A stretch of 64,000 nt of DNA from Corynebacterium coyleae (lineage in GTDB: Bacteria > Actinomycetota > Actinomycetes > Mycobacteriales > Mycobacteriaceae), in the NCBI RefSeq assembly GCF_030408635.1, contig NZ_CP047198.1, positions 1,736,001-1,800,000 of the forward strand, read 5' to 3'. The stretch's first letter is position 1. Every line of letters starts with the position of its first letter. This document shows, piece by piece, positions 1-64,000 of this stretch. The translations under genes were made by a program, and so were the position numbers. The notes beneath the pieces are model-generated. The model saw nothing but the letters and a program-made list of their open reading frames with translations, did not search any database and had not been told where the DNA came from.

Positions 1-127
1 TGAACACGCCCCACATCATACGGGCCTGTCTAAGCAATTAGGTCACCCCTTGGGCAACGAACGTGTGTGGATGCAGGTACGCTTTGTGCCGTATAGCTTC
101 CAACGTTTCAATGAGGAGACTTTAAAC

Positions 128-2233
128 ATGGCGCACTCTGTTGAGATGCCCGAGCTGGGCGAGTCAGTCACCGAAGGCACGATCACTACGTGGCTGAAGG
201 AAGTCGGCGACACGGTTGAGGTCGACGAGCCGCTGCTCGAGGTCTCCACTGACAAGGTCGACACCGAGATCCCCTCCCCTGTCGCTGGTGTGATCCTGGA
301 GATCAAGGCTGAGGAGGACGACACCGTCGAGATCGGCGACGTCATCGCGATTATTGGCGACGAGGGCGAAACCCCGGCCGGCGACGACAAGTCCGACGAC
401 TCCGCCGACGCCAAGGAAGAGGCGAAGGACGAAGAGCCGGCTGAGGAGCCGAAGGAAGAAAAGAAGGCTGCTCCGAAGCAGGCTTCCGGTTCCGCTACCG
501 ACGTTGAGATGCCGGAGCTTGGCGAGTCCGTCACCGAAGGCACTATCACCACCTGGCTGAAGGAAGTCGGCGACGAGGTTGAGGTCGACGAGCCGCTGCT
601 CGAGGTCTCCACTGACAAGGTGGACACCGAAATCCCGTCCCCGGTTGCTGGCACCCTGATCGAGGTCCTGGCGCAGGAAGACGACACCGTTGAGGTCGGC
701 GATGTTATCGCCCGTATCGGTGACGCTAACGCTGCTGCTTCCTCCGACGACGCCGACGAGGCAGAGGCTGAGGCCGAAGAAGAAGCACCGGCTAAGGCTG
801 AGGAGCCGAAGGAAGAGAAGAAGGCTGCTCCGAAGAAGTCCTCTGGTGAGGGCACCAAGGTTGAGATGCCGGAGCTCGGCGAGTCCGTCACCGAAGGCAC
901 CATCACCACTTGGCTGAAGGAAGTCGGCGACACGGTCGAGGTCGACGAGCCGCTGCTCGAGGTCTCCACTGACAAGGTCGACACCGAGATCCCGTCCCCG
1001 GTTGCTGGCACCATCATCGAGATCCTCGCTGAAGAGGACGACACCGTTGAGGTGGGCGACGTGATCGTGATCATCGGCGACGCTGACGCCGCTGCTGCTT
1101 CCGACGACTCCGCCGACGAGGCCGAGGACGAGGTCGAAGAGGCTGAAGAAAAGGCCGAGGAGAAGGCTGAAGAGAAGAAGCCGGAGCCGAAGGAAGAGCC
1201 GAAGCAGGAGGCTCCGAAGGCTGCTTCCACCGAGTCCAAGAACGCTTCCGCGAAGGTGAACAACGACGACAACGTCCCGTACGTCACCCCGCTGGTGCGC
1301 AAGCTGGCTGAGAAGCACGGCGTTGATCTGAACACGGTTGAGGGCACCGGTGTTGGTGGCCGCATCCGTAAGCAGGATGTTCTGGCTGCTGCCGAGGGCG
1401 GCAAGGCTGAGGGTGCATCTGCTTCCTCGTCTGCGACGAAGGAGCAGACGGAGCAGCCGAAGGGCGAGCGCGCGAACTGGTCCACCAAGTCTGTGGATCC
1501 GGCGAAGGCAGAGCTCATCGGCACCACTCAGCGCGTGAACCGCATCCGCGAGATCACGGCTGCGAAGATGGTCGAGTCGCTGCAGACGACTGCCCAGCTG
1601 ACCCACGTGCAGGAAGTCGACGTCACCCGTGTGGCGGAGCTGCGCAAGAAGGTGAAGCCGGCGTTCGTCGAGAAGCATGGCGCAAACATCACGTACCTGG
1701 CCTTCTTCATCAAGGCCACGGCAGAGGCGCTTGTGTCCCACCCGAACGTGAACGCTTCCTACGACGCGGATGCGAAGGAGATCACCTACCACGAGGATGT
1801 CAACATCGGTATCGCTGTTGATACCCCGATGGGTCTGCTGGTGCCGGTGATCAAGCAGGCGCAGAAGAAGAACCTTGCGGAGATTGCGAAGGCGATCACC
1901 GACCTGGCCGAGCGCGCACGCAACAAGAAGCTGCGTCCGGACGACCTGTCTGGCGCAACCTTCACGGTGACCAACATTGGTTCCGAGGGTGCGCTGCTGG
2001 ATACTCCGGTGCTGACCCCGCCGCAGGCTGGCATTCTGGGTACGGCTGCGATTGAGAAGCGCCCGGTCATCGTGACCGAGGATGGCATTGACTCCATCGC
2101 GATCCGTCAGATGTGCTACCTGCCGTTCACCTACGATCACCAGCTGATCGACGGTGCGGACGCTGGTCGTTTCGTCACGACCATCAAGGACCGCATCGAG
2201 GAGGGTGACTTCGAGGCTGACCTCGATATCTAA
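128..2233 (+). CDS. sucB: Dihydrolipoamide acyltransferase (E2) with three lipoyl domains
   Basis: This is the E2 core of the pyruvate/2-oxoglutarate dehydrogenase complex; it passes acyl groups from lipoyl-lysine to CoA. The 701-aa product has three almost identical N-terminal lipoyl domains (about residues 3-80, 130-205 and 248-325), each with the lipoylated Lys in STDKVDTEIPSP. They are joined by Ala/Glu/Lys-rich linkers. An E1/E3-binding domain (YVTPLVRKLAEKHG, about 405-440) follows, then the catalytic domain with the active-site motif DHQLIDGADAG near the C-terminus. The ATG at 128 follows a GAGGAG ribosome site; the open frame continues upstream to 50 but those residues precede the conserved MAHSVEMPELGESV start. 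Corynebacterial E2 serves both PDH and ODH (family knowledge), and aceE lies later in this window. A terminator follows directly. Confidence 0.96.
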   Translation: MAHSVEMPELGESVTEGTITTWLKEVGDTVEVDEPLLEVSTDKVDTEIPSPVAGVILEIKAEEDDTVEIGDVIAIIGDEGETPAGDDKSDDSADAKEEAKDEEPAEEPKEEKKAAPKQASGSATDVEMPELGESVTEGTITTWLKEVGDEVEVDEPLLEVSTDKVDTEIPSPVAGTLIEVLAQEDDTVEVGDVIARIGDANAAASSDDADEAEAEAEEEAPAKAEEPKEEKKAAPKKSSGEGTKVEMPELGESVTEGTITTWLKEVGDTVEVDEPLLEVSTDKVDTEIPSPVAGTIIEILAEEDDTVEVGDVIVIIGDADAAAASDDSADEAEDEVEEAEEKAEEKAEEKKPEPKEEPKQEAPKAASTESKNASAKVNNDDNVPYVTPLVRKLAEKHGVDLNTVEGTGVGGRIRKQDVLAAAEGGKAEGASASSSATKEQTEQPKGERANWSTKSVDPAKAELIGTTQRVNRIREITAAKMVESLQTTAQLTHVQEVDVTRVAELRKKVKPAFVEKHGANITYLAFFIKATAEALVSHPNVNASYDADAKEITYHEDVNIGIAVDTPMGLLVPVIKQAQKKNLAEIAKAITDLAERARNKKLRPDDLSGATFTVTNIGSEGALLDTPVLTPPQAGILGTAAIEKRPVIVTEDGIDSIAIRQMCYLPFTYDHQLIDGADAGRFVTTIKDRIEEGDFEADLDI

Positions 2234-2249
2234 CCTCTAGCAGGCGAAA

Positions 2250-2288
2250 GCCCGGCACTGATTTATGTCAGTGCCGGGCCTTCTTTTT
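2250..2288 (+). terminator. Intrinsic terminator after sucB
   Basis: A perfect 12-bp stem (GCCCGGCACTGA paired with TCAGTGCCGGGC) with a 6-nt loop is followed by a T-rich run CTTCTTTTTAT. It separates sucB from the dihydroxyacetone kinase gene. Confidence 0.9.
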
Positions 2289-2306
2289 ATGTTTACACTG
2301 GCGCGC

Positions 2307-4007
2307 ATGACAGGCACATTCAAATCTTTCCGCAACAACACTGAACATTTCATGCGCGAGGCACTCGGCGGCCTTGTGGCCGCGCATCCTTTTGCGGAGT
2401 GGCACAACGAGGGGTTCGTGGGGCTTTTGCGTGACGACGACTCCCCCGCCCGCGTCGCCGTCATCTCCGGCGGCGGGTCGGGCCACGAGCCGATGCACGC
2501 CGGGTTCGTCGGCGAGGGGATGCTGGACGCGGCTTGCCCGGGGCTGCTGTTTACGTCCCCGAACGCGGTGCAGATTGGCGCGGCAACGGAGTGGGCAGAT
2601 CGTGGCCGTGGTGTTGTGCATGTGGTGAAGAACTACACGGGCGACGTCATGAACTTCACCGTGGCGGGCAACCACGCCGATGCGGAGGTGAAGCAGGTGT
2701 TGGTGGCTGACGATGTGGCCACTGAGATCGATAACGATGACTCGCCGGGGAGGCGGGGTACGGGGGCGACGGTGATCGTCGAGAAGATTGCGGGCGCTGC
2801 AGCGGCTCGTGGCGACGACCTCGACGCAGTTGCGAAGGTTGCGCAGCGGGCGGCGGATCAGTCGCGAAGCATGGCGGTGGCGCTGCAGCCTGGCCACTCC
2901 CCGACCAGCGACCGTGCAACGTTTGATCTGGAGGAGGGCCAGATTGAGGTCGGTGTTGGTATTCACGGTGAGCCGGGTGTGGAGCGTCGTGATCAGGCAG
3001 ATTCGAAGCCGTCGGCGCAGGCGCTGGTTGAGGAGTTACTCGATGCGGTGCTGGCTTCGCTCAAGGACAGTGGTGTTGCGGTGGGTGATGCCATGCTCTT
3101 TGTCAACGGCCTGGGTGGCACAAGCGAGCTGGAGCTCGATCTGGTCTTCGGCGAGGCGCTCAAACAGCTGTCGGATCGTGGCGTGACGGTGCGTCGCGGA
3201 ATGCGTGGCTCGCTAGTGACGTCGTTGAACATGGCTGGTATTTCGCTTACAGTCACGGCGCTTGACGACGAGCTCATCAGCCTGCTCGACGCGGAAACCC
3301 AGGCACCAGCCTGGCCTGATTTGGTCCGTGACCCGCAGTATTCCGACGCCACGATGACGGACGACGAACAGCAGCCAGACAGTGGCGAGGCAAACGTGTG
3401 GCTTTCGGCCTTTGTGGATCGCCTCGCAGCTGCCTACGACGACCTGACGGCGCTAGACCGCGAGGCCGGCGATGGCGACTTTGGCCAGAACATGGAGGCG
3501 GCCTTCGGTGATATGACTACCCCGATTCGGGGCAATGATTCCGAGGTGCTGAACTTCTTCGCCCATCGGATGTTGGTTCGCGCGGGTGGTACGTCGGGGG
3601 CGGTGCTGGGCACGTTCTTCCGCGAGATGGCTGACGTGTTTGAGCGCGCCAATGTGGATTCGCGGGAAGCGGACGGCGCTGCGTTTGGCAAGGCGCTGGC
3701 TGAGGGCCTGCAAAACGGCGTGACTGCCATTACTGAGCTCGGTGGCGCGAAGGAGGGCGACAACACGCTTATCGACGCGCTCGTGCCCGCCGCAAAGGCC
3801 ACCGAATCGCTCGATGGCGCTGCCACTGTGGAGGACGTTCTTGAGCACGTATTTGCAGCTGCCGTCGAGGGCGCAAAGTCCACCCGCGGTATGCAGGCGA
3901 AGAAGGGCCGGGCCTCCTACCTGGGAGAAAGCGCAAAGGACGTGCCGGATCCCGGCGCGATTGCGGTGACGTGGTTGTTTGGTGCAGCGGACGTGAGGGA
4001 GTTCTAA
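2307..4007 (+). CDS. dhaK: Dihydroxyacetone kinase, DhaK-DhaL fusion (ATP-type)
   Basis: It phosphorylates dihydroxyacetone or a related triose with ATP. The 566-aa protein has an N-terminal DhaK domain with the substrate loop ISGGGSGHEP and the His that binds the carbonyl covalently in GVGIHGEPG. The C-terminal DhaL nucleotide-binding domain has the Mg-binding acidic motif DREAGDGDFGQNM and GGTSGAVLG. One-chain K+L proteins are ATP-dependent kinases, unlike the three-part PTS-linked enzymes (family knowledge). I chose the ATG at 2307 (MTGTFKSFRNN) because the longer frame runs back into the terminator. Only about 100 bp separates it from gcvP. No dha regulator or glycerol dehydrogenase is adjacent, so the metabolic source of its substrate is unclear. 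Confidence 0.9.
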   Translation: MTGTFKSFRNNTEHFMREALGGLVAAHPFAEWHNEGFVGLLRDDDSPARVAVISGGGSGHEPMHAGFVGEGMLDAACPGLLFTSPNAVQIGAATEWADRGRGVVHVVKNYTGDVMNFTVAGNHADAEVKQVLVADDVATEIDNDDSPGRRGTGATVIVEKIAGAAAARGDDLDAVAKVAQRAADQSRSMAVALQPGHSPTSDRATFDLEEGQIEVGVGIHGEPGVERRDQADSKPSAQALVEELLDAVLASLKDSGVAVGDAMLFVNGLGGTSELELDLVFGEALKQLSDRGVTVRRGMRGSLVTSLNMAGISLTVTALDDELISLLDAETQAPAWPDLVRDPQYSDATMTDDEQQPDSGEANVWLSAFVDRLAAAYDDLTALDREAGDGDFGQNMEAAFGDMTTPIRGNDSEVLNFFAHRMLVRAGGTSGAVLGTFFREMADVFERANVDSREADGAAFGKALAEGLQNGVTAITELGGAKEGDNTLIDALVPAAKATESLDGAATVEDVLEHVFAAAVEGAKSTRGMQAKKGRASYLGESAKDVPDPGAIAVTWLFGAADVREF

Positions 4008-4062
4008 AACCCTGGTAGACCGCTTTGTCTTATTGGTGGGTGTCACGGACGTGTTTGCCCGC

Positions 4063-4068
4063 TATGCT
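4063..4068 (+). promoter_or_regulatory. Candidate -10 box of the gcvPTH operon
   Basis: TATGCT is followed by GGGCGTGCTCGTACGCCC, which can fold into a 6-bp hairpin at the 5' end of the mRNA. The predicted start of transcription (about 4074-4076) leaves a roughly 30-nt leader before the TTG start of gcvP. Confidence 0.45.
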
Positions 4069-4106
4069 TGGGCGTGCTCGTACGCCCCGAGATAAGGAGC
4101 CTTCAG

Positions 4107-6959
4107 TTGGATTACATTTCCCGTCATATTGGCCCAAACCAGGATGAACAGCAGCAATTGCTGGACGCGCTGGGTTACGAAAGTATCGATGCGCTGATTG
4201 CTGCAGCGGTGCCAGGCGGGATCCTGGCTGAGCAGCCGCTTGATCTGCCGGATGCGCTTACGGAATACGAGGCTCAGGCTCGACTGCGTGAGTTGGCTGG
4301 CAAGAACAAGGTCTTGCGCGCGTTCTATGGCCAGGGCTTTAACTCGACTCTCACGCCACCGGTGATTCGTCGTGGTGTGGTGGAGGATGCTGGCTGGTAC
4401 ACCGCGTATACCCCGTATCAGCCGGAGATTTCTCAGGGGCGCCTGGAGGCGCTGCTGAATTTCCAGACCATGGTGCAGGATCTGACTGGTTTGGATATTG
4501 CGAACGCTTCGCTTCTCGACGAAGCCTCAGCCGCCGCGGAAGCAGTTGGCCTGATGGCTCGTGTGGTGAAGAAGGGTCGCCGTGTGCTGTTGGATGCTCG
4601 TTTGCATCCGCAGGTGATCAACGTGGCTGCAGAGCGCGCCCGTGCGATTGATCTTGAGGTTGAGGTTGTTGACCTCACCGAGGGTGTTGTCGGCGAGGAC
4701 CTGGTGGGCGCGGTGTTTGCCTACCCGGGTACCGAGGGCGACGTTGCGGATCCGCGTCCGGTGATCGAGGCGATCCACGAGCGTGGCGGCCTGGTTGCGG
4801 TTGACGCGGACATTCTTGCGCTGACGCTGTTGGAGTCCCCTGGTGAGTTCGGTGCGGATATCGCAATCGGCACCACCCAGCGCTTGGGTGTGCCGCTGTT
4901 CTACGGTGGCCCGCACGCCGCCTACATGGCTGTGCGTGAGAAGTTGCAGCGTCAGATGCCAGGCCGCCTCGTTGGCGTGTCCAAGGATGCGGAGGGCTAC
5001 CCCGCATACCGCCTGGCGTTGCAGACGCGTGAGCAGCACATTCGTCGTGAGCGTGCGACGTCCAACATCTGTACCGCTCAGGCACTGCTTGCGGTCACCG
5101 CGTCGATGTACGCGGTCTACCACGGCCCGGACGGGCTGACGGAGATCGCCGGCACGATCCACCAGCGCGCGACGGATTTTGCTGCCGCTCTTGAGAAGGC
5201 TGGCGTGAAGGTCAAGCACGCCGAGTTCTTCGACACTGTTGCGGTGGAAGTTGAGGGGGCGCGTGGTGTCGTCGATAAGTTTGCGCAGGCGGGCTACCTC
5301 GTTCGTGCGATTGACGACAACACGGTCGGCGTGTCCTTCGGCGAGGACACCACGGACGCGGACATTGCGGCGCTGCTGGCCGGCTTCGGCGCTGAGGCTG
5401 CGACCGGCGAGTCTCGTATCCCGGCGGCACTCGCACGTAAGACCGAGTTCCTCACGCACGAGACGTTCAACCGCATCCACTCTGAGACCCAGATGATGCG
5501 CTACATCCGCGAACTCGGCGACAAGGACCTGGCGCTGGACCGCACGATGATCCCGCTGGGTTCCTGCACAATGAAGCTCAACCCGACCGCGGGCCTTGAG
5601 GCGATTACGTGGCCGGACTTTGCCAACGTGCACCCCTTCACCCCGGACGAGTACACCGAGGGATGGCGCGAACTTATCGACGAAATCCGCTCCTGGCTGG
5701 TCGAAATCACCGGCTACGCCGAGGTGTCCGTCCAGCCGAACTCCGGTGCGAACGGCGAGTTGGCCGGTCTGTTGGCGATCCGTCGCTACCACGTGGCCAA
5801 CGGCGATACCGAGCGCGATATCTGCCTGATTCCGGCGTCGGCGCACGGTACGAATGCGGCGTCGGCGACGCTGGCGAACCTGCGGGTGGTCGTCGTCAAG
5901 ACTGCTGCCGATGGTTCCATCGACATCAACGACTTGGACGAGAAGCTGGCCAAGCACGAAGGCCACGTCGCAGCCATCATGCTCACCTACCCCTCCACGC
6001 ACGGCGTGTACGAGGAAGACGTGCGCGTGGTCTGTGACAAGGTGCATGCGGCTGGCGGCCAGGTCTACATCGACGGCGCGAACATGAACGCCCTGACCGG
6101 CATCGCCCGCCCTGGCGACTTCGGCGGCGACGTGTCTCACCTGAACCTGCACAAGACGTTCACCATCCCGCACGGTGGCGGTGGCCCGGGCGTTGGCCCG
6201 ATCGGTGTGGCCGAGCACCTCATCCCGTTCTTGCCGTCCAACCCGAACGTGCCGCTGGAGCAGGCCGCTGCGGAGATCGACGGCTCGGCTGGCGTGCCGG
6301 TGGCCTCCACCCTGTTTGGCTCGGCTGGTGTGCTGCCGATTTCCTGGGCGTACATCGCCATGTCCGGTGCGGAAGGACTGCGCAGTGCCACGGCGCACGC
6401 GGTGCTGAACGCGAACTACATTGCGAAGGAACTCAACGACTCCTTCCCGGTCCTCTACACCGGCAACAACGGTCTTGTCGGCCACGAGTGCATCCTGGAC
6501 CTGCGCGAACTCACCGATCAGTCCGGTGTGACCGCCGCCGATGTGGCCAAGCGTCTGGTGGACTACGGCTTCCACGCCCCCACCCTGGCATTCCCGGTTG
6601 CGGGCACGCTCATGGTGGAGCCGACCGAGTCCGAGGACCTGGCTGAGATCGACCGCTTCATCGAGGCAATGCGCTCCATCCGTGCGGAGATCCAGGAGAT
6701 CATTGACGGCAAGATCGAGTACGAAAACTCCGTGGTCCACAACGCGCCGTACACCGCGCACAGCGTGGCCCGTGACGAGTGGCCGTACGAGTTCACCCGT
6801 GAGCAGGCCGCCTACCCGGTGGATCGTCTCGTCCACCAGAAGTACTTCCCGCCAGTGCGTCGTGTTGACGAAGCATTCGGCGACCGCAACCTCCAGTGCG
6901 CATGCCCGCCGCCGGAGGCCTTCGACATCACTGACGACACTAACGGCACCGACAACTAG
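4107..6959 (+). CDS. gcvP: Glycine dehydrogenase (decarboxylating), P protein
   Basis: This is the PLP enzyme of the glycine cleavage system. It decarboxylates glycine and moves the aminomethyl group to the lipoyl arm of GcvH. The 950-aa protein is the full-length homodimeric type: DYISRHIGP at the N-terminus, the PLP lysine in LNLHKTFTIPHGGGGPG, and the glycine-rich loop after it. The start is taken as TTG at 4107 because AAGGAG sits 7 nt upstream and the family begins at this residue. An in-frame GTG at 4074 would fit a leaderless start from the TATGCT box and adds 11 residues. gcvT follows after 17 bp with its own AAGGAG. Confidence 0.95.
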   Translation: MDYISRHIGPNQDEQQQLLDALGYESIDALIAAAVPGGILAEQPLDLPDALTEYEAQARLRELAGKNKVLRAFYGQGFNSTLTPPVIRRGVVEDAGWYTAYTPYQPEISQGRLEALLNFQTMVQDLTGLDIANASLLDEASAAAEAVGLMARVVKKGRRVLLDARLHPQVINVAAERARAIDLEVEVVDLTEGVVGEDLVGAVFAYPGTEGDVADPRPVIEAIHERGGLVAVDADILALTLLESPGEFGADIAIGTTQRLGVPLFYGGPHAAYMAVREKLQRQMPGRLVGVSKDAEGYPAYRLALQTREQHIRRERATSNICTAQALLAVTASMYAVYHGPDGLTEIAGTIHQRATDFAAALEKAGVKVKHAEFFDTVAVEVEGARGVVDKFAQAGYLVRAIDDNTVGVSFGEDTTDADIAALLAGFGAEAATGESRIPAALARKTEFLTHETFNRIHSETQMMRYIRELGDKDLALDRTMIPLGSCTMKLNPTAGLEAITWPDFANVHPFTPDEYTEGWRELIDEIRSWLVEITGYAEVSVQPNSGANGELAGLLAIRRYHVANGDTERDICLIPASAHGTNAASATLANLRVVVVKTAADGSIDINDLDEKLAKHEGHVAAIMLTYPSTHGVYEEDVRVVCDKVHAAGGQVYIDGANMNALTGIARPGDFGGDVSHLNLHKTFTIPHGGGGPGVGPIGVAEHLIPFLPSNPNVPLEQAAAEIDGSAGVPVASTLFGSAGVLPISWAYIAMSGAEGLRSATAHAVLNANYIAKELNDSFPVLYTGNNGLVGHECILDLRELTDQSGVTAADVAKRLVDYGFHAPTLAFPVAGTLMVEPTESEDLAEIDRFIEAMRSIRAEIQEIIDGKIEYENSVVHNAPYTAHSVARDEWPYEFTREQAAYPVDRLVHQKYFPPVRRVDEAFGDRNLQCACPPPEAFDITDDTNGTDN

Positions 6960-6976
6960 GAGTAAGGAGAACACCC

Positions 6977-8068
6977 ATGCCACAGACTCCCCTGTTTGCT
7001 AAGCACGAGGCGCTCAACGCCTCCTTCACCGACTTCGGTGGCTGGACCATGCCGCTGAAGTACGCCTCCGAGTTGGAAGAGCACCGCGCGGTGCGCAACG
7101 ACGTTGGCATTTTCGACCTGTCCCACATGGGCGAAATCGACGTCAAGGGCCAGGACGCTGCAGCGTTTTTGGACTACGCGTTGATCTCCAACATGTCCAT
7201 CCTGAAGGTGGGCAAGGCGAAGTATTCGATGATTGTCGATGAAAACGGCGGCATCCTCGACGACTTGATCACATACCGCTTCGACGACGACCACTTCATG
7301 GTTGTGCCCAATGCTGGCAACACCGCAGCCGTATGGGCGGCGTTCGAGGCACGCAAGGGCGACTTCGACGTCGAGCTGCGCAACGACTCCGAAGCCACCG
7401 GCCTGGTTGCCGTACAGGGACCACGCTCCCTCGAGGTGCTCACCCCACTTTTGGACGGCGACGCCAGCGCACTCGAGTACTACTCCGGCGCCTGGATGAC
7501 CCTCTCTTCCGTCGACGATGCGAAGCGAGTCGACGTGTTTGTCGCTCGCACCGGTTACACCGGTGAAGACGGCTTCGAACTGTTCTGCGCGGCCGAAGAC
7601 ACCGTTGCTGTGTGGGACGCCGTCATCGACGCTGGCACCCCGTGTGGTTTGGCTGCACGTGACTCGCTGCGCCTCGAGGCATCCATGCCGTTGTACGGCA
7701 ACGAACTGACCGTTGACATCACCCCGGTGGAGGCCGGGATGGGCCGGGCGTTTGCAAAGAAGGAGGCGGACTTCGTCGGTAAGCAGGCGCTCACTGGTCG
7801 CGAGCCGAGCGTTGTTATCGCTGGTCTGACGTCTGAGCAGCGCCGTGCCGCACGCCAGGGATCCGACGTGTACCTGGCGGGTACTGAGGACAAGATCGGC
7901 GTGGTCACCTCTGGCCAGCCTTCGCCGACGCTGGGCTACCCGGTCGCACTCGCACATGTGGATCCGGCACACACGGAAGTGGGCACCGAAGTGGAAATTG
8001 ATATCCGCGGACGCCGCTACCCGTTTACTATTGCAGCAACCCCGTTTTACACCCGAGAGGACGCATAA
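6977..8068 (+). CDS. gcvT: Aminomethyltransferase, T protein of glycine cleavage
   Basis: It transfers the methylene carbon from aminomethyl-lipoyl-GcvH to tetrahydrofolate and releases ammonia. The 363-aa product has the family length and opening (TPLFAKHEALNASFTDFGGWTMPLKY), the FDLSHMGEI motif, and the ARDSLRLEASMPLYG region before the C-terminal barrel. The ATG at 6977 has AAGGAG 7 nt upstream. It lies between gcvP and gcvH with 2 bp before gcvH, so the three genes form one operon. Confidence 0.96.
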   Translation: MPQTPLFAKHEALNASFTDFGGWTMPLKYASELEEHRAVRNDVGIFDLSHMGEIDVKGQDAAAFLDYALISNMSILKVGKAKYSMIVDENGGILDDLITYRFDDDHFMVVPNAGNTAAVWAAFEARKGDFDVELRNDSEATGLVAVQGPRSLEVLTPLLDGDASALEYYSGAWMTLSSVDDAKRVDVFVARTGYTGEDGFELFCAAEDTVAVWDAVIDAGTPCGLAARDSLRLEASMPLYGNELTVDITPVEAGMGRAFAKKEADFVGKQALTGREPSVVIAGLTSEQRRAARQGSDVYLAGTEDKIGVVTSGQPSPTLGYPVALAHVDPAHTEVGTEVEIDIRGRRYPFTIAATPFYTREDA

Positions 8069-8070
8069 TC

Positions 8071-8457
8071 ATGGCTCTGAAGCAGGATTTCTACTACTCC
8101 GAGGACCACGAGTGGATCAACGCCACCCCGGACACCGCCGTTGGCCAGACCGTACGCGTGGGCATCACCCACGTCGCTGCTGACCGCCTCGGTGAGGTTG
8201 TGTTCGCGGAACTGCCGCAGGTCGGCGACACCGTCACCGCAGGCGAAACCTGCGGTGAGATCGAATCCACCAAGTCGGTCTCTGATCTGTACTCCCCGGT
8301 CACCGGCACGGTCACCGCTGTCAACGAGGACATCGACGGCGCGTATGAGGCCATCAACAACGACCCGTACGGCGAAGGCTGGCTCTACGAGGTTGAGGTC
8401 GAAGAGGTCGGCCCGCTCATGACCGCCGACGAGTACGGCGCCGCTAACGGCGTGTAG
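8071..8457 (+). CDS. gcvH: Glycine cleavage H protein, lipoyl carrier
   Basis: This 128-aa shuttle carries the aminomethyl intermediate on a lipoylated lysine, here Lys68 in EIESTKSVSDLYSPVTG. It opens with the typical YYSEDHEWI and ends with the GEGWLYEVEV segment. It is translated 2 bp after gcvT. Its cofactor is made and attached by the LipB and LipA enzymes encoded directly downstream. Confidence 0.96.
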   Translation: MALKQDFYYSEDHEWINATPDTAVGQTVRVGITHVAADRLGEVVFAELPQVGDTVTAGETCGEIESTKSVSDLYSPVTGTVTAVNEDIDGAYEAINNDPYGEGWLYEVEVEEVGPLMTADEYGAANGV

Positions 8458-8477
8458 TACACATCTCTGCCGGGGAC

Positions 8478-8483
8478 TAGGGT
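8478..8483 (+). promoter_or_regulatory. -10 box for a leaderless lipB mRNA
   Basis: TAGGGT ends exactly 7 nt before the lipB ATG, so transcription should start on the A of the start codon. No ribosome site is present. Confidence 0.6.
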
Positions 8484-8490
8484 TGGGCGC

Positions 8491-9276
8491 ATGACTGCGC
8501 CACGTGACCCGTTTTTCCCCGCAGAGAAGTCCATCCGAGCCTCAGACTCGCCCATTGACGTACGCGAGCTGGGGCTCGTGGACTATCAGCAGGCCTGGGA
8601 TCTTCAGGCCGAGATTGCCGCGCAGCGCGCCAAGGATGAGGTGGGCGACACCATCCTGGTGTTGGAGCACCCCTCCACGTTCACTGCCGGCAAGCGCACC
8701 CAGCCGGAGGATATGCCGGATGCTTCCTACCCCGTCCCGGTTGTGACGGTGGACCGTGGCGGTCGCATCACCTGGCACGGCGAAGGCCAACTCGTGGTGT
8801 ACCCGATTATTAAGTTGGCCGAGCCGGTAGACGTCGTCGATTATGTGCGCCGCCTCGAAGAAGCCCTCATTCAAACCGTGCGGGCAGCCGGGGTGACCAC
8901 CGCAGGGCGTATCGACGGCCGCTCGGGCGTCTGGGTACCCGCTGAAACCAAGGCGGCCTCCCCTGAGGCCTCGACACGTGAGCGCAAGATCGCAGCACTT
9001 GGCATCCGTATCACCCGTGGCGTGACCATGCACGGGCTGAGCCTGAACTGCGACAACACCCTCGAACACTACGAACACATCGTCGCCTGCGGTATCGACG
9101 ACGCCGACGTGACCACCATGTCGCTCGAACTCGGACGCGACATCTCGCCTGCCGATATGGCTGGCCCTGTCGTGCACGAACTCAAGCGAGCTTTGGCTGG
9201 TGAACTGGTGGTTGCGGACCATACGTTTGCCACTCGGCCGGACCCGTCGAAGGGTTTGACAAAACATGTACGGTAG
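8491..9276 (+). CDS. lipB: Octanoyl-ACP:protein N-octanoyltransferase
   Basis: LipB moves the octanoyl chain from acyl-ACP to the lipoyl lysine of E2 and H proteins, the first step of endogenous lipoylation. The 261-aa sequence shows [29 protein letters not shown], the lysine motif [19 protein letters not shown] and the nucleophilic Cys in HIVACGI. The ATG is preceded by a -10 box and no ribosome site. lipA starts 5 bp after the stop, and both sit next to gcvH, one of the targets. Confidence 0.95.
9269..9274 (+). promoter_or_regulatory. -10 box for a separate leaderless lipA mRNA
   Basis: TACGGT lies inside the end of lipB and ends 7 nt before the lipA GTG. The intervening AGGGGG could also act as a weak ribosome site on the lipB transcript. 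A TTGACA at 9256 is too close to serve as its -35. Confidence 0.45.
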
Positions 9277-9281
9277 GGGGC

Positions 9282-10325
9282 GTGACTGTAGCACCAGAAG
9301 GACGCAAGCTGCTGCGCGTTGAGGCGCGCAACTCGCAGACACCAATTGAGAAGAAACCACGCTGGATCCGCAACTCTGTAAAGACCGGTCCCGAATACGA
9401 GGACATGAAGCAAAAGGTCAAGGGAGCGGGGCTGCACACCGTGTGCCAGGAAGCCGGCTGCCCCAATATTCACGAGTGCTGGGAATCGCGTGAGGCAACG
9501 TTCCTCATCGGCGGATCGCGTTGCTCGCGCCGTTGCGATTTCTGTGACATCGCCTCCGGCAAACCGGATCCGTTGGACCGCGACGAACCGCGTCGCGTGG
9601 CAGAAGAGGTTAAGAGCCTCAACCTGAACTACTCCACCATCACCGGTGTGACCCGCGACGACCTCGAAGACGAGGGCGCATGGCTCTACGCAGAGGTCGT
9701 TCGCAAGATCCACGAACTCAACCCACACACGGGCGTGGAAAATCTCACCCCGGACTTCTCCGGCAAGCCGGATCTGCTCCAGGAAGTGTTCGAAGCACGC
9801 CCTGAGGTCTTCGCCCACAACCTGGAGACTGTCCCGCGCATCTTCAAGCGCATCCGTCCGGCGTTCCGTTACGAGCGATCTCTGGACGTTATCCGCCAGG
9901 CACGTGACTTCGGTTTGATCACCAAGTCCAACCTCATCCTCGGCATGGGTGAGACCCGTGAAGAGGTCCTGGAGGCACTCAACGACCTTGTTGATGCCGG
10001 CTGCGACATCATCACCATTACGCAGTACTTGCGCCCAGGTCCGACGTACCACCCGATCGATCGTTGGGTGAAGCCGGAAGAGTTCATCGAGTACCGCGAC
10101 GCTGCTTACGAGATGGGCTTCGGAGCTGTCATGTCCGGCCCGCTGGTCCGCTCCTCCTACCGTGCAGGCAAGCTCTACGTGGAAGCAATGAAGCACCGTG
10201 GGCTCGAACTGCCGGAGAACCTGAAGCACCTCGCGGAAACGTCTCAGGGTGAGACCGCGCAGGAAGCCTCGTCGCTGCTGAAGAAGTACGGCGCGTCTGA
10301 GGACCACCCTGTAGAGACCCGTTAG
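9282..10325 (+). CDS. lipA: Lipoyl synthase, radical SAM
   Basis: It inserts two sulfurs into protein-bound octanoyl groups to complete the lipoyl cofactor. The 347-aa protein has both iron-sulfur motifs: the auxiliary cluster cysteines C55, C60 and C66 ([15 protein letters not shown]) and the radical SAM motif C81-X3-C85-X2-C88 ([10 protein letters not shown]). The conserved GLEL tail region is present. The start is GTG. It follows lipB by 5 bp. Confidence 0.97.
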
Positions 10326-10355
10326 GGGTCTTTGGCCCGCGTCTTAGCTGTGGCA

Positions 10356-10361
10356 TACAGT
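10356..10361 (+). promoter_or_regulatory. -10 box for a leaderless DUF4191 mRNA
   Basis: TACAGT ends 7 nt before the ATG at 10369, and no ribosome site is visible. Confidence 0.55.
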
Positions 10362-10368
10362 ATTGGCC

Positions 10369-11160
10369 ATGGCTAAGACGCAGGACAAGGCAGCCGCAAA
10401 GGCTGCGAAACAGGAACAACGCGCGGCGAAGCGCGCGAAGAGCAAGGCAACGCGCGGGCAAATCGTCCAGGCGTTTAATATTCAGCGCAAGCGCGACAAG
10501 GCGCTTATCCCGATCATGCTGGCCTGTGTGCTCGGCGTCGGGTTGCTATTCTTCCTCCTCGGCCTGTGGTGGGGCATGAAGTGGCTCTGGCTCGTCTTCG
10601 GCCTCGTTCTGGGTGCCGTGCTGGCAATGTTTGTCTTCTCCCGCCGCCTGGAGCGCTCCATGTACGAAGAGGTCGGCGACACCCCAGGCGCTGCCGGCTG
10701 GACACTGGAGAACATGCGCAACACGATGGGCATCGTGTGGCTGACTAAGACCGGCGTGCAGGCGAATACCCACATGGACACCGTCCACCGCGTAGTGGGC
10801 AACCCGGGTGTGGTCCTGGTCGGCGAGGGTAACCCGAACCGTTTGAAGACCCTGATGTCCAAGGAGCACAAGCGCGTCGACCGTCTGCTGGCTGGTGTAC
10901 CGATCTACGAGGTGTATGTCGGTGAAGGCGAAGACCAGGTGCGCACCCGCGACCTGCAGAAGCACCTGCTGAAGCTGCCGAAGAACTATCAGAAGAACGA
11001 GGTATACAACCTCGCAGCGAAGTTGGACGCAATGGATTCACGCGCACGCAACGGCCAGATGCCGGGCCTGCCGGGTGGTCCACTGCCAAAGCAGGCACAG
11101 AACATGGCGGGTATGAACCGCAAGATGCGCCGTATGCAAGAGCGCAAGGGCGGAAAGTAA
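10369..11160 (+). CDS. DUF4191 family membrane protein
   Basis: This 263-aa protein of unknown function is conserved next to lipA in Corynebacterium and relatives. It has a very Lys/Ala-rich, basic N-terminus (about 1-45), two close hydrophobic segments (about 46-90: ALIPIMLACVLGVGLLFFLLG, then WLWLVFGLVLGAVLAMFVF) and a long soluble C-terminal domain ending in a basic Met/Arg/Lys-rich tail. That suggests a cytoplasmic domain tethered to the membrane by a hairpin. The ATG at 10369 is preferred to the TTG two codons earlier because of the -10 spacing. It converges on the RDD gene. Confidence 0.85.
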   Translation: MAKTQDKAAAKAAKQEQRAAKRAKSKATRGQIVQAFNIQRKRDKALIPIMLACVLGVGLLFFLLGLWWGMKWLWLVFGLVLGAVLAMFVFSRRLERSMYEEVGDTPGAAGWTLENMRNTMGIVWLTKTGVQANTHMDTVHRVVGNPGVVLVGEGNPNRLKTLMSKEHKRVDRLLAGVPIYEVYVGEGEDQVRTRDLQKHLLKLPKNYQKNEVYNLAAKLDAMDSRARNGQMPGLPGGPLPKQAQNMAGMNRKMRRMQERKGGK

Positions 11161-11176
11161 CCCCCGAATCCCCCTA

Positions 11177-11204
11177 TGATCCGCTCGCTACCTGGAGCGG
11201 ATCA
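11177..11204. terminator. Stem-loop between convergent DUF4191 and RDD genes
   Basis: A perfect 10-bp stem TGATCCGCTC/GAGCGGATCA with an 8-nt loop overlaps the end of the RDD gene. No T-run follows on either strand, so it is a structural boundary rather than a classic intrinsic terminator. Confidence 0.45.
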
Positions 11205-11667
11205 CTGTTGTGGTGGTGGCGCGGTCATGCATGCCGCGCCCGTCGGCGTCGACAAGCGCTGCGGGCAACACGAAGCCGGTGAGGACGGTGCGCAACGCTG
11301 CGCGCCACAGTCCCACCGGCGCCTCTTTGTCTACACGCGCCACCCCCATGCCGAGCGCAGCCATACCTGGGGTGCGGGCGAACAACCAGCCTCCCAGGAT
11401 TCCCAGCACGATCCACAGCAGGTAGGTCAGCGTGTACTTGTCCCCCAACGCTGAGGTGTTCTGGGTGATCAGGGATGCGGCGATGGCGCAGATTGTCCAG
11501 TCGATGAGCACCCCGCCCATGCGTCGCGCCACCGATGCTTGCGAGCCGGCACCTTTCTCCGGCATGCCGAGGAACTCCCCCGGATAGGACGGCAGATGGT
11601 CCTCGCCGTTGAATTGATTAGGGATTTCTGGGCCGTTGCGCCAGTCAGGTCGTCGATTAGCAGCCAT
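11188..11667 (-). CDS. RDD family membrane protein
   Basis: This 159-aa protein has an N-terminal soluble stretch rich in Pro/Asn/Gly, then an RDD domain: the ARRMGGVLIDWTICA segment carries the Arg/Asp signature, followed by hydrophobic helices (YLLWIVLGILGGWLF and the C-terminal ALRTVLTGFVLPAALV). Function is not established for this group. The gene sits between DUF4191 and glnA and is transcribed divergently from glnA. Confidence 0.85.
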   Translation of the reverse strand: MAANRRPDWRNGPEIPNQFNGEDHLPSYPGEFLGMPEKGAGSQASVARRMGGVLIDWTICAIAASLITQNTSALGDKYTLTYLLWIVLGILGGWLFARTPGMAALGMGVARVDKEAPVGLWRAALRTVLTGFVLPAALVDADGRGMHDRATTTTVIRSR

Positions 11668-11675
11668 ACTCTATG

Positions 11676-11681
11676 AGCCTA
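11676..11681 (-). promoter_or_regulatory. -10 box of the RDD gene
   Basis: On the minus strand TAGGCT ends 8 nt before the ATG, giving a leaderless or nearly leaderless mRNA. Confidence 0.5.
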
Positions 11682-11694
11682 GCGGTGTACAGGT

Positions 11695-11700
11695 CTACAC
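11695..11700 (+). promoter_or_regulatory. Candidate -10 box of glnA
   Basis: TACACT in the divergent RDD-glnA gap would give a leader of about 35 nt ahead of the glnA GTG. I could not find a convincing AmtR-type operator here. Confidence 0.35.
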
Positions 11701-11742
11701 TTGTAACCGCTTATGACAGCCGACCGACGAGGAGTACCGCCC

Positions 11743-13179
11743 GTGTCCTTCGACAACATCGAAGACGTTAAAAAGTTCATTGTCGACGAGGGGGTGGAAT
11801 TCGTTGACGTGCGCTTCACCGACGTGCCCGGCATCGAACACCACTTCTCCATCCCGGCCTCCATGTTCGACGAAGACGTGATGGAAGAGGGCCTCGCTTT
11901 CGACGGCTCCTCCATCCGCGGCTTCACCACGATCGAAGAGTCCGACATGACGCTCATGCCGGACCTGGCCACCGCGAAGCTCGACCAGTTCCGTGGCTCG
12001 AAGACGCTAAACGTGAAGTTTTTTGTCAACGACCCGTTCACCCACGAACCGTTCTCGCGCGACCCGCGCAACGTAGCCAAGAAGGCCGAGGAGTACCTGC
12101 GCTCCACCGGCATCGCAGACACCTGCTCGATTGGCGCCGAGGCCGAGTTCTACCTGTTCGACTCCATCCGCTACGAGGTGGACGCCCATACTGCGTTCTA
12201 CGAGATCGACGCGGAAGAAGGCTGGTGGAACCGTGGTGCCGAGGCTGACGTCGATGGCGGCCCGAACCTGGGCTACAAGAACCGTGTGAAGGGTGGCTAC
12301 TTCCCCGTCCCGCCGCACGACAAGACCGTCGAGGTGCGCGACGCGATGGTGCGCAACCTGGCTGAATCCGGTTTTGAGATCGAGCGTTTCCACCGCGAGG
12401 TGGGCAACGGCGGCCAGCAGGAGATCAACTACCGCTTCAACACCCTGCTACATGCGGCGGATGACCTGCAGGACTTCAAGTACATCATCAAGAACACTGC
12501 CACCCAGTTCGGTAAGACCGTCACGTTCATGCCGAAGCCGCTCGCTGGTGACAACGGCTCGGGCATGCACGCCCACCAGTCCCTCTGGAAGGACGGCGAG
12601 CCGCTGTTTTACGACGAGTCCGGCTACGGCGGCCTGTCCGACATCGCCCGCTGGTACATCGGCGGCCTGCTCGAGCACGCAGGTGCCGTACTCGCCTTCA
12701 CCAACCCGACGCTGAACTCCTACCACCGCCTGGTGCCGGGCTTCGAAGCCCCGATCAACCTGGTGTACTCCCAGCGCAACCGTTCCGCTGCCATCCGCAT
12801 CCCGATCACGGGTGCGAACCCGAAGGCGAAGCGCATCGAGTTCCGCGCACCGGACCCGTCGGGCAACCCCTACCTCGGCTTCGCAGCCATGCTCATGGCT
12901 GGTATCGACGGCATCAAGAACCGCATCGAGCCGCACGCCCCGGTGGACAAGGACCTCTACGAACTGCCACCAGAAGAGGCCAAGGACATCCCGCAGGCAC
13001 CGACCTCGCTTGAGGCTGCCCTGCAGGCGCTTGAGGCTGACCATGACTTCCTCACCGAGGGCGACGTGTTCACCGAGGATCTCATTCAGACCTACATCAA
13101 GCTGAAGTACGACAACGAGATCACCCCGGTGCGCCTGCGTCCAACGCCGCAGGAATTCGAGATGTACTTCGACTGCTAA
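11743..13179 (+). CDS. glnA: Glutamine synthetase type I
   Basis: It makes glutamine from glutamate, ammonia and ATP. The 478-aa product is a GSI-beta enzyme: [29 protein letters not shown], the [12 protein letters not shown] substrate loop and the adenylylation Tyr at about residue 406 in [11 protein letters not shown]. That tyrosine makes it the expected target of the GlnE adenylyltransferase encoded near 20-23 kb. The start is GTG at 11743 with GACGAGGAG upstream; a longer frame from 11713 lacks support. Confidence 0.97.
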
Positions 13180-13248
13180 ATCAGAGGCAAAACAGCGGCT
13201 CGATGGTGGCTGAAATAGCCTCGTTCTCCGCTAAGCCTTAGATAACTT

Positions 13249-13283
13249 TGTATAGCCTGACCTGCGGAAGGTCAGGCTATACA
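13249..13283. promoter_or_regulatory. 15-bp palindrome with DtxR-like sequence upstream of the VIT gene
   Basis: A perfect 15-bp inverted repeat (TGTATAGCCTGACCT paired with its complement, 5-nt loop GCGGA) lies about 40 bp before the VIT ATG. Each arm contains AGCCTGACC, close to the AGCCTAACC half of the DtxR consensus TTAGGTTAGSCTAACCTAA; the left arm matches 13 of 19 positions. No T-run follows, so it does not look like the glnA terminator. Confidence 0.45.
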
Positions 13284-13322
13284 TGCTTGCGCAGGCAAAA
13301 CAATGGGTTCATAGTGGGCGCT

Positions 13323-13922
13323 ATGACTGATTTGATGGCACGCCCCAATGACTGCTCCGCCGACTGCCCGGTGGTGTACGACCTGCACCCGATGCAGCAC
13401 GTTGAGCCTGGCACCAGCGAGCGGCTCAACCGCCTCCGCGCGGCCGTCCTTGGCGCGAACGACGGCATTGTCTCCACGGCGGCTGTCGTCGTGGGTGTAG
13501 CGGGCGCGACCGCGAACCAGACGACGATTGCCATGTCCGGTTTGGCCGCCGTCGTTGGTGGTGCTGTGTCGATGGCGCTTGGCGAATACGTCTCGGTGTC
13601 GTCGCAACGCGACTCGGAGCGCTCCATGGGCTTTGCGGAGCACCAGCAGGTCAATCCATGGTCAGCCGGTATCGCGTCGTTCCTGTCGTTCATCTTGGGT
13701 GCGGTGCTGCCATTTGTGACCGCGATACTGGCGCCGGAGTCCGTCCGCATTGTGTCGATCTTCGCTGTGACGCTCGTTGCGCTTGCACTCACCGGCGCAC
13801 TGTCGGCAAAGCTTGGCGATTCCCCGGTGCTCCGCCCGGTTCTGCGCATCGTCGTCGGTGGAACACTCGGCCTAGCGATGACTTTTGCGGTGGGTTCGCT
13901 CTTCGGCGCCGCTGCACTTTAG
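13323..13922 (+). CDS. VIT1/CCC1 family metal transporter
   Basis: This 199-aa membrane protein belongs to the vacuolar iron transporter family, which moves Fe2+ or Mn2+ out of the cytosol. The opening ERLNRLRAAVLGANDGIVSTAAVVVGVAGA is diagnostic, followed by MALGEYVSVSSQRDSER and three more hydrophobic helices (about five in total). The N-terminus has two Cys (NDCSADCP) before the first helix. A weak -10 (CATAGT) ends 7 nt before the ATG. The palindrome upstream suggests iron-dependent control, which is inference. Confidence 0.9.
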   Translation: MTDLMARPNDCSADCPVVYDLHPMQHVEPGTSERLNRLRAAVLGANDGIVSTAAVVVGVAGATANQTTIAMSGLAAVVGGAVSMALGEYVSVSSQRDSERSMGFAEHQQVNPWSAGIASFLSFILGAVLPFVTAILAPESVRIVSIFAVTLVALALTGALSAKLGDSPVLRPVLRIVVGGTLGLAMTFAVGSLFGAAAL

Positions 13923-13983
13923 CGTCCAGAGTGGCGGTAGCGATTTGGATCGTATCCGTTTGACGTGGGAAAACACCCAAACC

Positions 13984-14040
13984 ACACAACTCCACACAAA
14001 GTACACAACTCCACACAAACCACATAACTTCACATAACAT
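13984..14040. repeat. Three tandem 19-bp units upstream of the TDT transporter
   Basis: Two units share an exact 17-bp core ACACAACTCCACACAAA with period 19; a third unit (ACATAACTTCACATAACAT) is diverged. The array begins about 60 bp after the VIT stop and ends about 80 bp before the -10 box of the next gene. Regular spacing of nearly two helical turns suits cooperative protein binding. Confidence 0.75.
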
Positions 14041-14120
14041 CGGTAGTGTCGCCGACATCCTGCGCGTGCCAGAGGATGAGTATCCCGAACTGCCGAATGG
14101 CCAGGTACAACAAAAGGGAT

Positions 14121-14126
14121 TACCAT
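14121..14126 (+). promoter_or_regulatory. -10 box of the TDT transporter gene
   Basis: TACCAT ends 7 nt before the GTG at 14134, consistent with a leaderless mRNA starting at that GTG or 3 nt before the ATG at 14137. Confidence 0.45.
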
Positions 14127-14133
14127 AAATGGG

Positions 14134-15123
14134 GTGATGAACAAGCTCCGCCAACTTCCTCCGGCCGGCCCCGCATGGGGCGGCAGCCTCATGGGTACGT
14201 CGATCGTGTCGCGACTGCTCGTCGAAAAGAACATGATGCTTGGCGCGAGCATCTTCGCAGCGATCGCCTCCGCAATCCTCGTTGTATTAGTGGTTGGCTT
14301 TGTCACATACCGCCAGCCGAGCTTCAAACGCACCTCAATGGCGGAATGGTCGATGTTCTTCATCGGAATCCTCGCGCTCGGCGCCGCACTGTCTGGGTTG
14401 ACGGATGTGCCGGTGTACCGCCTGGTCGGCTTTTGGATCGGCGCGCCCGTCACCACCTTGACCTGGGCGATCCAACTCACGCGATTCGAAGGAAAACCAC
14501 GGTTTACGTGGGGGCTGCCGCTTGTCGGCCCGATGATCTCCGCGTCTGTGGCCGGCTGGCTGGCCCGCGACTACGGGCAGATCTACCACGTCATGGGCAC
14601 AGTGTTTTTCTTCATGTCGCTGCTGACCGCAGTGCCGGTGTTCATGCGCGTCTACTGGGCTGCCTGGCACGGTGAGGTTGATCTGTCGGGCCCGAACTCT
14701 GCGACCGCATGGGTGCCGCTCGGCGTGATCGGCCAATCCACTACCGCGTTACAGATCCTCTACCCCGGCTACTTCTCGGTCCACTACGGCTACGTGGCGC
14801 TTATGCTGTCCATCCCGCTGGCCATCTACGCCATGGTCACCTTCTACCCCAACGTCGCACGCTGGACGCAGTACTCCCCCGCCTGGTGGTCGTGCACGTT
14901 CCCGCCGGGCACGGTGAGCATGGGTGGCCACCAGGTGGCGCTGGTCAACGGGTCGCACTGGCTGGACGCCGTTGCCTTGGCAATTCCGTTCCTGCTGCTC
15001 GCTCACTGGACGGTGTGCTCGAGCAGGTTTATCAGTTGGGTTATCGAAGGTCGCCGGGACAACAACTCGCAGTCGACGCAGACGCCCCAGACCTCGAAGG
15101 CTGCGCGCCAGATGGCGGCCTAG
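14134..15123 (+). CDS. TDT (TehA/SLAC1) family transporter
   Basis: This 329-aa integral membrane protein has about ten hydrophobic helices and matches the tellurite-resistance/dicarboxylate transporter family, which includes TehA, Mae1, Ssu1 sulfite pumps and SLAC1 anion channels. Supporting segments are PAGPAWGGSLMGTSIV at the N-terminus, FFFMSLLTAVPVFMRVYW and WWSCTFPPGTVSMGG near helix 9. The substrate cannot be assigned. The start is GTG 14134 or ATG 14137. Its TAG stop overlaps the stop of the convergent GH25 gene in a shared palindromic CTAG. Confidence 0.85.
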   Translation: MMNKLRQLPPAGPAWGGSLMGTSIVSRLLVEKNMMLGASIFAAIASAILVVLVVGFVTYRQPSFKRTSMAEWSMFFIGILALGAALSGLTDVPVYRLVGFWIGAPVTTLTWAIQLTRFEGKPRFTWGLPLVGPMISASVAGWLARDYGQIYHVMGTVFFFMSLLTAVPVFMRVYWAAWHGEVDLSGPNSATAWVPLGVIGQSTTALQILYPGYFSVHYGYVALMLSIPLAIYAMVTFYPNVARWTQYSPAWWSCTFPPGTVSMGGHQVALVNGSHWLDAVALAIPFLLLAHWTVCSSRFISWVIEGRRDNNSQSTQTPQTSKAARQMAA

Positions 15124-15683
15124 CGCGCCACGTTGAGGTCGACCTCGATCCCGCCAACGCGCCCGCGGGAGGTGAACTGCCACACCGCGGGTTCCGGGAA
15201 CCCGAGCGGGCGCGGCCACTTCCCCAACTGCGCCGGGTCCGTCACGGTGTTGTCGCCCCAGTGCGCGAGCCACAGTTCCCCAAACTGTGCAGGGCTGGCC
15301 AGCCCCATGTGCCGGCGCCAGTACCAGGCGTTGGTGTAAACTCCGGCCACTTCCACGCCAGCTTGGGTGAAGCACTCTACAGCGGTGTGGACGTCGTCAA
15401 GCGTAAGCCCCGCGGGTGACTCCACGTCGAGCCACATGGGCAATTGCGTATCGACGAGCACCTCACACGCCACCTCCACCTGCCGCTGCACCGTCGTGCC
15501 CTCTGAGGGGGCGCGGAGAAAGTGGTAGGTGGAGGTGGCGCAGCCGGCGGTGGTGGCGTCGAGAAGCAATTGCTCAAAACACGGGTCGCGGTAGGTGCCG
15601 TCCGTGGTGCGGATGATGGCGAAGTCGAAGTCGGTGAAGTCGAAGCCTCGTTGGTATTCGGAGACGTCGACGCCGAATCTCAC
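15120..15683 (-). CDS. Glycoside hydrolase family 25 (lysozyme-like) protein without signal peptide
   Basis: GH25 enzymes cleave the beta-1,4 bond of peptidoglycan. The 187-aa protein starts directly at the barrel (MRFGVDVSEYQ, acid D6) and carries the catalytic pair D86 and E88 in MWLDVESPAG, plus the late motif AVWQFTSRG. There is no signal peptide or membrane segment, so how it would reach the wall is unknown. The GTG start overlaps the stop of the NUDIX gene (GTGA), indicating translational coupling. A longer frame upstream exists but lies inside the NUDIX gene. Confidence 0.88.
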   Translation of the reverse strand: MRFGVDVSEYQRGFDFTDFDFAIIRTTDGTYRDPCFEQLLLDATTAGCATSTYHFLRAPSEGTTVQRQVEVACEVLVDTQLPMWLDVESPAGLTLDDVHTAVECFTQAGVEVAGVYTNAWYWRRHMGLASPAQFGELWLAHWGDNTVTDPAQLGKWPRPLGFPEPAVWQFTSRGRVGGIEVDLNVAR

Positions 15684-16204
15684 CGCTTCTTCAGCCCCAT
15701 GCGCGGGGTAAAGCTGCCTGGGTGGCGGCGCTGCGCTGCGGCATCGGCGATGGTCAGGCGCCACTTCGGGTCGGTCACCGGCATGTTGGAAATCGGGAAC
15801 CAGCCGACCTCGACCGACTCGTCGTCACCGACGATGGGCACGGCGGTGGGGTCTGTAGCCTCGCAACGAATCTGCACCGACATGTACGTCGCCTTATCCC
15901 CGTTGTCGTGCGTGACCGGGCCAACCACGCCGACGCCGAGGATTGCCGCCGGCTCGACCTCCACACCAGTCTCCTCGAGCACCTCGCGCACCGCGGCCAT
16001 GTGAGGCTCCTCGCTCGGGTCCGCGATGCCGGTCACCGGGGTCCAGTTCCCATTGTCGGCGCGGCGCACGAGCAGCACGTCCGGCACCGCCCAGTCGGAG
16101 GTGTCCGCTGAATCGCGCAACACCACCGCGCACACGCTGGGCACCCACATCAGGTCGGTGCCGATCTTTTTACGGGTTTCCACAATGAACTCCGGGATAG
16201 GCAT
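15680..16204 (-). CDS. NUDIX hydrolase
   Basis: This 174-aa protein has a complete Nudix box: G-X5-E-X7-REVLEETGV, starting at GIADPSEEP. The surrounding order (NWTPVTGIADP before, VGWFPISNMP after) resembles NUDIX proteins that act on nucleotide-sugar or related diphosphates; the substrate is unknown. The ATG at 16204 has a TACACT -10 box 7 nt upstream. It is coupled to a GH25 gene, which hints at a cell-wall-related substrate, though this is speculation. Confidence 0.9.
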   Translation of the reverse strand: MPIPEFIVETRKKIGTDLMWVPSVCAVVLRDSADTSDWAVPDVLLVRRADNGNWTPVTGIADPSEEPHMAAVREVLEETGVEVEPAAILGVGVVGPVTHDNGDKATYMSVQIRCEATDPTAVPIVGDDESVEVGWFPISNMPVTDPKWRLTIADAAAQRRHPGSFTPRMGLKKR

Positions 16205-16211
16205 GGGTGCG

Positions 16212-16221
16212 AGTGTACAAT
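16212..16221. promoter_or_regulatory. Overlapping divergent -10 boxes (NUDIX and membrane protein genes)
   Basis: The 10-bp sequence AGTGTACAAT contains TACACT on the minus strand (7 nt before the NUDIX ATG) and TACAAT on the plus strand (10 nt before the ATG at 16232). The two hexamers share the central bases, so one melted region could serve both directions. Confidence 0.55.
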
Positions 16222-16231
16222 CCCTTCCGAT

Positions 16232-16996
16232 ATGAGCACTTCCGTGACCGAACCCGAACAGCCCACGCGCACCTTCCTGCAGCGCGTGCCCACACCGGTG
16301 TTTGTCACGGTCTACGGCGCACTCGTCGTCGCCGCGGTGGTGGGGGCCGTGTTCGGGCTGCGCTACACCGCAGACGCGGAACGCACCGAGGCGTCCCTGC
16401 CACAACCGGTGCGCCCCTTTAACCCGGCCCCGGCCGATCCTGCCAATGTGGCGGCGAGTGTGCGCCCCCACCTGATCCAGAACCTGCAGGTGGGCAAAAC
16501 CAACACTGGTGTGATGGCGCGTGGCGATCTCGCCGAGTACGTCATGAGCGATTCCACCGAGTTCGCCGGCCACGTCTCACGCCTGCTCGAGCAGAACTGC
16601 CTAGACACGCTCGAGCTGACCACCCCAGACGGCATGCGGGTGAACTTCTGGGGCTTTTGCTTTGCGACGATACCCGCCACCACCATCCAAAACACCTTCG
16701 ATTTCGCCGTGGCCCAAGGCGCTGACTCCGCGTCCTTCGCCGTCTACCCCGCCCAGAACAACTTCCACGAAATCAGACTGATCTGGACCGACGCGGAAGC
16801 AACCGGCTACGACGCGAAGCAACTCGAGCGGCAGTGGAAGCAACTCGACCGCCCCGACGAGATCGACCGCATCGCGTTCTTCGGCTACTACGACGACGAG
16901 GTCATCGTGGTGGATAACGACAAGAAGGACGGCAGGTCCACCAAGACGTTCCCCGCCGGTGAGGCGTTCAACGAGAAGTGGGGCCTCGAGCGCTAA
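16232..16996 (+). CDS. Membrane-anchored protein of unknown function
   Basis: This 254-aa protein has one N-terminal transmembrane helix (about 22-45, PVFVTVYGALVVAAVVGAVFGL), a Pro/Ala-rich stalk and a C-terminal extracytoplasmic domain with two Cys (NCLDTLEL and GFCFATIP) that could form a disulfide. I do not recognise the family. It lies next to the NUDIX-GH25 pair and faces a surface protease gene, so an envelope role is plausible. Confidence 0.8.
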   Translation: MSTSVTEPEQPTRTFLQRVPTPVFVTVYGALVVAAVVGAVFGLRYTADAERTEASLPQPVRPFNPAPADPANVAASVRPHLIQNLQVGKTNTGVMARGDLAEYVMSDSTEFAGHVSRLLEQNCLDTLELTTPDGMRVNFWGFCFATIPATTIQNTFDFAVAQGADSASFAVYPAQNNFHEIRLIWTDAEATGYDAKQLERQWKQLDRPDEIDRIAFFGYYDDEVIVVDNDKKDGRSTKTFPAGEAFNEKWGLER

Positions 16997-17007
16997 CTAC
17001 CAGCGCG

Positions 17008-17043
17008 CATTACCAGCTCTGATTACCAGCTCTGATTACCAGC
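17008..17043. repeat. Tandem copies of the protease gene terminus
   Basis: A 13-bp unit (ATTACCAGCTCTG) is present two and a half times, the last copy running into the end of the protease gene. On the minus strand each unit reads CTGGTAA, the final Trp codon and stop, so the stop has been copied at least twice. Confidence 0.7.
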
Positions 17044-18109
17044 GCTGGGGCACGAGATCTGCGTCAGGCACGACGTGGTTGATCACGGCCATCACCTGGT
17101 TGATGTTGGAGTAGCTCATCAGCAGCGGATCCTCCATGCCTTCGAAACACTCCTCCCCCGCACGGCCAGCCTCGGTTCCTGAGACCACTCCGATGACCGT
17201 CGCTCGGCCGTTGATCTCGGTGAACACTGGCCCGCCCGAGTCGCCCGAAGCGGCGCAGACGGAGGCGATGTCGCCGTGGGTTTGGGCCTCGGCGTCGTCG
17301 TCAAGATTCACGATCTGCACACGCTGGGTCGCCTCAAACTTGCCGCAGGTATAGCCGGTGGTCGCGCCGGTTTTGCACACGCGGTCGAGATCGTGCAGGT
17401 CCTTGGCGATACCGGTTGCGATCGGAGCACCAACGACATCCATGAACCGCTCGGTATCGGTGATCTCGATGATGCCGACATCGATACCTTTCGTTTCCTC
17501 ATTCGCGTCGCCGTACATGCCGGAATAGATGAACTTGCCCACCTCGTGCGCGTAGTCGAAGGCTGTCTCCGCATTCGTCGGCCACACAAGGTCGCCCGCA
17601 CGCCCGCAGTGGCCCGCAGTCACCGCATAGGCTCGGCCGTCAGCGCCAGTAAACGAGAACGCCGCAGTGCACGACTGGGCGGTGAAGTGCTCACCCGGCT
17701 CCGGGTAATGGTCCGTGGACTGAATGCGCGTACCCGGCGCCCACGGCGCGAACGCAGGCACGAGCACATTGCTCTCCTCCACCGGTGCAGGCGGGGCCTC
17801 ATCCGGCGTTTGCACACGCTCAAGCGCGTGGCGCTCCTCCACCGTGGGAGTTGGGAATTGGCTCGTGGTCAGCCCGAGCCACACCACCATCGCAACAGCA
17901 GCAAGCGTTGCGACGATCACCGTAATCCACCCACCGGTCCGCAAACCCGTACGCCGCTGAGTGGGCGGCGCAGACAGAGCAGGCTGCGCGGGCGTGCCGG
18001 GCACGCCGGGCACGCCGGGCATGTCCGGGAACTGCCACTGCTGGCCATCCTCCGGCTGGTAGCGCCGCGCCAGGTTGTCGCCGCCTGCCTGATGTTCAGG
18101 GAAGGTCAA
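17036..18109 (-). CDS. Membrane-anchored trypsin-like (S1) serine protease
   Basis: This 357-aa protein is a type II membrane protein: a cytoplasmic N-terminus with a short GVPGVPGTPA repeat (about 32-41), one helix (about 61-80) and an external chymotrypsin-fold domain. The catalytic triad is visible as H167 (TAGHC), D210 (KGIDVGIIE) and S291 (GDSGGP), with paired cysteines around it (C147/C168, C245/C255, C285 and one in EECFEG). It starts 9 nt after a 52-aa acidic gene, itself 16 nt after thrC, so all three are probably one transcript. Confidence 0.92.
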   Translation of the reverse strand: MTFPEHQAGGDNLARRYQPEDGQQWQFPDMPGVPGVPGTPAQPALSAPPTQRRTGLRTGGWITVIVATLAAVAMVVWLGLTTSQFPTPTVEERHALERVQTPDEAPPAPVEESNVLVPAFAPWAPGTRIQSTDHYPEPGEHFTAQSCTAAFSFTGADGRAYAVTAGHCGRAGDLVWPTNAETAFDYAHEVGKFIYSGMYGDANEETKGIDVGIIEITDTERFMDVVGAPIATGIAKDLHDLDRVCKTGATTGYTCGKFEATQRVQIVNLDDDAEAQTHGDIASVCAASGDSGGPVFTEINGRATVIGVVSGTEAGRAGEECFEGMEDPLLMSYSNINQVMAVINHVVPDADLVPQRW

Positions 18110-18118
18110 GCGCGAGCC

Positions 18119-18277
18119 TTACTTGTCGGCGTCGGAGTCTTCGGCGTCGGTGTCGTCGTCAAGAAAAAACTTGTCACCCTTGGCGGCTTCCTCGGCCTGA
18201 ATCTTGATGTCGCGCAGGAACTTCTCCGGATCGAACTCCGTGTACTGCTCAGGACCTGCGAACTGCTCTTGTGCCAT
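18119..18277 (-). CDS. Small acidic protein between thrC and the protease gene
   Basis: This 52-aa protein (MAQEQFAGPEQYTEFDPEKF at the start) ends in a strongly acidic tail (FFLDDDTDAEDSDADK). AGGAAAGGA lies upstream of the ATG, and gene order and spacing support expression. There is no signal peptide or membrane segment. I do not recognise a family; conservation with thrC elsewhere in the genus would be expected if it is real. Confidence 0.7.
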   Translation of the reverse strand: MAQEQFAGPEQYTEFDPEKFLRDIKIQAEEAAKGDKFFLDDDTDAEDSDADK

Positions 18278-18293
18278 CGGTGGGGATCCTTTC

Positions 18294-19733
18294 CTAGACG
18301 TCCGTGCGCTCGATTGCGTCGGCGATGAATGCCTTGACCTGCTCGGCGTCATTCGGCAGATCCACAACGTGGCGCTCGGCGTCCATAATCGCGGCGAAGC
18401 GCTCCGGCACCTCCGGAAGCTCGCCAATTGCCTCCACAATGGTATCCGCGAATTTCACCGGCAGCGCAGTCTCCAGCACAACAATGGGAGTTTCTACGCT
18501 GTCTGCCAGCTGCTGCGCCACGAACACGCCGTCGGCGGTGTGCGGGTCAATAACCACGCCGTACTCGTCCTTGATGCGCTTGATCGTGGCAATGCGGTCC
18601 GCATGCGTCGAGGTGCCCGAGCCGAAACCGTACTTGTCGGTGATGCGCTCAAGCGTATCGGTGTCCAGCGCGAAGCCGCCCTCTTTGACCTTGGTGCCGA
18701 AGAGCTCGCGGGTGGTGTCCGCGTCGCGGTCCAGCGCGTCGAAGATCATGCGCTCAAAGTTCGACGCCTTGGAAATATCCATCGACGGCGACGAGGTGGC
18801 GTACGTGTCGGCTGCGGAACGCGGGCGGTAATCACCGGTGGTGAAGAACTCGTGCAGGACGTTGTTCTCGTTCGTCGCCACGATCAGGCGATCAAGCGGC
18901 AGCCCCATCTGCTTGGCAATGTGGCCTGCGCACACGTTGCCAAAGTTACCGGTAGGCACGCAGATCGAAACCTGCTCCTCGTTCGTCTTCGTCGTCTTGA
19001 GGTATGTGGCGATGTAGTACACCACCTGCGCAAGCAAACGCGCGAAGTTAATGGAGTTGACCGCGCCGATCGAGTACTTCGACTTAAACTCCGCGTCCGC
19101 GCTGACTTCCTTGACCACGTCCTGGCAATCATCGAAAACGCCGTCGAGCGCGATGTTGAAAATGTTCGGGTCGTCCAGGCCGAACATCTGGGCCTGCTGG
19201 AACGGGGTCATACGCCCGGCCGGGGTGAGCATGAACACGCGGATGTTGTCGCGGCCACGCATGGCGTACTCGGCCGACGAGCCGGTATCGCCAGAGGTCG
19301 CGCCCAGAATATTGATCTCTTCGCCGCGGCGCCCGAGTTCGTACTCGAAGAGCTCGCCGAGCAGCTGCATCGCCATGTCCTTAAACGCAGCGGTCGGACC
19401 TTCGGAGAGGTGCGCGATGTGCAGGCCGTCGTTCAGACGCGTAACCGGCACGATCTCCTCGTCCGCGAACACCGGGGTGCGGTACGCACGCTTGGCAATC
19501 GCCTCGAGGTCCTCCGCCGGGATGTCATCGACGAACAGCTTCAACACCTCTGCGGCAAGTGCGGCGTAGCCGTCGTTGGCCAAAAGGGTGCGCCACTCGT
19601 CGAGAAGCGCCGGCGAAAGTGTCGGGTACACCGCCGGCATAAACAGCCCGCCGTCCGGACTTAAGCCGGTGAGCAGGATGTCAGTGAAGGAACGGGCCTG
19701 GGCAGTTGCGTCGCGCGTCGAAATGAAGTCCAC
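18294..19733 (-). CDS. thrC: Threonine synthase
   Basis: This PLP enzyme converts O-phosphohomoserine to threonine. The 479-aa sequence matches the corynebacterial type throughout: MDFISTRDA start, PLP lysine K118 in SEGPTAAFKDMAMQ, NILGATSGDTGSSAEYAM for phosphate and cofactor binding, and SSPSMDISKASNFER. The GTG at 19733 is chosen because TAGACT ends 7 nt upstream and the family starts here; the longer frame from 19781 is not supported. Confidence 0.97.
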   Translation of the reverse strand: MDFISTRDATAQARSFTDILLTGLSPDGGLFMPAVYPTLSPALLDEWRTLLANDGYAALAAEVLKLFVDDIPAEDLEAIAKRAYRTPVFADEEIVPVTRLNDGLHIAHLSEGPTAAFKDMAMQLLGELFEYELGRRGEEINILGATSGDTGSSAEYAMRGRDNIRVFMLTPAGRMTPFQQAQMFGLDDPNIFNIALDGVFDDCQDVVKEVSADAEFKSKYSIGAVNSINFARLLAQVVYYIATYLKTTKTNEEQVSICVPTGNFGNVCAGHIAKQMGLPLDRLIVATNENNVLHEFFTTGDYRPRSAADTYATSSPSMDISKASNFERMIFDALDRDADTTRELFGTKVKEGGFALDTDTLERITDKYGFGSGTSTHADRIATIKRIKDEYGVVIDPHTADGVFVAQQLADSVETPIVVLETALPVKFADTIVEAIGELPEVPERFAAIMDAERHVVDLPNDAEQVKAFIADAIERTDV

Positions 19734-19740
19734 GCCGGGC

Positions 19741-19746
19741 AGTCTA
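19741..19746 (-). promoter_or_regulatory. -10 box for leaderless thrC mRNA
   Basis: On the minus strand TAGACT ends 7 nt before the GTG. No ribosome site is present. Confidence 0.6.
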
Positions 19747-19842
19747 CGTGATCGGTGTATGCCCTTGGCCGGAATGGGCATTTACGTTCAGCGTCGGCAG
19801 GCCCGGGGAGCCGCACTTTGGTGCGGTCGTGGGGCCTCGATT

Positions 19843-19963
19843 CGTTCATATGCAGGGCTCGATATGCGTAACTGCAGGTCAGCGCAAAATTGGAAAAACG
19901 GCCCGAAAGGTATCTCCAAAGCCGTGACCAGGACTTACGCATATCGAGCCCTGCATATGAACG
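19843..19963. repeat. 121-bp element with 29-bp perfect terminal inverted repeats (copy 1)
   Basis: The ends at 19843-19871 and 19935-19963 are exact reverse complements (29 bp, core CATATGCAGGGCTCGATATG). The 63-bp interior begins CTGCAGGT and ends GTGACCAGGA. A second copy lies at 59344-59462 with the interior reversed. It contains no gene and sits between the thrC promoter and the stop of the gene upstream. Confidence 0.9.
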
Positions 19964-20025
19964 TTGGAGGGGCGGTGGCGCGTGAGCGCGCACCGGCGGG
20001 GTGCTCCGGCGGCGGTGCCGGGGTG

Positions 20026-20292
20026 CTAGTGGCGCGGGGGCTCCTGGCGGCCGGTGAGGATGTCCACGACGGAGCGGATTGCGGCGTCGCCAAGCGGTGC
20101 CACCGAGCGCTCCTTCGGCTGCTCCGGTGTGGATGCCCGGCGCGGGCTCGGCTCGACGGTGACGTTAAGCGTCGTGTCGTCGAGTTCGAGCTTTGCGGAC
20201 GGGTCGATGCCGGCGACGCGGGCGGCGTCGACGAGTGCGACGAGGTCGGCGAAGGTTGCGTTGTCAAGGTCGATAGTCATGTTCACTGCCAT
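20026..20292 (-). CDS. Small protein of unknown function
   Basis: This 88-aa protein (MAVNMTIDLDNATFADLV...) has an amphipathic N-terminal half and a Pro/Arg-rich middle. TAAGCT ends 8 nt before the ATG, which supports a nearly leaderless start there. No membrane segment is visible. It lies downstream of glnE with a 35-bp gap. Confidence 0.65.
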   Translation of the reverse strand: MAVNMTIDLDNATFADLVALVDAARVAGIDPSAKLELDDTTLNVTVEPSPRRASTPEQPKERSVAPLGDAAIRSVVDILTGRQEPPRH

Positions 20293-20327
20293 GCCCACAG
20301 AGCTTATTGATTCCGCAACCGCCGCGC

Positions 20328-23300
20328 CTAGTCGAATTCCAGAGACTGCTTTTCGCCCCAGAACACCTCCTCCACCACGCGGTGGGCGCGCCGGGTGATG
20401 CGCAGGTAGTCCTCGAGAAACTCTTGCTGGTCGTCGGGGTCATATCCGGCAGAGCCAGCGACCTGAGCCAGTTGCGGGCCCGGTGCGGGGAGCTGGTCCT
20501 CACGCTTGCCGGAGACGAGCACAATAGCGTTGCGGGCGCGGGTCGCGGTGAGCCACGCGGTGCGCAGGGTTCGCGCCTTGTCGGCGGAAAGCACCTCGGG
20601 GTCGTCGAGCTCCACGAGGAAGTCCAGTGCGTCGAGTGTGGACGGGGTGCGCAACTCGTGATGACGATGCGCGTGCGCCATGGTGATCAGTTGGACGGTC
20701 CACTCCACATCGGCAAGTGCGCCGCGGCCAAGTTTGGTGTGGGTGGCCCGGTCGGCGCCACGGGGCAGGCGCTCGTTATCCACGCGGGCTTTGATGCGGC
20801 GGATCTCGCGAATATCGGCAGGTGTTGCGCCGGCCTCGGGGTAGCGGAACTCGGCGATGGCCGAAAGGAAGCGCTCCCCTACCTCGCGGTCGCCGGCGAC
20901 GACGTTGGCGCGAAGGAGTGCTTGGCGCTCCCAGACTTCGCCCCACTCGCGGTAGTAACGCACGTAGGAGGCAATGGTGCGCGTCACCGGTCCGGAGCGA
21001 CCCTCGGGGCGCAGACCCAGGTCCACCTCCAGCGGCGGGTCGCCGGATGGTTTGGACAGGCGGGTACGGATCTGGTCGAGCACCTTCGTGGCCCAAGCGA
21101 TGGCTTCTGTTTCGTCGACGCCGTCTGCTGGTTCGGTGACCACCATGACGTCGGCGTCAGAGCCGTAGCCCAACTCGGCGCCGCCAAGCCGGCCCATCCC
21201 GATCACTGCGATTCGTGCGGGGGCCTCGTCGAGACCAGCGGCGGCAGTGGTCGAATACACCTCTGCCTGCAGCGCGGCCTCAAGGACCGCGTCCCACACA
21301 TACGTCAGTTCCAGACAGACCTGGCGTACCTCCATCAGGCCCAGCAGATCAGCGGCGGCGATGCGGGCCAACTCGGCACGGCGCAGGGAACGCGCCACCG
21401 ACACCGCCTTCTCCGGGTCTGCTTGGTGGCGCTTCGCGGAGGCGACGATCGCTTTATGCACCTGATCCGGAGCCACCTCGAGCAGGCGCGGACCGGCAGA
21501 GCCATCCCCGAGGAGTTTCACCACGTCAGGTGCGGAAATGATCAGGTCGGAGGTGTACGGGGAGGTGCCGAGGATGTGCATGAGGCGTTGGGAGGCCACG
21601 CCTTCGTCGCGAAGCATGCGCAAGAACCAACTGCGATCCACCGCTGCCTCGGAGAGTTTGCGGTAGTTGAGTAGGCCCTGGTCGGGATCGGCGGTGTCGG
21701 CCAGCCAGTGCATGAGTGTGGGCAGCAGGATCTCCTGCAGTTTCGCCTTGCGGGAGGTGCCCTTGATCAGCGCGGTCAGGTGGTCAAACGCGCGCGCCGG
21801 GTGGCGGTAGCCCAGGGCTGCCAACTGGTCCTTCACACCGGCGGCGGAAAGTGTTGCTTCACCGACGGTGAGGTCCACCACGGCGTCCAGCAGCGGGCGG
21901 TAGAAGAGACGCTCGTGCAGCGTGGCCACCTCGTGGCGGATGGCCTTGAGATGCCGGTTCATCGCCTCAGGGGCGGTACCGCGTGGCCCGGCTGAGAAGC
22001 CTGCGGCGCGGGCGAGCCACCGGTTGCGCTTCTCGTCATCGGCATCTGGCAGTTGGTGGGTGCGCTTGAACCGCTGCAGTTGGAGACGGTGCTCGAGCAG
22101 GCGTAAAAACTCGTAGGCATCGGTGAGCACTTTGGCGTCCTCGCGGCCCACGTACCCGCCCTTGGCCAGGTCGGCGAGGGCTTCGAGGGTGTTGCGGGCG
22201 CGCAGGGTGTCGTCGATACGCCCGTGCACGAGTTGGAGCAGTTGCACGGCGAACTCGACGTCGCGAAGCCCACCGGGGCCGAGTTTGAGTTCGCGGTCGC
22301 GCACGTCCGCGGGCACGTTCTCCAGCACGCGGCGGCGCATGGCTTGGACGTCTTCGACGAAGGAGTCGCGCTGGGACGCCTCCCACACCAGCGGCGACAA
22401 CGCGTCCGAATACGCCTGGCCCAGATCCATTGACCCGGTCATCGGACGGGCCTTGAGCAGTGCCTGGAACTCCCAGGTCTGCGCCCACTTTTTGTAGTAC
22501 GCCACGTGCGAATCAAGCGTGCGCACCAGGGCTCCGGCTGCGCCTTCGGGTCGCAGGTTCGCGTCCACGTCAAAGAAGCAGGCGGAGCCGATGCGCATCA
22601 TCTCGCTGGCCACGCGCGTGATCTTGGTGGTCACAGGCTCGGCGACGAATACGACGTCCACATCCGAGATGTAGTTCAGCTCCCACGCGCCGCACTTGCC
22701 CATGGCGATGACAGCCAAGTCCGCGTCGACATCCTCATCGCCGTAGACTTCCCGCACCGCGACCGCAAGCGCAGCCGTCAGCGCCGCATCCGCCAAGTCC
22801 GTGAGCCGGTTTGTGGTGTAGGCGTACGTCATCGGTTCGCCCTCGCCGAAGCCCTTCACCGCGGCGAAAGTGCCAGCGAGGTCTGCGGCTGCAACGCGCA
22901 TCACGAGGTTGCGGTGGGCTGTACGGAGCTTTTGCTTTGCGACGCCAACCTCACCCACCTCAGCCCGATACAGGCCCGGGGTGTCCGCATCCACGCCAAC
23001 CGCGCCGAGCATGGTGCGGAACATGTCGGGGCGGGACGGGAGGTCGTCGCAAAGCAAACGCCACTGCTCAGGATTGGCAATGAGGTGATCCGACAGCGCT
23101 GTCGAGCCGCCGAGCAGCGCGAAGAAGCGCGTGCGGAAAATCGAGTTCGCGCGCAGTTCGGCAAGCAGCTCGTCCCACGAATCCAGTGCCTCATGCAGGC
23201 GGTAAGCGTTGTTGAGCGCCAGATCCGGATCCGCGGCACCCGCCAACGTGTAGCCAAGCTCCTCGGCATCAAAACCGAGCTCGGCTAAATCCTCGGCGGC

Positions 23301-23336
23301 GCGCGGGCTGGTCAGGCCAAGTTTCGCGGGCTTCAC
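20328..23336 (-). CDS. glnE: Glutamine synthetase adenylyltransferase/adenylyl-removing enzyme
   Basis: GlnE turns glutamine synthetase off and on by adding or removing AMP at the tyrosine seen in GlnA. The 1002-aa protein has two nucleotidyltransferase domains: an N-terminal deadenylylase copy (MGKCGAWELNYISDVDVVFV) and a C-terminal adenylylase copy (GMGRLGGAELGYGSDADVMV), joined by a helical linker. The GTG start overlaps the last base of the glnA2 stop (TAGTG), so translation is coupled to glnA2. Confidence 0.97.
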   Translation of the reverse strand: MKPAKLGLTSPRAAEDLAELGFDAEELGYTLAGAADPDLALNNAYRLHEALDSWDELLAELRANSIFRTRFFALLGGSTALSDHLIANPEQWRLLCDDLPSRPDMFRTMLGAVGVDADTPGLYRAEVGEVGVAKQKLRTAHRNLVMRVAAADLAGTFAAVKGFGEGEPMTYAYTTNRLTDLADAALTAALAVAVREVYGDEDVDADLAVIAMGKCGAWELNYISDVDVVFVAEPVTTKITRVASEMMRIGSACFFDVDANLRPEGAAGALVRTLDSHVAYYKKWAQTWEFQALLKARPMTGSMDLGQAYSDALSPLVWEASQRDSFVEDVQAMRRRVLENVPADVRDRELKLGPGGLRDVEFAVQLLQLVHGRIDDTLRARNTLEALADLAKGGYVGREDAKVLTDAYEFLRLLEHRLQLQRFKRTHQLPDADDEKRNRWLARAAGFSAGPRGTAPEAMNRHLKAIRHEVATLHERLFYRPLLDAVVDLTVGEATLSAAGVKDQLAALGYRHPARAFDHLTALIKGTSRKAKLQEILLPTLMHWLADTADPDQGLLNYRKLSEAAVDRSWFLRMLRDEGVASQRLMHILGTSPYTSDLIISAPDVVKLLGDGSAGPRLLEVAPDQVHKAIVASAKRHQADPEKAVSVARSLRRAELARIAAADLLGLMEVRQVCLELTYVWDAVLEAALQAEVYSTTAAAGLDEAPARIAVIGMGRLGGAELGYGSDADVMVVTEPADGVDETEAIAWATKVLDQIRTRLSKPSGDPPLEVDLGLRPEGRSGPVTRTIASYVRYYREWGEVWERQALLRANVVAGDREVGERFLSAIAEFRYPEAGATPADIREIRRIKARVDNERLPRGADRATHTKLGRGALADVEWTVQLITMAHAHRHHELRTPSTLDALDFLVELDDPEVLSADKARTLRTAWLTATRARNAIVLVSGKREDQLPAPGPQLAQVAGSAGYDPDDQQEFLEDYLRITRRAHRVVEEVFWGEKQSLEFD

Positions 23337-24670
23337 TACAAATCAATCCCCGTTTCGATCTCCCACGGGGTGATCTTCGAGGTGTACTCGTGCCACTCCT
23401 GCCATTTTGCACGTAGGAAGAATTCGAAGACCTGCTCCCCAAGCACTTCCGCCATGAACTCGGAGCGCTCCAGGTGGCGCAACGCCTGATCGAGAGAGGT
23501 CGGCAGGTCCCGGTAGCCCATCGCGCGGCGCTCCCGGCGGGTCAGGGCGAACACGTCGTCGCGTGCCGGCTCGTCGAGCTCGTAGCCCTCCTCGATCCCC
23601 TTCAGGCCGGCCGCCAGGATCGCCGCGTAGGCAAGGTAGGGGTTGCACGCCGAGTCCAGCGAGCGCACCTCCGCCCGGCGCGACTCCGCCTTGTGCAGGC
23701 GGTAGGTAGGCACGCGCACCATCGCGGAACGGTTCGAAATGCCCCAGGTCGCCGCGGTCGGCGCTTCGGAGCCGAACTGGAGGCGCTTGTACGAATTCAC
23801 CCACTGGTTAGTCACCGCGGAGATTTCGCTGGCGTGCTCGATGATGCCGGCGATGAACTGGCGGCCGGTGGCAGACAGGCTGATTTCGTCATCAGGATCG
23901 TGGAACGCGTTAGTGTCGCCTTCGAACAGGGAGAAGTGCGTGTGCATCGCCGAGCCTTCAAGGTCCGCGAACGGCTTAGGCATAAATGTTGCGTGCACCC
24001 CGTTGATCTCCGCGACGGTCTTGACCAGATAGCGGAAGGTCAGGATGTTGTCCGCCATGGTCAGCGCGCCGGTGTGGCGCAGGTCGATCTCCTGCTGGCC
24101 TGGGGATCCCTCGTGGTGGGAGAACTCGGTGACAATGCCCATGTACTCCAGCGCGGATACCGCCATCCGACGCAAGCGCGGGGCCTCGTTGCGTTTGGCC
24201 TGGTCGAAGTAGCCGCCCTTGTCCGCAGGGGTTGGTGGCTGGTCGCCCTGGCCGGGTTTGACCACGTAGAACTCGATTTCGGGGCTAGCCAAAAACTCGA
24301 ATCCCATGTCGCGGGCGTTGTTGATCTGGCGGCGTAGTACCTGGCGCGGATCCGCGAACAGCGGGCCGCCGTCGGGCATGGTGATGTCGCAAAACATGCG
24401 CGCGGTCTGCAGACCAGAGTCCTCATCGAACGGCAACGGCTGGTACGTCGACGGGTCCGGGCGCAGCAACGTGTCCGATTCAGAGACCCGCGAGAAGCCT
24501 TCGATGGAAGAACCGTCAAACCCCACGCCTTCCTCGAAAGCACTCTCGAGTTCCGCAGGCGACATCATCACCGTTTTCAGCGAGCCGAAAATATCGGTGA
24601 ACCATAGGCGGATAAAGGCAATGTCTTGCTGCTCGACGAGTCGCAGCACGTTGTCGGTTTGGGCGCTCAT
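23336..24670 (-). CDS. glnA2: Glutamine synthetase-like protein GlnA2
   Basis: This 444-aa protein is the second GSI paralogue found in Corynebacterium and Mycobacterium. It has FTDIFGSLK, VGFDGSSIEGFSR, HTHFSLFEGDTNA and NRSAMVRVPTYR motifs but lacks the adenylylation LYELPPEE segment of GlnA. Its physiological role in the genus is less clear than that of GlnA. The ATG at 24670 has TACAGT 8 nt upstream; the longer frame to 24949 overlaps the divergent gene. It is the first gene of the glnA2-glnE operon. Confidence 0.95.
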   Translation of the reverse strand: MSAQTDNVLRLVEQQDIAFIRLWFTDIFGSLKTVMMSPAELESAFEEGVGFDGSSIEGFSRVSESDTLLRPDPSTYQPLPFDEDSGLQTARMFCDITMPDGGPLFADPRQVLRRQINNARDMGFEFLASPEIEFYVVKPGQGDQPPTPADKGGYFDQAKRNEAPRLRRMAVSALEYMGIVTEFSHHEGSPGQQEIDLRHTGALTMADNILTFRYLVKTVAEINGVHATFMPKPFADLEGSAMHTHFSLFEGDTNAFHDPDDEISLSATGRQFIAGIIEHASEISAVTNQWVNSYKRLQFGSEAPTAATWGISNRSAMVRVPTYRLHKAESRRAEVRSLDSACNPYLAYAAILAAGLKGIEEGYELDEPARDDVFALTRRERRAMGYRDLPTSLDQALRHLERSEFMAEVLGEQVFEFFLRAKWQEWHEYTSKITPWEIETGIDL

Positions 24671-24678
24671 GGCACATA

Positions 24679-24684
24679 ACTGTA
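24679..24684 (-). promoter_or_regulatory. -10 box of the glnA2-glnE operon
   Basis: On the minus strand TACAGT ends 8 nt before the glnA2 ATG. Confidence 0.5.
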
Positions 24685-24733
24685 GCGGTCGCGACGATTC
24701 GAAAACGGGCCAAGCGCAAATCGGCGTGCGCGC

Positions 24734-24739
24734 TAGACT
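24734..24739 (+). promoter_or_regulatory. Candidate -10 box of the CYTH-CHAD gene
   Basis: TAGACT would start an mRNA with a leader of about 65 nt. The leader opens with GGAGG followed by a two-codon frame ATG CGC TGA. Confidence 0.4.
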
Positions 24740-24812
24740 CGGAGGCATTACATGCGCTGAAACTGCGTCGATCACATGTCGAACCCGCGTCGGTGAGGAG
24801 AGCACACACATC

Positions 24813-26414
24813 ATGTCCGAACAGGCTGAACAGACACCCCAGAACTTCCTTGAGGTGGAGATCAAGTTGGCGGTGGACGAGGACACCGGCATTCCAGATC
24901 TCATCCAACTGCCGGGGGTGACGTCGATTGAGTCCACGCAGGAGCACAACCTGTCCGCGGTCTACTACGACACTGCGGATCTACGCCTGACGCGTTCCAA
25001 GATCACGCTGCGTCGCCGCACCGGCGGTTCGGATGACGGCTGGCACATCAAGTTGCCGCAGGAGGGTGGCCGCAAGGAGGTGCGCATGCCTCTCGACGAC
25101 CCCACGACCGTGCCCGAAGCCCTCCTTTCGGAAGTTCGTGCCATTGTGCGCACGGAACCGCTAGAGCCGATCGCCCAGGTGGATAACCGCCGCGTAGAGA
25201 TCACGCTTGCAGGCGAGGGCGGCCCGGTTGCGGAGTTTTGCGACGACCACGTCACCGCCTGGTCCCTTCTTCCCGGTGGTGAGCGCACCACCTGGCGCGA
25301 ATGGGAGCTCGAACTCGCCGACGCCCTTGCGGGCACCGAGGCGGGCGATGACCTGATTACCCAGGCAGGGTCTTTCCTGATCTCCGCGGGCGCGCGCAAG
25401 TCCTCCTCGCCGTCGAAGTTGGCCACGGCGCTTGGTGATTCGATCAAGTCCGCTCCCCTGCCCCCACACGTCCAAGGCGAAGTTGAGGAGGGGACGCCGG
25501 CGGCGGCGGTGGTGTCGTCGCTACGCAAACAGCGCGATGCGATCGTGGGTTGGGAACCGCGCGTGCGCGCCGATGAGTTCGATTCCGTCCACCAACTGCG
25601 CGTGGCCACCCGCGAGATGCGCTCCCTACTGGAGACGTTCGAGGGCATCCTCGAAGGCGAAGCACTAGCAACACTCGAGGATGAACTGAAGTTCTCCGCC
25701 GGCGTGCTCGGTGTCGCGCGCGATGCGGAGGTTGTGGAGGAGCGTTTTCTCGCCCTGCTGGATTCGGACGAATCTGGGCTTATCGACGACACCGCGCGCA
25801 CCCATATCGAACACGACATGCGCCGCGACTACGAGGCCGCCCACGCCGACATTGTGGAGATGCTGGACTCCGAGCGGTTCATGTCGCTGCTGGATGCCGT
25901 AGATGCCCTGCTGGCGGAGCCGCCAGTGGCGGTTGGTGACGGCGCTGGGGATGATGACGGCGCCAAGTCGGAGAAGAAGCAATCCAAGGAGGTCCTTTAC
26001 GACCACCTCAAGCGCGGCTACAAGAAGTTGAAGAAGCGCCACAAGAAGGTCGCCGAATACTACGACGACACCACCCTGCCGCTGCACGAGCGCGAGAATT
26101 ACGTCCACGACGTGCGCAAGGCTGCCAAGAAGTTGCGCTACTCCGCCGTCGCAGCACAGGAAGCAGGCCTGAAGGCAGGGCGTTTGGCTAAGGCATGCAA
26201 GGCGCTGCAAAGCCAGTTGGGTGACTTCCAGGACGCGGTGACCTCACGCGAGCGCATCGAGCGGCTCGCTAACGAGGCCCGCGAGCGCGGCGAGGACACC
26301 TTCTCCTACGGCATGCTCTACCAGCGCGAACTCGACCGCGGCGAGGCGTCGCTTCGCGATTACGACGACACCGTGCGCGAAGTGCGCAAGGCGTTTAAGA
26401 AGATCAAGCCGTAA
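24813..26414 (+). CDS. CYTH-CHAD domain protein
   Basis: This 533-aa protein has an N-terminal CYTH (triphosphate tunnel) domain with the ExExK motif E14-V-E16-I-K18 and several acidic/basic strands, then a C-terminal CHAD domain (about 230-530) with helices rich in His/Arg/Lys (HQLRVATREMRSLLE, YVHDVRKAAKKLRY). CHAD domains bind inorganic polyphosphate and CYTH domains hydrolyse triphosphates (family knowledge). The ATG at 24813 follows GAGGAG. An acidic-to-lysine-rich linker (about 375-395) interrupts the CHAD domain. Confidence 0.9.
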   Translation: MSEQAEQTPQNFLEVEIKLAVDEDTGIPDLIQLPGVTSIESTQEHNLSAVYYDTADLRLTRSKITLRRRTGGSDDGWHIKLPQEGGRKEVRMPLDDPTTVPEALLSEVRAIVRTEPLEPIAQVDNRRVEITLAGEGGPVAEFCDDHVTAWSLLPGGERTTWREWELELADALAGTEAGDDLITQAGSFLISAGARKSSSPSKLATALGDSIKSAPLPPHVQGEVEEGTPAAAVVSSLRKQRDAIVGWEPRVRADEFDSVHQLRVATREMRSLLETFEGILEGEALATLEDELKFSAGVLGVARDAEVVEERFLALLDSDESGLIDDTARTHIEHDMRRDYEAAHADIVEMLDSERFMSLLDAVDALLAEPPVAVGDGAGDDDGAKSEKKQSKEVLYDHLKRGYKKLKKRHKKVAEYYDDTTLPLHERENYVHDVRKAAKKLRYSAVAAQEAGLKAGRLAKACKALQSQLGDFQDAVTSRERIERLANEARERGEDTFSYGMLYQRELDRGEASLRDYDDTVREVRKAFKKIKP

Positions 26415-26432
26415 GACACGGCCCGGCGGGGA

Positions 26433-26639
26433 TTACTTCTCCCAAGAAGGGGTCTCGCCCCAGTCATCGTCGGCTTCGTCGGCGGCATCCGCTGCTTTGT
26501 TGCGCTGCGCTGCAATCGCCAGGGCGTTTTCAGCTTCCTCGCGCGTGGCGTACGGGCCCATGCGGTTATCCCAGGAGGCTTCCTTGCCCTGGGTGACCTC
26601 GCCGGTAGACGGGTTGTAGTAGTACTGCTCGTCAGCCAT
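26433..26639 (-). CDS. Small conserved protein with a tyrosine-rich NPSTGEV motif
   Basis: This 68-aa protein starts MADEQYYYNPSTGEVTQGKE, continues with SWDNRMGPYATREEAENAL and ends in an acidic, Trp-containing tail. AAGGAG lies 7 nt before the ATG. The middle resembles short SPOR-like modules (a guess from GPYATREEAENAL). Soluble, no signal. It converges on the CYTH-CHAD gene with an 18-bp gap. Confidence 0.75.
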   Translation of the reverse strand: MADEQYYYNPSTGEVTQGKEASWDNRMGPYATREEAENALAIAAQRNKAADAADEADDDWGETPSWEK

Positions 26640-26723
26640 GATCTGCTCCTTTATGTTCGTTGCTTTTACCGCCCCTACCCTACCGAGACGGTTGGTAGTG
26701 TGGTGGCCGTTAAGGAGCGTGTA

Positions 26724-27905
26724 ATGGCAGCATTTCAAACCCCCAAAACTTCCCCCGCCCAGCGCGTCCGCGCAGCTCACCCAGGCAGCGGACATGTGGC
26801 ATCCGCACCGGCGACGTGGGTGTTGATCGGCGAGAACGTTGACCACTTTGGTGGTGTGACGTTGGCTGGGACGTCGTCGCTACGTGCGGCTGCGGCGGCG
26901 AGCCCGCGTGACGACGACACCATCGCCCTGACCGCCCGCGGCCCCTTCGGCGACTTCACCGCCAAAACAACCCTGGCCGCGCTGCACGAGGACGAGGTCA
27001 CAGATCCGCTCGCACGACGCTGGACCGGTTTGGTGCAGTCGCTGATCCAACGCCAGGTTCTCTCCCGCGACACTGCAGGCCTGGACATTACGGTGGAGTC
27101 CGACGTGCCGCTCGGTGCCGGTCTTGGCTCGCTGTACGCCGCCGATGCCGCGATCGCGCTGGCGTTGGCGGGCGGTCACGGCGACATCGATACCGCACCC
27201 TTCCGCACCCGGCTCGCGGAGATCTGCTCGCACGCCGTAGCCACCTACTCATCGCTGGCGGTGCTGCGCGCTCGCCACTCCGTGGCCCTGCGTGGCGGTG
27301 GCACAGGCGTAAGTGTTCTCGACTACGCCGACGGGTCACTGACCGAAGCGCCTCACCCCGCCCGCCACGGCGTGCGCGTGTTCTCCCTGGCCAAGGAATT
27401 GGGCAAGCCGTACGACGTGCAGACTAAGGCGATTGCGAACCGCCGCGAGTTTATCGACGCCGCCTGCTCCAACTTCGGCGTCGAATCCCTTCGCCAACTG
27501 CCCGACGCCACCAACCGCGTCGTCCAGTGGGTCGAGGCACGCCGCTCCGTTGGCGACGAGACCGCACCCGATCCCGACGTCGCCCGCCAGTGGGTGCAGT
27601 TCTGCGAAACCGAAACGCTTCGCTCCCTCGCCGCCGCCAAGGCGCTGCGCTCCCGGCGCGCCAACGAGCTGTTCACGCTGCTGAACTCCCCGTCCGAGGC
27701 CCACGACCTGACCACCCCGGACGCGCTGGTCGCCCTGGCGCGCGAGCGTGGTGCCGTCGCTGCCCGCCCAGCCGCCACGGGCACCTCCGACGCGGTGATC
27801 GCGTTCGTGCCGGTGCAAGCCGCCGACGAGTTCGCCGCCGCAATGGCGAAGGATCTCCAGGTCGTGGAGATCACCCCGGGTGAGGTCGCCCGCCTCGAGG
27901 ACTAA
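26724..27905 (+). CDS. GHMP kinase related to galactokinase, with a degenerate third motif
   Basis: This 393-aa protein resembles galactokinase. The N-terminal sugar motif reads APATWVLIGENVDHFGG (galactokinases have GEHTDYNGG) and the ATP-binding loop PLGAGLGSLYAADA fits the GHMP Pro-X3-Gly-Leu-Gly-Ser pattern. The C-terminal GHMP motif, normally glycine-rich GxGFGG, is replaced by AATGTSDAVIAFV. No other Leloir genes are adjacent. It may act on another sugar or be inactive. The ATG at 26724 has AAGGAG 6 nt upstream. Confidence 0.75.
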   Translation: MAAFQTPKTSPAQRVRAAHPGSGHVASAPATWVLIGENVDHFGGVTLAGTSSLRAAAAASPRDDDTIALTARGPFGDFTAKTTLAALHEDEVTDPLARRWTGLVQSLIQRQVLSRDTAGLDITVESDVPLGAGLGSLYAADAAIALALAGGHGDIDTAPFRTRLAEICSHAVATYSSLAVLRARHSVALRGGGTGVSVLDYADGSLTEAPHPARHGVRVFSLAKELGKPYDVQTKAIANRREFIDAACSNFGVESLRQLPDATNRVVQWVEARRSVGDETAPDPDVARQWVQFCETETLRSLAAAKALRSRRANELFTLLNSPSEAHDLTTPDALVALARERGAVAARPAATGTSDAVIAFVPVQAADEFAAAMAKDLQVVEITPGEVARLED

Positions 27906-27926
27906 GCACTCGCCTGGACCGCAGCG

Positions 27927-29312
27927 CTAGTCCGCGGGCCAGGCGAAGCCGACCTCGCGGGCGTCGATGTCGGCGTGCACGAGTGAAAACTTCGTGGATA
28001 CGCCTTCCTCAGGCGCGCCGGCAGAGGGTGCGAGCACCGGCGGGTCGACGATGAACACGCGGGACTGTTCCTCGCCGGATTTCAGCGTGACGCCGTCGAA
28101 GTTGTGGCCCACCCACGGCTCGAGCACCGTCGCCTCCGTGAGGTGCAGGCAGGCCTTTTCCACGGTGTTGGCCAACTGGGAGGAGCGGCCCATGGTTTTC
28201 AGCATGCGTGCGGCGTCGCGCGTGACCCACTCCGGCACGGGCGTCCCGGCGCAGATGGCAAGGCAGACTTCGGTGGCGAAGCGGTCGATGAGCCTGCGCA
28301 GCGGTGCGGTGACGTGGGCGTAGTATCCGCCGATACCGGCGTGGATCTCGGGGGCGTCCTTGGACAGATCGACGTAGCCGGAGCCACGCAGGAGTTTTTG
28401 GGCTTCGCGCATGATGGCCATGCCGTGCGGGGTGTCCGCGTCCACGCCGGCAAGGAACTCACCGATGTCGCCGGTGACGTCGAAGCCCAGGTTGCGGGCC
28501 TCGCGGCGGAACTCGGCCTCGCTTTCCGCTGACGCCGGCTGGAGGGTGCGCAGGAAGCCCACCCCGGCGTCCACCATCATCTGTCCTGCGACCATGCCGG
28601 TGAGCAGGGAGATCTCCGAGTTGTAGTCCATGATCGGATGGCGTGGCTCAATGGCGAGTTCGTAGGCGTCCCCGTCGCGAGCCACGCGCACGGACGGCAC
28701 GCGCAGGTTGATGGCGTGCCTGCGTAGCGACGACTGCTGACGCAACCGGCCTACCTCCGGCAACAGCGCAATCGAAGGGTGCACCGAGCCATCCGTGAGG
28801 GAGGCGTGCACGCCCTCGTAATCCAGGCGCGCGACCGAGTGGACGAGTGCGCGCTCGACGTGGGCTGACTCGACCTCCCCTTCCCCATCGAGGTCGAAGG
28901 TCCACAGCACGGCCGGCCTATCCACATCCGGCAACAGCGACGCCGACCCTTCGGAGACTTCCTCCGGGTGCAGCCGCGCTGGCTCGTCGGGAAGGTAAAT
29001 GGTCTGGCCGCGCTGCAAGGATTCCTCGTGTACGCCGGAGTCACTGTCCACGAACGCCGCCACGTCCGCAATCGCATACCGCACCCGGTACCCGCCACCG
29101 GCACGCTGCTCCACGAACACGGCCTGGTCCAAATCTTTAGAGCCGGCCGGGTCGATGGTGACAAAGGGGATATCGCGGGCGTCGATACGCACATCTGCGA
29201 AACGGTCCACCAACTCCGAGGCCTCTGCGTGCAACGATGGCGCAAAGTCGGTGGGCACGTCGAATTCGTGCGCAATTGCGCGGAAGTTCAGGGGTGCGGC
29301 GTAGAGCTTCAT
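27927..29312 (-). CDS. RNB-domain ribonuclease (RNase II/R family)
   Basis: This 461-aa protein has the RNB catalytic core: FVTIDPAGSKDLDQAV with the metal-binding aspartates, YRVRYAIADVAAFV, IYLPDEPARLHPEEVSEG and YAHVTAPLRRLIDR. It lacks the long cold-shock and S1 regions of full RNase R, so it is the short actinobacterial form. The ATG at 29312 lies only 31 nt after the 3' end of rnpB, within the tail of a weak hairpin. Confidence 0.88.
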   Translation of the reverse strand: MKLYAAPLNFRAIAHEFDVPTDFAPSLHAEASELVDRFADVRIDARDIPFVTIDPAGSKDLDQAVFVEQRAGGGYRVRYAIADVAAFVDSDSGVHEESLQRGQTIYLPDEPARLHPEEVSEGSASLLPDVDRPAVLWTFDLDGEGEVESAHVERALVHSVARLDYEGVHASLTDGSVHPSIALLPEVGRLRQQSSLRRHAINLRVPSVRVARDGDAYELAIEPRHPIMDYNSEISLLTGMVAGQMMVDAGVGFLRTLQPASAESEAEFRREARNLGFDVTGDIGEFLAGVDADTPHGMAIMREAQKLLRGSGYVDLSKDAPEIHAGIGGYYAHVTAPLRRLIDRFATEVCLAICAGTPVPEWVTRDAARMLKTMGRSSQLANTVEKACLHLTEATVLEPWVGHNFDGVTLKSGEEQSRVFIVDPPVLAPSAGAPEEGVSTKFSLVHADIDAREVGFAWPAD

Positions 29313-29343
29313 AAAACGCCATCGTGCCACGAAGTGGGCGAAT

Positions 29344-29739
<396 letters not shown>

Positions 29740-29801
29740 ATTCGCGGTCTAAAGCATACGCCTTTAGAGCGCGTGAGCAGAACCGCCGCACATCCACCGG
29801 G

Positions 29802-30170
29802 TTAGAACGGCACCCCGCTGCGGAAGATGATGTTGGCGTACGGGGTTGTCTCACCCGTGCGAACCACGAACTTGCAGTCTGCAAGCGCCTGTTTGAGGTC
29901 TTCGTGGTCGACGCGGGTGGGGTCGTCGCAAAGTAAAGCGACCTCATCGGGCGCTTGCGTAGCGACGACCGCACCTTCCACCACAACCTCATCCAGAATC
30001 GCTTCGACGACATCGGCAAAGCGGGGCACGCCGAAGACCAGCGCGAGGTCCACGACCTCCACCCCGGCCGGGATGGGCAGGCCACAGTCCGCCACGGCGA
30101 ACGTGTCGGTGTGGCCGAGGCCGTTGATCGCGCGGGCCAGTTGGGCGTTGAGAATGCCTGTCTTGCGCAT
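29802..30170 (-). CDS. rbsD: D-ribose pyranase
   Basis: It interconverts pyranose and furanose forms of ribose ahead of phosphorylation. The 122-aa protein has the family features MRKTGILNAQLARAINGLGHTD, ADCGLPIP and the C-terminal TGETTPYANIIFRSGVPF. The ATG overlaps the rbsB stop (TAATG). It is the last gene of rbsRACBD. Confidence 0.95.
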   Translation of the reverse strand: MRKTGILNAQLARAINGLGHTDTFAVADCGLPIPAGVEVVDLALVFGVPRFADVVEAILDEVVVEGAVVATQAPDEVALLCDDPTRVDHEDLKQALADCKFVVRTGETTPYANIIFRSGVPF

Positions 30171-31093
30171 TACTCGAAGTCGCCTACGTTTTCCTTGGTC
30201 ACGGTGACAACGTCGACCGGGACGATGGCGGTGGCGTCTTCGTCGCGAAGCAGCTTCGCAGCCTCCTCAACCGCACGGGCGCCGAGCTCGCCCGGCTGCT
30301 GGGCGATGGTGGCGTGCATGCGGCCGTCGGTGACTGCCTTGAGCCCGTCGGTGGTGCCGTCGAAGCCGATGACCTTCACGTCCTTACCAGCACGATCGCC
30401 GAGCGCCTCGATGGCGCCGAGGGCCATCTCGTCGTTCTCCGCGAAGATGGCCTTCACGTTCGGGTAGGCCTGCAGCAGGTTGGTGGCAACGTTCAGGCCC
30501 TCGGTGCGGTCGAAGTTGGCGGTCTGCTCGCCGACAACCTTGATGTTCGGGTAGTTGGCAATGCCCTCCTTGAAGCCCTTACCGCGGTCGCGAGAGGCGG
30601 AGGAGCCGGCGATGCCCTGCAGGATCAGGATCTCGCCCTCTTCGCCGATGGCCTTGGCCAGCTCGTCGGCTGCCTGCTTGCCGCCGGCGACGTTGTCGGA
30701 AGAGATGAAGGAGGCGACATCGCCGCCGTTGGAGGAACGGTCCACGGCGATGACCGGGATGCTGGCGTTGTTCAGGGCCTCGACAGCCGGGACGACGGCA
30801 TCGGAGTCGGTCGGGTTGACGATCACGGCGTCGGTGCCGGAGGTGATCGCGTTGTTGAGCTGGTCGATCTGGGTCGCAGCGTCATCGGAAGCGTCCTGGA
30901 CGTTCAGGGCGATGCCGAGTTCGTCGGCCTTTTCCTGGGCGCCGTCGCGAAGCTGGACGAAGAACGGGTTGGTCTGGGTAGACAGTGCCAGGGTGACCGC
31001 GCCCTCGTCGGCGGAGTCACGGTTGCAGGCGGAAAGCGACAGGGTCATGGCCGTGGCAGCAACGATGGCGGTGGCCTTACGAGCGAAAGACAT
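30170..31093 (-). CDS. rbsB: Ribose ABC transporter substrate-binding lipoprotein
   Basis: This 307-aa lipoprotein has a signal peptide ending in the lipobox LSAC with lipidated C23, then a periplasmic-binding type 1 fold (NPFFVQLRDGAQEKADELG, NPTDSDAVVPAVEALN, AVDRSSNGGDV, GFDGTTDGL). It captures ribose outside the membrane for RbsA/RbsC. AAGGAGT precedes the start, 45 bp after rbsC. Confidence 0.95.
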   Translation of the reverse strand: MSFARKATAIVAATAMTLSLSACNRDSADEGAVTLALSTQTNPFFVQLRDGAQEKADELGIALNVQDASDDAATQIDQLNNAITSGTDAVIVNPTDSDAVVPAVEALNNASIPVIAVDRSSNGGDVASFISSDNVAGGKQAADELAKAIGEEGEILILQGIAGSSASRDRGKGFKEGIANYPNIKVVGEQTANFDRTEGLNVATNLLQAYPNVKAIFAENDEMALGAIEALGDRAGKDVKVIGFDGTTDGLKAVTDGRMHATIAQQPGELGARAVEEAAKLLRDEDATAIVPVDVVTVTKENVGDFE

Positions 31094-31138
31094 TTCGGGT
31101 ACTCCTTGAAGTTGTGAACAGGGGGTCTTGTTCAGGGG

Positions 31139-32110
31139 TTAAACGGTGGTCTTTTTGCGCAGCACGTCGAAGCCGACGGCTGCTGCGATGACCACGCCGA
31201 TGACAATCTGCTGCCAGAACGAGCTGACATTGAGCAGGTTCAGGCCGTTGCGGATCACGGCGAGCAGGATCGCGCCGACGAGCGTGCCGGTGGCCTTACC
31301 GGTGCCTCCGGCTAGCGACGCGCCACCGATGACCACGGCGGCAATCGCGTCGAGTTCGTAGCCCACACCGGCCTGCGGCTGCGCGGACGACAGGCGGCCC
31401 GCCATGACCAAACCGGCAAGCGCGGCGAACAGGCCGCTGAGTGCGTACACGGCGACGAGCACACGCTTGACCGGGATACCGGACAGGCGCGCGGCCTCCT
31501 CGTTGCCGCCGATGGCGTACATGGAACGGCCCAGCACGGTGCGCGAGAGGATGAACCAGCACAGCACGCCGGCCAGCAGCATCATCAGAATCGGGATAGG
31601 GAACTTTCCGGCGTTGGAGCCGAGCCAGTTCACCTCCTCGGCGGTAGCCATCGGCGAGCCCTGGGAGATCACCAAGGTGGCGCCGCGGGCAATGGACATC
31701 ATGGCCAGGGTGGAAATGAACGCCGGGAGTTTGCCGTAAGCGGTGGCGATACCGCTGACGGCACCTGCGGCGAAGCCGGTGAGCAGGCCCGCAATCAGCG
31801 TGATCCAACCGGGCCAGCCTGCCTCGACGAAGAAGTGGGCCGAAACCATGGCGCTCAGCGCCGCTACCGCGCCGACCGACAGGTCGATGCCGGAGGTGAC
31901 GATGACGAACGTCATGCCGAACGCCAAGATGGCCACGGTGGCGGCCTGCACGCCCACGTTGATCAGGTTGTTCACCGTGAGGAAGTGCGGGGTGGCGATG
32001 AACAGCGCGATGCACAGCACGATCAGGCCGACGAGCGCGCCGTTGTTCATGATCCAGTTGATGACGCGCTGGCGAGTACTCAAGCGCTCATCCGTAGTCG
32101 TTCCCGTCAT
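31139..32110 (-). CDS. rbsC: Ribose ABC transporter permease
   Basis: This 323-aa membrane protein has 8-10 hydrophobic helices and the family signatures FGMTFVIVTSGIDLSVGA, YAIGGNEEAARLSGI (contact with the ATPase) and VIGGASLAGGTG. The ATG overlaps the rbsA stop (ATGA). Confidence 0.95.
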   Translation of the reverse strand: MTGTTTDERLSTRQRVINWIMNNGALVGLIVLCIALFIATPHFLTVNNLINVGVQAATVAILAFGMTFVIVTSGIDLSVGAVAALSAMVSAHFFVEAGWPGWITLIAGLLTGFAAGAVSGIATAYGKLPAFISTLAMMSIARGATLVISQGSPMATAEEVNWLGSNAGKFPIPILMMLLAGVLCWFILSRTVLGRSMYAIGGNEEAARLSGIPVKRVLVAVYALSGLFAALAGLVMAGRLSSAQPQAGVGYELDAIAAVVIGGASLAGGTGKATGTLVGAILLAVIRNGLNLLNVSSFWQQIVIGVVIAAAVGFDVLRKKTTV

Positions 32111-33669
32111 GCGCGGGCCTCCGTTTCTGTAAGTGGCGTTTCTGTAAGTGGCGTTTCTGTAAGTGGTTCGACGTGGTCTTCGACGTTGGACACCGCCAGC
32201 GCCATAATCTCGTCCTGGGTGGCACCCGCGGGCAGTTCGCCCGCGATGCGGCCGCCGGACATCACCAGGATGCGATCCGACATGCCAATAACCTCAGGCA
32301 GTTCCGAGGACACCATGAGCACTGCGCCGCCGGCCTGGGTGATGTCGTTGATGATGTTGTAGATCTCCACTTTGGCGCCGACGTCGACACCGCGCGTGGG
32401 TTCGTCGAGAAGCAAAATGTTCGAGCCCGCCAGCACCCAACGACCGAATACGGCCTTTTGCTGGTTGCCGCCGGACAGGTTGCGGATCTCCTGATCGATG
32501 CCGGCCATGCGCACGCGCAATTGCTTGGCGACGTCATCCGCACGCTTGCGCTGACCACCCACATCCGCGATCCCTGCGCGTGACGACGACCGCAACGTGG
32601 CCAGTCCAATATTCTCCCCCACCGTGGCACCAAGCACGAGGCCTTGCGCCTTGCGGTCCTCGGGCACGTGGCCGATGCCGCGCTTGATCGCCTGAGCGAC
32701 GGAGCCGGACGGGAGTGGCTCGCCGTTGATGGAAACGGTGCCGGAATCGACGTGATCCGCACCCGCGATCGCGCGCACGACCTCGGTACGGCCCGCGCCA
32801 ACAAGACCCGCCAGGCCGACGACTTCGCCGGCGCGGATCTCGAAGGAGACATCCTTGAACTTGCCTTCCGTGGTGAGGTTTTCCACGGTCAGCAGCGGTT
32901 TGCCGATCTCTTTATCCACCTTCGGGTACTGGTCCTCGATGTCGCGGCCGACCATGTAGCGCACGAGTTCCGCCTCTGGGGTGGTGGCGGGGACCTCGGC
33001 GACAAAGTTGCCGTCGCGAAGCACCGCCACACTGTCGGCGATACGGGCGATCTCGTCCAGGTGGTGCGAGATAAACACCATGCCCACCCCGTTGGCCTTC
33101 AAATCGTCGACCACCATGAACAACTGGTCAACCTCGTGGCCGGTAAGGGCCGCGGTGGGCTCGTCGAGAATCAGCACACGCGCATCCATCGACAACGCCT
33201 TCGCGATTTCAACCAACTGCTGGTGCGCAATACCGAGCTCGCCGACCGGCGTGTCCAGGTCCACCTTCAGGCCGATGCGGTCGATGGCTTCAGCGGCGAT
33301 GCGGCGCATCTCCTTGAAGTTCACCAACCCCATCCGGCGCGGCGTGCGCCCGAGCGTGATGTTTTCTGCCACCGACAGCGTCGGCACCAGGTTTAACTCC
33401 TGGTGGATCGTGGCAATACCGTGCGCTTCTGCGGCCTTGGTGTCGGGCAGGGTGACCGGTTTATCGTCGATAAGAATGCGCCCCGAGGTGGGCTGATACA
33501 CGCCCGACATCATCTTGATCAGCGTCGATTTACCCGCGCCGTTCTCGCCGAGCAGCGCAAGCACGCGACCCGGCTCGACGGCGAGCGAGACGTTATCAAT
33601 CACGTTGATCGGCCCGAATGACTTCGAAATGCCGTCCAACCGGATCAGGGGTTTTACCGCTGTGGTCAT
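32107..33669 (-). CDS. rbsA: Ribose ABC transporter ATP-binding protein, duplicated domains
   Basis: This 520-aa protein has two ABC domains: the first with Walker A GENGAGKST and Walker B VLILDEPTAAL, the second with degenerate P-loop GLVGAGRTE, signature LSGGNQQKA and LLLDEPTRGVDVG, as in RbsA. Its ATG overlaps the rbsR stop (ATGA), with AAGGAGGTG upstream inside rbsR. The C-terminus is extended by three exact PLTET units encoded by a 15-bp tandem repeat. Confidence 0.95.
   Translation of the reverse strand: MTTAVKPLIRLDGISKSFGPINVIDNVSLAVEPGRVLALLGENGAGKSTLIKMMSGVYQPTSGRILIDDKPVTLPDTKAAEAHGIATIHQELNLVPTLSVAENITLGRTPRRMGLVNFKEMRRIAAEAIDRIGLKVDLDTPVGELGIAHQQLVEIAKALSMDARVLILDEPTAALTGHEVDQLFMVVDDLKANGVGMVFISHHLDEIARIADSVAVLRDGNFVAEVPATTPEAELVRYMVGRDIEDQYPKVDKEIGKPLLTVENLTTEGKFKDVSFEIRAGEVVGLAGLVGAGRTEVVRAIAGADHVDSGTVSINGEPLPSGSVAQAIKRGIGHVPEDRKAQGLVLGATVGENIGLATLRSSSRAGIADVGGQRKRADDVAKQLRVRMAGIDQEIRNLSGGNQQKAVFGRWVLAGSNILLLDEPTRGVDVGAKVEIYNIINDITQAGGAVLMVSSELPEVIGMSDRILVMSGGRIAGELPAGATQDEIMALAVSNVEDHVEPLTETPLTETPLTETEARA
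32124..32168. repeat. 15-bp tandem repeat, three units, at the rbsA 3' end
   Basis: The unit TTTCTGTAAGTGGCG (plus strand) is repeated exactly and encodes Pro-Leu-Thr-Glu-Thr three times at the RbsA C-terminus. Unit gain or loss would stay in frame. Confidence 0.9.
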
Positions 33670-34682
33670 CTGCTGCACCTCCTTGAAGTGAAGTTGAAAT
33701 TGCTGGATTCTCGGATAGTCAATGTGGTGGGTAACACCTCGTGCTGCGAGGTCGGCTCCCCGCGGATCAGCGCGGCGATCTTCTCCCACGCACGTCTGCC
33801 GACGTCCTCCACATGCTGCTCAATCACCGTCAACGGAACGGGCTGCATCTGAAACGCCGGCTGGTCATCAAACCCAACCAGCGCGAGATCCTCGCCCAGA
33901 CCGATCTTGTGGTCCAGCACGTACTGCAGCGCCCCGACCGTCATCATGGAATCCCCCGCGATAATCGCCGACGCGCCACGCTTGAGCAGGTCCGCGGCAC
34001 CCGCGAAGCCCTCCGCGCTGCTGTAGCCGCCGCGGAAGATCAGACCGTTCGTCTCTGGGGTTTCGCGGATCGCGTCGTGGAAGCCTTCCAGGCGCTGCAG
34101 CCCCGTCGACGTACTCGACGGGCCCGCGATATAGCCGATCTGCGTATGCCCGTTGTCCTTGAGGTGCTGGACGGCCTTGCGGATGGAAGGTCGCGCGTCC
34201 GTAATCACCGACGGCACCTCCAGCCCCGGCAGCACCCGATCCACCTGCACAATCATCTGGCCCCGATCCAGCAGCGACTGCACCATCGGCGCGCTGTGCA
34301 TCGACGGCACGATGATCGCCCCGGCCAGCTGCTGGCCGCTAAAGGTCTGCAACGCGGCGTCGAGTTGGCCGGCGTCCTCGTTGGTGGTGGCGATCATCAC
34401 CGAAAACCCATCGGTGTCCGCTGCCTGCTGAATCGACGCCGCCATCTGCGCGAAGAACGGATTGACCAGGCTCGGGATGGTTAGCCCCACCGCGGTCGAC
34501 GCTGCCGAGCGCAACCCCCTCGCCTGCAAATTCGGCACGTAATTCAACTTCGCCGCCGAATGAAACACCCGGTCCCGCGTTTGTTTCGAGATCGCCGGGT
34601 TTCCCGCCAGCGCCCGCGACACCGTGGACGGCGAGACACCGGCGTCGAGCGCAACCTCGCGCAACGTGGCCCGTGCTGCCAT
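33666..34682 (-). CDS. rbsR: LacI-family repressor of the ribose operon
   Basis: This 338-aa regulator has the LacI helix-turn-helix at the N-terminus (TLREVALDAGVSPSTVSRAL, then NYVPNLQARGLRS hinge) and a periplasmic-binding effector domain. It heads the rbsRACBD run and faces a perfect 16-bp LacI-type operator 45 bp upstream, so it should repress its own operon until ribose or a ribose phosphate binds (family inference). GGAGGGA precedes the ATG. Confidence 0.93.
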   Translation of the reverse strand: MAARATLREVALDAGVSPSTVSRALAGNPAISKQTRDRVFHSAAKLNYVPNLQARGLRSAASTAVGLTIPSLVNPFFAQMAASIQQAADTDGFSVMIATTNEDAGQLDAALQTFSGQQLAGAIIVPSMHSAPMVQSLLDRGQMIVQVDRVLPGLEVPSVITDARPSIRKAVQHLKDNGHTQIGYIAGPSSTSTGLQRLEGFHDAIRETPETNGLIFRGGYSSAEGFAGAADLLKRGASAIIAGDSMMTVGALQYVLDHKIGLGEDLALVGFDDQPAFQMQPVPLTVIEQHVEDVGRRAWEKIAALIRGEPTSQHEVLPTTLTIRESSNFNFTSRRCSR

Positions 34683-34727
34683 GGGTCCCTCCGTGTGTGT
34701 CCGGATCGTGTTGGGTGCTAGTGATGT

Positions 34728-34743
34728 GTGCAAACGTTTGCAC
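34728..34743. promoter_or_regulatory. LacI-type operator of the rbs operon
   Basis: GTGCAAACGTTTGCAC is a perfect 16-bp palindrome with the CG centre typical of LacI-family sites, placed just upstream of rbsR over the likely promoter. Confidence 0.85.
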
Positions 34744-34901
34744 CATGTGCAGAACAACCTAAACTGCAGCTGAGCGTCAGGTCAATAGCGCCACACCCCC
34801 AACACACCCCCGAACGTTGGACTGCCGGCGCCATTTCGTGTGGTTTTGCGGCGGCGTTGGTGGCCGCCGCGGTCGCCCCCAGTCCGTAGCCCCAGTCTCC
34901 T

Positions 34902-36062
34902 CTACCCGCGGTGGTGGGCGACGTCGTTGACACAGCGAACCACACCGAATTCACCGAAGTAGTCCACGACAGAGATGCTGGCAAGATCCAAAAACAGGTG
35001 CTTGAACAGTTCGGCGTTCGCGCCGAGAGCCTGGCGGACCATGGATTTGATCGGGGTCATGTGGGTCACCACCAGCACGTTCTGGCCCTCGTAGCGCTCC
35101 TGAATTTTCAGTCGGGCGCGGGTGACGCGGCGGTGGAAGGCTGTCAGCGACTCACCGGCAGGGGGCGCGTTGTTTGGCGATTCCTGCCACGTCGCATACG
35201 TCTCCTCCCCCTTCGCAATCGCCTCGTCGCGGGTCAGGCCCTCGTAGTCGCCGAAGTCGAGCTCGCGGAAGCCCTCGTCAGTACGAACTTCAAGGCCAAG
35301 CACCTCGGCGGCGAACTGCGCGGTTTGCTGAGCGCGCGCTTGCGGGGAGGCAACGATGGCGTCGATGCGCCCGAACGTGCGCAGCGCCTCGGCGGCACGC
35401 TTCGCCTGGTCACGGCCGATATCGGTGAGGTCCGGGTTAGAAACGCCGGAAAAACGCATCTCAGCCGAGTGTTGCGTCTGCCCGTGCCGCAGCAGAATGA
35501 ACCGCGTTCGCGGTTCGGAGTTTCCAGCCCAGTGGCCAGCGGCATCGCGCTTTTTCTTTTCGACGACCGGCCCCTCCGCCGGCTTCTCCTCTTGGGCCGA
35601 AGCCTTGCCACCGCCGCCCCACACGCCGGTGCCCTTCACAATCCCCGGCTTGTCGCCACGCGCGGCCGCGTCCATGGCCACGTTGGACAACTCGTCGGCC
35701 TTCTTGTTCTTGGCGCGCGGAACCCAGGTGTAGGTGACCTTCTCAAAGGAGGAGGCGAGGTCGCGAGCTTCCCGGGCGAGTTGTTGCATGTCCGGGTGTT
35801 TGATTTTCCACCGGCCGTTCATTTGCTCGACAACGAGCTTGGAGTCCATGAATACATCCACCCGCGTGGCGCCGACCTCGCGGCACGCCTCCAGCCCGCG
35901 GATCAGTCCGTAGTATTCGGCGACGTTGTTGGTGGACTTTTTGCCCACCACATACGCGATCTCACCGAGGGTTTCGCCGTCGGCGTCGTAGACCACGGAG
36001 CCGGATCCGGCGACCCCCGGGTTTCCGCGGGAGCCGCCGTCGCAGTACATCTTGACCTGCAT
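34902..36062 (-). CDS. Bifunctional RNase HI/phosphatase (phosphoglycerate mutase-like) fusion
   Basis: This 386-aa protein joins an RNase H domain (1-135; active-site D8 in CDGGSRGNPG, E49 in NNVAEY, D73 in FMDSKLVVEQ) to a histidine phosphatase domain (about 185-386; RFILLRHGQTQHS with catalytic H193, and the second His in VVTHMTPI). Fusions of this kind are typical of Corynebacterium and Mycobacterium, where the second half has been linked to alpha-ribazole phosphatase activity. The ATG follows the stop of the zinc-ribbon gene with no gap. Confidence 0.94.
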   Translation of the reverse strand: MQVKMYCDGGSRGNPGVAGSGSVVYDADGETLGEIAYVVGKKSTNNVAEYYGLIRGLEACREVGATRVDVFMDSKLVVEQMNGRWKIKHPDMQQLAREARDLASSFEKVTYTWVPRAKNKKADELSNVAMDAAARGDKPGIVKGTGVWGGGGKASAQEEKPAEGPVVEKKKRDAAGHWAGNSEPRTRFILLRHGQTQHSAEMRFSGVSNPDLTDIGRDQAKRAAEALRTFGRIDAIVASPQARAQQTAQFAAEVLGLEVRTDEGFRELDFGDYEGLTRDEAIAKGEETYATWQESPNNAPPAGESLTAFHRRVTRARLKIQERYEGQNVLVVTHMTPIKSMVRQALGANAELFKHLFLDLASISVVDYFGEFGVVRCVNDVAHHRG

Positions 36063-36752
36063 TTACACCTCGTCGGTGGCCGGGTTCACGCGCACCAGCA
36101 GGGTGCCGCAGTTCGGACAGGCCGGCAGGGTGTCCTCCGGCTCGGCGAGTACTTCGGCGCGCTCGGACGGCGGGAGTTGGATGAAGCAGCCGCCGCAGGC
36201 GCGGCCGTTGAACTTGGCGGCGCCGATGTCGTCGTACGCCTTCAGCACGTCCTCCGGCAGGCGGGAACGCAGCGCGTCGGTGTCCACCGCTTCTTCTTCC
36301 GGCAACGCATCGACGGCGCGCTGGGCGGCCTCGACCTTGCGGTTGAGTTCATCGACGCGGGCGGCGTGAATGTCGCGGTTGTTGCGCAGCGCAGCGATCT
36401 CGTTGTGGGCTTCCTTGAGTTCGTAGAGCAGGTCCGCGATGCGCGACTTCGCGGCGTAGCGGTCGTGCTCCAGGTCCTTGCGACGCTCCGGGTCGGTCTC
36501 TGCGCTGAGCTGGCGTTTGTCGTCGAGTTCGCGCTTCTTCAGTTTCCGCTCGTCTTCCTGGATGCGCAGGATTTCCAGTTCCATGTCATCCACGGCCAGT
36601 TGGGCGGAGGCGGAAGCCTCGGTCATGCGCGTGCGTTCGTCGAGAAGCTTCTGCAATTCTTGCTCTTCGGGACGAACGCGCGTCTGGCCCTTGGTGGCGT
36701 CGGCGAGCGCGAGCTCCAGGAGGACGGGTTGCAGGTCTTGGGATAGGTGCAT
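36063..36752 (-). CDS. Coiled-coil zinc-ribbon protein (C4-type)
   Basis: This 229-aa protein has a long heptad-rich helical region (about 1-160) and a C-terminal zinc ribbon with Cys pairs in ACGGCFIQLPP and PACPNCGTLL. It is the conserved partner directly upstream of the RNase H fusion gene in Actinobacteria. Function is not established; a nucleic-acid scaffold role is often suggested from the fold. Confidence 0.9.
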   Translation of the reverse strand: MHLSQDLQPVLLELALADATKGQTRVRPEEQELQKLLDERTRMTEASASAQLAVDDMELEILRIQEDERKLKKRELDDKRQLSAETDPERRKDLEHDRYAAKSRIADLLYELKEAHNEIAALRNNRDIHAARVDELNRKVEAAQRAVDALPEEEAVDTDALRSRLPEDVLKAYDDIGAAKFNGRACGGCFIQLPPSERAEVLAEPEDTLPACPNCGTLLVRVNPATDEV

Positions 36753-36762
36753 CAGTACTCCT

Positions 36763-37899
36763 TTAGTTCGCGGGGTGCGCGGACACGGTCCAGGGATCCG
36801 TGCGGATGTGCAGGATCTCGGTGTCCACGCCTAGAGGGGCCACGATACTCTCTGCCTGCTCGGTCCAGGGAAACTCGCTGGCCCAGTGGGCGGTATCGAT
36901 CACGGCAGGCCCACCAGCGCGCAGGTGCTCGTCGACCGGGTGGTGGCGCAAATCGGAGGTGACATACACGTCTACACCGAGTTTGGACACATCCGAAAGG
37001 AACGAGTCGCCGGAGCCGGAGGACACCGCGACCTTTTGCACGATCTGGTCCGGATCGCCGGCGGCGCGCACGCCCCAGGCGGTCTCCGGCAGGGCGTTGG
37101 CCACCTGTTGGGTGAACTCGCGCAGGGTCATCGGCTCCGGGAGCGTGCCGATGCGCCCGAGGCCCGTCGCGTTGTCCAGATCCGCGGTGTGCTCCACCTG
37201 CACGATGTCGAACGCCGGCTCCTCGTACGGATGGTGCGCGCGCAGCGTATCGACGAGACCACGCCGCAACCTCGCCGGCGCCACAAACTCCACCCGTAGC
37301 TCCCGGGCGGTGTAGTGCTCGCCGACCGTGCCGTCGGTGGGGTCCGCGCCCTCGACCGGGGTGAACTCGCCGGTGCCCTCGGTGGTGAAGGCGCACTCGC
37401 GGTAGTTGCCAATCTCGCCCGCGCCGGCCTCGAACAGGGCACGCTTCAACGCATCGGCATCCGCTGGCGGGACGTGGACGCCCCAGCGGTCGGTGGCGTT
37501 AAGAAGCACTGGCTTGATCGGACGGCCGGGTTCGATGCCGACGAGTTCGGCGAGTTTGTCCGACACACCCGGGCGCGCCGAATCGGCGTTCGTGTGCGCG
37601 GCGAACAGCGCGCAGCCGCCAGCCAGCAACGTGTGGATAACCTTGCCCTTCGGGGTATTCGCCGCCACCGAATGCACACCACGCAGCAGCAACGGGTGGT
37701 GCACAACGAGCAACTGCGCACCCTGCGCCACGGCCCGTTCGGCGACCTCCAGCGTGCAATCCAACGCGAACGCAACCTTGGTCACCTCAGCATCCGGATC
37801 ACCGCAAACCAGGCCAACCTGGTCCCAACTTTCCGCCAACGCCGGCGGGTAGGCAGCCTCGAGGGCATCAACAACGTCTTGCACAGTCACAGCAGTCAT
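36763..37899 (-). CDS. NIF3-like dinuclear metal-binding protein
   Basis: This 378-aa protein belongs to the NIF3/YbgI family. It has SWDQVGLVCGDPDAEV, HHPLLLRGVHSV (metal His pair), FAAHTNADSARPGVSD and a C-terminal DTAHWASE segment. A central insertion (about 130-230) fits the longer bacterial form with a PII-like domain. Biochemical role unknown. TAGGCT ends 7 nt before the ATG. It starts a three-gene operon with the zinc-ribbon and RNase H genes. Confidence 0.9.
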   Translation of the reverse strand: MTAVTVQDVVDALEAAYPPALAESWDQVGLVCGDPDAEVTKVAFALDCTLEVAERAVAQGAQLLVVHHPLLLRGVHSVAANTPKGKVIHTLLAGGCALFAAHTNADSARPGVSDKLAELVGIEPGRPIKPVLLNATDRWGVHVPPADADALKRALFEAGAGEIGNYRECAFTTEGTGEFTPVEGADPTDGTVGEHYTARELRVEFVAPARLRRGLVDTLRAHHPYEEPAFDIVQVEHTADLDNATGLGRIGTLPEPMTLREFTQQVANALPETAWGVRAAGDPDQIVQKVAVSSGSGDSFLSDVSKLGVDVYVTSDLRHHPVDEHLRAGGPAVIDTAHWASEFPWTEQAESIVAPLGVDTEILHIRTDPWTVSAHPAN

Positions 37900-37906
37900 G
37901 GCAGCC

Positions 37907-37916
37907 AGCCTACAAA
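37907..37916. promoter_or_regulatory. Overlapping divergent -10 boxes (NIF3 and HAD genes)
   Basis: AGCCTACAAA holds TAGGCT on the minus strand, 7 nt before the NIF3 ATG, and the weaker TACAAA on the plus strand, which would give the HAD mRNA a leader of under 20 nt with GTGAGGT as ribosome site. Confidence 0.4.
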
Positions 37917-37935
37917 TTTGGAACAGTGGTGAGGT

Positions 37936-38571
37936 GTGAACACCACATTGCTTTTCGACGTCGACGGCACCCTCATCGACTCATTCCCCGGCATCCGCCA
38001 CGGATTCCTCCTCGGATTAGAGGCCGTGGGCTGGGATAAACCGGACGAGGAGTTCATCAAACGCATCCCCGGGCCACCGATGCCGGAATCGATGCGCGCG
38101 CTCGGCATGTCGCCTGACCAGGTCGAACAAGCCATGCAGGCCTACTCCGCCTACATGTCCACCGAAGGCTGGCAACGCTTCGAGGTTTTCGACGGCATGG
38201 CCGACCTGCTGGCCAGGTTGAAGGGGGAAGGTTTTGGGGTGTGCACGGCGACGTCGAAAAGCGAACGCTTCGCGCGAGCCGCCCTCGAGCGCGCAGGGAT
38301 GCTCGAACACATCGACTTTTTGGGCGCTGCATCTAACGACGGCGTACGCGCCAAGAAGGCCGACGTGATCCGGTACGTGCTGGACAACGTCGCGCCAAAA
38401 CGTCCCCTGATGATTGGGGATCGCACCCACGACTTCACCGGCGCCACCACCTTCGACATCCCGAGTGTTGCCGTGACCTGGGGTTACGGTGCCACACCCG
38501 AATGGGACGAGGCGACCTACGTAGCATCGGACGCGACCGAGTTGGAAAGGATCATCCGTGCTGCATATTGA
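37936..38571 (+). CDS. HAD-superfamily hydrolase (phosphoglycolate phosphatase-like)
   Basis: This 211-aa protein has HAD motif I LLFDVDGTLIDS, motif II in CTATSKSE, the lysine motif and the motif IV acid pair in MIGDRTHDFTGA. The small helical cap after motif I matches the Gph/PgmB group. Substrate unknown. The start is GTG. Its end overlaps the next gene by 14 bp. Confidence 0.9.
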   Translation: MNTTLLFDVDGTLIDSFPGIRHGFLLGLEAVGWDKPDEEFIKRIPGPPMPESMRALGMSPDQVEQAMQAYSAYMSTEGWQRFEVFDGMADLLARLKGEGFGVCTATSKSERFARAALERAGMLEHIDFLGAASNDGVRAKKADVIRYVLDNVAPKRPLMIGDRTHDFTGATTFDIPSVAVTWGYGATPEWDEATYVASDATELERIIRAAY

Positions 38572-39025
38572 TTTCGTCTGCACCGGCAACATCTGCCGCT
38601 CCCCGATGGCCGAGGTCATCGTGCGCTCCAAATTGGAGGACGCGGGACTGGGCGATGCGGTGCGCGTGTCGTCGTCAGGCATCGGCGACTGGCACGTCGG
38701 CCACAAAGCCGACGAACGCGCCCGGCGCGAACTGGCCAACCACGGCTACGACGGCGAAGCCCACCGCGCCCAACAGTTTGGCTACGAGCAGGAGCAAGCC
38801 GACCTGATCGTCGCGCTGGACACCAACCACGTGTCGGAGTTGGTCGTGCGCGGCGTGCCCGAAGACAAGGTCCGTCTGCTGCGCTCCTTCGACCCCGCCG
38901 CACCTGAGGGCGCTGGCGTTGCCGACCCGTACTACGGCGGGCCCGAGGGCTTCACCGTGGTGCGCGAGCAGATCGAAGCCGCCGCCGACGGCATTATCCG
39001 CTGGGTGCGCGATCAGCTAGGCTAA
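38558..39025 (+). CDS. Low-molecular-weight protein-tyrosine phosphatase
   Basis: This 155-aa enzyme has the P-loop C8-X5-R14-S (CTGNICRS) at the N-terminus and the general-acid motif DPYYGG late in the chain, as in actinobacterial PtpA-like proteins. GTG start within the end of the HAD gene, so translation is coupled. Substrates are not predictable. Confidence 0.94.
   Translation: MLHIDFVCTGNICRSPMAEVIVRSKLEDAGLGDAVRVSSSGIGDWHVGHKADERARRELANHGYDGEAHRAQQFGYEQEQADLIVALDTNHVSELVVRGVPEDKVRLLRSFDPAAPEGAGVADPYYGGPEGFTVVREQIEAAADGIIRWVRDQLG
39018..39023 (+). promoter_or_regulatory. -10 box of the SURF1 gene
   Basis: TAGGCT, at the end of the phosphatase gene, lies 8 nt before the GTG at 39032. 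Confidence 0.45.
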
Positions 39026-39031
39026 GTGGGC

Positions 39032-39997
39032 GTGAATGCCAACAAGTCCTCCCAAAAGCCGTGGTGGCGCCAACTGCTCAACCCCGGCTGGATCATCGCG
39101 GCGATCGTCGTCGGCATTTTCTCCTACTTTGCCTTCACGTTCCTCGCGCCCTGGCAACTCGGCAAGAACGAACAGTTAGTCGAACGCAACGAACACATCT
39201 CCGCGGCGTTCGACCACGATCCCGAACCGCTGGTGGACCGCCTGCCCGGCACCACGCTCGCCCCCGCCGACGAATGGTCACGTGTGGTCGCCACCGGCCA
39301 CTACACGGGCAACGACGTGTTGCTTCGCCTGCGTTCCGTCGACCGCACCCCTGCGTTCCAGGTGCTCACGCCGTTCACGCTTGACGACGGCCGCACCATC
39401 CTTGTCAACCGCGGCTGGGTCCCCGCCGAAGGCTCCACCGGTGTGCCGGACATCGACGCAGCACCTACCGGCGACGTCACCATCACTGGCATGCTGCGCG
39501 CCGCCGAAGCGACCCACCCGACCGCGCCCATCCACGACCAGGGCTTCGACATGGTCCACTCCATCAACCCCACCCAGGTTGGGGAGCTGACCGGAGTCGA
39601 CGCGGGGGCGGACATGGTCGAGCCGTACCTCCAACTACTCTCAGACCAACCCGGCACCCTCACCGCCATCCCCCTGCCCCAACTCGAAACCGGCAACCAC
39701 CTTTCCTACGGCCTCCAGTGGATCCTGTTCGGCGTCGCCGCCCCCGGCGCCCTGCTCTACTTCCTGTTCTCCGAAAGCCGCGAACGCCGCCGCTACGTCG
39801 AGGAGCAGAAGCAACTGCTTAACGACGACACCGTGGCCGGCAGCGGCCCCGAGCCTTCCCCTGTCCCCGGCGAAGAAACCGCCCCGGCGCCGTCCGCTCA
39901 GACCCCGACTGCGGCTCCTACGCGTTCCCGCCAGCGCTACGGTTCTTCCCGCACCAACCCGTGGGCCAAGGCTTACGATAAGGAACAAGAACGCTAA
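39032..39997 (+). CDS. SURF1 family cytochrome oxidase assembly protein (intact copy)
   Basis: SURF1 proteins assist assembly of haem-copper cytochrome oxidase. The 321-aa protein has an N-terminal helix (about 20-42), the family motifs WQLGKNEQLVERN, LLRLRSVDRTPAFQVLTPF and ILVNRGWVP, a second helix (HLSYGLQWILFGVAAPGALLYF, about 228-250) and a disordered Pro/Ala/Thr-rich tail. GTG 39032 is preferred to GTG 39026 from -10 spacing. The 3' two thirds are duplicated exactly at 42246-42905. Confidence 0.92.
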   Translation: MNANKSSQKPWWRQLLNPGWIIAAIVVGIFSYFAFTFLAPWQLGKNEQLVERNEHISAAFDHDPEPLVDRLPGTTLAPADEWSRVVATGHYTGNDVLLRLRSVDRTPAFQVLTPFTLDDGRTILVNRGWVPAEGSTGVPDIDAAPTGDVTITGMLRAAEATHPTAPIHDQGFDMVHSINPTQVGELTGVDAGADMVEPYLQLLSDQPGTLTAIPLPQLETGNHLSYGLQWILFGVAAPGALLYFLFSESRERRRYVEEQKQLLNDDTVAGSGPEPSPVPGEETAPAPSAQTPTAAPTRSRQRYGSSRTNPWAKAYDKEQER

Positions 39998-40027
39998 CTC
40001 TGTCCCATGGTCTCTGAAGGGGTTTTG

Positions 40028-40423
40028 ATGTCGCTCGATTCCGTCCTCCGCACCCTCGCCGACGCCTTCGTCGTCCCCGCCTCGGGCGTCGAACCTGCCG
40101 ATATTGAAGACGCCGCCTTCGACCACGCCGTCGCCTTCGCCAACCGCCCCTTCGCAACCTTGTCGCTTCTCACCGACCCCGAAGGCCAGCCCCTTTTCGC
40201 CCTGTCCGACGGCGGTACTTTGCCAGCCCGCGCCGGCTTAGCCTGCGCCGCGCTTGGCCACTCTCTCCACGACATCTCCATCGTCCCCGACTCCCCCACC
40301 GCCACCACCGGCTCCGCTCGGGTGCAGTTCTCCGAATGGGACGTCGCAGACGTGGAGTTCGACGGCAACACCCCGGCGTTCGAACTGGGCATCCTCGCCG
40401 CCATCGAGAACCGATCGCTCTAG
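40028..40423 (+). CDS. Protein of unknown function (copy A)
   Basis: This 131-aa soluble protein (MSLDSVLRTLADAFVVPASG...) has no motif I recognise. Its pattern (LFALSDGGTLPARAGLACAALGHSL, then a beta-rich half) suggests a small alpha/beta fold. GAAGGGG lies 5 nt before the ATG at 40028; an in-frame ATG at 40007 lacks a ribosome site. It follows SURF1 by 30 bp and is duplicated with it. Confidence 0.8.
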   Translation: MSLDSVLRTLADAFVVPASGVEPADIEDAAFDHAVAFANRPFATLSLLTDPEGQPLFALSDGGTLPARAGLACAALGHSLHDISIVPDSPTATTGSARVQFSEWDVADVEFDGNTPAFELGILAAIENRSL

Positions 40424-40433
40424 GTACCGGTTC

Positions 40434-40459
40434 GGGTTAAGCGACAAAATGTGTGTCTG
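40434..40459 (+). repeat. 26-bp inverted repeat, left end (copy A)
   Basis: GGGTTAAG-CGA-CAAAATGTGTGTCTG pairs with the right-hand copy at 45761-45786 with 23 of 26 bases identical. It begins 10 bp after the stop of the small gene and is also present in the duplicated segment at 43342-43367. Confidence 0.85.
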
Positions 40460-40698
40460 GATTCGTCGATTTGTTTGAGATGATCGGGGGTTTTCCTGAA
40501 AGTATATGCTCCTGGGGCTTATATCCGCGCCATGGTGACGAAAAACCGGGGGGTGTTCCTATATAGGTTGTCAACTCCGTGGGTGAGGTTGTTGGGGGTA
40601 TGAAGGGCTTCTGCTTCGCCGTGTGAATGTTGTTTTCGGGCATCTCGAGGAGCCGATTGGGCTTGCTGCTCAATCGGCTTGGATGGGAGCTGTTGGTT

Positions 40699-41907
40699 CT
40701 AAGCTGCTGTGACCTCTTGGACTGTGGAGATGTCTCGGTAGAGCTCGCCGCTACGCATCATGGCGAAGAGAACGTTTAGGCGTCGGCGTGCGAGTGCGAC
40801 AACTGCGGCGTTGTGTCTTTTGCCTTCTTTGCGTTTTCGTTCATAGAATTGTCGGGAACGCTCGTGGAATCTGATCGATGCAAAAGACGATTGCCATAGG
40901 GCGTTCTTTAATTTTTTGTTGCCAGCCCGGTTGGGCGAATTCGACATGATGGACGTTCCCGACTGATTCGTCCGCGGTGATAGGCCTGCATAGGACGCTA
41001 GGTGCGCTGCATCGGGGAAGTCGGACATATCGCCAACGGTCATGAGGATCTGCGCGGCGCTACGCGGACCGATGCCGGGCATGGATAAAAGAATCTCGGT
41101 GTGAGGAATGTCCTGGATGAGCTTGAGCACCTGCGCCTCGATTTCTTTACGATGCTCGAGTTTGGCCAATGCATCTTTGGCGGACATTGCTACGCCAAGT
41201 TCGGCGTATTCTGCCCCGGCAATGGACACGGTCTGCCCGTGGATGGCAGCAAGCATGGCATCGATGACAGGCTCAGGATTGCGCGCCCTGTGACTGCGCG
41301 CAAAGGCTGCCAGACGTGCTCTACCGACGCGTCGAATCTTGGTGGGGCCACCGTATTTGGCAAGTAGGTGGAGGATCCACTTGCGATGAATCACCTGTCC
41401 GCGCAGAACATGTTCGAATGCAGGATAGGTTCCCACGAGCGCGGATCGCATCTGGTTAATCAGGCGTGTGTAGGCCCGGGCGAGATCTTCGTCAATACCG
41501 TTGAGCACTTTCAGCTGGATAAAGACTTCCTCAACGCGGTCGACGCTGCGCAAGGCATCCGGAAGTTTAAGACCGGCATGGGCGATGACGTAGGCGTCGC
41601 GCACATCGGTCTTGGAGTTGCCGACGTGGATGCGAGAGAGCTGCCGCATCGCAAGCCCCGGTAGATAGCGAACGTCGGCCCCCATGTCTTGGGCGACTGC
41701 GACGGTTAACCGGCCGATGTTGTTGGGTTGATCGACAATGACAAGAACCGAAGCGTCATCGGCGAGAAATTTGCCGAAGAGCTTGCGTAGTGAGCCTTCA
41801 TGCTGGTTGATGCGTTCGGACAGGACTTGTCTGCCTTGGAAATCGAGGACGCAGGCGTGGTGGAAGTATTTGCCGACGTCCACGCCAATGACGAAGTCAT
41901 AGGCCAT
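40699..41907 (-). CDS. IS110-family transposase (DEDD recombinase)
   Basis: This 402-aa protein has the N-terminal RuvC-like DEDD domain (FVIGVDVGK with the first Asp, and KTDVRDAYVIAH) and the C-terminal Tnp20 domain with the catalytic serine region (MPGIGPRSAAQILM, then YAGLSPRTNQSGTS and NRAGNKKLKNALW). Length and motifs are intact, so it may be active. AGGAGG lies 10 nt before the ATG, directly after a hairpin that could limit translation. Confidence 0.93.
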   Translation of the reverse strand: MAYDFVIGVDVGKYFHHACVLDFQGRQVLSERINQHEGSLRKLFGKFLADDASVLVIVDQPNNIGRLTVAVAQDMGADVRYLPGLAMRQLSRIHVGNSKTDVRDAYVIAHAGLKLPDALRSVDRVEEVFIQLKVLNGIDEDLARAYTRLINQMRSALVGTYPAFEHVLRGQVIHRKWILHLLAKYGGPTKIRRVGRARLAAFARSHRARNPEPVIDAMLAAIHGQTVSIAGAEYAELGVAMSAKDALAKLEHRKEIEAQVLKLIQDIPHTEILLSMPGIGPRSAAQILMTVGDMSDFPDAAHLASYAGLSPRTNQSGTSIMSNSPNRAGNKKLKNALWQSSFASIRFHERSRQFYERKRKEGKRHNAAVVALARRRLNVLFAMMRSGELYRDISTVQEVTAA

Positions 41908-41922
41908 GGGTGTGTGCCTCCT

Positions 41923-41962
41923 AGCGATGAATGAGAAGTTGGATTATTTATGCTTCATCGCT
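41923..41962 (-). promoter_or_regulatory. Hairpin next to the transposase ribosome site
   Basis: On the minus strand a 9-bp stem (AGCGATGAA with TTCATCGCT, 22-nt loop) ends immediately before the AGGAGG site of the IS110 transposase. Confidence 0.6.
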
Positions 41963-42245
41963 GGGGTTGGTCGGACATACTTGCACTGGCATCCACATTA
42001 CTGTGAGACCTCATACCACCTGGGCTGGGTCAAGTTCCTATTAGCAGTTTGAGTATGTCACTGTCTTCGGCGACATCACCCCCCGGATCATTTTCAGACA
42101 GGGACAGGAATAAGCCATACCGAAGCCAGCGACTAGTTCCACTGTTCTTGCGAACGGAGGGAACGGAAGTAAACATAACCCGCCCAATCGGGTGGACGGC
42201 CTATGAATCTTCGGTGCCCTGGGGTGGAACTGCTAACAACGTAAT
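41963..42245 (-). ncRNA. Candidate bridge RNA region of the IS110 element
   Basis: This non-coding stretch upstream of the recombinase has no supported ORF. In the IS110 group the corresponding end encodes a structured RNA that specifies donor and target DNA. Loops and limits were not resolved here, so this is assignment by position only. Confidence 0.35.
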
Positions 42246-42905
42246 GTCGACCGCACCCCTGCGTTCCAGGTGCTCACGCCGTTCACGCTTGACGACGGCC
42301 GCACCATCCTTGTCAACCGCGGCTGGGTCCCCGCCGAAGGCTCCACCGGTGTGCCGGACATCGACGCAGCACCTACCGGCGACGTCACCATCACTGGCAT
42401 GCTGCGCGCCGCCGAAGCGACCCACCCGACCGCGCCCATCCACGACCAGGGCTTCGACATGGTCCACTCCATCAACCCCACCCAGGTTGGGGAGCTGACC
42501 GGAGTCGACGCGGGGGCGGACATGGTCGAGCCGTACCTCCAACTACTCTCAGACCAACCCGGCACCCTCACCGCCATCCCCCTGCCCCAACTCGAAACCG
42601 GCAACCACCTTTCCTACGGCCTCCAGTGGATCCTGTTCGGCGTCGCCGCCCCCGGCGCCCTGCTCTACTTCCTGTTCTCCGAAAGCCGCGAACGCCGCCG
42701 CTACGTCGAGGAGCAGAAGCAACTGCTTAACGACGACACCGTGGCCGGCAGCGGCCCCGAGCCTTCCCCTGTCCCCGGCGAAGAAACCGCCCCGGCGCCG
42801 TCCGCTCAGACCCCGACTGCGGCTCCTACGCGTTCCCGCCAGCGCTACGGTTCTTCCCGCACCAACCCGTGGGCCAAGGCTTACGATAAGGAACAAGAAC
42901 GCTAA
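42246..42905 (+). pseudogene. SURF1 gene fragment lacking the 5' third
   Basis: The segment encodes the SURF1 C-terminal part from the FQVLTPF region onward, identical to the intact gene. The N-terminal helix and about the first 102 residues are missing; the upstream sequence is IS110 DNA. Any product would lack the first membrane anchor. Confidence 0.93.
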
Positions 42906-42935
42906 CTCTGTCCCATGGTCTCTGAAGGGGTTTTG

Positions 42936-43331
42936 ATGTCGCTCGATTCCGTCCTCCGCACCCTCGCCGACGCCTTCGTCGTCCCCGCCTCGGGCGTCGA
43001 ACCTGCCGATATTGAAGACGCCGCCTTCGACCACGCCGTCGCCTTCGCCAACCGCCCCTTCGCAACCTTGTCGCTTCTCACCGACCCCGAAGGCCAGCCC
43101 CTTTTCGCCCTGTCCGACGGCGGTACTTTGCCAGCCCGCGCCGGCTTAGCCTGCGCCGCGCTTGGCCACTCTCTCCACGACATCTCCATCGTCCCCGACT
43201 CCCCCACCGCCACCACCGGCTCCGCTCGGGTGCAGTTCTCCGAATGGGACGTCGCAGACGTGGAGTTCGACGGCAACACCCCGGCGTTCGAACTGGGCAT
43301 CCTCGCCGCCATCGAGAACCGATCGCTCTAG
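42936..43331 (+). CDS. Protein of unknown function (copy B)
   Basis: Identical to the 131-aa gene at 40028-40423, including its GAAGGGG ribosome site. Its normal promoter, if located upstream of the SURF1 gene, is missing here. Confidence 0.75.
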   Translation: MSLDSVLRTLADAFVVPASGVEPADIEDAAFDHAVAFANRPFATLSLLTDPEGQPLFALSDGGTLPARAGLACAALGHSLHDISIVPDSPTATTGSARVQFSEWDVADVEFDGNTPAFELGILAAIENRSL

Positions 43332-43341
43332 GTACCGGTTC

Positions 43342-43367
43342 GGGTTAAGCGACAAAATGTGTGTCTG
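43342..43367 (+). repeat. 26-bp inverted repeat, left end (copy B)
   Basis: Exact copy of 40434-40459; with 45761-45786 it bounds the 2445-bp unit containing the IS1249-like relic and the bacteriocin-like cassette. Confidence 0.85.
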
Positions 43368-43501
43368 GATTCGTCGATTTGTTTGAGATGATCGGGGGTT
43401 TTCCTGAAAGTATATGCTCCTGGGGCTTATATCCGCGCCATGGTGACGAAAAACCGGGGGGTGACAGCAGTGTGTGGTAGGGGCTGGTGTTGGCTTGATC
43501 A

Positions 43502-44677
43502 ATGCCGAAGAACAGACCACGCTGCCAATGCGGTGGGGAAATGAAACGCAACGGTAAGACCTCCGCCAACCGCAGCCGGTGACGGTGCAAAATGTGCGGC
43601 GCTTCCACCACCAAGCAGCTCCCCGATATCACCAACTCCGCTGCCTTCGCAGCATTTATCACCCACCTCACAACCGGTGCGAGCTTGGAAACCGCTGCCG
43701 CCGGAGCAGGATGTCATCCGCGTACGCTGCAACACCGGTTTGAACACTTCTGGCTAGTTGATGTCCCCGATCCCACGATCGGGCACGAAGGCTGGGTCTA
43801 CGACCAGGTCTTTCTTGACGGCACCTACACCGCCGGCGGATGCTTGATTGTTGCTGCCACCTTGGATCACGTCATCGCTTGGCACTGGTGCACACGTGAA
43901 ACCACCCGCGACTACCAACGACTGCTCGAACGTATCCCCGCGCCCCTGATCCCTGTCATTGACGGCGGCCAAGGCGCTGCCAGCGCAATCAAGGCATGCT
44001 GGCCCACAACGAAAGTGCAGCGCTGCCTCGTCCACGCCCAACGCGTGGTGCGCCGGCACACCACCGCACGTCCCCGCACCGATGCAGGACGAGCGATTTA
44101 CCAGATCGCGCTCAACCTCACGAAGATCACCGATCTTGACGAGGCGGCCGCGTGGGGTGCGCAACTGCACGAATACGGCACTATCTACCGTGACTGGATG
44201 AACCAGAAAACGTTCACAACCGACCCGGCGACACGGCAACGCGCCTGGTCATGGACTCATGAACGCACCCGCAAGGCCTACAACAGCCTCAACCACCTAT
44301 GGCGGGGCAACTTACTGTTGGTCTACCTCGCCCCACCCGACGGTGTGCTCGACGCCAGCCGGATCAAAGCCACCAAACAGCCGGAAGGCGGAATCAACGC
44401 CCAGTTGAAACTGCTGGCCCGCACCCACCGGGGAAGATCCGGGAACATCAACGCCGCATGTTGGATTGGTGGCTCTACCTAAAAACGGAACTGCCTGACG
44501 ACCCCGTTGAGATCGCCGGGCAGCCCAACTGGGGTCAGGACTAACTGGCCAAAGTATCCACCCTGACCCGAAACGAGAACCAAGCCGACCACGAAACTTC
44601 GACGACCAGCCTTCTACGAGGGCGCTATCGACACCAACTACACCCACTCAATCGGCATCCAAAAAGGCCACATCTAA
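43502..44677 (+). pseudogene. IS1249-like (IS256 family) transposase relic
   Basis: The reading frame of about 392 codons starts MPKNRPRCQCGGEMKRNGKT (zinc-finger start). It is broken by TGA at codon 27 (43580) where the context (SRSR-stop-RCKMCG) suggests an original Trp. A -1 shift in a G-run near 44450 moves it into the frame encoding EHQRRMLDWWLYLKTELPDD, TAA at 44542 follows NWGQD, and another shift near 44603 precedes AFYEGAIDTNYTHSIGIQKGHI. The central DDE region (FLDGTYTAGG, VIDGGQGAASAI) is intact. At least four lesions make it inactive. Confidence 0.9.
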
Positions 44678-44776
44678 CCCTCGCGACACGCCGAGCTAGA
44701 CACCCTTTTTGACCCTTAACGCTCAAATAGTAGTTATAGAATAGCGGCTCACGCAGGAAGCAAGAATTTGAATATA

Positions 44777-44965
44777 CTAGTCTCTGTCTCGTTCACGGTA
44801 TCTCACCAAGACTACGTACAAAATGCCCGCTAGAGCACCTGTAATCGATAAAATGGGACCTACGGACAAAATCGGATTAGACCACGCAGAAAGTGCTACC
44901 TGAATAATACTCAGGATAACACCTATAGCGATAATGATACCGATGACAACACGTAGCAAGCGCAT
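44777..44965 (-). CDS. Small two-helix membrane protein, candidate immunity protein
   Basis: This 62-aa protein has two hydrophobic helices (about 5-28, VVIGIIIAIGVILSIIQVAL, and 34-54, LSVGPILSITGALAGILYVV) and a charged C-terminus RYRERDRD. It starts 6 nt after the hydrophobic peptide gene and is the last gene of the cassette. Size, topology and position are those of bacteriocin immunity proteins; no family match is recognised. Confidence 0.6.
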   Translation of the reverse strand: MRLLRVVIGIIIAIGVILSIIQVALSAWSNPILSVGPILSITGALAGILYVVLVRYRERDRD

Positions 44966-44971
44966 TTATAC

Positions 44972-45223
44972 CTACTGTGACCAGCAAATTCCACCAGGGA
45001 AAAGTCTAATTCCTCGATTCCACGAACCGCAGATGCCTAAAATGCCAGATTCCGCCGCTAAGACTCCAGCAATAGCGCCAGCAAGAAACCCGCCTACACC
45101 TGTTTCTGCAGTAATTAACGCAGCTAACGCGGCAACACCAGCGCCAGCGGCGTACGCATTCTGGAGTGCAGATGCCGCGCAGCTATTTAGCAAGATACCG
45201 GGATGGTAGCTTTTGGAACCCAT
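44972..45223 (-). CDS. Hydrophobic Cys-containing peptide, candidate bacteriocin
   Basis: The frame encodes an 83-aa product from the ATG at 45223 (AAGGA 4 nt upstream). After a short polar start it is Ala/Gly-rich and hydrophobic (NSCAASALQNAYAAGAGVAA, then GVGGFLAGAIAGVLAAESG) and ends ICGSWNRGIRLFPGGICWSQ. The three Cys, two of them near the C-terminus, could form a disulfide loop. It has no signal peptide. The frame overlaps the end of the 141-aa secreted protein and continues exactly past its stop in the +1 frame, so the two may be one precursor joined by frameshifting or separated by a mutation. Confidence 0.55.
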   Translation of the reverse strand: MGSKSYHPGILLNSCAASALQNAYAAGAGVAALAALITAETGVGGFLAGAIAGVLAAESGILGICGSWNRGIRLFPGGICWSQ

Positions 45224-45608
45224 TCCGTCCTTGACATGCATCGTAAAACTGAATAGCCGGTTCGATAGCATCCGCTTCGCGTTCAAGAATCGCTAGGTCT
45301 GATTCGTCCGCGTCAACATTCCAGCCTTGCGCAAGAAGAGTTCCTGAGAACTCATTCAGTACACCGGAATCCACGTCTGGATCCGACTGAGCTGCTCGAT
45401 AATCAAACCGTGCATGTTCAAAATCAACATACCTGTCCATCGCCCTAAAAGATGCCTCTTCAGCCACGGTGAGGTTCGAATCCTCGGCAAATAACATCTG
45501 CGCCTCGGCGACGTCAATTGGCTTTGCCGTTACCGTCGTAGGGGAGGAGATTCCTAGCGCCGATACCGAAAGTGCAACTGCCAATGCCCTTCTAAAGAGT
45601 AGGCGCAT
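45183..45608 (-). CDS. Secreted acidic pro-protein upstream of the candidate bacteriocin
   Basis: This 141-aa protein has a clear signal peptide (RLLFRR, hydrophobic ALAVALSVSALGIS, cleavage after TVTA) and then an acidic helical region of about 110 residues with one Cys (FYDACQG). GAGGTTAGGA precedes the ATG. The stop TAG follows LPSRYLAK; one base of frame change there would continue into NSCAASALQ of the hydrophobic peptide. A signal peptide, acidic pro-domain and C-terminal hydrophobic Cys peptide is the layout of SdpC-like and halocin C8-like toxin precursors. That comparison is by architecture, not by sequence match. Confidence 0.7.
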   Translation of the reverse strand: MRLLFRRALAVALSVSALGISSPTTVTAKPIDVAEAQMLFAEDSNLTVAEEASFRAMDRYVDFEHARFDYRAAQSDPDVDSGVLNEFSGTLLAQGWNVDADESDLAILEREADAIEPAIQFYDACQGRNGFQKLPSRYLAK

Positions 45609-45637
45609 TCCTAACCTCTTTCTAAGAATATTCTGCG

Positions 45638-45678
45638 AGAGCTTGCTCTGTCGAGATGTCCTGTGAGCTCTTGCTCAC
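45638..45678. promoter_or_regulatory. Two small palindromes upstream of the cassette
   Basis: AGAGCTTGCTCT (45638-45649) and GTGAGCTCTTGCTCAC (45663-45678) share the GAGC..GCTC arms, with centres 27 bp apart. They lie 30-70 bp before the first cassette gene and could be paired operator sites or leader hairpins. Confidence 0.45.
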
Positions 45679-45760
45679 TTAAGACGCCTTGTGAGATGAC
45701 GGTAACATATTCTTTCGCCCAATGAACGGCAGAGCATTAATGAGAATGTCACGCCGATAG

Positions 45761-45786
45761 CAGACACACATTTTGAGCCTTAACCC
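45761..45786 (-). repeat. 26-bp inverted repeat, right end
   Basis: The complement of the left ends at 40434 and 43342 with 3 mismatches in 26. It lies 30 bp from the tRNA-Val terminator hairpin. Confidence 0.85.
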
Positions 45787-45812
45787 CAGCCTGCGGACTC
45801 ACACCAAGCTAC

Positions 45813-45839
45813 GAAAAGGCCCCTCCGAAGAGGGGCCTT
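45813..45839 (-). terminator. Intrinsic terminator of tRNA-Val
   Basis: On the minus strand a 10-bp stem AAGGCCCCTC/GAGGGGCCTT with the loop TTCG is followed by TTCGTAGC after two further Ts, directly downstream of the tRNA. Confidence 0.85.
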
Positions 45840-45843
45840 GACC

Positions 45844-45919
45844 TGGTGCGCCATGACGGGCTCGAACCGCCGACCTACTGGGTGTAAACCAGTTGCTCTT
45901 CCAGCTGAGCTAACGGCGC
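45844..45919 (-). tRNA. tRNA-Val, anticodon TAC
   Basis: The minus strand gives a 76-nt cloverleaf: acceptor GCGCCGT/ATGGCGC, D-arm AGCTCAGCTGGAAGAGC, anticodon loop TTTACAC with TAC, T-arm GGCGGTTCGAGCCCGTC and an encoded CCA end. Confidence 0.97.
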
Positions 45920-45983
45920 GCTGCCCGGTAACACTACCAAAGCACGACCGAAAAAGGAAAACCTGCAGGCTAAGCGCCAAAAA

Positions 45984-46388
45984 CTACCGTTTCGAGGCGG
46001 CGAGGCAAGAGCCCTGCCAGTCACCGAAGCGGTCGGCCTTGGTCTGCAGCAGACCGGCCAACTGGGCAGACTCTGCGATCAAGCCCGGGGCGACAACGCC
46101 TGGGAAGCCGGCGCCGGGAGTCATCAGCCAGATGCGGCCGCCGGAACCGAGGTTGCGGGTGGCGTCGACGAGTTCATCGACAAGGTCACCGTCGCCTTCA
46201 CGGAACCAAAGGAGGACGAGGTCGCAGGGTTCGAGGGTGTCGTCGTCAAGAAGCATTGCTCCGATGGCATCCTCGATGGCTTCCGAGATGGACGAATCCG
46301 CATCCTCGCCCCAGCCGATCTCCTGAACGACAAGGTCGGGGCCAACCCCAAAACGGTCGGCGTAGGTGTCCACTCCTGTGGCACTCAA
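45984..46388 (-). CDS. DUF3052 family protein
   Basis: This 134-aa soluble protein matches DUF3052, conserved next to aceE in Corynebacterium and Mycobacterium: ADRFGVGPDLVVQEIGW, ISEAIEDAIGAMLLDDDT, DLVLLWFREGDGDLVDELVD and GRIWLMTPGAG. Function unknown. TTG at 46388 with GGAGG 10 nt upstream is the best start; GTG at 46373 is possible. Confidence 0.88.
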   Translation of the reverse strand: MSATGVDTYADRFGVGPDLVVQEIGWGEDADSSISEAIEDAIGAMLLDDDTLEPCDLVLLWFREGDGDLVDELVDATRNLGSGGRIWLMTPGAGFPGVVAPGLIAESAQLAGLLQTKADRFGDWQGSCLAASKR

Positions 46389-46562
46389 GTGTCTAAATCC
46401 TCCAGTTGTAGTTGTACGAATGCACGACAGCATACCGCCCCACCGTGCTCAATGGCGACAAACCAACAATTAGTCTCACCAAAAGCCATCCGATGTAAGA
46501 ACTAGCGACCAAAAGAACGTATCCTTGTCGGTGTATTGCCCCGATGAACCCAGGAGGTTGAA

Positions 46563-49379
46563 GTGGCCGAAAAGGACACCGAGATGATCGATGGTCGCGT
46601 GAAGAACGCTTCTGACGTCGATACGAATATCCTGTCGCTGCGCGAAGGCGTAGCTTCCTACCTGCATGACGCGGACCCGGAGGAAACCCAAGAGTGGATG
46701 GACTCCCTCGACGGCCTGCTCGAGGAGTCCGACCCGGAGCGCGCCCGCTACCTCATGCTTCGCCTCATTGAGCGCGCCAACGCCAAGCGCGTACCGCTGC
46801 CGGCGCTGTCCTCCACCGACCTGGTGAACACCATCCCAACCAAACTCGAGCCAGAATTCCCTGGCGACGAGAAAATTGAGAAGCGCTACCGCCGCTGGAT
46901 GCGCTGGAACGCCGCCGTCATGGTGCACCGCGCACAGCGCCCGGGCATCGGCGTCGGCGGCCACATCTCCACCTACGCCTCCGCGGCAGCCCTCTACGAA
47001 GTTGGCTTCAACCACTTCTTCAAGGGCAAGGACGCACCACAGGGCGGCGACCAGATCTTCTTCCAGGGCCACGCCTCCCCAGGCATGTACGCCCGCGCCT
47101 TCCTCGAAGGCCGCCTTTCCGAAGACGATCTGGACGGCTTCCGCCAGGAACACTCCCGCAAGCAGGGCGGCCTGCCGTCCTACCCGCACCCGCACGGCAT
47201 GCCGGAATTCTGGGAGTTCCCAACCGTGTCCATGGGCCTTGGCCCAATGAACGCCATCTACCAGGCACGCTTTAACAAGTACCTGCAGGACCGCGGCATC
47301 AAGGACACCGACCAGCAGCACGTCTGGGCGTTCCTTGGCGACGGCGAAATGGACGAGCCCGAATCCCGCGGCCTCATCCAGATGGCTTCCCTCTACGGTC
47401 TGGACAACCTCACCTTCGTGATCAACTGCAACCTGCAGCGTCTCGACGGCCCAGTGCGCGGCAACGGCCAAATCATCCAAGAACTGGAGAGCTTCTTCGT
47501 CGGTGCCGGCTGGAACGTCATCAAGGTCGTCTGGGGCCGCGAGTGGGACGAACTGCTGGAAAAGGATGAGGACGGCGCACTCGTCCACATCATGAACACC
47601 ACCAAGGACGGCGACTACCAGACCTTCAAGGCCAACGACGGCGCCTACGTCCGCGAACACTTCTTCGGCCGCGACGAGCGCACCAAGAAGCTCGTCGAAG
47701 ACATGACCGACGAAGAGATCTGGAACCTGCGCCGCGGCGGCCACGACTACCGCAAGGTCTACGCCGCCTACAAGCGCGCCTTGGAGACCAAGGGCAAGCC
47801 GACCGTCATCCTCGCCCACACCGTCAAGGGCTACGGCCTCGGCCACAACTTCGAGGGCCGCAACGCAACCCACCAGATGAAGAAGCTGGCCCTGGAAGAC
47901 CTGAAGCTCTTCCGCGACAAGCAGCAGATCCCGATTTCCGACGAAGAACTGGAAAAGGATCCGTACCTGCCGCCGTACTACCACCCGGGCGAGGACGCCG
48001 AGGAGATCAAGTACCTCAAGGCACGCCGCGAGGAACTCGGCGGCTACCTGCCGGAGCGTCGGGAGCAGTACACCCCACTCGAGCAGCCTGACTTTGAAAA
48101 GACCTTCAAGGCCCTGTTCAAGGACTCCGGCAAGCAGGAAGTCGCCTCCACCATGGCGCTCGTGCGCACGTTCAAGGCGATCATGCGCGACAAGGAGATC
48201 GGCAAGCGCATCGTCCCGATCATCCCGGACGAGGCCCGTACCTTCGGCCTCGACTCCTGGTTCCCGACCCAGAAAATCTACAACCCGCACGGCCAGAACT
48301 ACGTGCCGGTCGACCACGACCTGCAGCTGTCCTACCGCGAGTCCACCGATGGCCAGATCCTGCACGAAGGCATCAACGAGGACGGCTCCTCCGCATCCTT
48401 CATCGCAGCAGCAACGTCGTACGCCACCCACGGCGAGCCGATGATCCCGATGTACATCTTCTACTCGATGTTCGGCTTCCAGCGCACCGGCGACAACTTC
48501 TGGGCCGCCGGCGACCAGATGGGCCGCGGCTTCATCGTCGGCGCAACCGCCGGCCGCACCACCCTCTTCGGAGAGGGCCTGCAGCACATGGACGGCCACT
48601 CCCCGATCCTGGCATCCACCAACCCGGCCGTCATCCCGTACGACCCGGCGTTCGCCTACGAGATGCCATACATCATCTCCAAGGGCATCGAGCGCATGTA
48701 CGGCCAGGGCGCGGACAAGGACGAGGACGTGATGTACTACATCACCGTCTACAACCAGCCGCACCACCAGCCGGCACGCCCGGACAACCTCGACGTTGAG
48801 GGCCTGCACAAGGGCATCTACCTTTACGACGAAGGCAAGGACCTCGAGCACAAGGTCTCCCTGCTCGCCTCCGGCGTGGGTATGCAGCAGGCACTGCGCG
48901 CCCAGGAGATCCTGCAGGAGAAGTACAACGTCGGCGCCGCGATCTACTCCGTCACCTCCTGGACCGAACTCGCCCGTGAGGGTCAGCGCAAGGCTGCCGA
49001 GCAGCTCCGCAACCCGGGCGAAGAGGTTGAAGAGGCATTTGCGACCAAGCAGCTCAAGCAGACCGAAGGCCCGTACATCGCGACCTCCGATTTCGCTTCC
49101 GACCTGCAGGAGCAGATCCGCGCCTACGTGCCGGGCCAGTACATCGTGCTGGGTGCCGACGGCTTCGGTTTCGCCGACACCCGCGAAGCTGCCCGCCGCT
49201 ACTTCAACATCGACGCCGAGTCCATGGCCGTCGCCGCCCTGATGGGCCTGGCCAACGAAGGCAAGATCGATCGTGATGTTGCAGCGAAGGCTGCCAAGGA
49301 TCTGAAGATCGACGATCCGACCGCCGCGAAGCCGGCCCTCGACTCCGACGACGAGGGACCGGAGAACGCCGCAGAGTAG
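46563..49379 (+). CDS. aceE: Pyruvate dehydrogenase E1 component, homodimeric type
   Basis: This 938-aa ThDP enzyme decarboxylates pyruvate and acetylates the lipoyl arms of E2. It has the AceE-type N-terminus, [37 protein letters not shown] and the ThDP motif [10 protein letters not shown]...NC. The partner E2 is the sucB gene at the start of the window; E3 is not in the window. GTG start with AGGAGG upstream. A strong terminator hairpin follows. Confidence 0.97.
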
Positions 49380-49393
49380 TTCTGTGACCCCCC

Positions 49394-49433
49394 AACCGCC
49401 CCGGCCGTGTTTGAACCGGCCGGGGCGGTTTCC
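49394..49433 (+). terminator. Terminator hairpin after aceE
   Basis: A perfect 13-bp GC-rich stem (AACCGCCCCGGCC paired with GGCCGGGGCGGTT) with an 11-nt loop ends in TTTCC. Confidence 0.8.
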
Positions 49434-49725
49434 GTTGTGTGGGGTGTCTCGCTTCCTTCCGAAAATAGTTCCCCGGCCGGGAACTTTCTTCGGTTTCGGG
49501 GCTTTCCACGGCTATGTTTCCCCAGGTCGTCGATTTTGCGAGCCGCGCGGATCCAAAATTGTTCCACGAATCGGCGCGGACCCGGGAACTATTTTGGCCA
49601 GGAGCAGATCCTCCTGACAGATTTCACATCGACGCCAAACCCAAAACCCACTGACCTGCACCGATACCCCACGCTGACAGATTCTGCCGGAATGTGTCAG
49701 GAATGCCGTGCCGGCTGCGGCTCCC
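49434..49725. other. Intergenic region with inverted AAAATAGTTCCC repeats
   Basis: No supported gene. AAAATAGTTCCC at 49462-49473 is inverted at 49584-49595; between them are a GTTCCCCGGCCGGGAAC palindrome (49468-49484) and the related AAAATTGTTCC. CTGACAGATT occurs twice further on. Purpose unknown. Confidence 0.6.
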
Positions 49726-50583
49726 CTACCCCCGCGCCAGGGCGATGACGCGCTCGATGGCGGCGGTGACGGCGTCGGGGTCGTCGAGAGGCGGCATGTG
49801 CCCTGACTCGGGCAGGATTTGGAAGTAGGCGCCTGGCCAGATTGCGGCGAGTTCGGCGGATTGGCTGACGGGGGCGACGTTGTCGCGGTCGCCGACGAGG
49901 ATGTAGCCGGGGATGGTGGCCAGGACGGCGGCGGCGCCTCGTTCGGAGTGGGTTTGGAGGTCGTCGAAGAAGCCTCGATAGGTGGCGAGCGGCGTGGCTT
50001 TAATCATGCGGGCGTGGAATGTGATCAGGGACCACGGTACGGGCCGGAAGTAGAACCAGCGCGCGAGGATGGGGGCGATCATGTCGGTGACCAGGCGTCG
50101 GATGCCTTCGGCGGCGTGCGGCAGCCTATCCACAAACCAGCCGAGCGACCGGCCGAATCCCCCGCCGAGGAGACGTGGTAGGCCGCGGGCGGTGAAGGGG
50201 TCGACGGTGCTGGAGATTTGTACGGAGCCGACCCAGTTGAAGCGGTGGCGGCGCATGAGGGACAGGGAGATCGGCCCGCCGAGGGAGTGTCCGACGGTGA
50301 TGAGGGGGTCGTCGATACCGAGGTGGCTCAGGACGGCGGCGATGTCGTCGGCGGCGGCATCGATGGTGAGCAGGCTGGGGTCGGCGTAGCCGGTTTTGCC
50401 GTGGCCGCGGACGTCGACAAGGATTTGGCGCACGCCGGAAATGGCTTCGACCTGCAGTTTGTATTCGGCGGCGGCGATGTTGAAGCCGTGTGCGTAGACG
50501 ACGGCCAGGCCGGCGTCGCGGGGGCCGACGTCGTAGTAGTGGATGGTGATGCCGTCGCGGTCAATCGTGCCGGTGCGCATCAT
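49726..50583 (-). CDS. Alpha/beta hydrolase
   Basis: This 285-aa protein has the alpha/beta hydrolase order: VYAHGFN oxyanion region, nucleophile elbow GHSLGGP, acid in LVGDRDNVAP and His in PESGHMPPLDDPD. The substrate is unknown. Its ATG overlaps the stop of the surface protein gene (ATGA), so the two are coupled. Confidence 0.88.
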   Translation of the reverse strand: MMRTGTIDRDGITIHYYDVGPRDAGLAVVYAHGFNIAAAEYKLQVEAISGVRQILVDVRGHGKTGYADPSLLTIDAAADDIAAVLSHLGIDDPLITVGHSLGGPISLSLMRRHRFNWVGSVQISSTVDPFTARGLPRLLGGGFGRSLGWFVDRLPHAAEGIRRLVTDMIAPILARWFYFRPVPWSLITFHARMIKATPLATYRGFFDDLQTHSERGAAAVLATIPGYILVGDRDNVAPVSQSAELAAIWPGAYFQILPESGHMPPLDDPDAVTAAIERVIALARG

Positions 50584-51389
50584 AATCCGAGTTGTCCCAG
50601 GTAGGGCATGGCGGCGAAGCCGATGCCGGCGATCACGGCGAGGATGCCGAAGACCAGCGCGACTTTTTGCAGCGGCGTCGATCCAGCGGGTTCAGGAGCG
50701 GGCGTTTGCTTCTCGACGACCCCACGCCCCGTATTCGTCACCCTCGCCGTCGTCGAACGCTTCGAGCCGTCGGCGAACGTGGCAGTCACGTCGAGGTTCG
50801 TGTTGGCGTAGGAGTCCTTCGGCAGGGTCACCGTGATCGCCCCGGTTTTCTGGTCAACCGAGTCGTATTTGCCTTTGACCACCCATGTCGCGTCGGTCGG
50901 CAGGTCCAGGTGGCGGACGTTGGTCGGGGTGAGCGTTACGGTTTGGCCGGGGTCGGCCTCGACGGAGTCGTATTCCGGATCGTACAGAAACGCGTGGTCC
51001 GGGATCAGCGTGACCTCGGGGAAATAGAGGTCCGTCGAGTTGTCCGGAAAGTGCACCCGCACCGGAATCTGCTGCGTGTTCTCGCCGCGCTGCACCGGCG
51101 TATCGCCATTCAGGTTGAGGTTGACCCGGAGTTTGTCGTCCACCTTGTCCACCTGAAAGCGGTGGCGGATCGTGTTCTCCCCGGTCAGGCTCCACCGCGC
51201 CCCCTCCGGCACGTCCTTCAACTCCAGGTAAACGGGGTTGGTGTAGTAGTCGCCCGGCGGGCCGTACACGTGCGATGTCTCCGGCGCGAAGTACGGCTTG
51301 TACGTTTCCGCCATCGTTGCGGCGCCGGCGACGGGGGCGACGAGGCTGGTGATCACAACGGCTGCTGCCGGAACTGCGAGGCGGTGCAT
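50580..51389 (-). CDS. Secreted surface protein with a C-terminal membrane anchor
   Basis: This 269-aa protein has a signal peptide (cleavage near GAATMA), beta-rich extracellular modules and a C-terminal helix (about 243-262, VALVFGILAVIAGIGFAAM). The segment TWVVKGKYDSVDQKTGAITVTLP with FADGSKRST resembles Rib/alpha-like surface repeats. TATGAT ends 6 nt before the ATG, giving a leaderless start. Confidence 0.82.
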   Translation of the reverse strand: MHRLAVPAAAVVITSLVAPVAGAATMAETYKPYFAPETSHVYGPPGDYYTNPVYLELKDVPEGARWSLTGENTIRHRFQVDKVDDKLRVNLNLNGDTPVQRGENTQQIPVRVHFPDNSTDLYFPEVTLIPDHAFLYDPEYDSVEADPGQTVTLTPTNVRHLDLPTDATWVVKGKYDSVDQKTGAITVTLPKDSYANTNLDVTATFADGSKRSTTARVTNTGRGVVEKQTPAPEPAGSTPLQKVALVFGILAVIAGIGFAAMPYLGQLGL

Positions 51390-51406
51390 GGGCCTATCAT
51401 AACGGC
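51390..51406. promoter_or_regulatory. Single bidirectional -10 in a 17-bp divergent gap
   Basis: The whole gap between two divergent start codons contains TATCATA. Read right it is TATCAT, 6 nt before the ACP ATG; read left it is TATGAT, 6 nt before the surface protein ATG. Both mRNAs would be leaderless from one melted site. Confidence 0.65.
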
Positions 51407-51682
51407 ATGGAACTTTCGCAGCGCTTGGATCTCGGCGGCCTCCAACTCGAGGAGGAAACCCCGGCAGACACGTTCGCTCGTCTCGCGGGATTGGTTGAGG
51501 AGGTGACGGGGGTCGTCGTCAAGCAAAGCTCGCGTTTCGACGACACCGCCATCGCCTCCCTCGACCGCATCGAACTCGCCGTGCGGATCGAAGAGAACTT
51601 CGGCGTGCGTATCGACGACACCGTGCTCACCGACCACCCCACCGCCGGCGAACTCGCCGACTACCTGGAGGAACACGAATGA
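51407..51682 (+). CDS. Acyl carrier protein-like protein
   Basis: This 91-aa protein has the ACP helical pattern with the phosphopantetheine serine S51 in ASLDRIELAVRIEENFGVRI and the C-terminal TAGELADYLEEH. The usual Asp before the serine (DSL) is Ala here, so modification should be tested. The TGA overlaps the ATG of the next gene. Confidence 0.87.
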   Translation: MELSQRLDLGGLQLEEETPADTFARLAGLVEEVTGVVVKQSSRFDDTAIASLDRIELAVRIEENFGVRIDDTVLTDHPTAGELADYLEEHE

Positions 51683-52479
51683 TTTCATACCTGACCGACA
51701 TGGACGGCGTGCTGCACAAAGAGGGCTCCGTCATTCCCGGCGCGAAGGAGTTCATCTCCACCCTGCGCGATGAGGAAATCGAGTTCATGGTGCTGACCAA
51801 CAACTCGATGCAAACCCCGCGCGACCTCTCCGCGAAACTGCAACGCATGGGCCTGGACATCGAGCCGGAACGGATCTGGACCTCCGCGACGGCAACCGCG
51901 AAGTTTCTCTCGCAGCAAGCCGGTGAAGCCTCCGCGTACGTCATCGGCGAGGCCGGCCTGACCACCGCGCTACACGAGATCGGCTGGATTCTTACCGACG
52001 CCGACCCCGACTTCGTCGTACTCGGCGAAACCCGCACCTACTCCTTCGAAGCGCTCACCACCGCCTCGAACCTGATCCGGCGCGGCTCGCGCTTCATTGC
52101 AACGAACCCCGACCTGACTGGGCCTGGCCCGCGCGGCGTCGTTCCAGCAACCGGTTCCGTCGCCGCCATGATCACCGCCGTGACCGGCATGGAGCCCTAC
52201 TACGTGGGCAAACCCAACCCCGTCATGATGCGCTCGGCGCTGAACAACATCGGCGCCCACTCCGAAAACACGGTCATGATCGGCGACCGCATGGACACCG
52301 ATGTGAAATCCGGCCTCGAAGCCGGCATGCGCACCGTGCTCGTGCGCTCCGGCATCAGCGACGACGCCGAAATCGCCCGCTACCCCTACCGCCCCACCGC
52401 CGTCTTCGACTCGGTGGCGGACCTGGTGGATCGCATCCACGACCCCTTCGGCGACGGCAAGTACACCGACGCCGACTAG
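51679..52479 (+). CDS. HAD-IIA family phosphatase (NagD-like)
   Basis: This 266-aa protein has HAD motif I LTDMDGVLHKEG, motif II LTNNSMQTPRD, the large alpha/beta cap and GKPNPVMM with motif IV IGDRMDTDVKSG. NagD-like enzymes dephosphorylate small phosphates such as nucleotides or glycerol phosphate. Translationally coupled to the ACP gene by an ATGA overlap. Confidence 0.92.
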   Translation: MISYLTDMDGVLHKEGSVIPGAKEFISTLRDEEIEFMVLTNNSMQTPRDLSAKLQRMGLDIEPERIWTSATATAKFLSQQAGEASAYVIGEAGLTTALHEIGWILTDADPDFVVLGETRTYSFEALTTASNLIRRGSRFIATNPDLTGPGPRGVVPATGSVAAMITAVTGMEPYYVGKPNPVMMRSALNNIGAHSENTVMIGDRMDTDVKSGLEAGMRTVLVRSGISDDAEIARYPYRPTAVFDSVADLVDRIHDPFGDGKYTDAD

Positions 52480-52490
52480 GGCGCGCTTCC

Positions 52491-53882
52491 TTACACCGCC
52501 GAGTCGGAGCCGGCGATGTAGAAGCGCTGCTTGTTCACAAACTCGTCCATACCCAGCGGTCCCAGTTCGCGGCCCAGGCCGGAGGCCTTCACACCACCGA
52601 ACGGCAGCTCGGCGCCGCGGGCCTGTGGGATGTTGACGTGGATCATGCCGGTGTCCACCTTGTCGGCAACGCGCTTGGCGCGCTCGACGTCCTCGGACAT
52701 CACGGCGCCGCCGAGGCCGTAGCGGGAGTTGTTGGCCACCTCAATGGCCTCCTCCTCAGAGGACACCTTGTATACCTCGGCGACGGGGCCGAAGAACTCC
52801 TCGTAGTAGGAGTCGGAACCGACCGGGATGTCGGTGATCACGGCCGGGGTGATGTAGGCGCCCTTGCCGGTGACCTCGCCGCCAACGCGCAGGTTCGCGC
52901 CTTCAGAGACGGCGATCTTCAGCTGCTGGGCGAGGTTTTCGGCGGCGTCGCGCGAGGACAGCGGGTAGTAACGGCCCTTCTCCGGGTTGAGCGGATCGCC
53001 GGCTTCGCACTTGGAAGCGAGGGAGACGAGTTCGTCGACGAATTCGTCGTAAATGTCCTCCATCACGATCATGCGCTTGTTGGAGGTGCAGGCCTGGCCG
53101 GTGTTGGAAATGCGCTTGTTCCACGCGGTCTTCGCGGCGGCCGGGACGTCGGTGGAGTCGAGCACGATGTAGGCGTCGGTGCCGCCCAGCTCGAGCACGC
53201 ACTTCTTTAGCGCCTGGCCGGCCTGGGAGGCGATGGCACGCCCGGCGCGCTCGGAGCCAGTGAGGGAAACGCCTTGGACGCGGTCGTCGTTAATAATGCG
53301 CGAGATTTGCGTGTGCTTCGCGTACAGATTCGTGAACAGCCCCTTGGGCGCGCCGGCCTCCTCGAAAATCTTCTGGATCGACTCCGCCGAACGCGGGCAG
53401 ATCTCCGCGTGCTTGACCAGCACAACGTTGCCGGCCATCAGCGCGGGCGCGGCGAAGCGTGCGACCTGGTAGTACGGGTAATTCCACGGCATGATGCCCA
53501 GGATCACGCCGAACGGAATCTTGCGCATAATCGACGTGCCGCCACGCTTGTTCGGGATCTCCTCGTCAGCCCCGAACTCAGCGCCGTTGTCGGCGTAGTA
53601 ATTGAAAATCTCGACCACATCGTCGATTTCGCCGTCGCCCTGGTCGACCGGCTTGCCCATCTCTTCGGCGATGATGCGGGTGAGTTCGTCGCGTTTGTCG
53701 TCGAAAAGCTTCGCGACCTTCCGCAGCACCTCCGCACGCTCCTCAAACGACTTCTCGCGCCACTGCTTAAACGTGTCGTTTGCGGTGGTCAGGGCGGTGT
53801 CGAGGGCGTCGTCGCTAATAAAATCGTACGTTGCGACGATCTCGTTATTTACAGGATTTTGTACTCGGTATTTAGTAGACAT
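52491..53882 (-). CDS. Aldehyde dehydrogenase (succinate-semialdehyde dehydrogenase type)
   Basis: This 463-aa NAD(P)-dependent enzyme has GVILGIMPWNYPYYQVAR, the catalytic Glu in LELGGTDAYIV and the catalytic Cys265 in NTGQACTSNKRM, with EEFFGPVAEVYKV near the end. The sequence is closest in style to short succinate-semialdehyde dehydrogenases; the aldehyde is not certain. The ATG at 53882 lies inside the end of the 107-aa gene. Confidence 0.9.
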   Translation of the reverse strand: MSTKYRVQNPVNNEIVATYDFISDDALDTALTTANDTFKQWREKSFEERAEVLRKVAKLFDDKRDELTRIIAEEMGKPVDQGDGEIDDVVEIFNYYADNGAEFGADEEIPNKRGGTSIMRKIPFGVILGIMPWNYPYYQVARFAAPALMAGNVVLVKHAEICPRSAESIQKIFEEAGAPKGLFTNLYAKHTQISRIINDDRVQGVSLTGSERAGRAIASQAGQALKKCVLELGGTDAYIVLDSTDVPAAAKTAWNKRISNTGQACTSNKRMIVMEDIYDEFVDELVSLASKCEAGDPLNPEKGRYYPLSSRDAAENLAQQLKIAVSEGANLRVGGEVTGKGAYITPAVITDIPVGSDSYYEEFFGPVAEVYKVSSEEEAIEVANNSRYGLGGAVMSEDVERAKRVADKVDTGMIHVNIPQARGAELPFGGVKASGLGRELGPLGMDEFVNKQRFYIAGSDSAV

Positions 53883-54195
53883 GCGCCCCATGGTACGAGC
53901 GCTGCGTCAGCCTCGCCACGAAATTCTCCTCCGCCGCCAACCTCTCAATCGCGCGCCGAAACGGCTCAATCTCCGCCTCCGTGGCGCGGATCGTTTCGCT
54001 GCACGAGTACGTGCGATCCGGCCGCCGCTGCCAGCGCGTGAACCAGACCTCGCCCGGCTCGCCTTCGGGCAATAAGAGCATTTGCTTCTCGACGACCCCA
54101 CGCACCCGCCCCAACATCCCCTCAATGTGGAGCGTCCACGTGAGTCGATTGCGTGTCGGACGGCACGCGCGGGGCGCAGCCAGTGTTGTCGTCAT
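53872..54195 (-). CDS. Protein of unknown function, first in the aldehyde dehydrogenase operon
   Basis: This 107-aa protein (MTTTLAAPRACRPTRNRLTW...) is basic in the first third, with one Cys in TYSCSETIRATEAEIEPF. No motif recognised. It overlaps the aldehyde dehydrogenase start by 11 bp and its own ATG overlaps the stop of a 10-codon upstream frame, so translation may be coupled on both sides. Confidence 0.65.
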   Translation of the reverse strand: MTTTLAAPRACRPTRNRLTWTLHIEGMLGRVRGVVEKQMLLLPEGEPGEVWFTRWQRRPDRTYSCSETIRATEAEIEPFRRAIERLAAEENFVARLTQRSYHGAHVY

Positions 54196-54224
54196 TGGTG
54201 GGGACCCTTCTGTGCTTTCAGCAT
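54192..54224 (-). CDS. Ten-codon upstream reading frame
   Basis: ATG CTG AAA GCA ... CAA TGA (MLKAQKGPHQ) ends in an ATGA overlap with the next gene. GAAGGG inside it can act as the ribosome site of that gene. It lies just after the folded leader. Confidence 0.35.
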   Translation of the reverse strand: MLKAQKGPHQ

Positions 54225-54271
54225 CGGTGCTGTGCCGCTGTTTTGCGTGCAGCACTCGATGTCTTGCTTGG

Positions 54272-54372
54272 CGCACTCCTGCCCCGGTGACTAAGCGGGA
54301 CGCCGCGACGGACGGTTGTCCGTGTCCGGGTGACTAGCCCGGGCGGCGGAGTGCGAGACGAGAGGTTCGTCT
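54272..54372 (-). ncRNA. Strongly folded leader RNA candidate
   Basis: The region forms a nested set of perfect stems: 54272-54279 with 54348-54355 (8 bp), 54301-54306 with 54343-54348 (about 6 bp, sharing one base), hairpins 54308-54323 (6 bp, GGTT loop) and 54326-54342 (CCGGG/CCCGG, loop TGACTAG), 54283-54299 (CCCG/CGGG, loop GTGACTAAG) and 54356-54372 (AGACGA/TCGTCT). Two hairpins present the same TGACTA loop. No known riboswitch motif was recognised. On the minus strand it would be the leader of the aldehyde dehydrogenase operon. Confidence 0.45.
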
Positions 54373-54540
54373 TCCCCAACGGCCTCTGGTTACTCTTTGA
54401 GCCCGACCGATATTGCGTCACACAAGTCACCCTGAGCAACCCTCAACCGCTGCTTGATCCCCCTATTTACTCGACCTCGGGTTGAGGTTGAGTGGTGTGG
54501 TTTTCAGCGCCGAGTGTGGGGTTGTATATGTCGCAAAGTG

Positions 54541-54594
54541 AGCTTAGGGGCAAACCCGAACTCAGATCCACGAGTTCGGGTTTGCCCCTAAGCT
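54541..54594. terminator. Perfect 23-bp stem-loop downstream of the DMT gene
   Basis: The arms 54541-54563 and 54572-54594 are exact complements (starting AGCTTAGGGGCAAACCC) with an 8-nt loop. GCGTTTT follows on the plus strand. It may end transcription from either side or be a repeat element. Confidence 0.6.
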
Positions 54595-54654
54595 GCGTTT
54601 TCGCGCTACTCCCCCCTCGAGCGCAATCCGTCCGCGCGCCGCGGCGCCGATTGC

Positions 54655-55590
54655 CTACAGCAACCGCACGGCGAGGACGCCAAGGAAGATCACGACCAGG
54701 CCGACGAGACGCGTGGCGGTGAGCGGGTTCTTGCGGGCGCCAAAAGCACCGCGGGCCTCGAGGACCTGGCCTGCCGCGATGGTGCCGGCGTTGAAAGCGA
54801 TCACGGTGGTGGCGGTGCCGAGCAGTGGCGACAGGGTCGCCCCGGAGATCACAAAGATTGCGCCGACGAGGCCGCCGAGCCACATCCAGGCCGGGCCCGG
54901 CGTCGGCTTGCGGGTGAACTGCTTCGGCGAGGTGACTAGCGCGGCGATCAGCAGCAGCACGACGCCGACGGTCAGGTTGATTTCACCGGCGTGGAGGGAG
55001 GAGCCGGCGATCGTCCCTAAGTAACCGTTCACCGCGGTCTGCACTGCGGAGCCGACGCCGACCAGGACGCCGAGCGCGCGGAAGAGCCAGAGTTCGAGGC
55101 CGGTGGCGTCGCCGGTTGCCTTCGCGGCAACAGCGCCCTTCCCCGACTTGCCCGCCCGCAGCACCACAACGATGCCGGCGAAGACGACGATGGCGCCGAC
55201 GATACGCAGCGGTGAGACGCTAATACGCGGAGAGCCAAACAAACCGAACCAGTCGATGAGCAGACCCATCACCACCTGCCCAAGGATCGGCAACACCACC
55301 GTCTGCACTGCACCGAGGCGCGGGAACAGGACAATGTTGCCCAGCACGAAGCAGACACCCATCACGCCGCCGAGCCACGTCCACCACGGCGCCGTGGTAC
55401 CCGGCGCGAACTGCGGCAACGGGTTGCCCTGCAGGATGGTCGTCGCCAGGATTGCGACGAGCAACGCCACCGAAAACGAAATCAGCGCCGACACAACTGG
55501 GAAGTTGCCCACGCTCAGGCGCAGGCGCGAGTTGGCCGCGGTTTGAATTGGAATCAGCCCGCCGACGGCGAGCGCAACAAGGAGAAGCAC
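54655..55590 (-). CDS. DMT superfamily transporter (DUF606/YdcZ-type, duplicated)
   Basis: This 311-aa membrane protein has ten hydrophobic helices in two similar halves, each with a PWWTWLGG or PAWMWLGG element followed by a GA/GNI helix. That fits a fused pair of DUF606 units. Substrate unknown. GTG start at 55590. Confidence 0.85.
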   Translation of the reverse strand: MLLLVALAVGGLIPIQTAANSRLRLSVGNFPVVSALISFSVALLVAILATTILQGNPLPQFAPGTTAPWWTWLGGVMGVCFVLGNIVLFPRLGAVQTVVLPILGQVVMGLLIDWFGLFGSPRISVSPLRIVGAIVVFAGIVVVLRAGKSGKGAVAAKATGDATGLELWLFRALGVLVGVGSAVQTAVNGYLGTIAGSSLHAGEINLTVGVVLLLIAALVTSPKQFTRKPTPGPAWMWLGGLVGAIFVISGATLSPLLGTATTVIAFNAGTIAAGQVLEARGAFGARKNPLTATRLVGLVVIFLGVLAVRLL

Positions 55591-55615
55591 CTGCCTATGG
55601 TTTCATACGGGTGGG

Positions 55616-56557
55616 TTACTTCTTGCGGTCGCCCGATCCGCCAGCACCAGAGCCCGTACCTCCAGCGCCTCCCGGGCCGGTCGGGTCGATGTAGGCGCGG
55701 TAGAGGGCGTCGAGGAATTCTTCGTGGGTGACGTTGCGGCGGTCGTCGATACGATTGCCCAGAATGTCGTGAATATCCTTGCGCGTCGGCGCGTGCACGA
55801 GCATGCCGGGGCGTTGCGCGCGCTCGGCACGTTGGCGCAGGGCGCTGGGGGTGCGTGGGAGGCGGTCGCCGACGCGGTGTTTGATGCGGGTGAAGAAATC
55901 GTCGACGTTCGCCAGCGCCTCGATGCCAGGCACGTGCCAGCCGAACCAGTACGCCGCCACGCCGAGGCCGAAACCGATCAGGGCGGACACCGCGAGACCG
56001 ATGGATTGCAGGTTGAGGTCGTAAAACAGTTGCACGCTAATCGACGCCACAATCGCCGGCACGACGTACCACTGGCGGTCGATAAGTATGGACGGGATCT
56101 GGCCAATCATCATCTCGCGAATCACCATGCCGCCGGTCGCGGTGAGCACGCCCATGAGGATGCAGCCGAACCACGTGATGTCGGCACGCATCGCCGTCAC
56201 CGTGCCCGTCACCGCCCACACGCCAACGATGATCATGTCGCCGTGGAAACGGAACAACTCCCACGTCAGCCCCGACAGCGGGATCAGAAACGCAAACAGC
56301 GACCCCACCAACGCCGTGCCGATGTACCAGGGGTTTTGCAACGCCGACGCGGGCGTGGCACCGATCAGGGCGTCGCGGATCATGCCGCCCGCCATGCCCG
56401 AAATGATGGAAATCAGCATGAAACCGACGGCGTCAAAGCGCAATCGCCTAGCGACGAGCCCACCCATCAGCGCATTCAAAAACACCCCAATAAGGTCCAT
56501 CAGGGCAAACGAGAACCCCACGGCGGTGAACACGTTGTCGAAGTACATGCGCGTCAT
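55616..56557 (-). CDS. TRIC-type cation channel family protein (UPF0126)
   Basis: This 313-aa protein has seven hydrophobic helices with the duplicated family motif (GGMIRDALIGATPA and GGMVIREMMIGQIP), as in bacterial trimeric intracellular cation channels. A soluble C-terminal extension (about 205-313) ends in a Gly-rich tail GPGGAGGTGSGAGGSGDRKK, which is unusual. GGAG precedes the ATG. Confidence 0.88.
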   Translation of the reverse strand: MTRMYFDNVFTAVGFSFALMDLIGVFLNALMGGLVARRLRFDAVGFMLISIISGMAGGMIRDALIGATPASALQNPWYIGTALVGSLFAFLIPLSGLTWELFRFHGDMIIVGVWAVTGTVTAMRADITWFGCILMGVLTATGGMVIREMMIGQIPSILIDRQWYVVPAIVASISVQLFYDLNLQSIGLAVSALIGFGLGVAAYWFGWHVPGIEALANVDDFFTRIKHRVGDRLPRTPSALRQRAERAQRPGMLVHAPTRKDIHDILGNRIDDRRNVTHEEFLDALYRAYIDPTGPGGAGGTGSGAGGSGDRKK

Positions 56558-56878
56558 CGTAGTGGTTTACTCCTGTAATTCCCGGCGTTCGGTCCCGGGC
56601 GCCGGTGATGACGGTGTGGGACGTGTGCGTAGGTGTCGCCGGTTTGGCGTGGTTGCCGGTACCGCCAGACACGCTCGGACACACACATGGTGAGAATACA
56701 ACGGTGAAGATGCCGATATTTTGCCGTCCTCACCGTTACGTTCTCACCATGTGTTGGGTGGGGTCGGGAAGGTGGCGTCGCAAAGCTAAACCTCGCATGG
56801 AACACGGTACATTTCGCCAATTTTCAGCGAGATGTACCGTTTGGCCGGGCAGCGCCGGGGATCCCTGGCGCCCCGCCT
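56558..56878. other. Intergenic region with two imperfect palindromes
   Basis: No supported gene. Palindrome 1 (56683-56754): ACACATGGTGAGAA and AACGGTGA pair with TCACCGTT and TTCTCACCATGTGT around a 3x3 internal loop. Palindrome 2 (56804-56840): ACGGTACAT-T-TCGC pairs with GCGA-G-ATGTACCGT. Both resemble dispersed palindromic repeats or terminators between same-strand genes. Confidence 0.7.
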
Positions 56879-57817
56879 CTACCCCAGGCGCTGGACTGCG
56901 TCGACGACGAGGTCCCAGAAGCACTCCACGTCCAGGCGCGTGGCCACGGACGTGTTGCAATCAGACGGGTCAAGGACCCGGAAGTCCGCCACGGTCCGCC
57001 CGCGGGTCAGCGCACCCGACAGCTCCACGGACAGGGGCACGGCCACGGTTTCGACGACGGAGGGGTCGATGACGTAGGCGACGGCGCAGGGGTCGTGAAC
57101 TGGTGGGTTGTCGAAGCCTTGGGCGTCTTTGTAGTTGCGGCGGAAGGCGTCGATGAGTCCGACGCAGAAGTCGCCGGCGGAGGTGCCAAGCGCAGCGAAG
57201 CGCGACTCCACCTCCGGGGTGGCAAGTGCCTGGTGGGTAAGGTCCAGGCCGACCATGACCACGGGCCAGTCCTCGCCGAAGACGATCGCGGCGGCCTCGG
57301 GGTCCACCCACGTGTTGAACTCGGCAGACGCGGTCCAGTTGCCGGTGCCGTACGCCCCGCCCATGAGCACGACTTCGCGCACGCGCGAGACGATCCGCGG
57401 CTCCATGCGCACGGCCAGCGCGATGTTGGTCAGCGGCCCGGTCGGCACCAGCGTCACGGTGCCGGGTTCTTCGCGCATCAGCGTATCGACGATCCACCGC
57501 ACCGCATGCTCATCTTCCACCCCAACCTCTGGTTCGGGCAGGTCGTAGCCGTGGATTTCCATGCCGGTGTCGCCGTGGATGTCCTCGGCGGTGACCACCT
57601 CGTTGATGAGCGGGCGCGTCGCACCGCGGTAGACCGGCACGTTGGTGGCCCCGGCGATGGTCAGTACCTGGAGTGCGTTGTGGGTGACTTTATCGATGGT
57701 GTGGTTGCCGCCGATCGTCGTTAAGCCAAGGAGCTCAATGTCTGGATTGCCAAGGGCGAGCAGGATGGCGACGGCATCGTCGTGGCCTGGGTCGCAGTCG
57801 ATGATGATCTTACGCAC
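56879..57817 (-). CDS. Nucleoside hydrolase (inosine-uridine preferring family)
   Basis: This 312-aa enzyme cleaves the N-glycosidic bond of nucleosides. The calcium-binding DCDPGHDD is at the N-terminus, with VPVYRGATRPL, the NIALAVRMEP helix and the catalytic-region HDPCAVAYV. The GTG start overlaps the MFS gene end by 8 bp, so it is coupled to a transporter that may import its substrate. Confidence 0.94.
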   Translation of the reverse strand: MRKIIIDCDPGHDDAVAILLALGNPDIELLGLTTIGGNHTIDKVTHNALQVLTIAGATNVPVYRGATRPLINEVVTAEDIHGDTGMEIHGYDLPEPEVGVEDEHAVRWIVDTLMREEPGTVTLVPTGPLTNIALAVRMEPRIVSRVREVVLMGGAYGTGNWTASAEFNTWVDPEAAAIVFGEDWPVVMVGLDLTHQALATPEVESRFAALGTSAGDFCVGLIDAFRRNYKDAQGFDNPPVHDPCAVAYVIDPSVVETVAVPLSVELSGALTRGRTVADFRVLDPSDCNTSVATRLDVECFWDLVVDAVQRLG

Positions 57818-59252
57818 GGGCGGCCACGTCCTCTGCTGCGAGCGTGTCCGGGATGGTTTCCGGCTTCGGGATGAGGAACGACGCGGCGAACGCGCAGCCG
57901 AGCAGGACCGCGCCCGTGATCATGCCCGCGTGGTAGCTGCCGCCCGTGGCAGTGAACACGGCGAAAATGATCGTGAACGACAAACCCGCACCCAGGTTGA
58001 ACGCGCCGCCGTTGAGCCCCGGCAGGTAGCCCTGGTTGTGCTTCGGCGCGAGCACGACGCCAAGCGAGCCGAGCATGATGTTGCCCATGCCCGCGTAGGT
58101 GATGCCGGCGAGAATCGACATGGCCAGCAGCAGCGCGGGCGTCGCATTGCCGACGACCACCACACCGAACAGCACCGACAACGCCGCACCCGCGATACCG
58201 ATCTGCAGGATGATCTTGTAGCCCACGCGGCCGGCAAGCCAACCGGCGATGGGGCCCATGACGAGGCCGGCGAGCGCGTACGGGGTAAGCGTCCACCAGG
58301 ACACGACACCGGCGGACATGCCCGGGCCGGCCTCGGCGTCCTGCGCGAGGTTGGGCACCAGGCCGTTCATGACGGCGAACACACCAGTCATGGTCAGGGT
58401 GGTGGTGAGCAGCAGCGCCCAGGTGCGGCGCTGGGTGAGCAGTTCAGTGGACATCAGCGGGTGCGGGGTGGACTTCTCGGTGCGCCAGAACCACACCAGC
58501 GACGCCGCGCCGATGGCCAGCAGGATAATGACCATGACCCAGTTGGCGGCGGCGAGCTCACCGGCCATGTTCAGCGCGGTCAGGATCGCGGCAGCACCGA
58601 TAACCAGGCCGACGACGCCCTTCCAGTCCATCGGCTGCAGCTGGTCGGACTTGGTTTCCGGCACGCCGAACTGCACGGCGAACACGGCGATGAGTGCGGA
58701 GGCGCCGATGACCCAGAAGAGGGAGCGGAAGCCGAAGGCGTCGGTAAGCCAGCCGCCCAGCAGCGCATCCACACCCGCGATGCCGCCGTTGACCGAGGTC
58801 AGAATGCCCACCAGGAACGCAAACTGCTTCTCCTCGCGCACGGCCTGACGCAGCATGACGGAGGTCAGCGCCACCGTCGGGCCGGACACCCCCTGGATCA
58901 CGCGGCCGATAAACAGCATGGTCACGTTCGTAGCCAGCGCCGCCACAACCGAGCCGATCACCGTGACCGCCATCATGGTCACCAACACCTTGCGACGCCC
59001 AATCAAGTCACCCCAACGCGGCATAAACAGCGCAAACACAGCCGCGGCGGTGAAGAACGCCGTCTGCGTCATGCCGATCTGCGCGGTGGTCGCGTCAAGT
59101 TCGACCTCCATGGTCGCCAGCGCCGGCGACAACATGGACGCGTTGAGTTGGAATGCGAAGACAGCCACCAGCAGCGCTGTCATCAGGGGCACGACCTGGT
59201 TGGTCGGTAGTTTCTGCCCCGCTGCTGGTAGCGAGGTGTTCGTCATAGTCAT
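57810..59252 (-). CDS. MFS transporter
   Basis: This 480-aa membrane protein has about 14 helices and the DHA2-like signature PRWGDLIGRRKVLV between helices 2 and 3, with IGRVIQGVSGPTVALTSVM in helix 4. It is likely a proton-coupled carrier; coupling to the nucleoside hydrolase suggests a nucleoside-related substrate, though DHA2 members are often drug pumps. TACACT ends 6 nt before the ATG. Confidence 0.88.
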   Translation of the reverse strand: MTMTNTSLPAAGQKLPTNQVVPLMTALLVAVFAFQLNASMLSPALATMEVELDATTAQIGMTQTAFFTAAAVFALFMPRWGDLIGRRKVLVTMMAVTVIGSVVAALATNVTMLFIGRVIQGVSGPTVALTSVMLRQAVREEKQFAFLVGILTSVNGGIAGVDALLGGWLTDAFGFRSLFWVIGASALIAVFAVQFGVPETKSDQLQPMDWKGVVGLVIGAAAILTALNMAGELAAANWVMVIILLAIGAASLVWFWRTEKSTPHPLMSTELLTQRRTWALLLTTTLTMTGVFAVMNGLVPNLAQDAEAGPGMSAGVVSWWTLTPYALAGLVMGPIAGWLAGRVGYKIILQIGIAGAALSVLFGVVVVGNATPALLLAMSILAGITYAGMGNIMLGSLGVVLAPKHNQGYLPGLNGGAFNLGAGLSFTIIFAVFTATGGSYHAGMITGAVLLGCAFAASFLIPKPETIPDTLAAEDVAARA

Positions 59253-59258
59253 GCGTGC

Positions 59259-59264
59259 AGTGTA
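59259..59264 (-). promoter_or_regulatory. -10 box of the MFS-nucleoside hydrolase operon
   Basis: On the minus strand TACACT ends 6 nt before the ATG at 59252. Confidence 0.55.
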
Positions 59265-59343
59265 AAACAGCCTTTTGCACATCGCCCGCCTCGGTTCCGG
59301 TGCGTCGCCGAACCCTGCAAGCGTCCCTCGAGCAGCGCCTTTC

Positions 59344-59462
59344 CGTTCATATGCAGGGCTCGATATGCGTAATCCCTGGTCACAGCGTTTCGGCTCAAAT
59401 CGCCCGCTTTTTCCGAAAACGCCCTCACCTGCAGTTACGCATATCGAGCCCTGCACATGAAC
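59344..59462. repeat. 119-bp element with 28-bp terminal inverted repeats (copy 2)
   Basis: The ends match copy 1 at 19843 with one change (CACATGAAC on the right). The interior begins TCCCTGGTCAC and ends CACCTGCAG, which is the reverse of copy 1. It lies between the MFS promoter and the stop of the serine hydrolase gene. Confidence 0.9.
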
Positions 59463-59504
59463 AAATCCGCCGCGCCGCACCCGCGCCGCACGCGCGCAGG
59501 CGCC

Positions 59505-60302
59505 CTACGCCAGCGCCTCCCACAGCGCCGTGTTGGTTTCCTGCCAGAGGGGTTTGGCCCAGTCGCCGAAGTCGCGGTCGGTAAGCACGACGCAGGCCTG
59601 GTCGCTGGCGACCCACAGGTAGGTGCCGGCCATGCCGAAGTGGCCGACGGTGTCGGCGGGCATGCCGTCGCCGGTCCAGTGCGGGGATTTCTCACCCTTG
59701 ATCTCAAAACCGAGGCCCCACGGGCAGGGCTTTTGCATGCCGTAGCCGGGGACGACGCCGCGCAGGTCACCGAACTGGTTCGTAAACGCCTCGCGCACCG
59801 TCGAGGGGTCAAGCAACCGAGGCTCGAGTAGTTCGGCGGCGAAGCGCGAAAGGTCCGCGACAGTGGAGCGCCCGCCGTGGCCCGCCGAGCCGTAGATCTC
59901 GGTGTCGGTCATGCCAAGTGGTTCGAAGACGCCTTCGCGGGCGTAGTCGGCGAAGGTGATGCCGGTGGTTTCCTCGACGATGTCGGCGAGGATTTCGTAC
60001 CCCGCCGACGAGTAGATGCGACGCTCCCCCGGCGCCTTTTGCGGTTCGCGGGAGTCGAAACCGACGCCAGCGGCATGCGAGAGGAGGTGGCGGATGGTGG
60101 CGTTTTCGGGGCGGGCGTCGTCGTCAAGCGAAAATGCCCCTTCTTCAACCGCGAGGAGCACAGCGTACGCGGAGAGGAGTTTGGTCACGCTGGCCAGTTC
60201 GAAGACGCGCGCGGTGTCGCCGAACGACGCCTCTTGCCTACCGACGAGCGCGCCCGCCACATTGTCAACCGGCCAATCCTGGAAAAACTTCTCGAGCTGC
60301 AT
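59505..60302 (-). CDS. Serine hydrolase, class C beta-lactamase/DD-peptidase fold
   Basis: This 265-aa protein has the S38-X-X-K41 motif (ASVTKL), the tyrosine motif YSSAGYE and a late GHFGMAGTYLW in place of KTG. No signal peptide is visible, so it is probably a cytoplasmic esterase or peptidase of this fold rather than a beta-lactamase. TAGGGT ends 6 nt before the ATG. Confidence 0.87.
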   Translation of the reverse strand: MQLEKFFQDWPVDNVAGALVGRQEASFGDTARVFELASVTKLLSAYAVLLAVEEGAFSLDDDARPENATIRHLLSHAAGVGFDSREPQKAPGERRIYSSAGYEILADIVEETTGITFADYAREGVFEPLGMTDTEIYGSAGHGGRSTVADLSRFAAELLEPRLLDPSTVREAFTNQFGDLRGVVPGYGMQKPCPWGLGFEIKGEKSPHWTGDGMPADTVGHFGMAGTYLWVASDQACVVLTDRDFGDWAKPLWQETNTALWEALA

Positions 60303-60308
60303 GGCCCC

Positions 60309-60314
60309 ACCCTA
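60309..60314 (-). promoter_or_regulatory. -10 box of the serine hydrolase gene
   Basis: On the minus strand TAGGGT ends 6 nt before the ATG. Confidence 0.5.
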
Positions 60315-60323
60315 CGTGGCGAG

Positions 60324-61076
60324 TCATCGATACGGCCGGACATCCAGACTCGCGGTGTGGTCGACTTCTCCCATCCGCGTGTTCCACACATGCCGACGTT
60401 TCTTCTGCGCATCCAAGCCCGGTTGGATCTTCGACTGAAAGCCAGGATCAAAGTCGTTGCGGGGGACGAACCAACTGGCTGTTTCAATCCGCGCGACTGC
60501 CACTGGGTCCGCCACATGTAAATCGTGCACGGTATCTACGACCGGACCCATGTCACTATCGTGCGACGCCAAAATTACTAGATCAATATCTGGACGCTGA
60601 GCAGCTAGCAATGTGGCGAGTCCCACCATCAGATCGACACCTTTCTCTTCAGGTGGTCCCGCCAACGTCTTCTTTCCATTGACATCCATGATCGGCTTAC
60701 CTCGGCCATCGCGCTGGTACCGATATTTGAGCGGACGTAGGGTCACCTCGACTCCATCCGATTCCCAATTCCGTTTCTGATCCTGGTTTCGCCGATAGGC
60801 ATCGGGATCATGAATCGAACTTGGTAAACCTCGAAAGACTTTCACCGAATCAAGTGTCGCAGGGGGCGTAGTGGAGTTGGCCGCGTTTCGAGCTGCAATA
60901 AGTCTCTTGGCAAAGGCTGCTGGGTCGAGCAACGCTTCATGAAGCCCGACGCCGTCATCGCGTGAAAAGACTTCCCAGCCTGTGATGTGCACATTCTGAT
61001 AGTCGATAAGTACGACAGCATTTAAAGTGCTGCTCCCCCTCCGCTTTGGCATGAGCGACGGTAACGCGTTAATCAT
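60324..61076 (-). CDS. NYN-domain protein (PIN-like nuclease fold)
   Basis: This 250-aa protein has the NYN pattern: AVVLIDYQNVH with D25, EKGVDLMVGLATLLA and LVILASHDSDMGPVVD, which carry the conserved acidic residues of PIN-like RNases. Base composition is AT-richer than the neighbours, suggesting transfer. The ATG at 61076 has GGGGGGAT upstream and lies 24 nt after a terminator hairpin, so expression may depend on read-through. Confidence 0.82.
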   Translation of the reverse strand: MINALPSLMPKRRGSSTLNAVVLIDYQNVHITGWEVFSRDDGVGLHEALLDPAAFAKRLIAARNAANSTTPPATLDSVKVFRGLPSSIHDPDAYRRNQDQKRNWESDGVEVTLRPLKYRYQRDGRGKPIMDVNGKKTLAGPPEEKGVDLMVGLATLLAAQRPDIDLVILASHDSDMGPVVDTVHDLHVADPVAVARIETASWFVPRNDFDPGFQSKIQPGLDAQKKRRHVWNTRMGEVDHTASLDVRPYR

Positions 61077-61089
61077 CTGATCCCCCCGG

Positions 61090-61124
61090 AATTTAAAAAC
61101 CCCGCCAATCCGTAGATAGCGGGG
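61090..61124 (-). terminator. Intrinsic terminator before the NYN gene
   Basis: On the minus strand CCCCGC (13-nt loop) GCGGGG is followed by TTTTTAAAT. It fits the end of the upstream envelope gene and would also attenuate the NYN gene. Confidence 0.75.
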
Positions 61125-61182
61125 AACTATGTAAGCGAGTATACCGTTTTGGGTTCGTCTGTCAACCCCTTCGGGCAACAAC

Positions 61183-61836
61183 CTAAAACGGCAGCGCAGG
61201 CAGCGTCACTCCCGGGATCAGGCCCGCCGCGCCGGCACCCACAGCACCAAGCAGGCCGAGCAGCGCCACGACAATCAGTGCGATGTGGTTCGGGGCGAGG
61301 CCCAGGCTTATCGACGACGGCGCCACCGGCACGACCCTATTCACATCCTTGCCGCAATCCGCGTAGCGCTGCGCGGTGTACGAGGCGGCGTTGGCAAGAT
61401 AAGCGGCCTCGGAATGACTAAACGGGCTGTCGGCGGTGACGGTCAACCCCTTCGAGGAGTGCTTCAGGTCATCGAGGACCAGCGCGCTTGAGGTGTGGGT
61501 GACGCCGGGTTCCCAAAGTTTGGCGTCGTCGATTTGGGTCAGCGTGCCCCAGCCGTTCTCGCCGATGCCAGCGCGCAACTCGGTCTGCTTCTTCTCCCAC
61601 AGGGCAAGCGCGTCGGTGCGGGAGCCGTTGTAGAAGATGAGGTCGTCGCCAAGTACGCCCGCGGCCAGCGCCGGGACCTGGTCGGCGTTGTACTCGATCG
61701 AGCACTGGGCAGACCCCGCGGAGCCGGAACCAGCACCAGGCGCGGCCGGCGCCGCACCAGCAACCGGAACCGACGCAGCAGAAACAACAGAAACAACCAG
61801 CGAGCAAACCGCCGCAGACACCAAAGACTTACGCAT
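61183..61836 (-). CDS. Secreted protein of unknown function with a C-terminal membrane helix
   Basis: This 217-aa protein has a signal peptide (SLVSAAVCSLVVSVVSAASV, cleavage near AGA-AP), a CAP/SCP-like region (LGDDLIFYNGSRTDALALWE, SHSEAAYLANAASYTAQRYADCG) with two Cys, and a C-terminal helix (about 185-207). The CAP assignment is tentative. It starts 26 bp after the DUF4230-like gene. Confidence 0.75.
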   Translation of the reverse strand: MRKSLVSAAVCSLVVSVVSAASVPVAGAAPAAPGAGSGSAGSAQCSIEYNADQVPALAAGVLGDDLIFYNGSRTDALALWEKKQTELRAGIGENGWGTLTQIDDAKLWEPGVTHTSSALVLDDLKHSSKGLTVTADSPFSHSEAAYLANAASYTAQRYADCGKDVNRVVPVAPSSISLGLAPNHIALIVVALLGLLGAVGAGAAGLIPGVTLPALPF

Positions 61837-61862
61837 AGCCAGAAACCCTAGACCAATTCCGG

Positions 61863-62528
61863 CTACTGCGCCCAGGAAATGCGGACGTCAAAATCCTCCT
61901 GCTCGGTGCCCTGCACGAGTGCGGCGATGTGGCTGCGTACGAGGTGTTCGGTGCGCTCCCCCGCGCGGTCCAACAGGCCCTGCGACACGGCCTTGTCGCG
62001 CGCAGCGTTCTCTTGGCCGGCGATGAAGGTGGTGACGTCGTCGACACGAATTTGGTTGATGGGGTTCATGGATTGGTCGTAGACCTGCACGCTGTCGGCA
62101 TTGATGTGGGCGCTGAGCACCTCCACCGGTGGCAGCACGACGTCGATCGAACCAGAGCCGACCGAAACGTCGATGGCGGTTGCGTCGCGGATGCCGGCGG
62201 TAACGCGGCCGTCGTAAGTTACCAGGAAGTTGCGGCCCGTAAACGGCACGTGCAGCCCGAGCACCTCGAGGCCTTTCTGGTCGAACTTGCCCACGTCAGA
62301 GAAGACGTATTCCTCCACGGAGAGTTCGGCGATGTCCTCGAACGATGCCCCGATGGTGGTGGAATCCACCCGCGTCTCCCCCATGCCGAACACGGCCGGG
62401 CGCAGCAGGGCAAGCAACAACCCCACAACAGCCAGGACGGCGATGACGGAGGTAATGACGGAGGTCACAACGGCGCCACCGCGGCGTGGGCGGCGCGGCG
62501 CGAGGTGTAGTTCTTGGGCGGTACTCAC
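61863..62528 (-). CDS. DUF4230-like membrane-anchored protein
   Basis: This 221-aa protein has an Arg-rich start (HLAPRRPRRGG), one helix (about 20-42, VVTSVITSVIAVLAVVGLLL) and an extracytoplasmic domain with VEEYVFSDVGKFDQKGLEVLG and ITPINQI-like segments typical of DUF4230. Function unknown. GTG start with TAAGAT 8 nt upstream. Confidence 0.75.
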   Translation of the reverse strand: MSTAQELHLAPRRPRRGGAVVTSVITSVIAVLAVVGLLLALLRPAVFGMGETRVDSTTIGASFEDIAELSVEEYVFSDVGKFDQKGLEVLGLHVPFTGRNFLVTYDGRVTAGIRDATAIDVSVGSGSIDVVLPPVEVLSAHINADSVQVYDQSMNPINQIRVDDVTTFIAGQENAARDKAVSQGLLDRAGERTEHLVRSHIAALVQGTEQEDFDVRISWAQ

Positions 62529-62536
62529 ATCCGACG

Positions 62537-62542
62537 ATCTTA
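62537..62542 (-). promoter_or_regulatory. -10 box of the DUF4230-like gene
   Basis: On the minus strand TAAGAT ends 8 nt before the GTG. Confidence 0.45.
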
Positions 62543-62569
62543 ATTGCACCCCGAATTCGAATGGTTTGT

Positions 62570-62575
62570 ACACTC
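62570..62575 (+). promoter_or_regulatory. Candidate -10 box of the AbgT gene
   Basis: TACACT in the divergent gap would give a leader of about 55 nt. Confidence 0.35.
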
Positions 62576-62638
62576 GTTGGAACCTTTGGGCGTACGCGGC
62601 TGAAGGATGTACCTGGCCACCGCACGGAAGAGATAACG

Positions 62639-64000
62639 ATGACCGGTTCCACGCGTATCGACGAAACCCGCGCCGACAAGCAGCGCGAAGAAAAACGAAA
62701 CCAGAACCAACAAGACGGCATGACCGGCTTCCTCGGCTGGATCGAGCGAATAGGCAACAAGCTGCCGGACCCGTTCTGGCTGTTTGTCATTTTGAGTGGC
62801 GTTGTTGTCGTCTCCTCATGGATTGCTAGCAAGGCGGGCTTGTCTGCTATCGACCCTGCCTCGGGCGACGAGATCAAGGTTGAAAGCCTGCTGACCGGCG
62901 AGAACATCTCTCGCATGGTCACAGATGCGGTACAAAACTTCATCGCGTTCCCGCCGCTTGGCGTGATCCTGGCGGTGATGCTTGGTGTTGCCGTGGCGGA
63001 GCAGACCGGTCTGCTGGCGGCGATGGTGCGCGCGATGGTGGACAAGGTCAGCGGCAAGATGCTGACGTTCATGGTCGCGCTTGCCGGCGTGACCGGCTCG
63101 ATCGCCTCAGATGCGATTTACGTGATCATCATTCCGCTGGGCGCGATGGCGTTTCATGCGGTTGGGCGCTCGCCGGTGGTGGGTGCGATGGTGGCGTTCG
63201 CGGCGTCGTCGGCAGGGTTTAACTCCTCGCTGATCCTCAACATCACGGACCTGCTGCTCGCCGGCATTTCCACCTCGGCGGCACAACTTGTCGACGCCAA
63301 CTACGAGGTCTCCCCGCTTGCCAACATCTTCTTCGTCATCCCGTCCGCGATTGTGCTGGCGTTGGTGATCACTACGGTGACGGAGTTTTATGTGGAGAAG
63401 AAGGCGCAAGCGCTTATCGACGACGACCACATCGACGAAGACGAACTCCAAATCAACGACTCCGCCCAGCCGGACGATTCCCACCTGACCGACGACGATG
63501 ACCTTTCACTGACCCCACTGGAGCGCAAGGGCCTCGCCTGGGCCGGCGTGACCCTGGTGGTCGCCCTCGTCGCTTACTTCGTCCTGCTGCTGGTCCCGCC
63601 CTCCCCGTTCGCGCGTCCGGAGGAGGGCTTCATGGAATCGCCCTTGATCCGCGCGATTGCCGTGCCGATCACCCTGATCTTCTTTGTTACCGGCCTGGTC
63701 TATGGCCTGATCGTGGGCACCGTCAAGGAGGCTGCGGACCTGCCGAAGTTCATGGCCAAGGGCTTAGAGTCCATGCTGCCGATTCTGGTGCTGTTCTTCG
63801 CCGTCGCCCAGTTCCTGGCGTACTTCCAGTGGTCCAACCTGGGCCCCTGGACCGCGATCAAGGGCGCGGAACTCCTGCAGGCGTGGGATCTGCCGAACGC
63901 GGTGCTGTTCCTCGCGTTTGTGATCATGGTGGCGCTGATCAACCTGTTTATCACCTCCGGCTCCGCCCAGTGGGCACTGATGGCGCCGGTGGTCGTACCA
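62639..64000 (+). CDS. AbgT family transporter, 3' end outside the window
   Basis: The visible 454 residues begin with a charged cytoplasmic stretch (TRADKQREEKRNQNQQDG), then WIERIGNKLPDPFWLFVIL, FPPLGVILAVMLGVAVAEQTGLL, and SAGFNSSLILNITDLLLAGIS, which are typical of the AbgT (p-aminobenzoyl-glutamate) family. Some members export sulfonamides. An acidic loop (HIDEDELQINDSAQPDD) separates the helix bundles. The gene is cut in the SGSAQWALMAPVVVP segment. GGAAGAG precedes the ATG. Confidence 0.92.
   Translation, partial: MTGSTRIDETRADKQREEKRNQNQQDGMTGFLGWIERIGNKLPDPFWLFVILSGVVVVSSWIASKAGLSAIDPASGDEIKVESLLTGENISRMVTDAVQNFIAFPPLGVILAVMLGVAVAEQTGLLAAMVRAMVDKVSGKMLTFMVALAGVTGSIASDAIYVIIIPLGAMAFHAVGRSPVVGAMVAFAASSAGFNSSLILNITDLLLAGISTSAAQLVDANYEVSPLANIFFVIPSAIVLALVITTVTEFYVEKKAQALIDDDHIDEDELQINDSAQPDDSHLTDDDDLSLTPLERKGLAWAGVTLVVALVAYFVLLLVPPSPFARPEEGFMESPLIRAIAVPITLIFFVTGLVYGLIVGTVKEAADLPKFMAKGLESMLPILVLFFAVAQFLAYFQWSNLGPWTAIKGAELLQAWDLPNAVLFLAFVIMVALINLFITSGSAQWALMAPVVVP

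What the first reader, a model, noticed from the sequence alone, without database searches (positions are those of the whole stretch)
44777..45608. Unrecognised bacteriocin-like cassette: secreted pro-protein, Cys peptide and small membrane protein
Three tightly packed minus-strand genes in AT-rich DNA encode a signal-peptide pro-protein of 141 aa, a Gly/Ala-rich hydrophobic peptide with three Cys, and a 62-aa two-helix protein. This is the layout of a toxin precursor plus immunity protein. I recognise no family, and no SdpA/SdpB-like or ABC export genes are present. It sits in a mobile block, as bacteriocin genes often do.
Basis: partly seen in the sequence, partly recalled or inferred. Interest (0 to 1): 0.85.

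Follow-up and report, generated by a model that had tools for sequence, protein, structure and literature searches.

The report
Broken bacteriocin gene beside intact immunity-like gene
A small mobile gene pair in a Corynebacterium genome looks like a secreted peptide toxin against rival bacteria plus its protective membrane protein, and in this genome the toxin gene is broken while the protector-like gene is still whole.

Summary
The open frames are there, but they make two genes, not three. The 141-aa "pro-protein" and the "Cys peptide" are the two parts of one gene split by a frame change. Five complete homologues in other Corynebacterium genomes read through the same junction as one frame (207-233 aa): a signal-peptide-like start, a poorly conserved pro-region and a conserved C-terminal region of exactly 87 residues with four cysteines. 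A short two-helix protein starts 0-20 nt downstream in 7 of 8 loci where this could be seen. The unit is patchy (7 of 242 genus genomes), AT-rich, sits at several unrelated sites, and has no convincing match in the family libraries scanned. In three loci (window, second G214 copy, G118) the precursor is broken or mostly deleted but the small frame is intact; four more genomes show the small protein without a precursor. Best reading: an undescribed family of secreted, proteolytically released bacteriocin with an adjacent immunity protein; this strain is probably an immune non-producer. The cassette lies between a damaged mutator-type IS and a third IS end, beside tRNA-Val; the nearest relative examined has an empty site. 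Activity, cleavage and immunity are inferred, not shown.

The parts
45183..45608 (-). first part of the broken precursor gene: signal-peptide-like start, pro-region and first conserved Cys (CxGxNGFQ block)
   Evidence: HMM match to model positions 10-142; AGAGG-type ribosome site upstream. Signal peptide judged by eye (charged start, hydrophobic core, A-x-A-like end); no predictor was available.
44972..45217 (-). second part of the same gene in another frame: hydrophobic C-terminal region with conserved Cys 2-4, ending GxCWSQ
   Evidence: HMM match to model positions 136-217; 52-61% identity to three intact homologues and 37% to a fourth.
44777..44965 (-). intact 62-aa two-helix membrane protein, candidate immunity protein
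   Evidence: relatives; control with the reversed sequence.
43341..44723 (+). mutator-type insertion sequence with terminal repeats; transposase frame looks damaged (longest frame 43592-44482)
   Evidence: (Transposase_mut E=1.6e-5, above its cut-off), ends, near full-length copies 73-74% identical at three other places in the genome and a partial one.
45762..45787 (-). third copy of the IS end, on the far side of the cassette
   Evidence: four matches in the window to a pattern written from these ends, two of them copies of the same left end; 1 match in all in 20 shuffles.
45844..45919 (-). tRNA-Val (tac) bordering the inserted block
40699..41907 (-). IS110-family transposase in the same inserted block

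Best explanation
The locus is a two-gene bacteriocin cassette of an undescribed Corynebacterium family. In intact copies the precursor would be exported by Sec, its pro-region would hold the C-terminal region inactive, and a protease outside the cell would release a peptide of about 85 residues that starts near the first conserved Cys, is closed by two disulfides and inserts two hydrophobic helices into the membrane of related bacteria. The adjacent two-helix protein would protect the producer by sitting in the membrane and blocking that insertion. In this genome the precursor gene is split by a frame change and the immunity-like gene is whole, so the strain is most likely immune without producing the toxin. 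Shown: gene structure in homologues, conservation, pairing, patchiness, several broken or missing precursors beside whole small frames, mobile setting. Inferred: Sec export, cleavage site, disulfides, membrane killing, immunity.
For: One frame in 5 complete homologues plus one cut by a contig end. C-region from Cys1 is 87 residues with four Cys in 5 of 5 complete members and 53% mean pairwise identity, against 23% for signal and pro-region, over the 6 members of A4. Compared with three of the six homologues (G219, G100, G053), both window parts have lower per-site differences at amino-acid-changing than at silent sites (pN 0.21-0.46, pS 0.77-0.97, silent sites saturated). Two-helix protein 0-20 nt downstream in 7 of 8 loci where downstream DNA is held (G199 lacks it; G219 ends at the contig edge). 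7 of 242 genus genomes, 8 loci. Precursor broken or deleted with whole small frame in the window, the second G214 copy and G118 (signal-peptide stub, then the last residues of the precursor, then the small frame); small protein without a precursor in G171, G008, G020, G021. Empty site in the nearest relative examined.
Against: No known family supports toxicity; the structure models are poor. No activity data. G199 has the precursor without the small partner. The small proteins are weakly alike (15-28% to the window's, five compared); for G053, G045 and G214 their kinship rests on place, size and topology. The reversed-sequence control reaches E=9.1e-5, so the G118 (2.9e-4) and G100 (3.4e-4) matches rest on their place beside precursor sequence, not on score. 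No remnant of a precursor was found beside the lone small frames in G171, G008, G020, G021 or the truncated one in G170. The pro-part of the window differs from homologues at more amino-acid-changing than silent sites in raw count (about 135 to 75).
Confidence: 0.72

Rival explanations
1. The frame change is a sequencing or assembly error and the window strain has a working precursor gene.
For: One genome only; no other strain of the species was seen. Both parts still differ from homologues less per amino-acid-changing site than per silent site.
Against: Two other loci (G214 second copy, G118) carry damage of another kind in the same gene, so loss is not rare; the genome is one contig rated 99.9% complete, though that says nothing about single-base quality.
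Confidence: 0.15
2. The secreted peptide is not a toxin but a signal, adhesin or envelope component, and the small protein is its membrane partner.
For: No activity is known; G199 lacks the small partner; no sequence family points to killing.
Against: Patchy presence in 7 of 242 genomes, several unrelated sites, loss of the secreted part with the small frame kept in three loci, and genomes with the small protein only fit toxin and immunity better.
Confidence: 0.17
3. The window's gene is split on purpose: programmed frameshifting, or separate translation of the C-terminal peptide from the ATG at 45223, which has an AAGGA-like site upstream.
For: ATG 45223 in the second frame with a plausible ribosome site.
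Against: Homologues are single frames and need no recoding; the same ATG arises from the conserved C-x-G-R-N-G codons; a peptide started there would lack a signal peptide and the first Cys.
Confidence: 0.05
4. The small protein helps export or maturation rather than giving immunity.
For: Close coupling to the precursor in 7 of 8 loci.
Against: It is kept where the precursor is broken or absent, which an export helper would not need; G199 has the precursor without it.
Confidence: 0.1

Closest known systems
PAMP (protease-activated antimicrobial peptide) of Propionibacterium jensenii
   Same: Passages of PMC5756557 describe a 198-aa pro-protein with a 27-aa signal peptide, an active C-terminal fragment, and activation outside the cell by proteases.
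   Different: The PAMP sequence was not at hand, so no comparison of sequence, cysteines or partner gene was made.
Propionicin SM1 of P. jensenii
   Same: 207-aa precursor with a 27-aa signal peptide (PMC5756557 passages).
   Different: Its sequence was not at hand (one search found no record under the accession I recalled).
SdpC cannibalism peptide of Bacillus subtilis (recalled)
   Same: Exported precursor whose hydrophobic, disulfide-bearing C-terminal peptide is released and acts on the membrane (recalled).
   Different: The candidate has four conserved Cys and 87 residues, and no SdpA/SdpB-like partner was seen among genes shared between loci. SdpC itself was not compared (the accession I recalled failed).
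Lactococcin 972-like class IId bacteriocins, reported in Corynebacterium including C. mastitidis (PMC12188740 passages)
   Same: Secreted bacteriocins predicted in the same genus.
   Different: The Lactococcin_972 model is in Pfam and matched none of the 8 window and homologue precursor proteins scanned.
Orphan immunity genes of E. coli bacteriocins (PMC12546727 passages)
   Same: Immunity genes found beside degraded toxin genes or without any.
   Different: There mostly plasmid-borne and of characterised families; here chromosomal and only inferred.

Membership tests
Lactococcin 972 family (Pfam PF09683) | match to the family model | tested here: not met
   No match of P0001, P0002 and P0004-P0009 in Pfam scans at E<=5 or E<=1; the model is in Pfam.
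SdpC-type toxin | SdpA/SdpB-like maturation genes beside the precursor | tested here: inconclusive
   No such gene is among the neighbours shared between loci, but neighbours were not scanned with SdpA or SdpB models.
SdpC-type toxin | sequence relationship to SdpC | not testable with these tools
   No SdpC model or sequence could be named; whether the scanned libraries hold one was not established.
PAMP / propionicin SM1 | signal peptide, long pro-region, active C-terminal part | tested here: inconclusive
   The layout fits by reading; cleavage and activity not testable.
PAMP / propionicin SM1 | sequence relationship | not testable with these tools
   Sequences not at hand.
Bacteriocin with adjacent immunity gene (general kind) | small membrane protein directly beside the precursor | tested here: met
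   7 of 8 loci with downstream DNA.
Bacteriocin with adjacent immunity gene (general kind) | inhibits related bacteria; partner protects | not testable with these tools
   Needs bench work.

The most novel reading that the evidence does not exclude
A previously undescribed bacteriocin family, found here only in Corynebacterium, with an 87-residue four-cysteine C-terminal toxin region released from a pro-domain, that moves as a bare two-gene cassette into sites such as those beside tRNA and ribosomal-protein genes and repeatedly decays into an immunity-only state, so that the genus carries a record of toxin loss with immunity kept.
Probability: 0.6. Interest if true: 0.65.

Novelty: new variant of a known kind. 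Interest (0 to 1): 0.52.

Why it matters
If true it adds a bacteriocin family that the sequence libraries used here do not recognise, in a genus known from human and animal skin and airways. The mix of intact, broken and immunity-only loci makes a question in bacteriocin ecology directly testable: whether immunity genes persist because neighbours still make the toxin.

Full report
What is there. The window lies in a genome of 2.5 Mb in one contig; I take the genus to be Corynebacterium, from the named C. mastitidis relative, which the genus search also returned, and from gene content, not from a record name. On the minus strand, 45183-45608 encodes 141 aa with a signal-peptide-like start, the frame ending at 44972 encodes a hydrophobic Gly/Ala-rich stretch with three Cys, and 44777-44965 encodes 62 aa with two hydrophobic stretches. 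The cassette has 50% GC against 63% for the window.

One gene, not two. A search with the hydrophobic frame over 201 genus genomes found the window's own and four others, in which the match lies in a frame of 208-250 codons without stops. A profile of these four found 7 of 242 genus genomes with 8 loci, the window included. Five loci are complete single frames (G100, G053, G045, G199, G214 first copy); a sixth (G219, which is C. mastitidis DSM 44356) is open up to the contig end. They align through the place where the window changes frame. A profile of the six matches the window in two frames, model positions 10-142 and 136-217, i.e. nearly the whole gene in two pieces. Against three of the homologues both pieces show lower per-site difference at amino-acid-changing sites (pN 0.45-0.46 and 0.21-0.25) than at silent sites (pS 0.77-0.97, saturated), as expected of a gene that was read as protein until recently; in raw counts the pro-part still has more amino-acid changes than silent ones.

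Anatomy of the family. From the first conserved Cys to the end every complete member has 87 residues and four Cys (5 of 5): CxGxNG(F/Y/S)Q, then PPAxL(L/I)xSC, a hydrophobic part, (G/S)xC-type third Cys (CNSWG, CGSWG or CNATG), and GxC(W/E)SQ at the very end. This part is 53% identical on average, the signal and pro-part 23% (15 pairs of 6 members). In the pair G045 and G214 (58% identical) pN is 0.13 in the C-part and 0.36 in the pro-part. A weak AlphaFold model gives moderate confidence to the pro-region only. This is what one expects of a precursor with a loosely constrained pro-region and a tightly constrained active C-terminal peptide.

The small partner. Directly downstream, 0-20 nt after the precursor's stop, comes a frame for a protein of 57-80 aa (129 aa if the open frame of the second G214 copy is taken whole) with two hydrophobic stretches, in 7 of the 8 loci where downstream DNA is held: window, G100, G053, G045, both G214 copies and G118. 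G199 has none; a CAAX-protease-like (Rce1-like) gene stands convergent to it. The small proteins are 15-28% identical to the window's.

Loss of the precursor, retention of the partner. Besides the window, the second G214 copy has an in-frame stop. G118, not among the matches of the precursor search, has a signal-peptide stub, then the last residues of the precursor, then the whole small frame (the remnant's E-value is 7e-4 in a scan of seven stretches). A search with the window's 62-aa protein found 14 of 242 genomes at E<=0.01. Besides the window itself, those above the control floor are G171 (3.5e-10), G170 (6.5e-9; by eye the frame lacks its beginning behind a transposase-like frame), G008 (2.7e-6), and G020 and G021 (4.0e-6 each, same site beside a secA-like gene by eye, so one event). 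G118 (2.9e-4) and G100 (3.4e-4) lie below the floor and are accepted for their neighbours; six weaker ones were dropped. The control with the reversed protein gave 6 of 242 genomes, best 9.1e-5, the rest above 0.008. The G020/G021 pair keeps the small coding sequence 98.5% identical over 204 bases, against 60% position by position for the 120 bases before it (ungapped, so only a rough hint; two amino-acid changes to one silent are too few to test selection). Precursor remnants were looked for and not found beside the small frames of G171, G170, G008, G020 and G021.

Surroundings. Comparing genes predicted in 20 kb of the window and in seven other loci of 5-15 kb, the matches that link loci at unrelated sites are the cassette genes and one ABC-ATPase pair (30% identical over 102 residues, in G045 and G199, 5-7 kb from the cassette; by eye a generic ATPase and an FtsE-like one), which I judge unrelated. 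So no dedicated exporter or modification enzyme was seen to travel with it. G045 and the first G214 copy share one site beside an rpsB-like gene; G053 lies in a ribosomal-protein gene region (names by eye from the translations). In the window the cassette stands between a damaged mutator-type IS (ends at 43341 and 44723) and a third copy of that IS end at 45762-45787, beside tRNA-Val. In the nearest relative examined, G002, the gene that precedes the block is followed after about 290 bp by the tRNA: an empty site. The block also holds an IS110 copy and one side of a 1218-bp duplication (39338-40555 and 42246-43463).

How it probably works. Export by Sec, inhibition or chaperoning by the pro-region, release of the C-terminal part by a protease outside the cell, two disulfides and membrane insertion are inferred from the anatomy and from the precedent of PAMP, a pro-protein of similar layout in Propionibacterium activated outside the cell (PMC5756557, passages). 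Immunity by the two-helix protein is inferred from pairing and from its presence where the precursor is lost; orphan immunity genes, with and without degraded toxin genes beside them, are described for E. coli bacteriocins (PMC12546727, passages).

Against known families. Nothing reached a cut-off in Pfam or NCBIfam; five proteins given to PHROGs and PADLOC gave nothing better than E=0.13; no PDB chain matched by sequence at E<=1. Published genome mining of Corynebacterium lists lactococcin-972-like class IId, linaridin, lanthipeptide and other clusters (PMC12188740, passages); the lactococcin 972 model did not match. SdpC, PAMP and propionicin SM1 were not compared by sequence.

Verdict. A real and probably undescribed bacteriocin-like family, a new variant of a known kind; in this genome the toxin part is broken, so the locus itself is most likely an immunity remnant.

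Noticed in passing
window 39338-40555 and 42246-43463: Identical 1218-bp direct duplication (part of a SURF1-like gene, a following 138-aa gene and the left end of the mutator-type IS) on either side of an IS110 copy.
   Followed up: partly
L019 8270-9232 (-), G199: A CAAX-protease-like (Rce1-like) gene stands convergent to the precursor in the one locus without the two-helix partner; it could be an alternative immunity gene.
   Followed up: partly
window 45223 (-): ATG with AAGGA-like upstream sequence in the second frame; arises from the conserved C-x-G-R-N-G codons and is probably chance.
   Followed up: partly
L054, L055, L056 between the SURF1-like gene and tRNA-Val: The same tRNA-Val site holds about 2-6.5 kb of DNA of unknown content in other relatives (G007, G004, G005), so it may be an insertion hot spot.
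   Followed up: no
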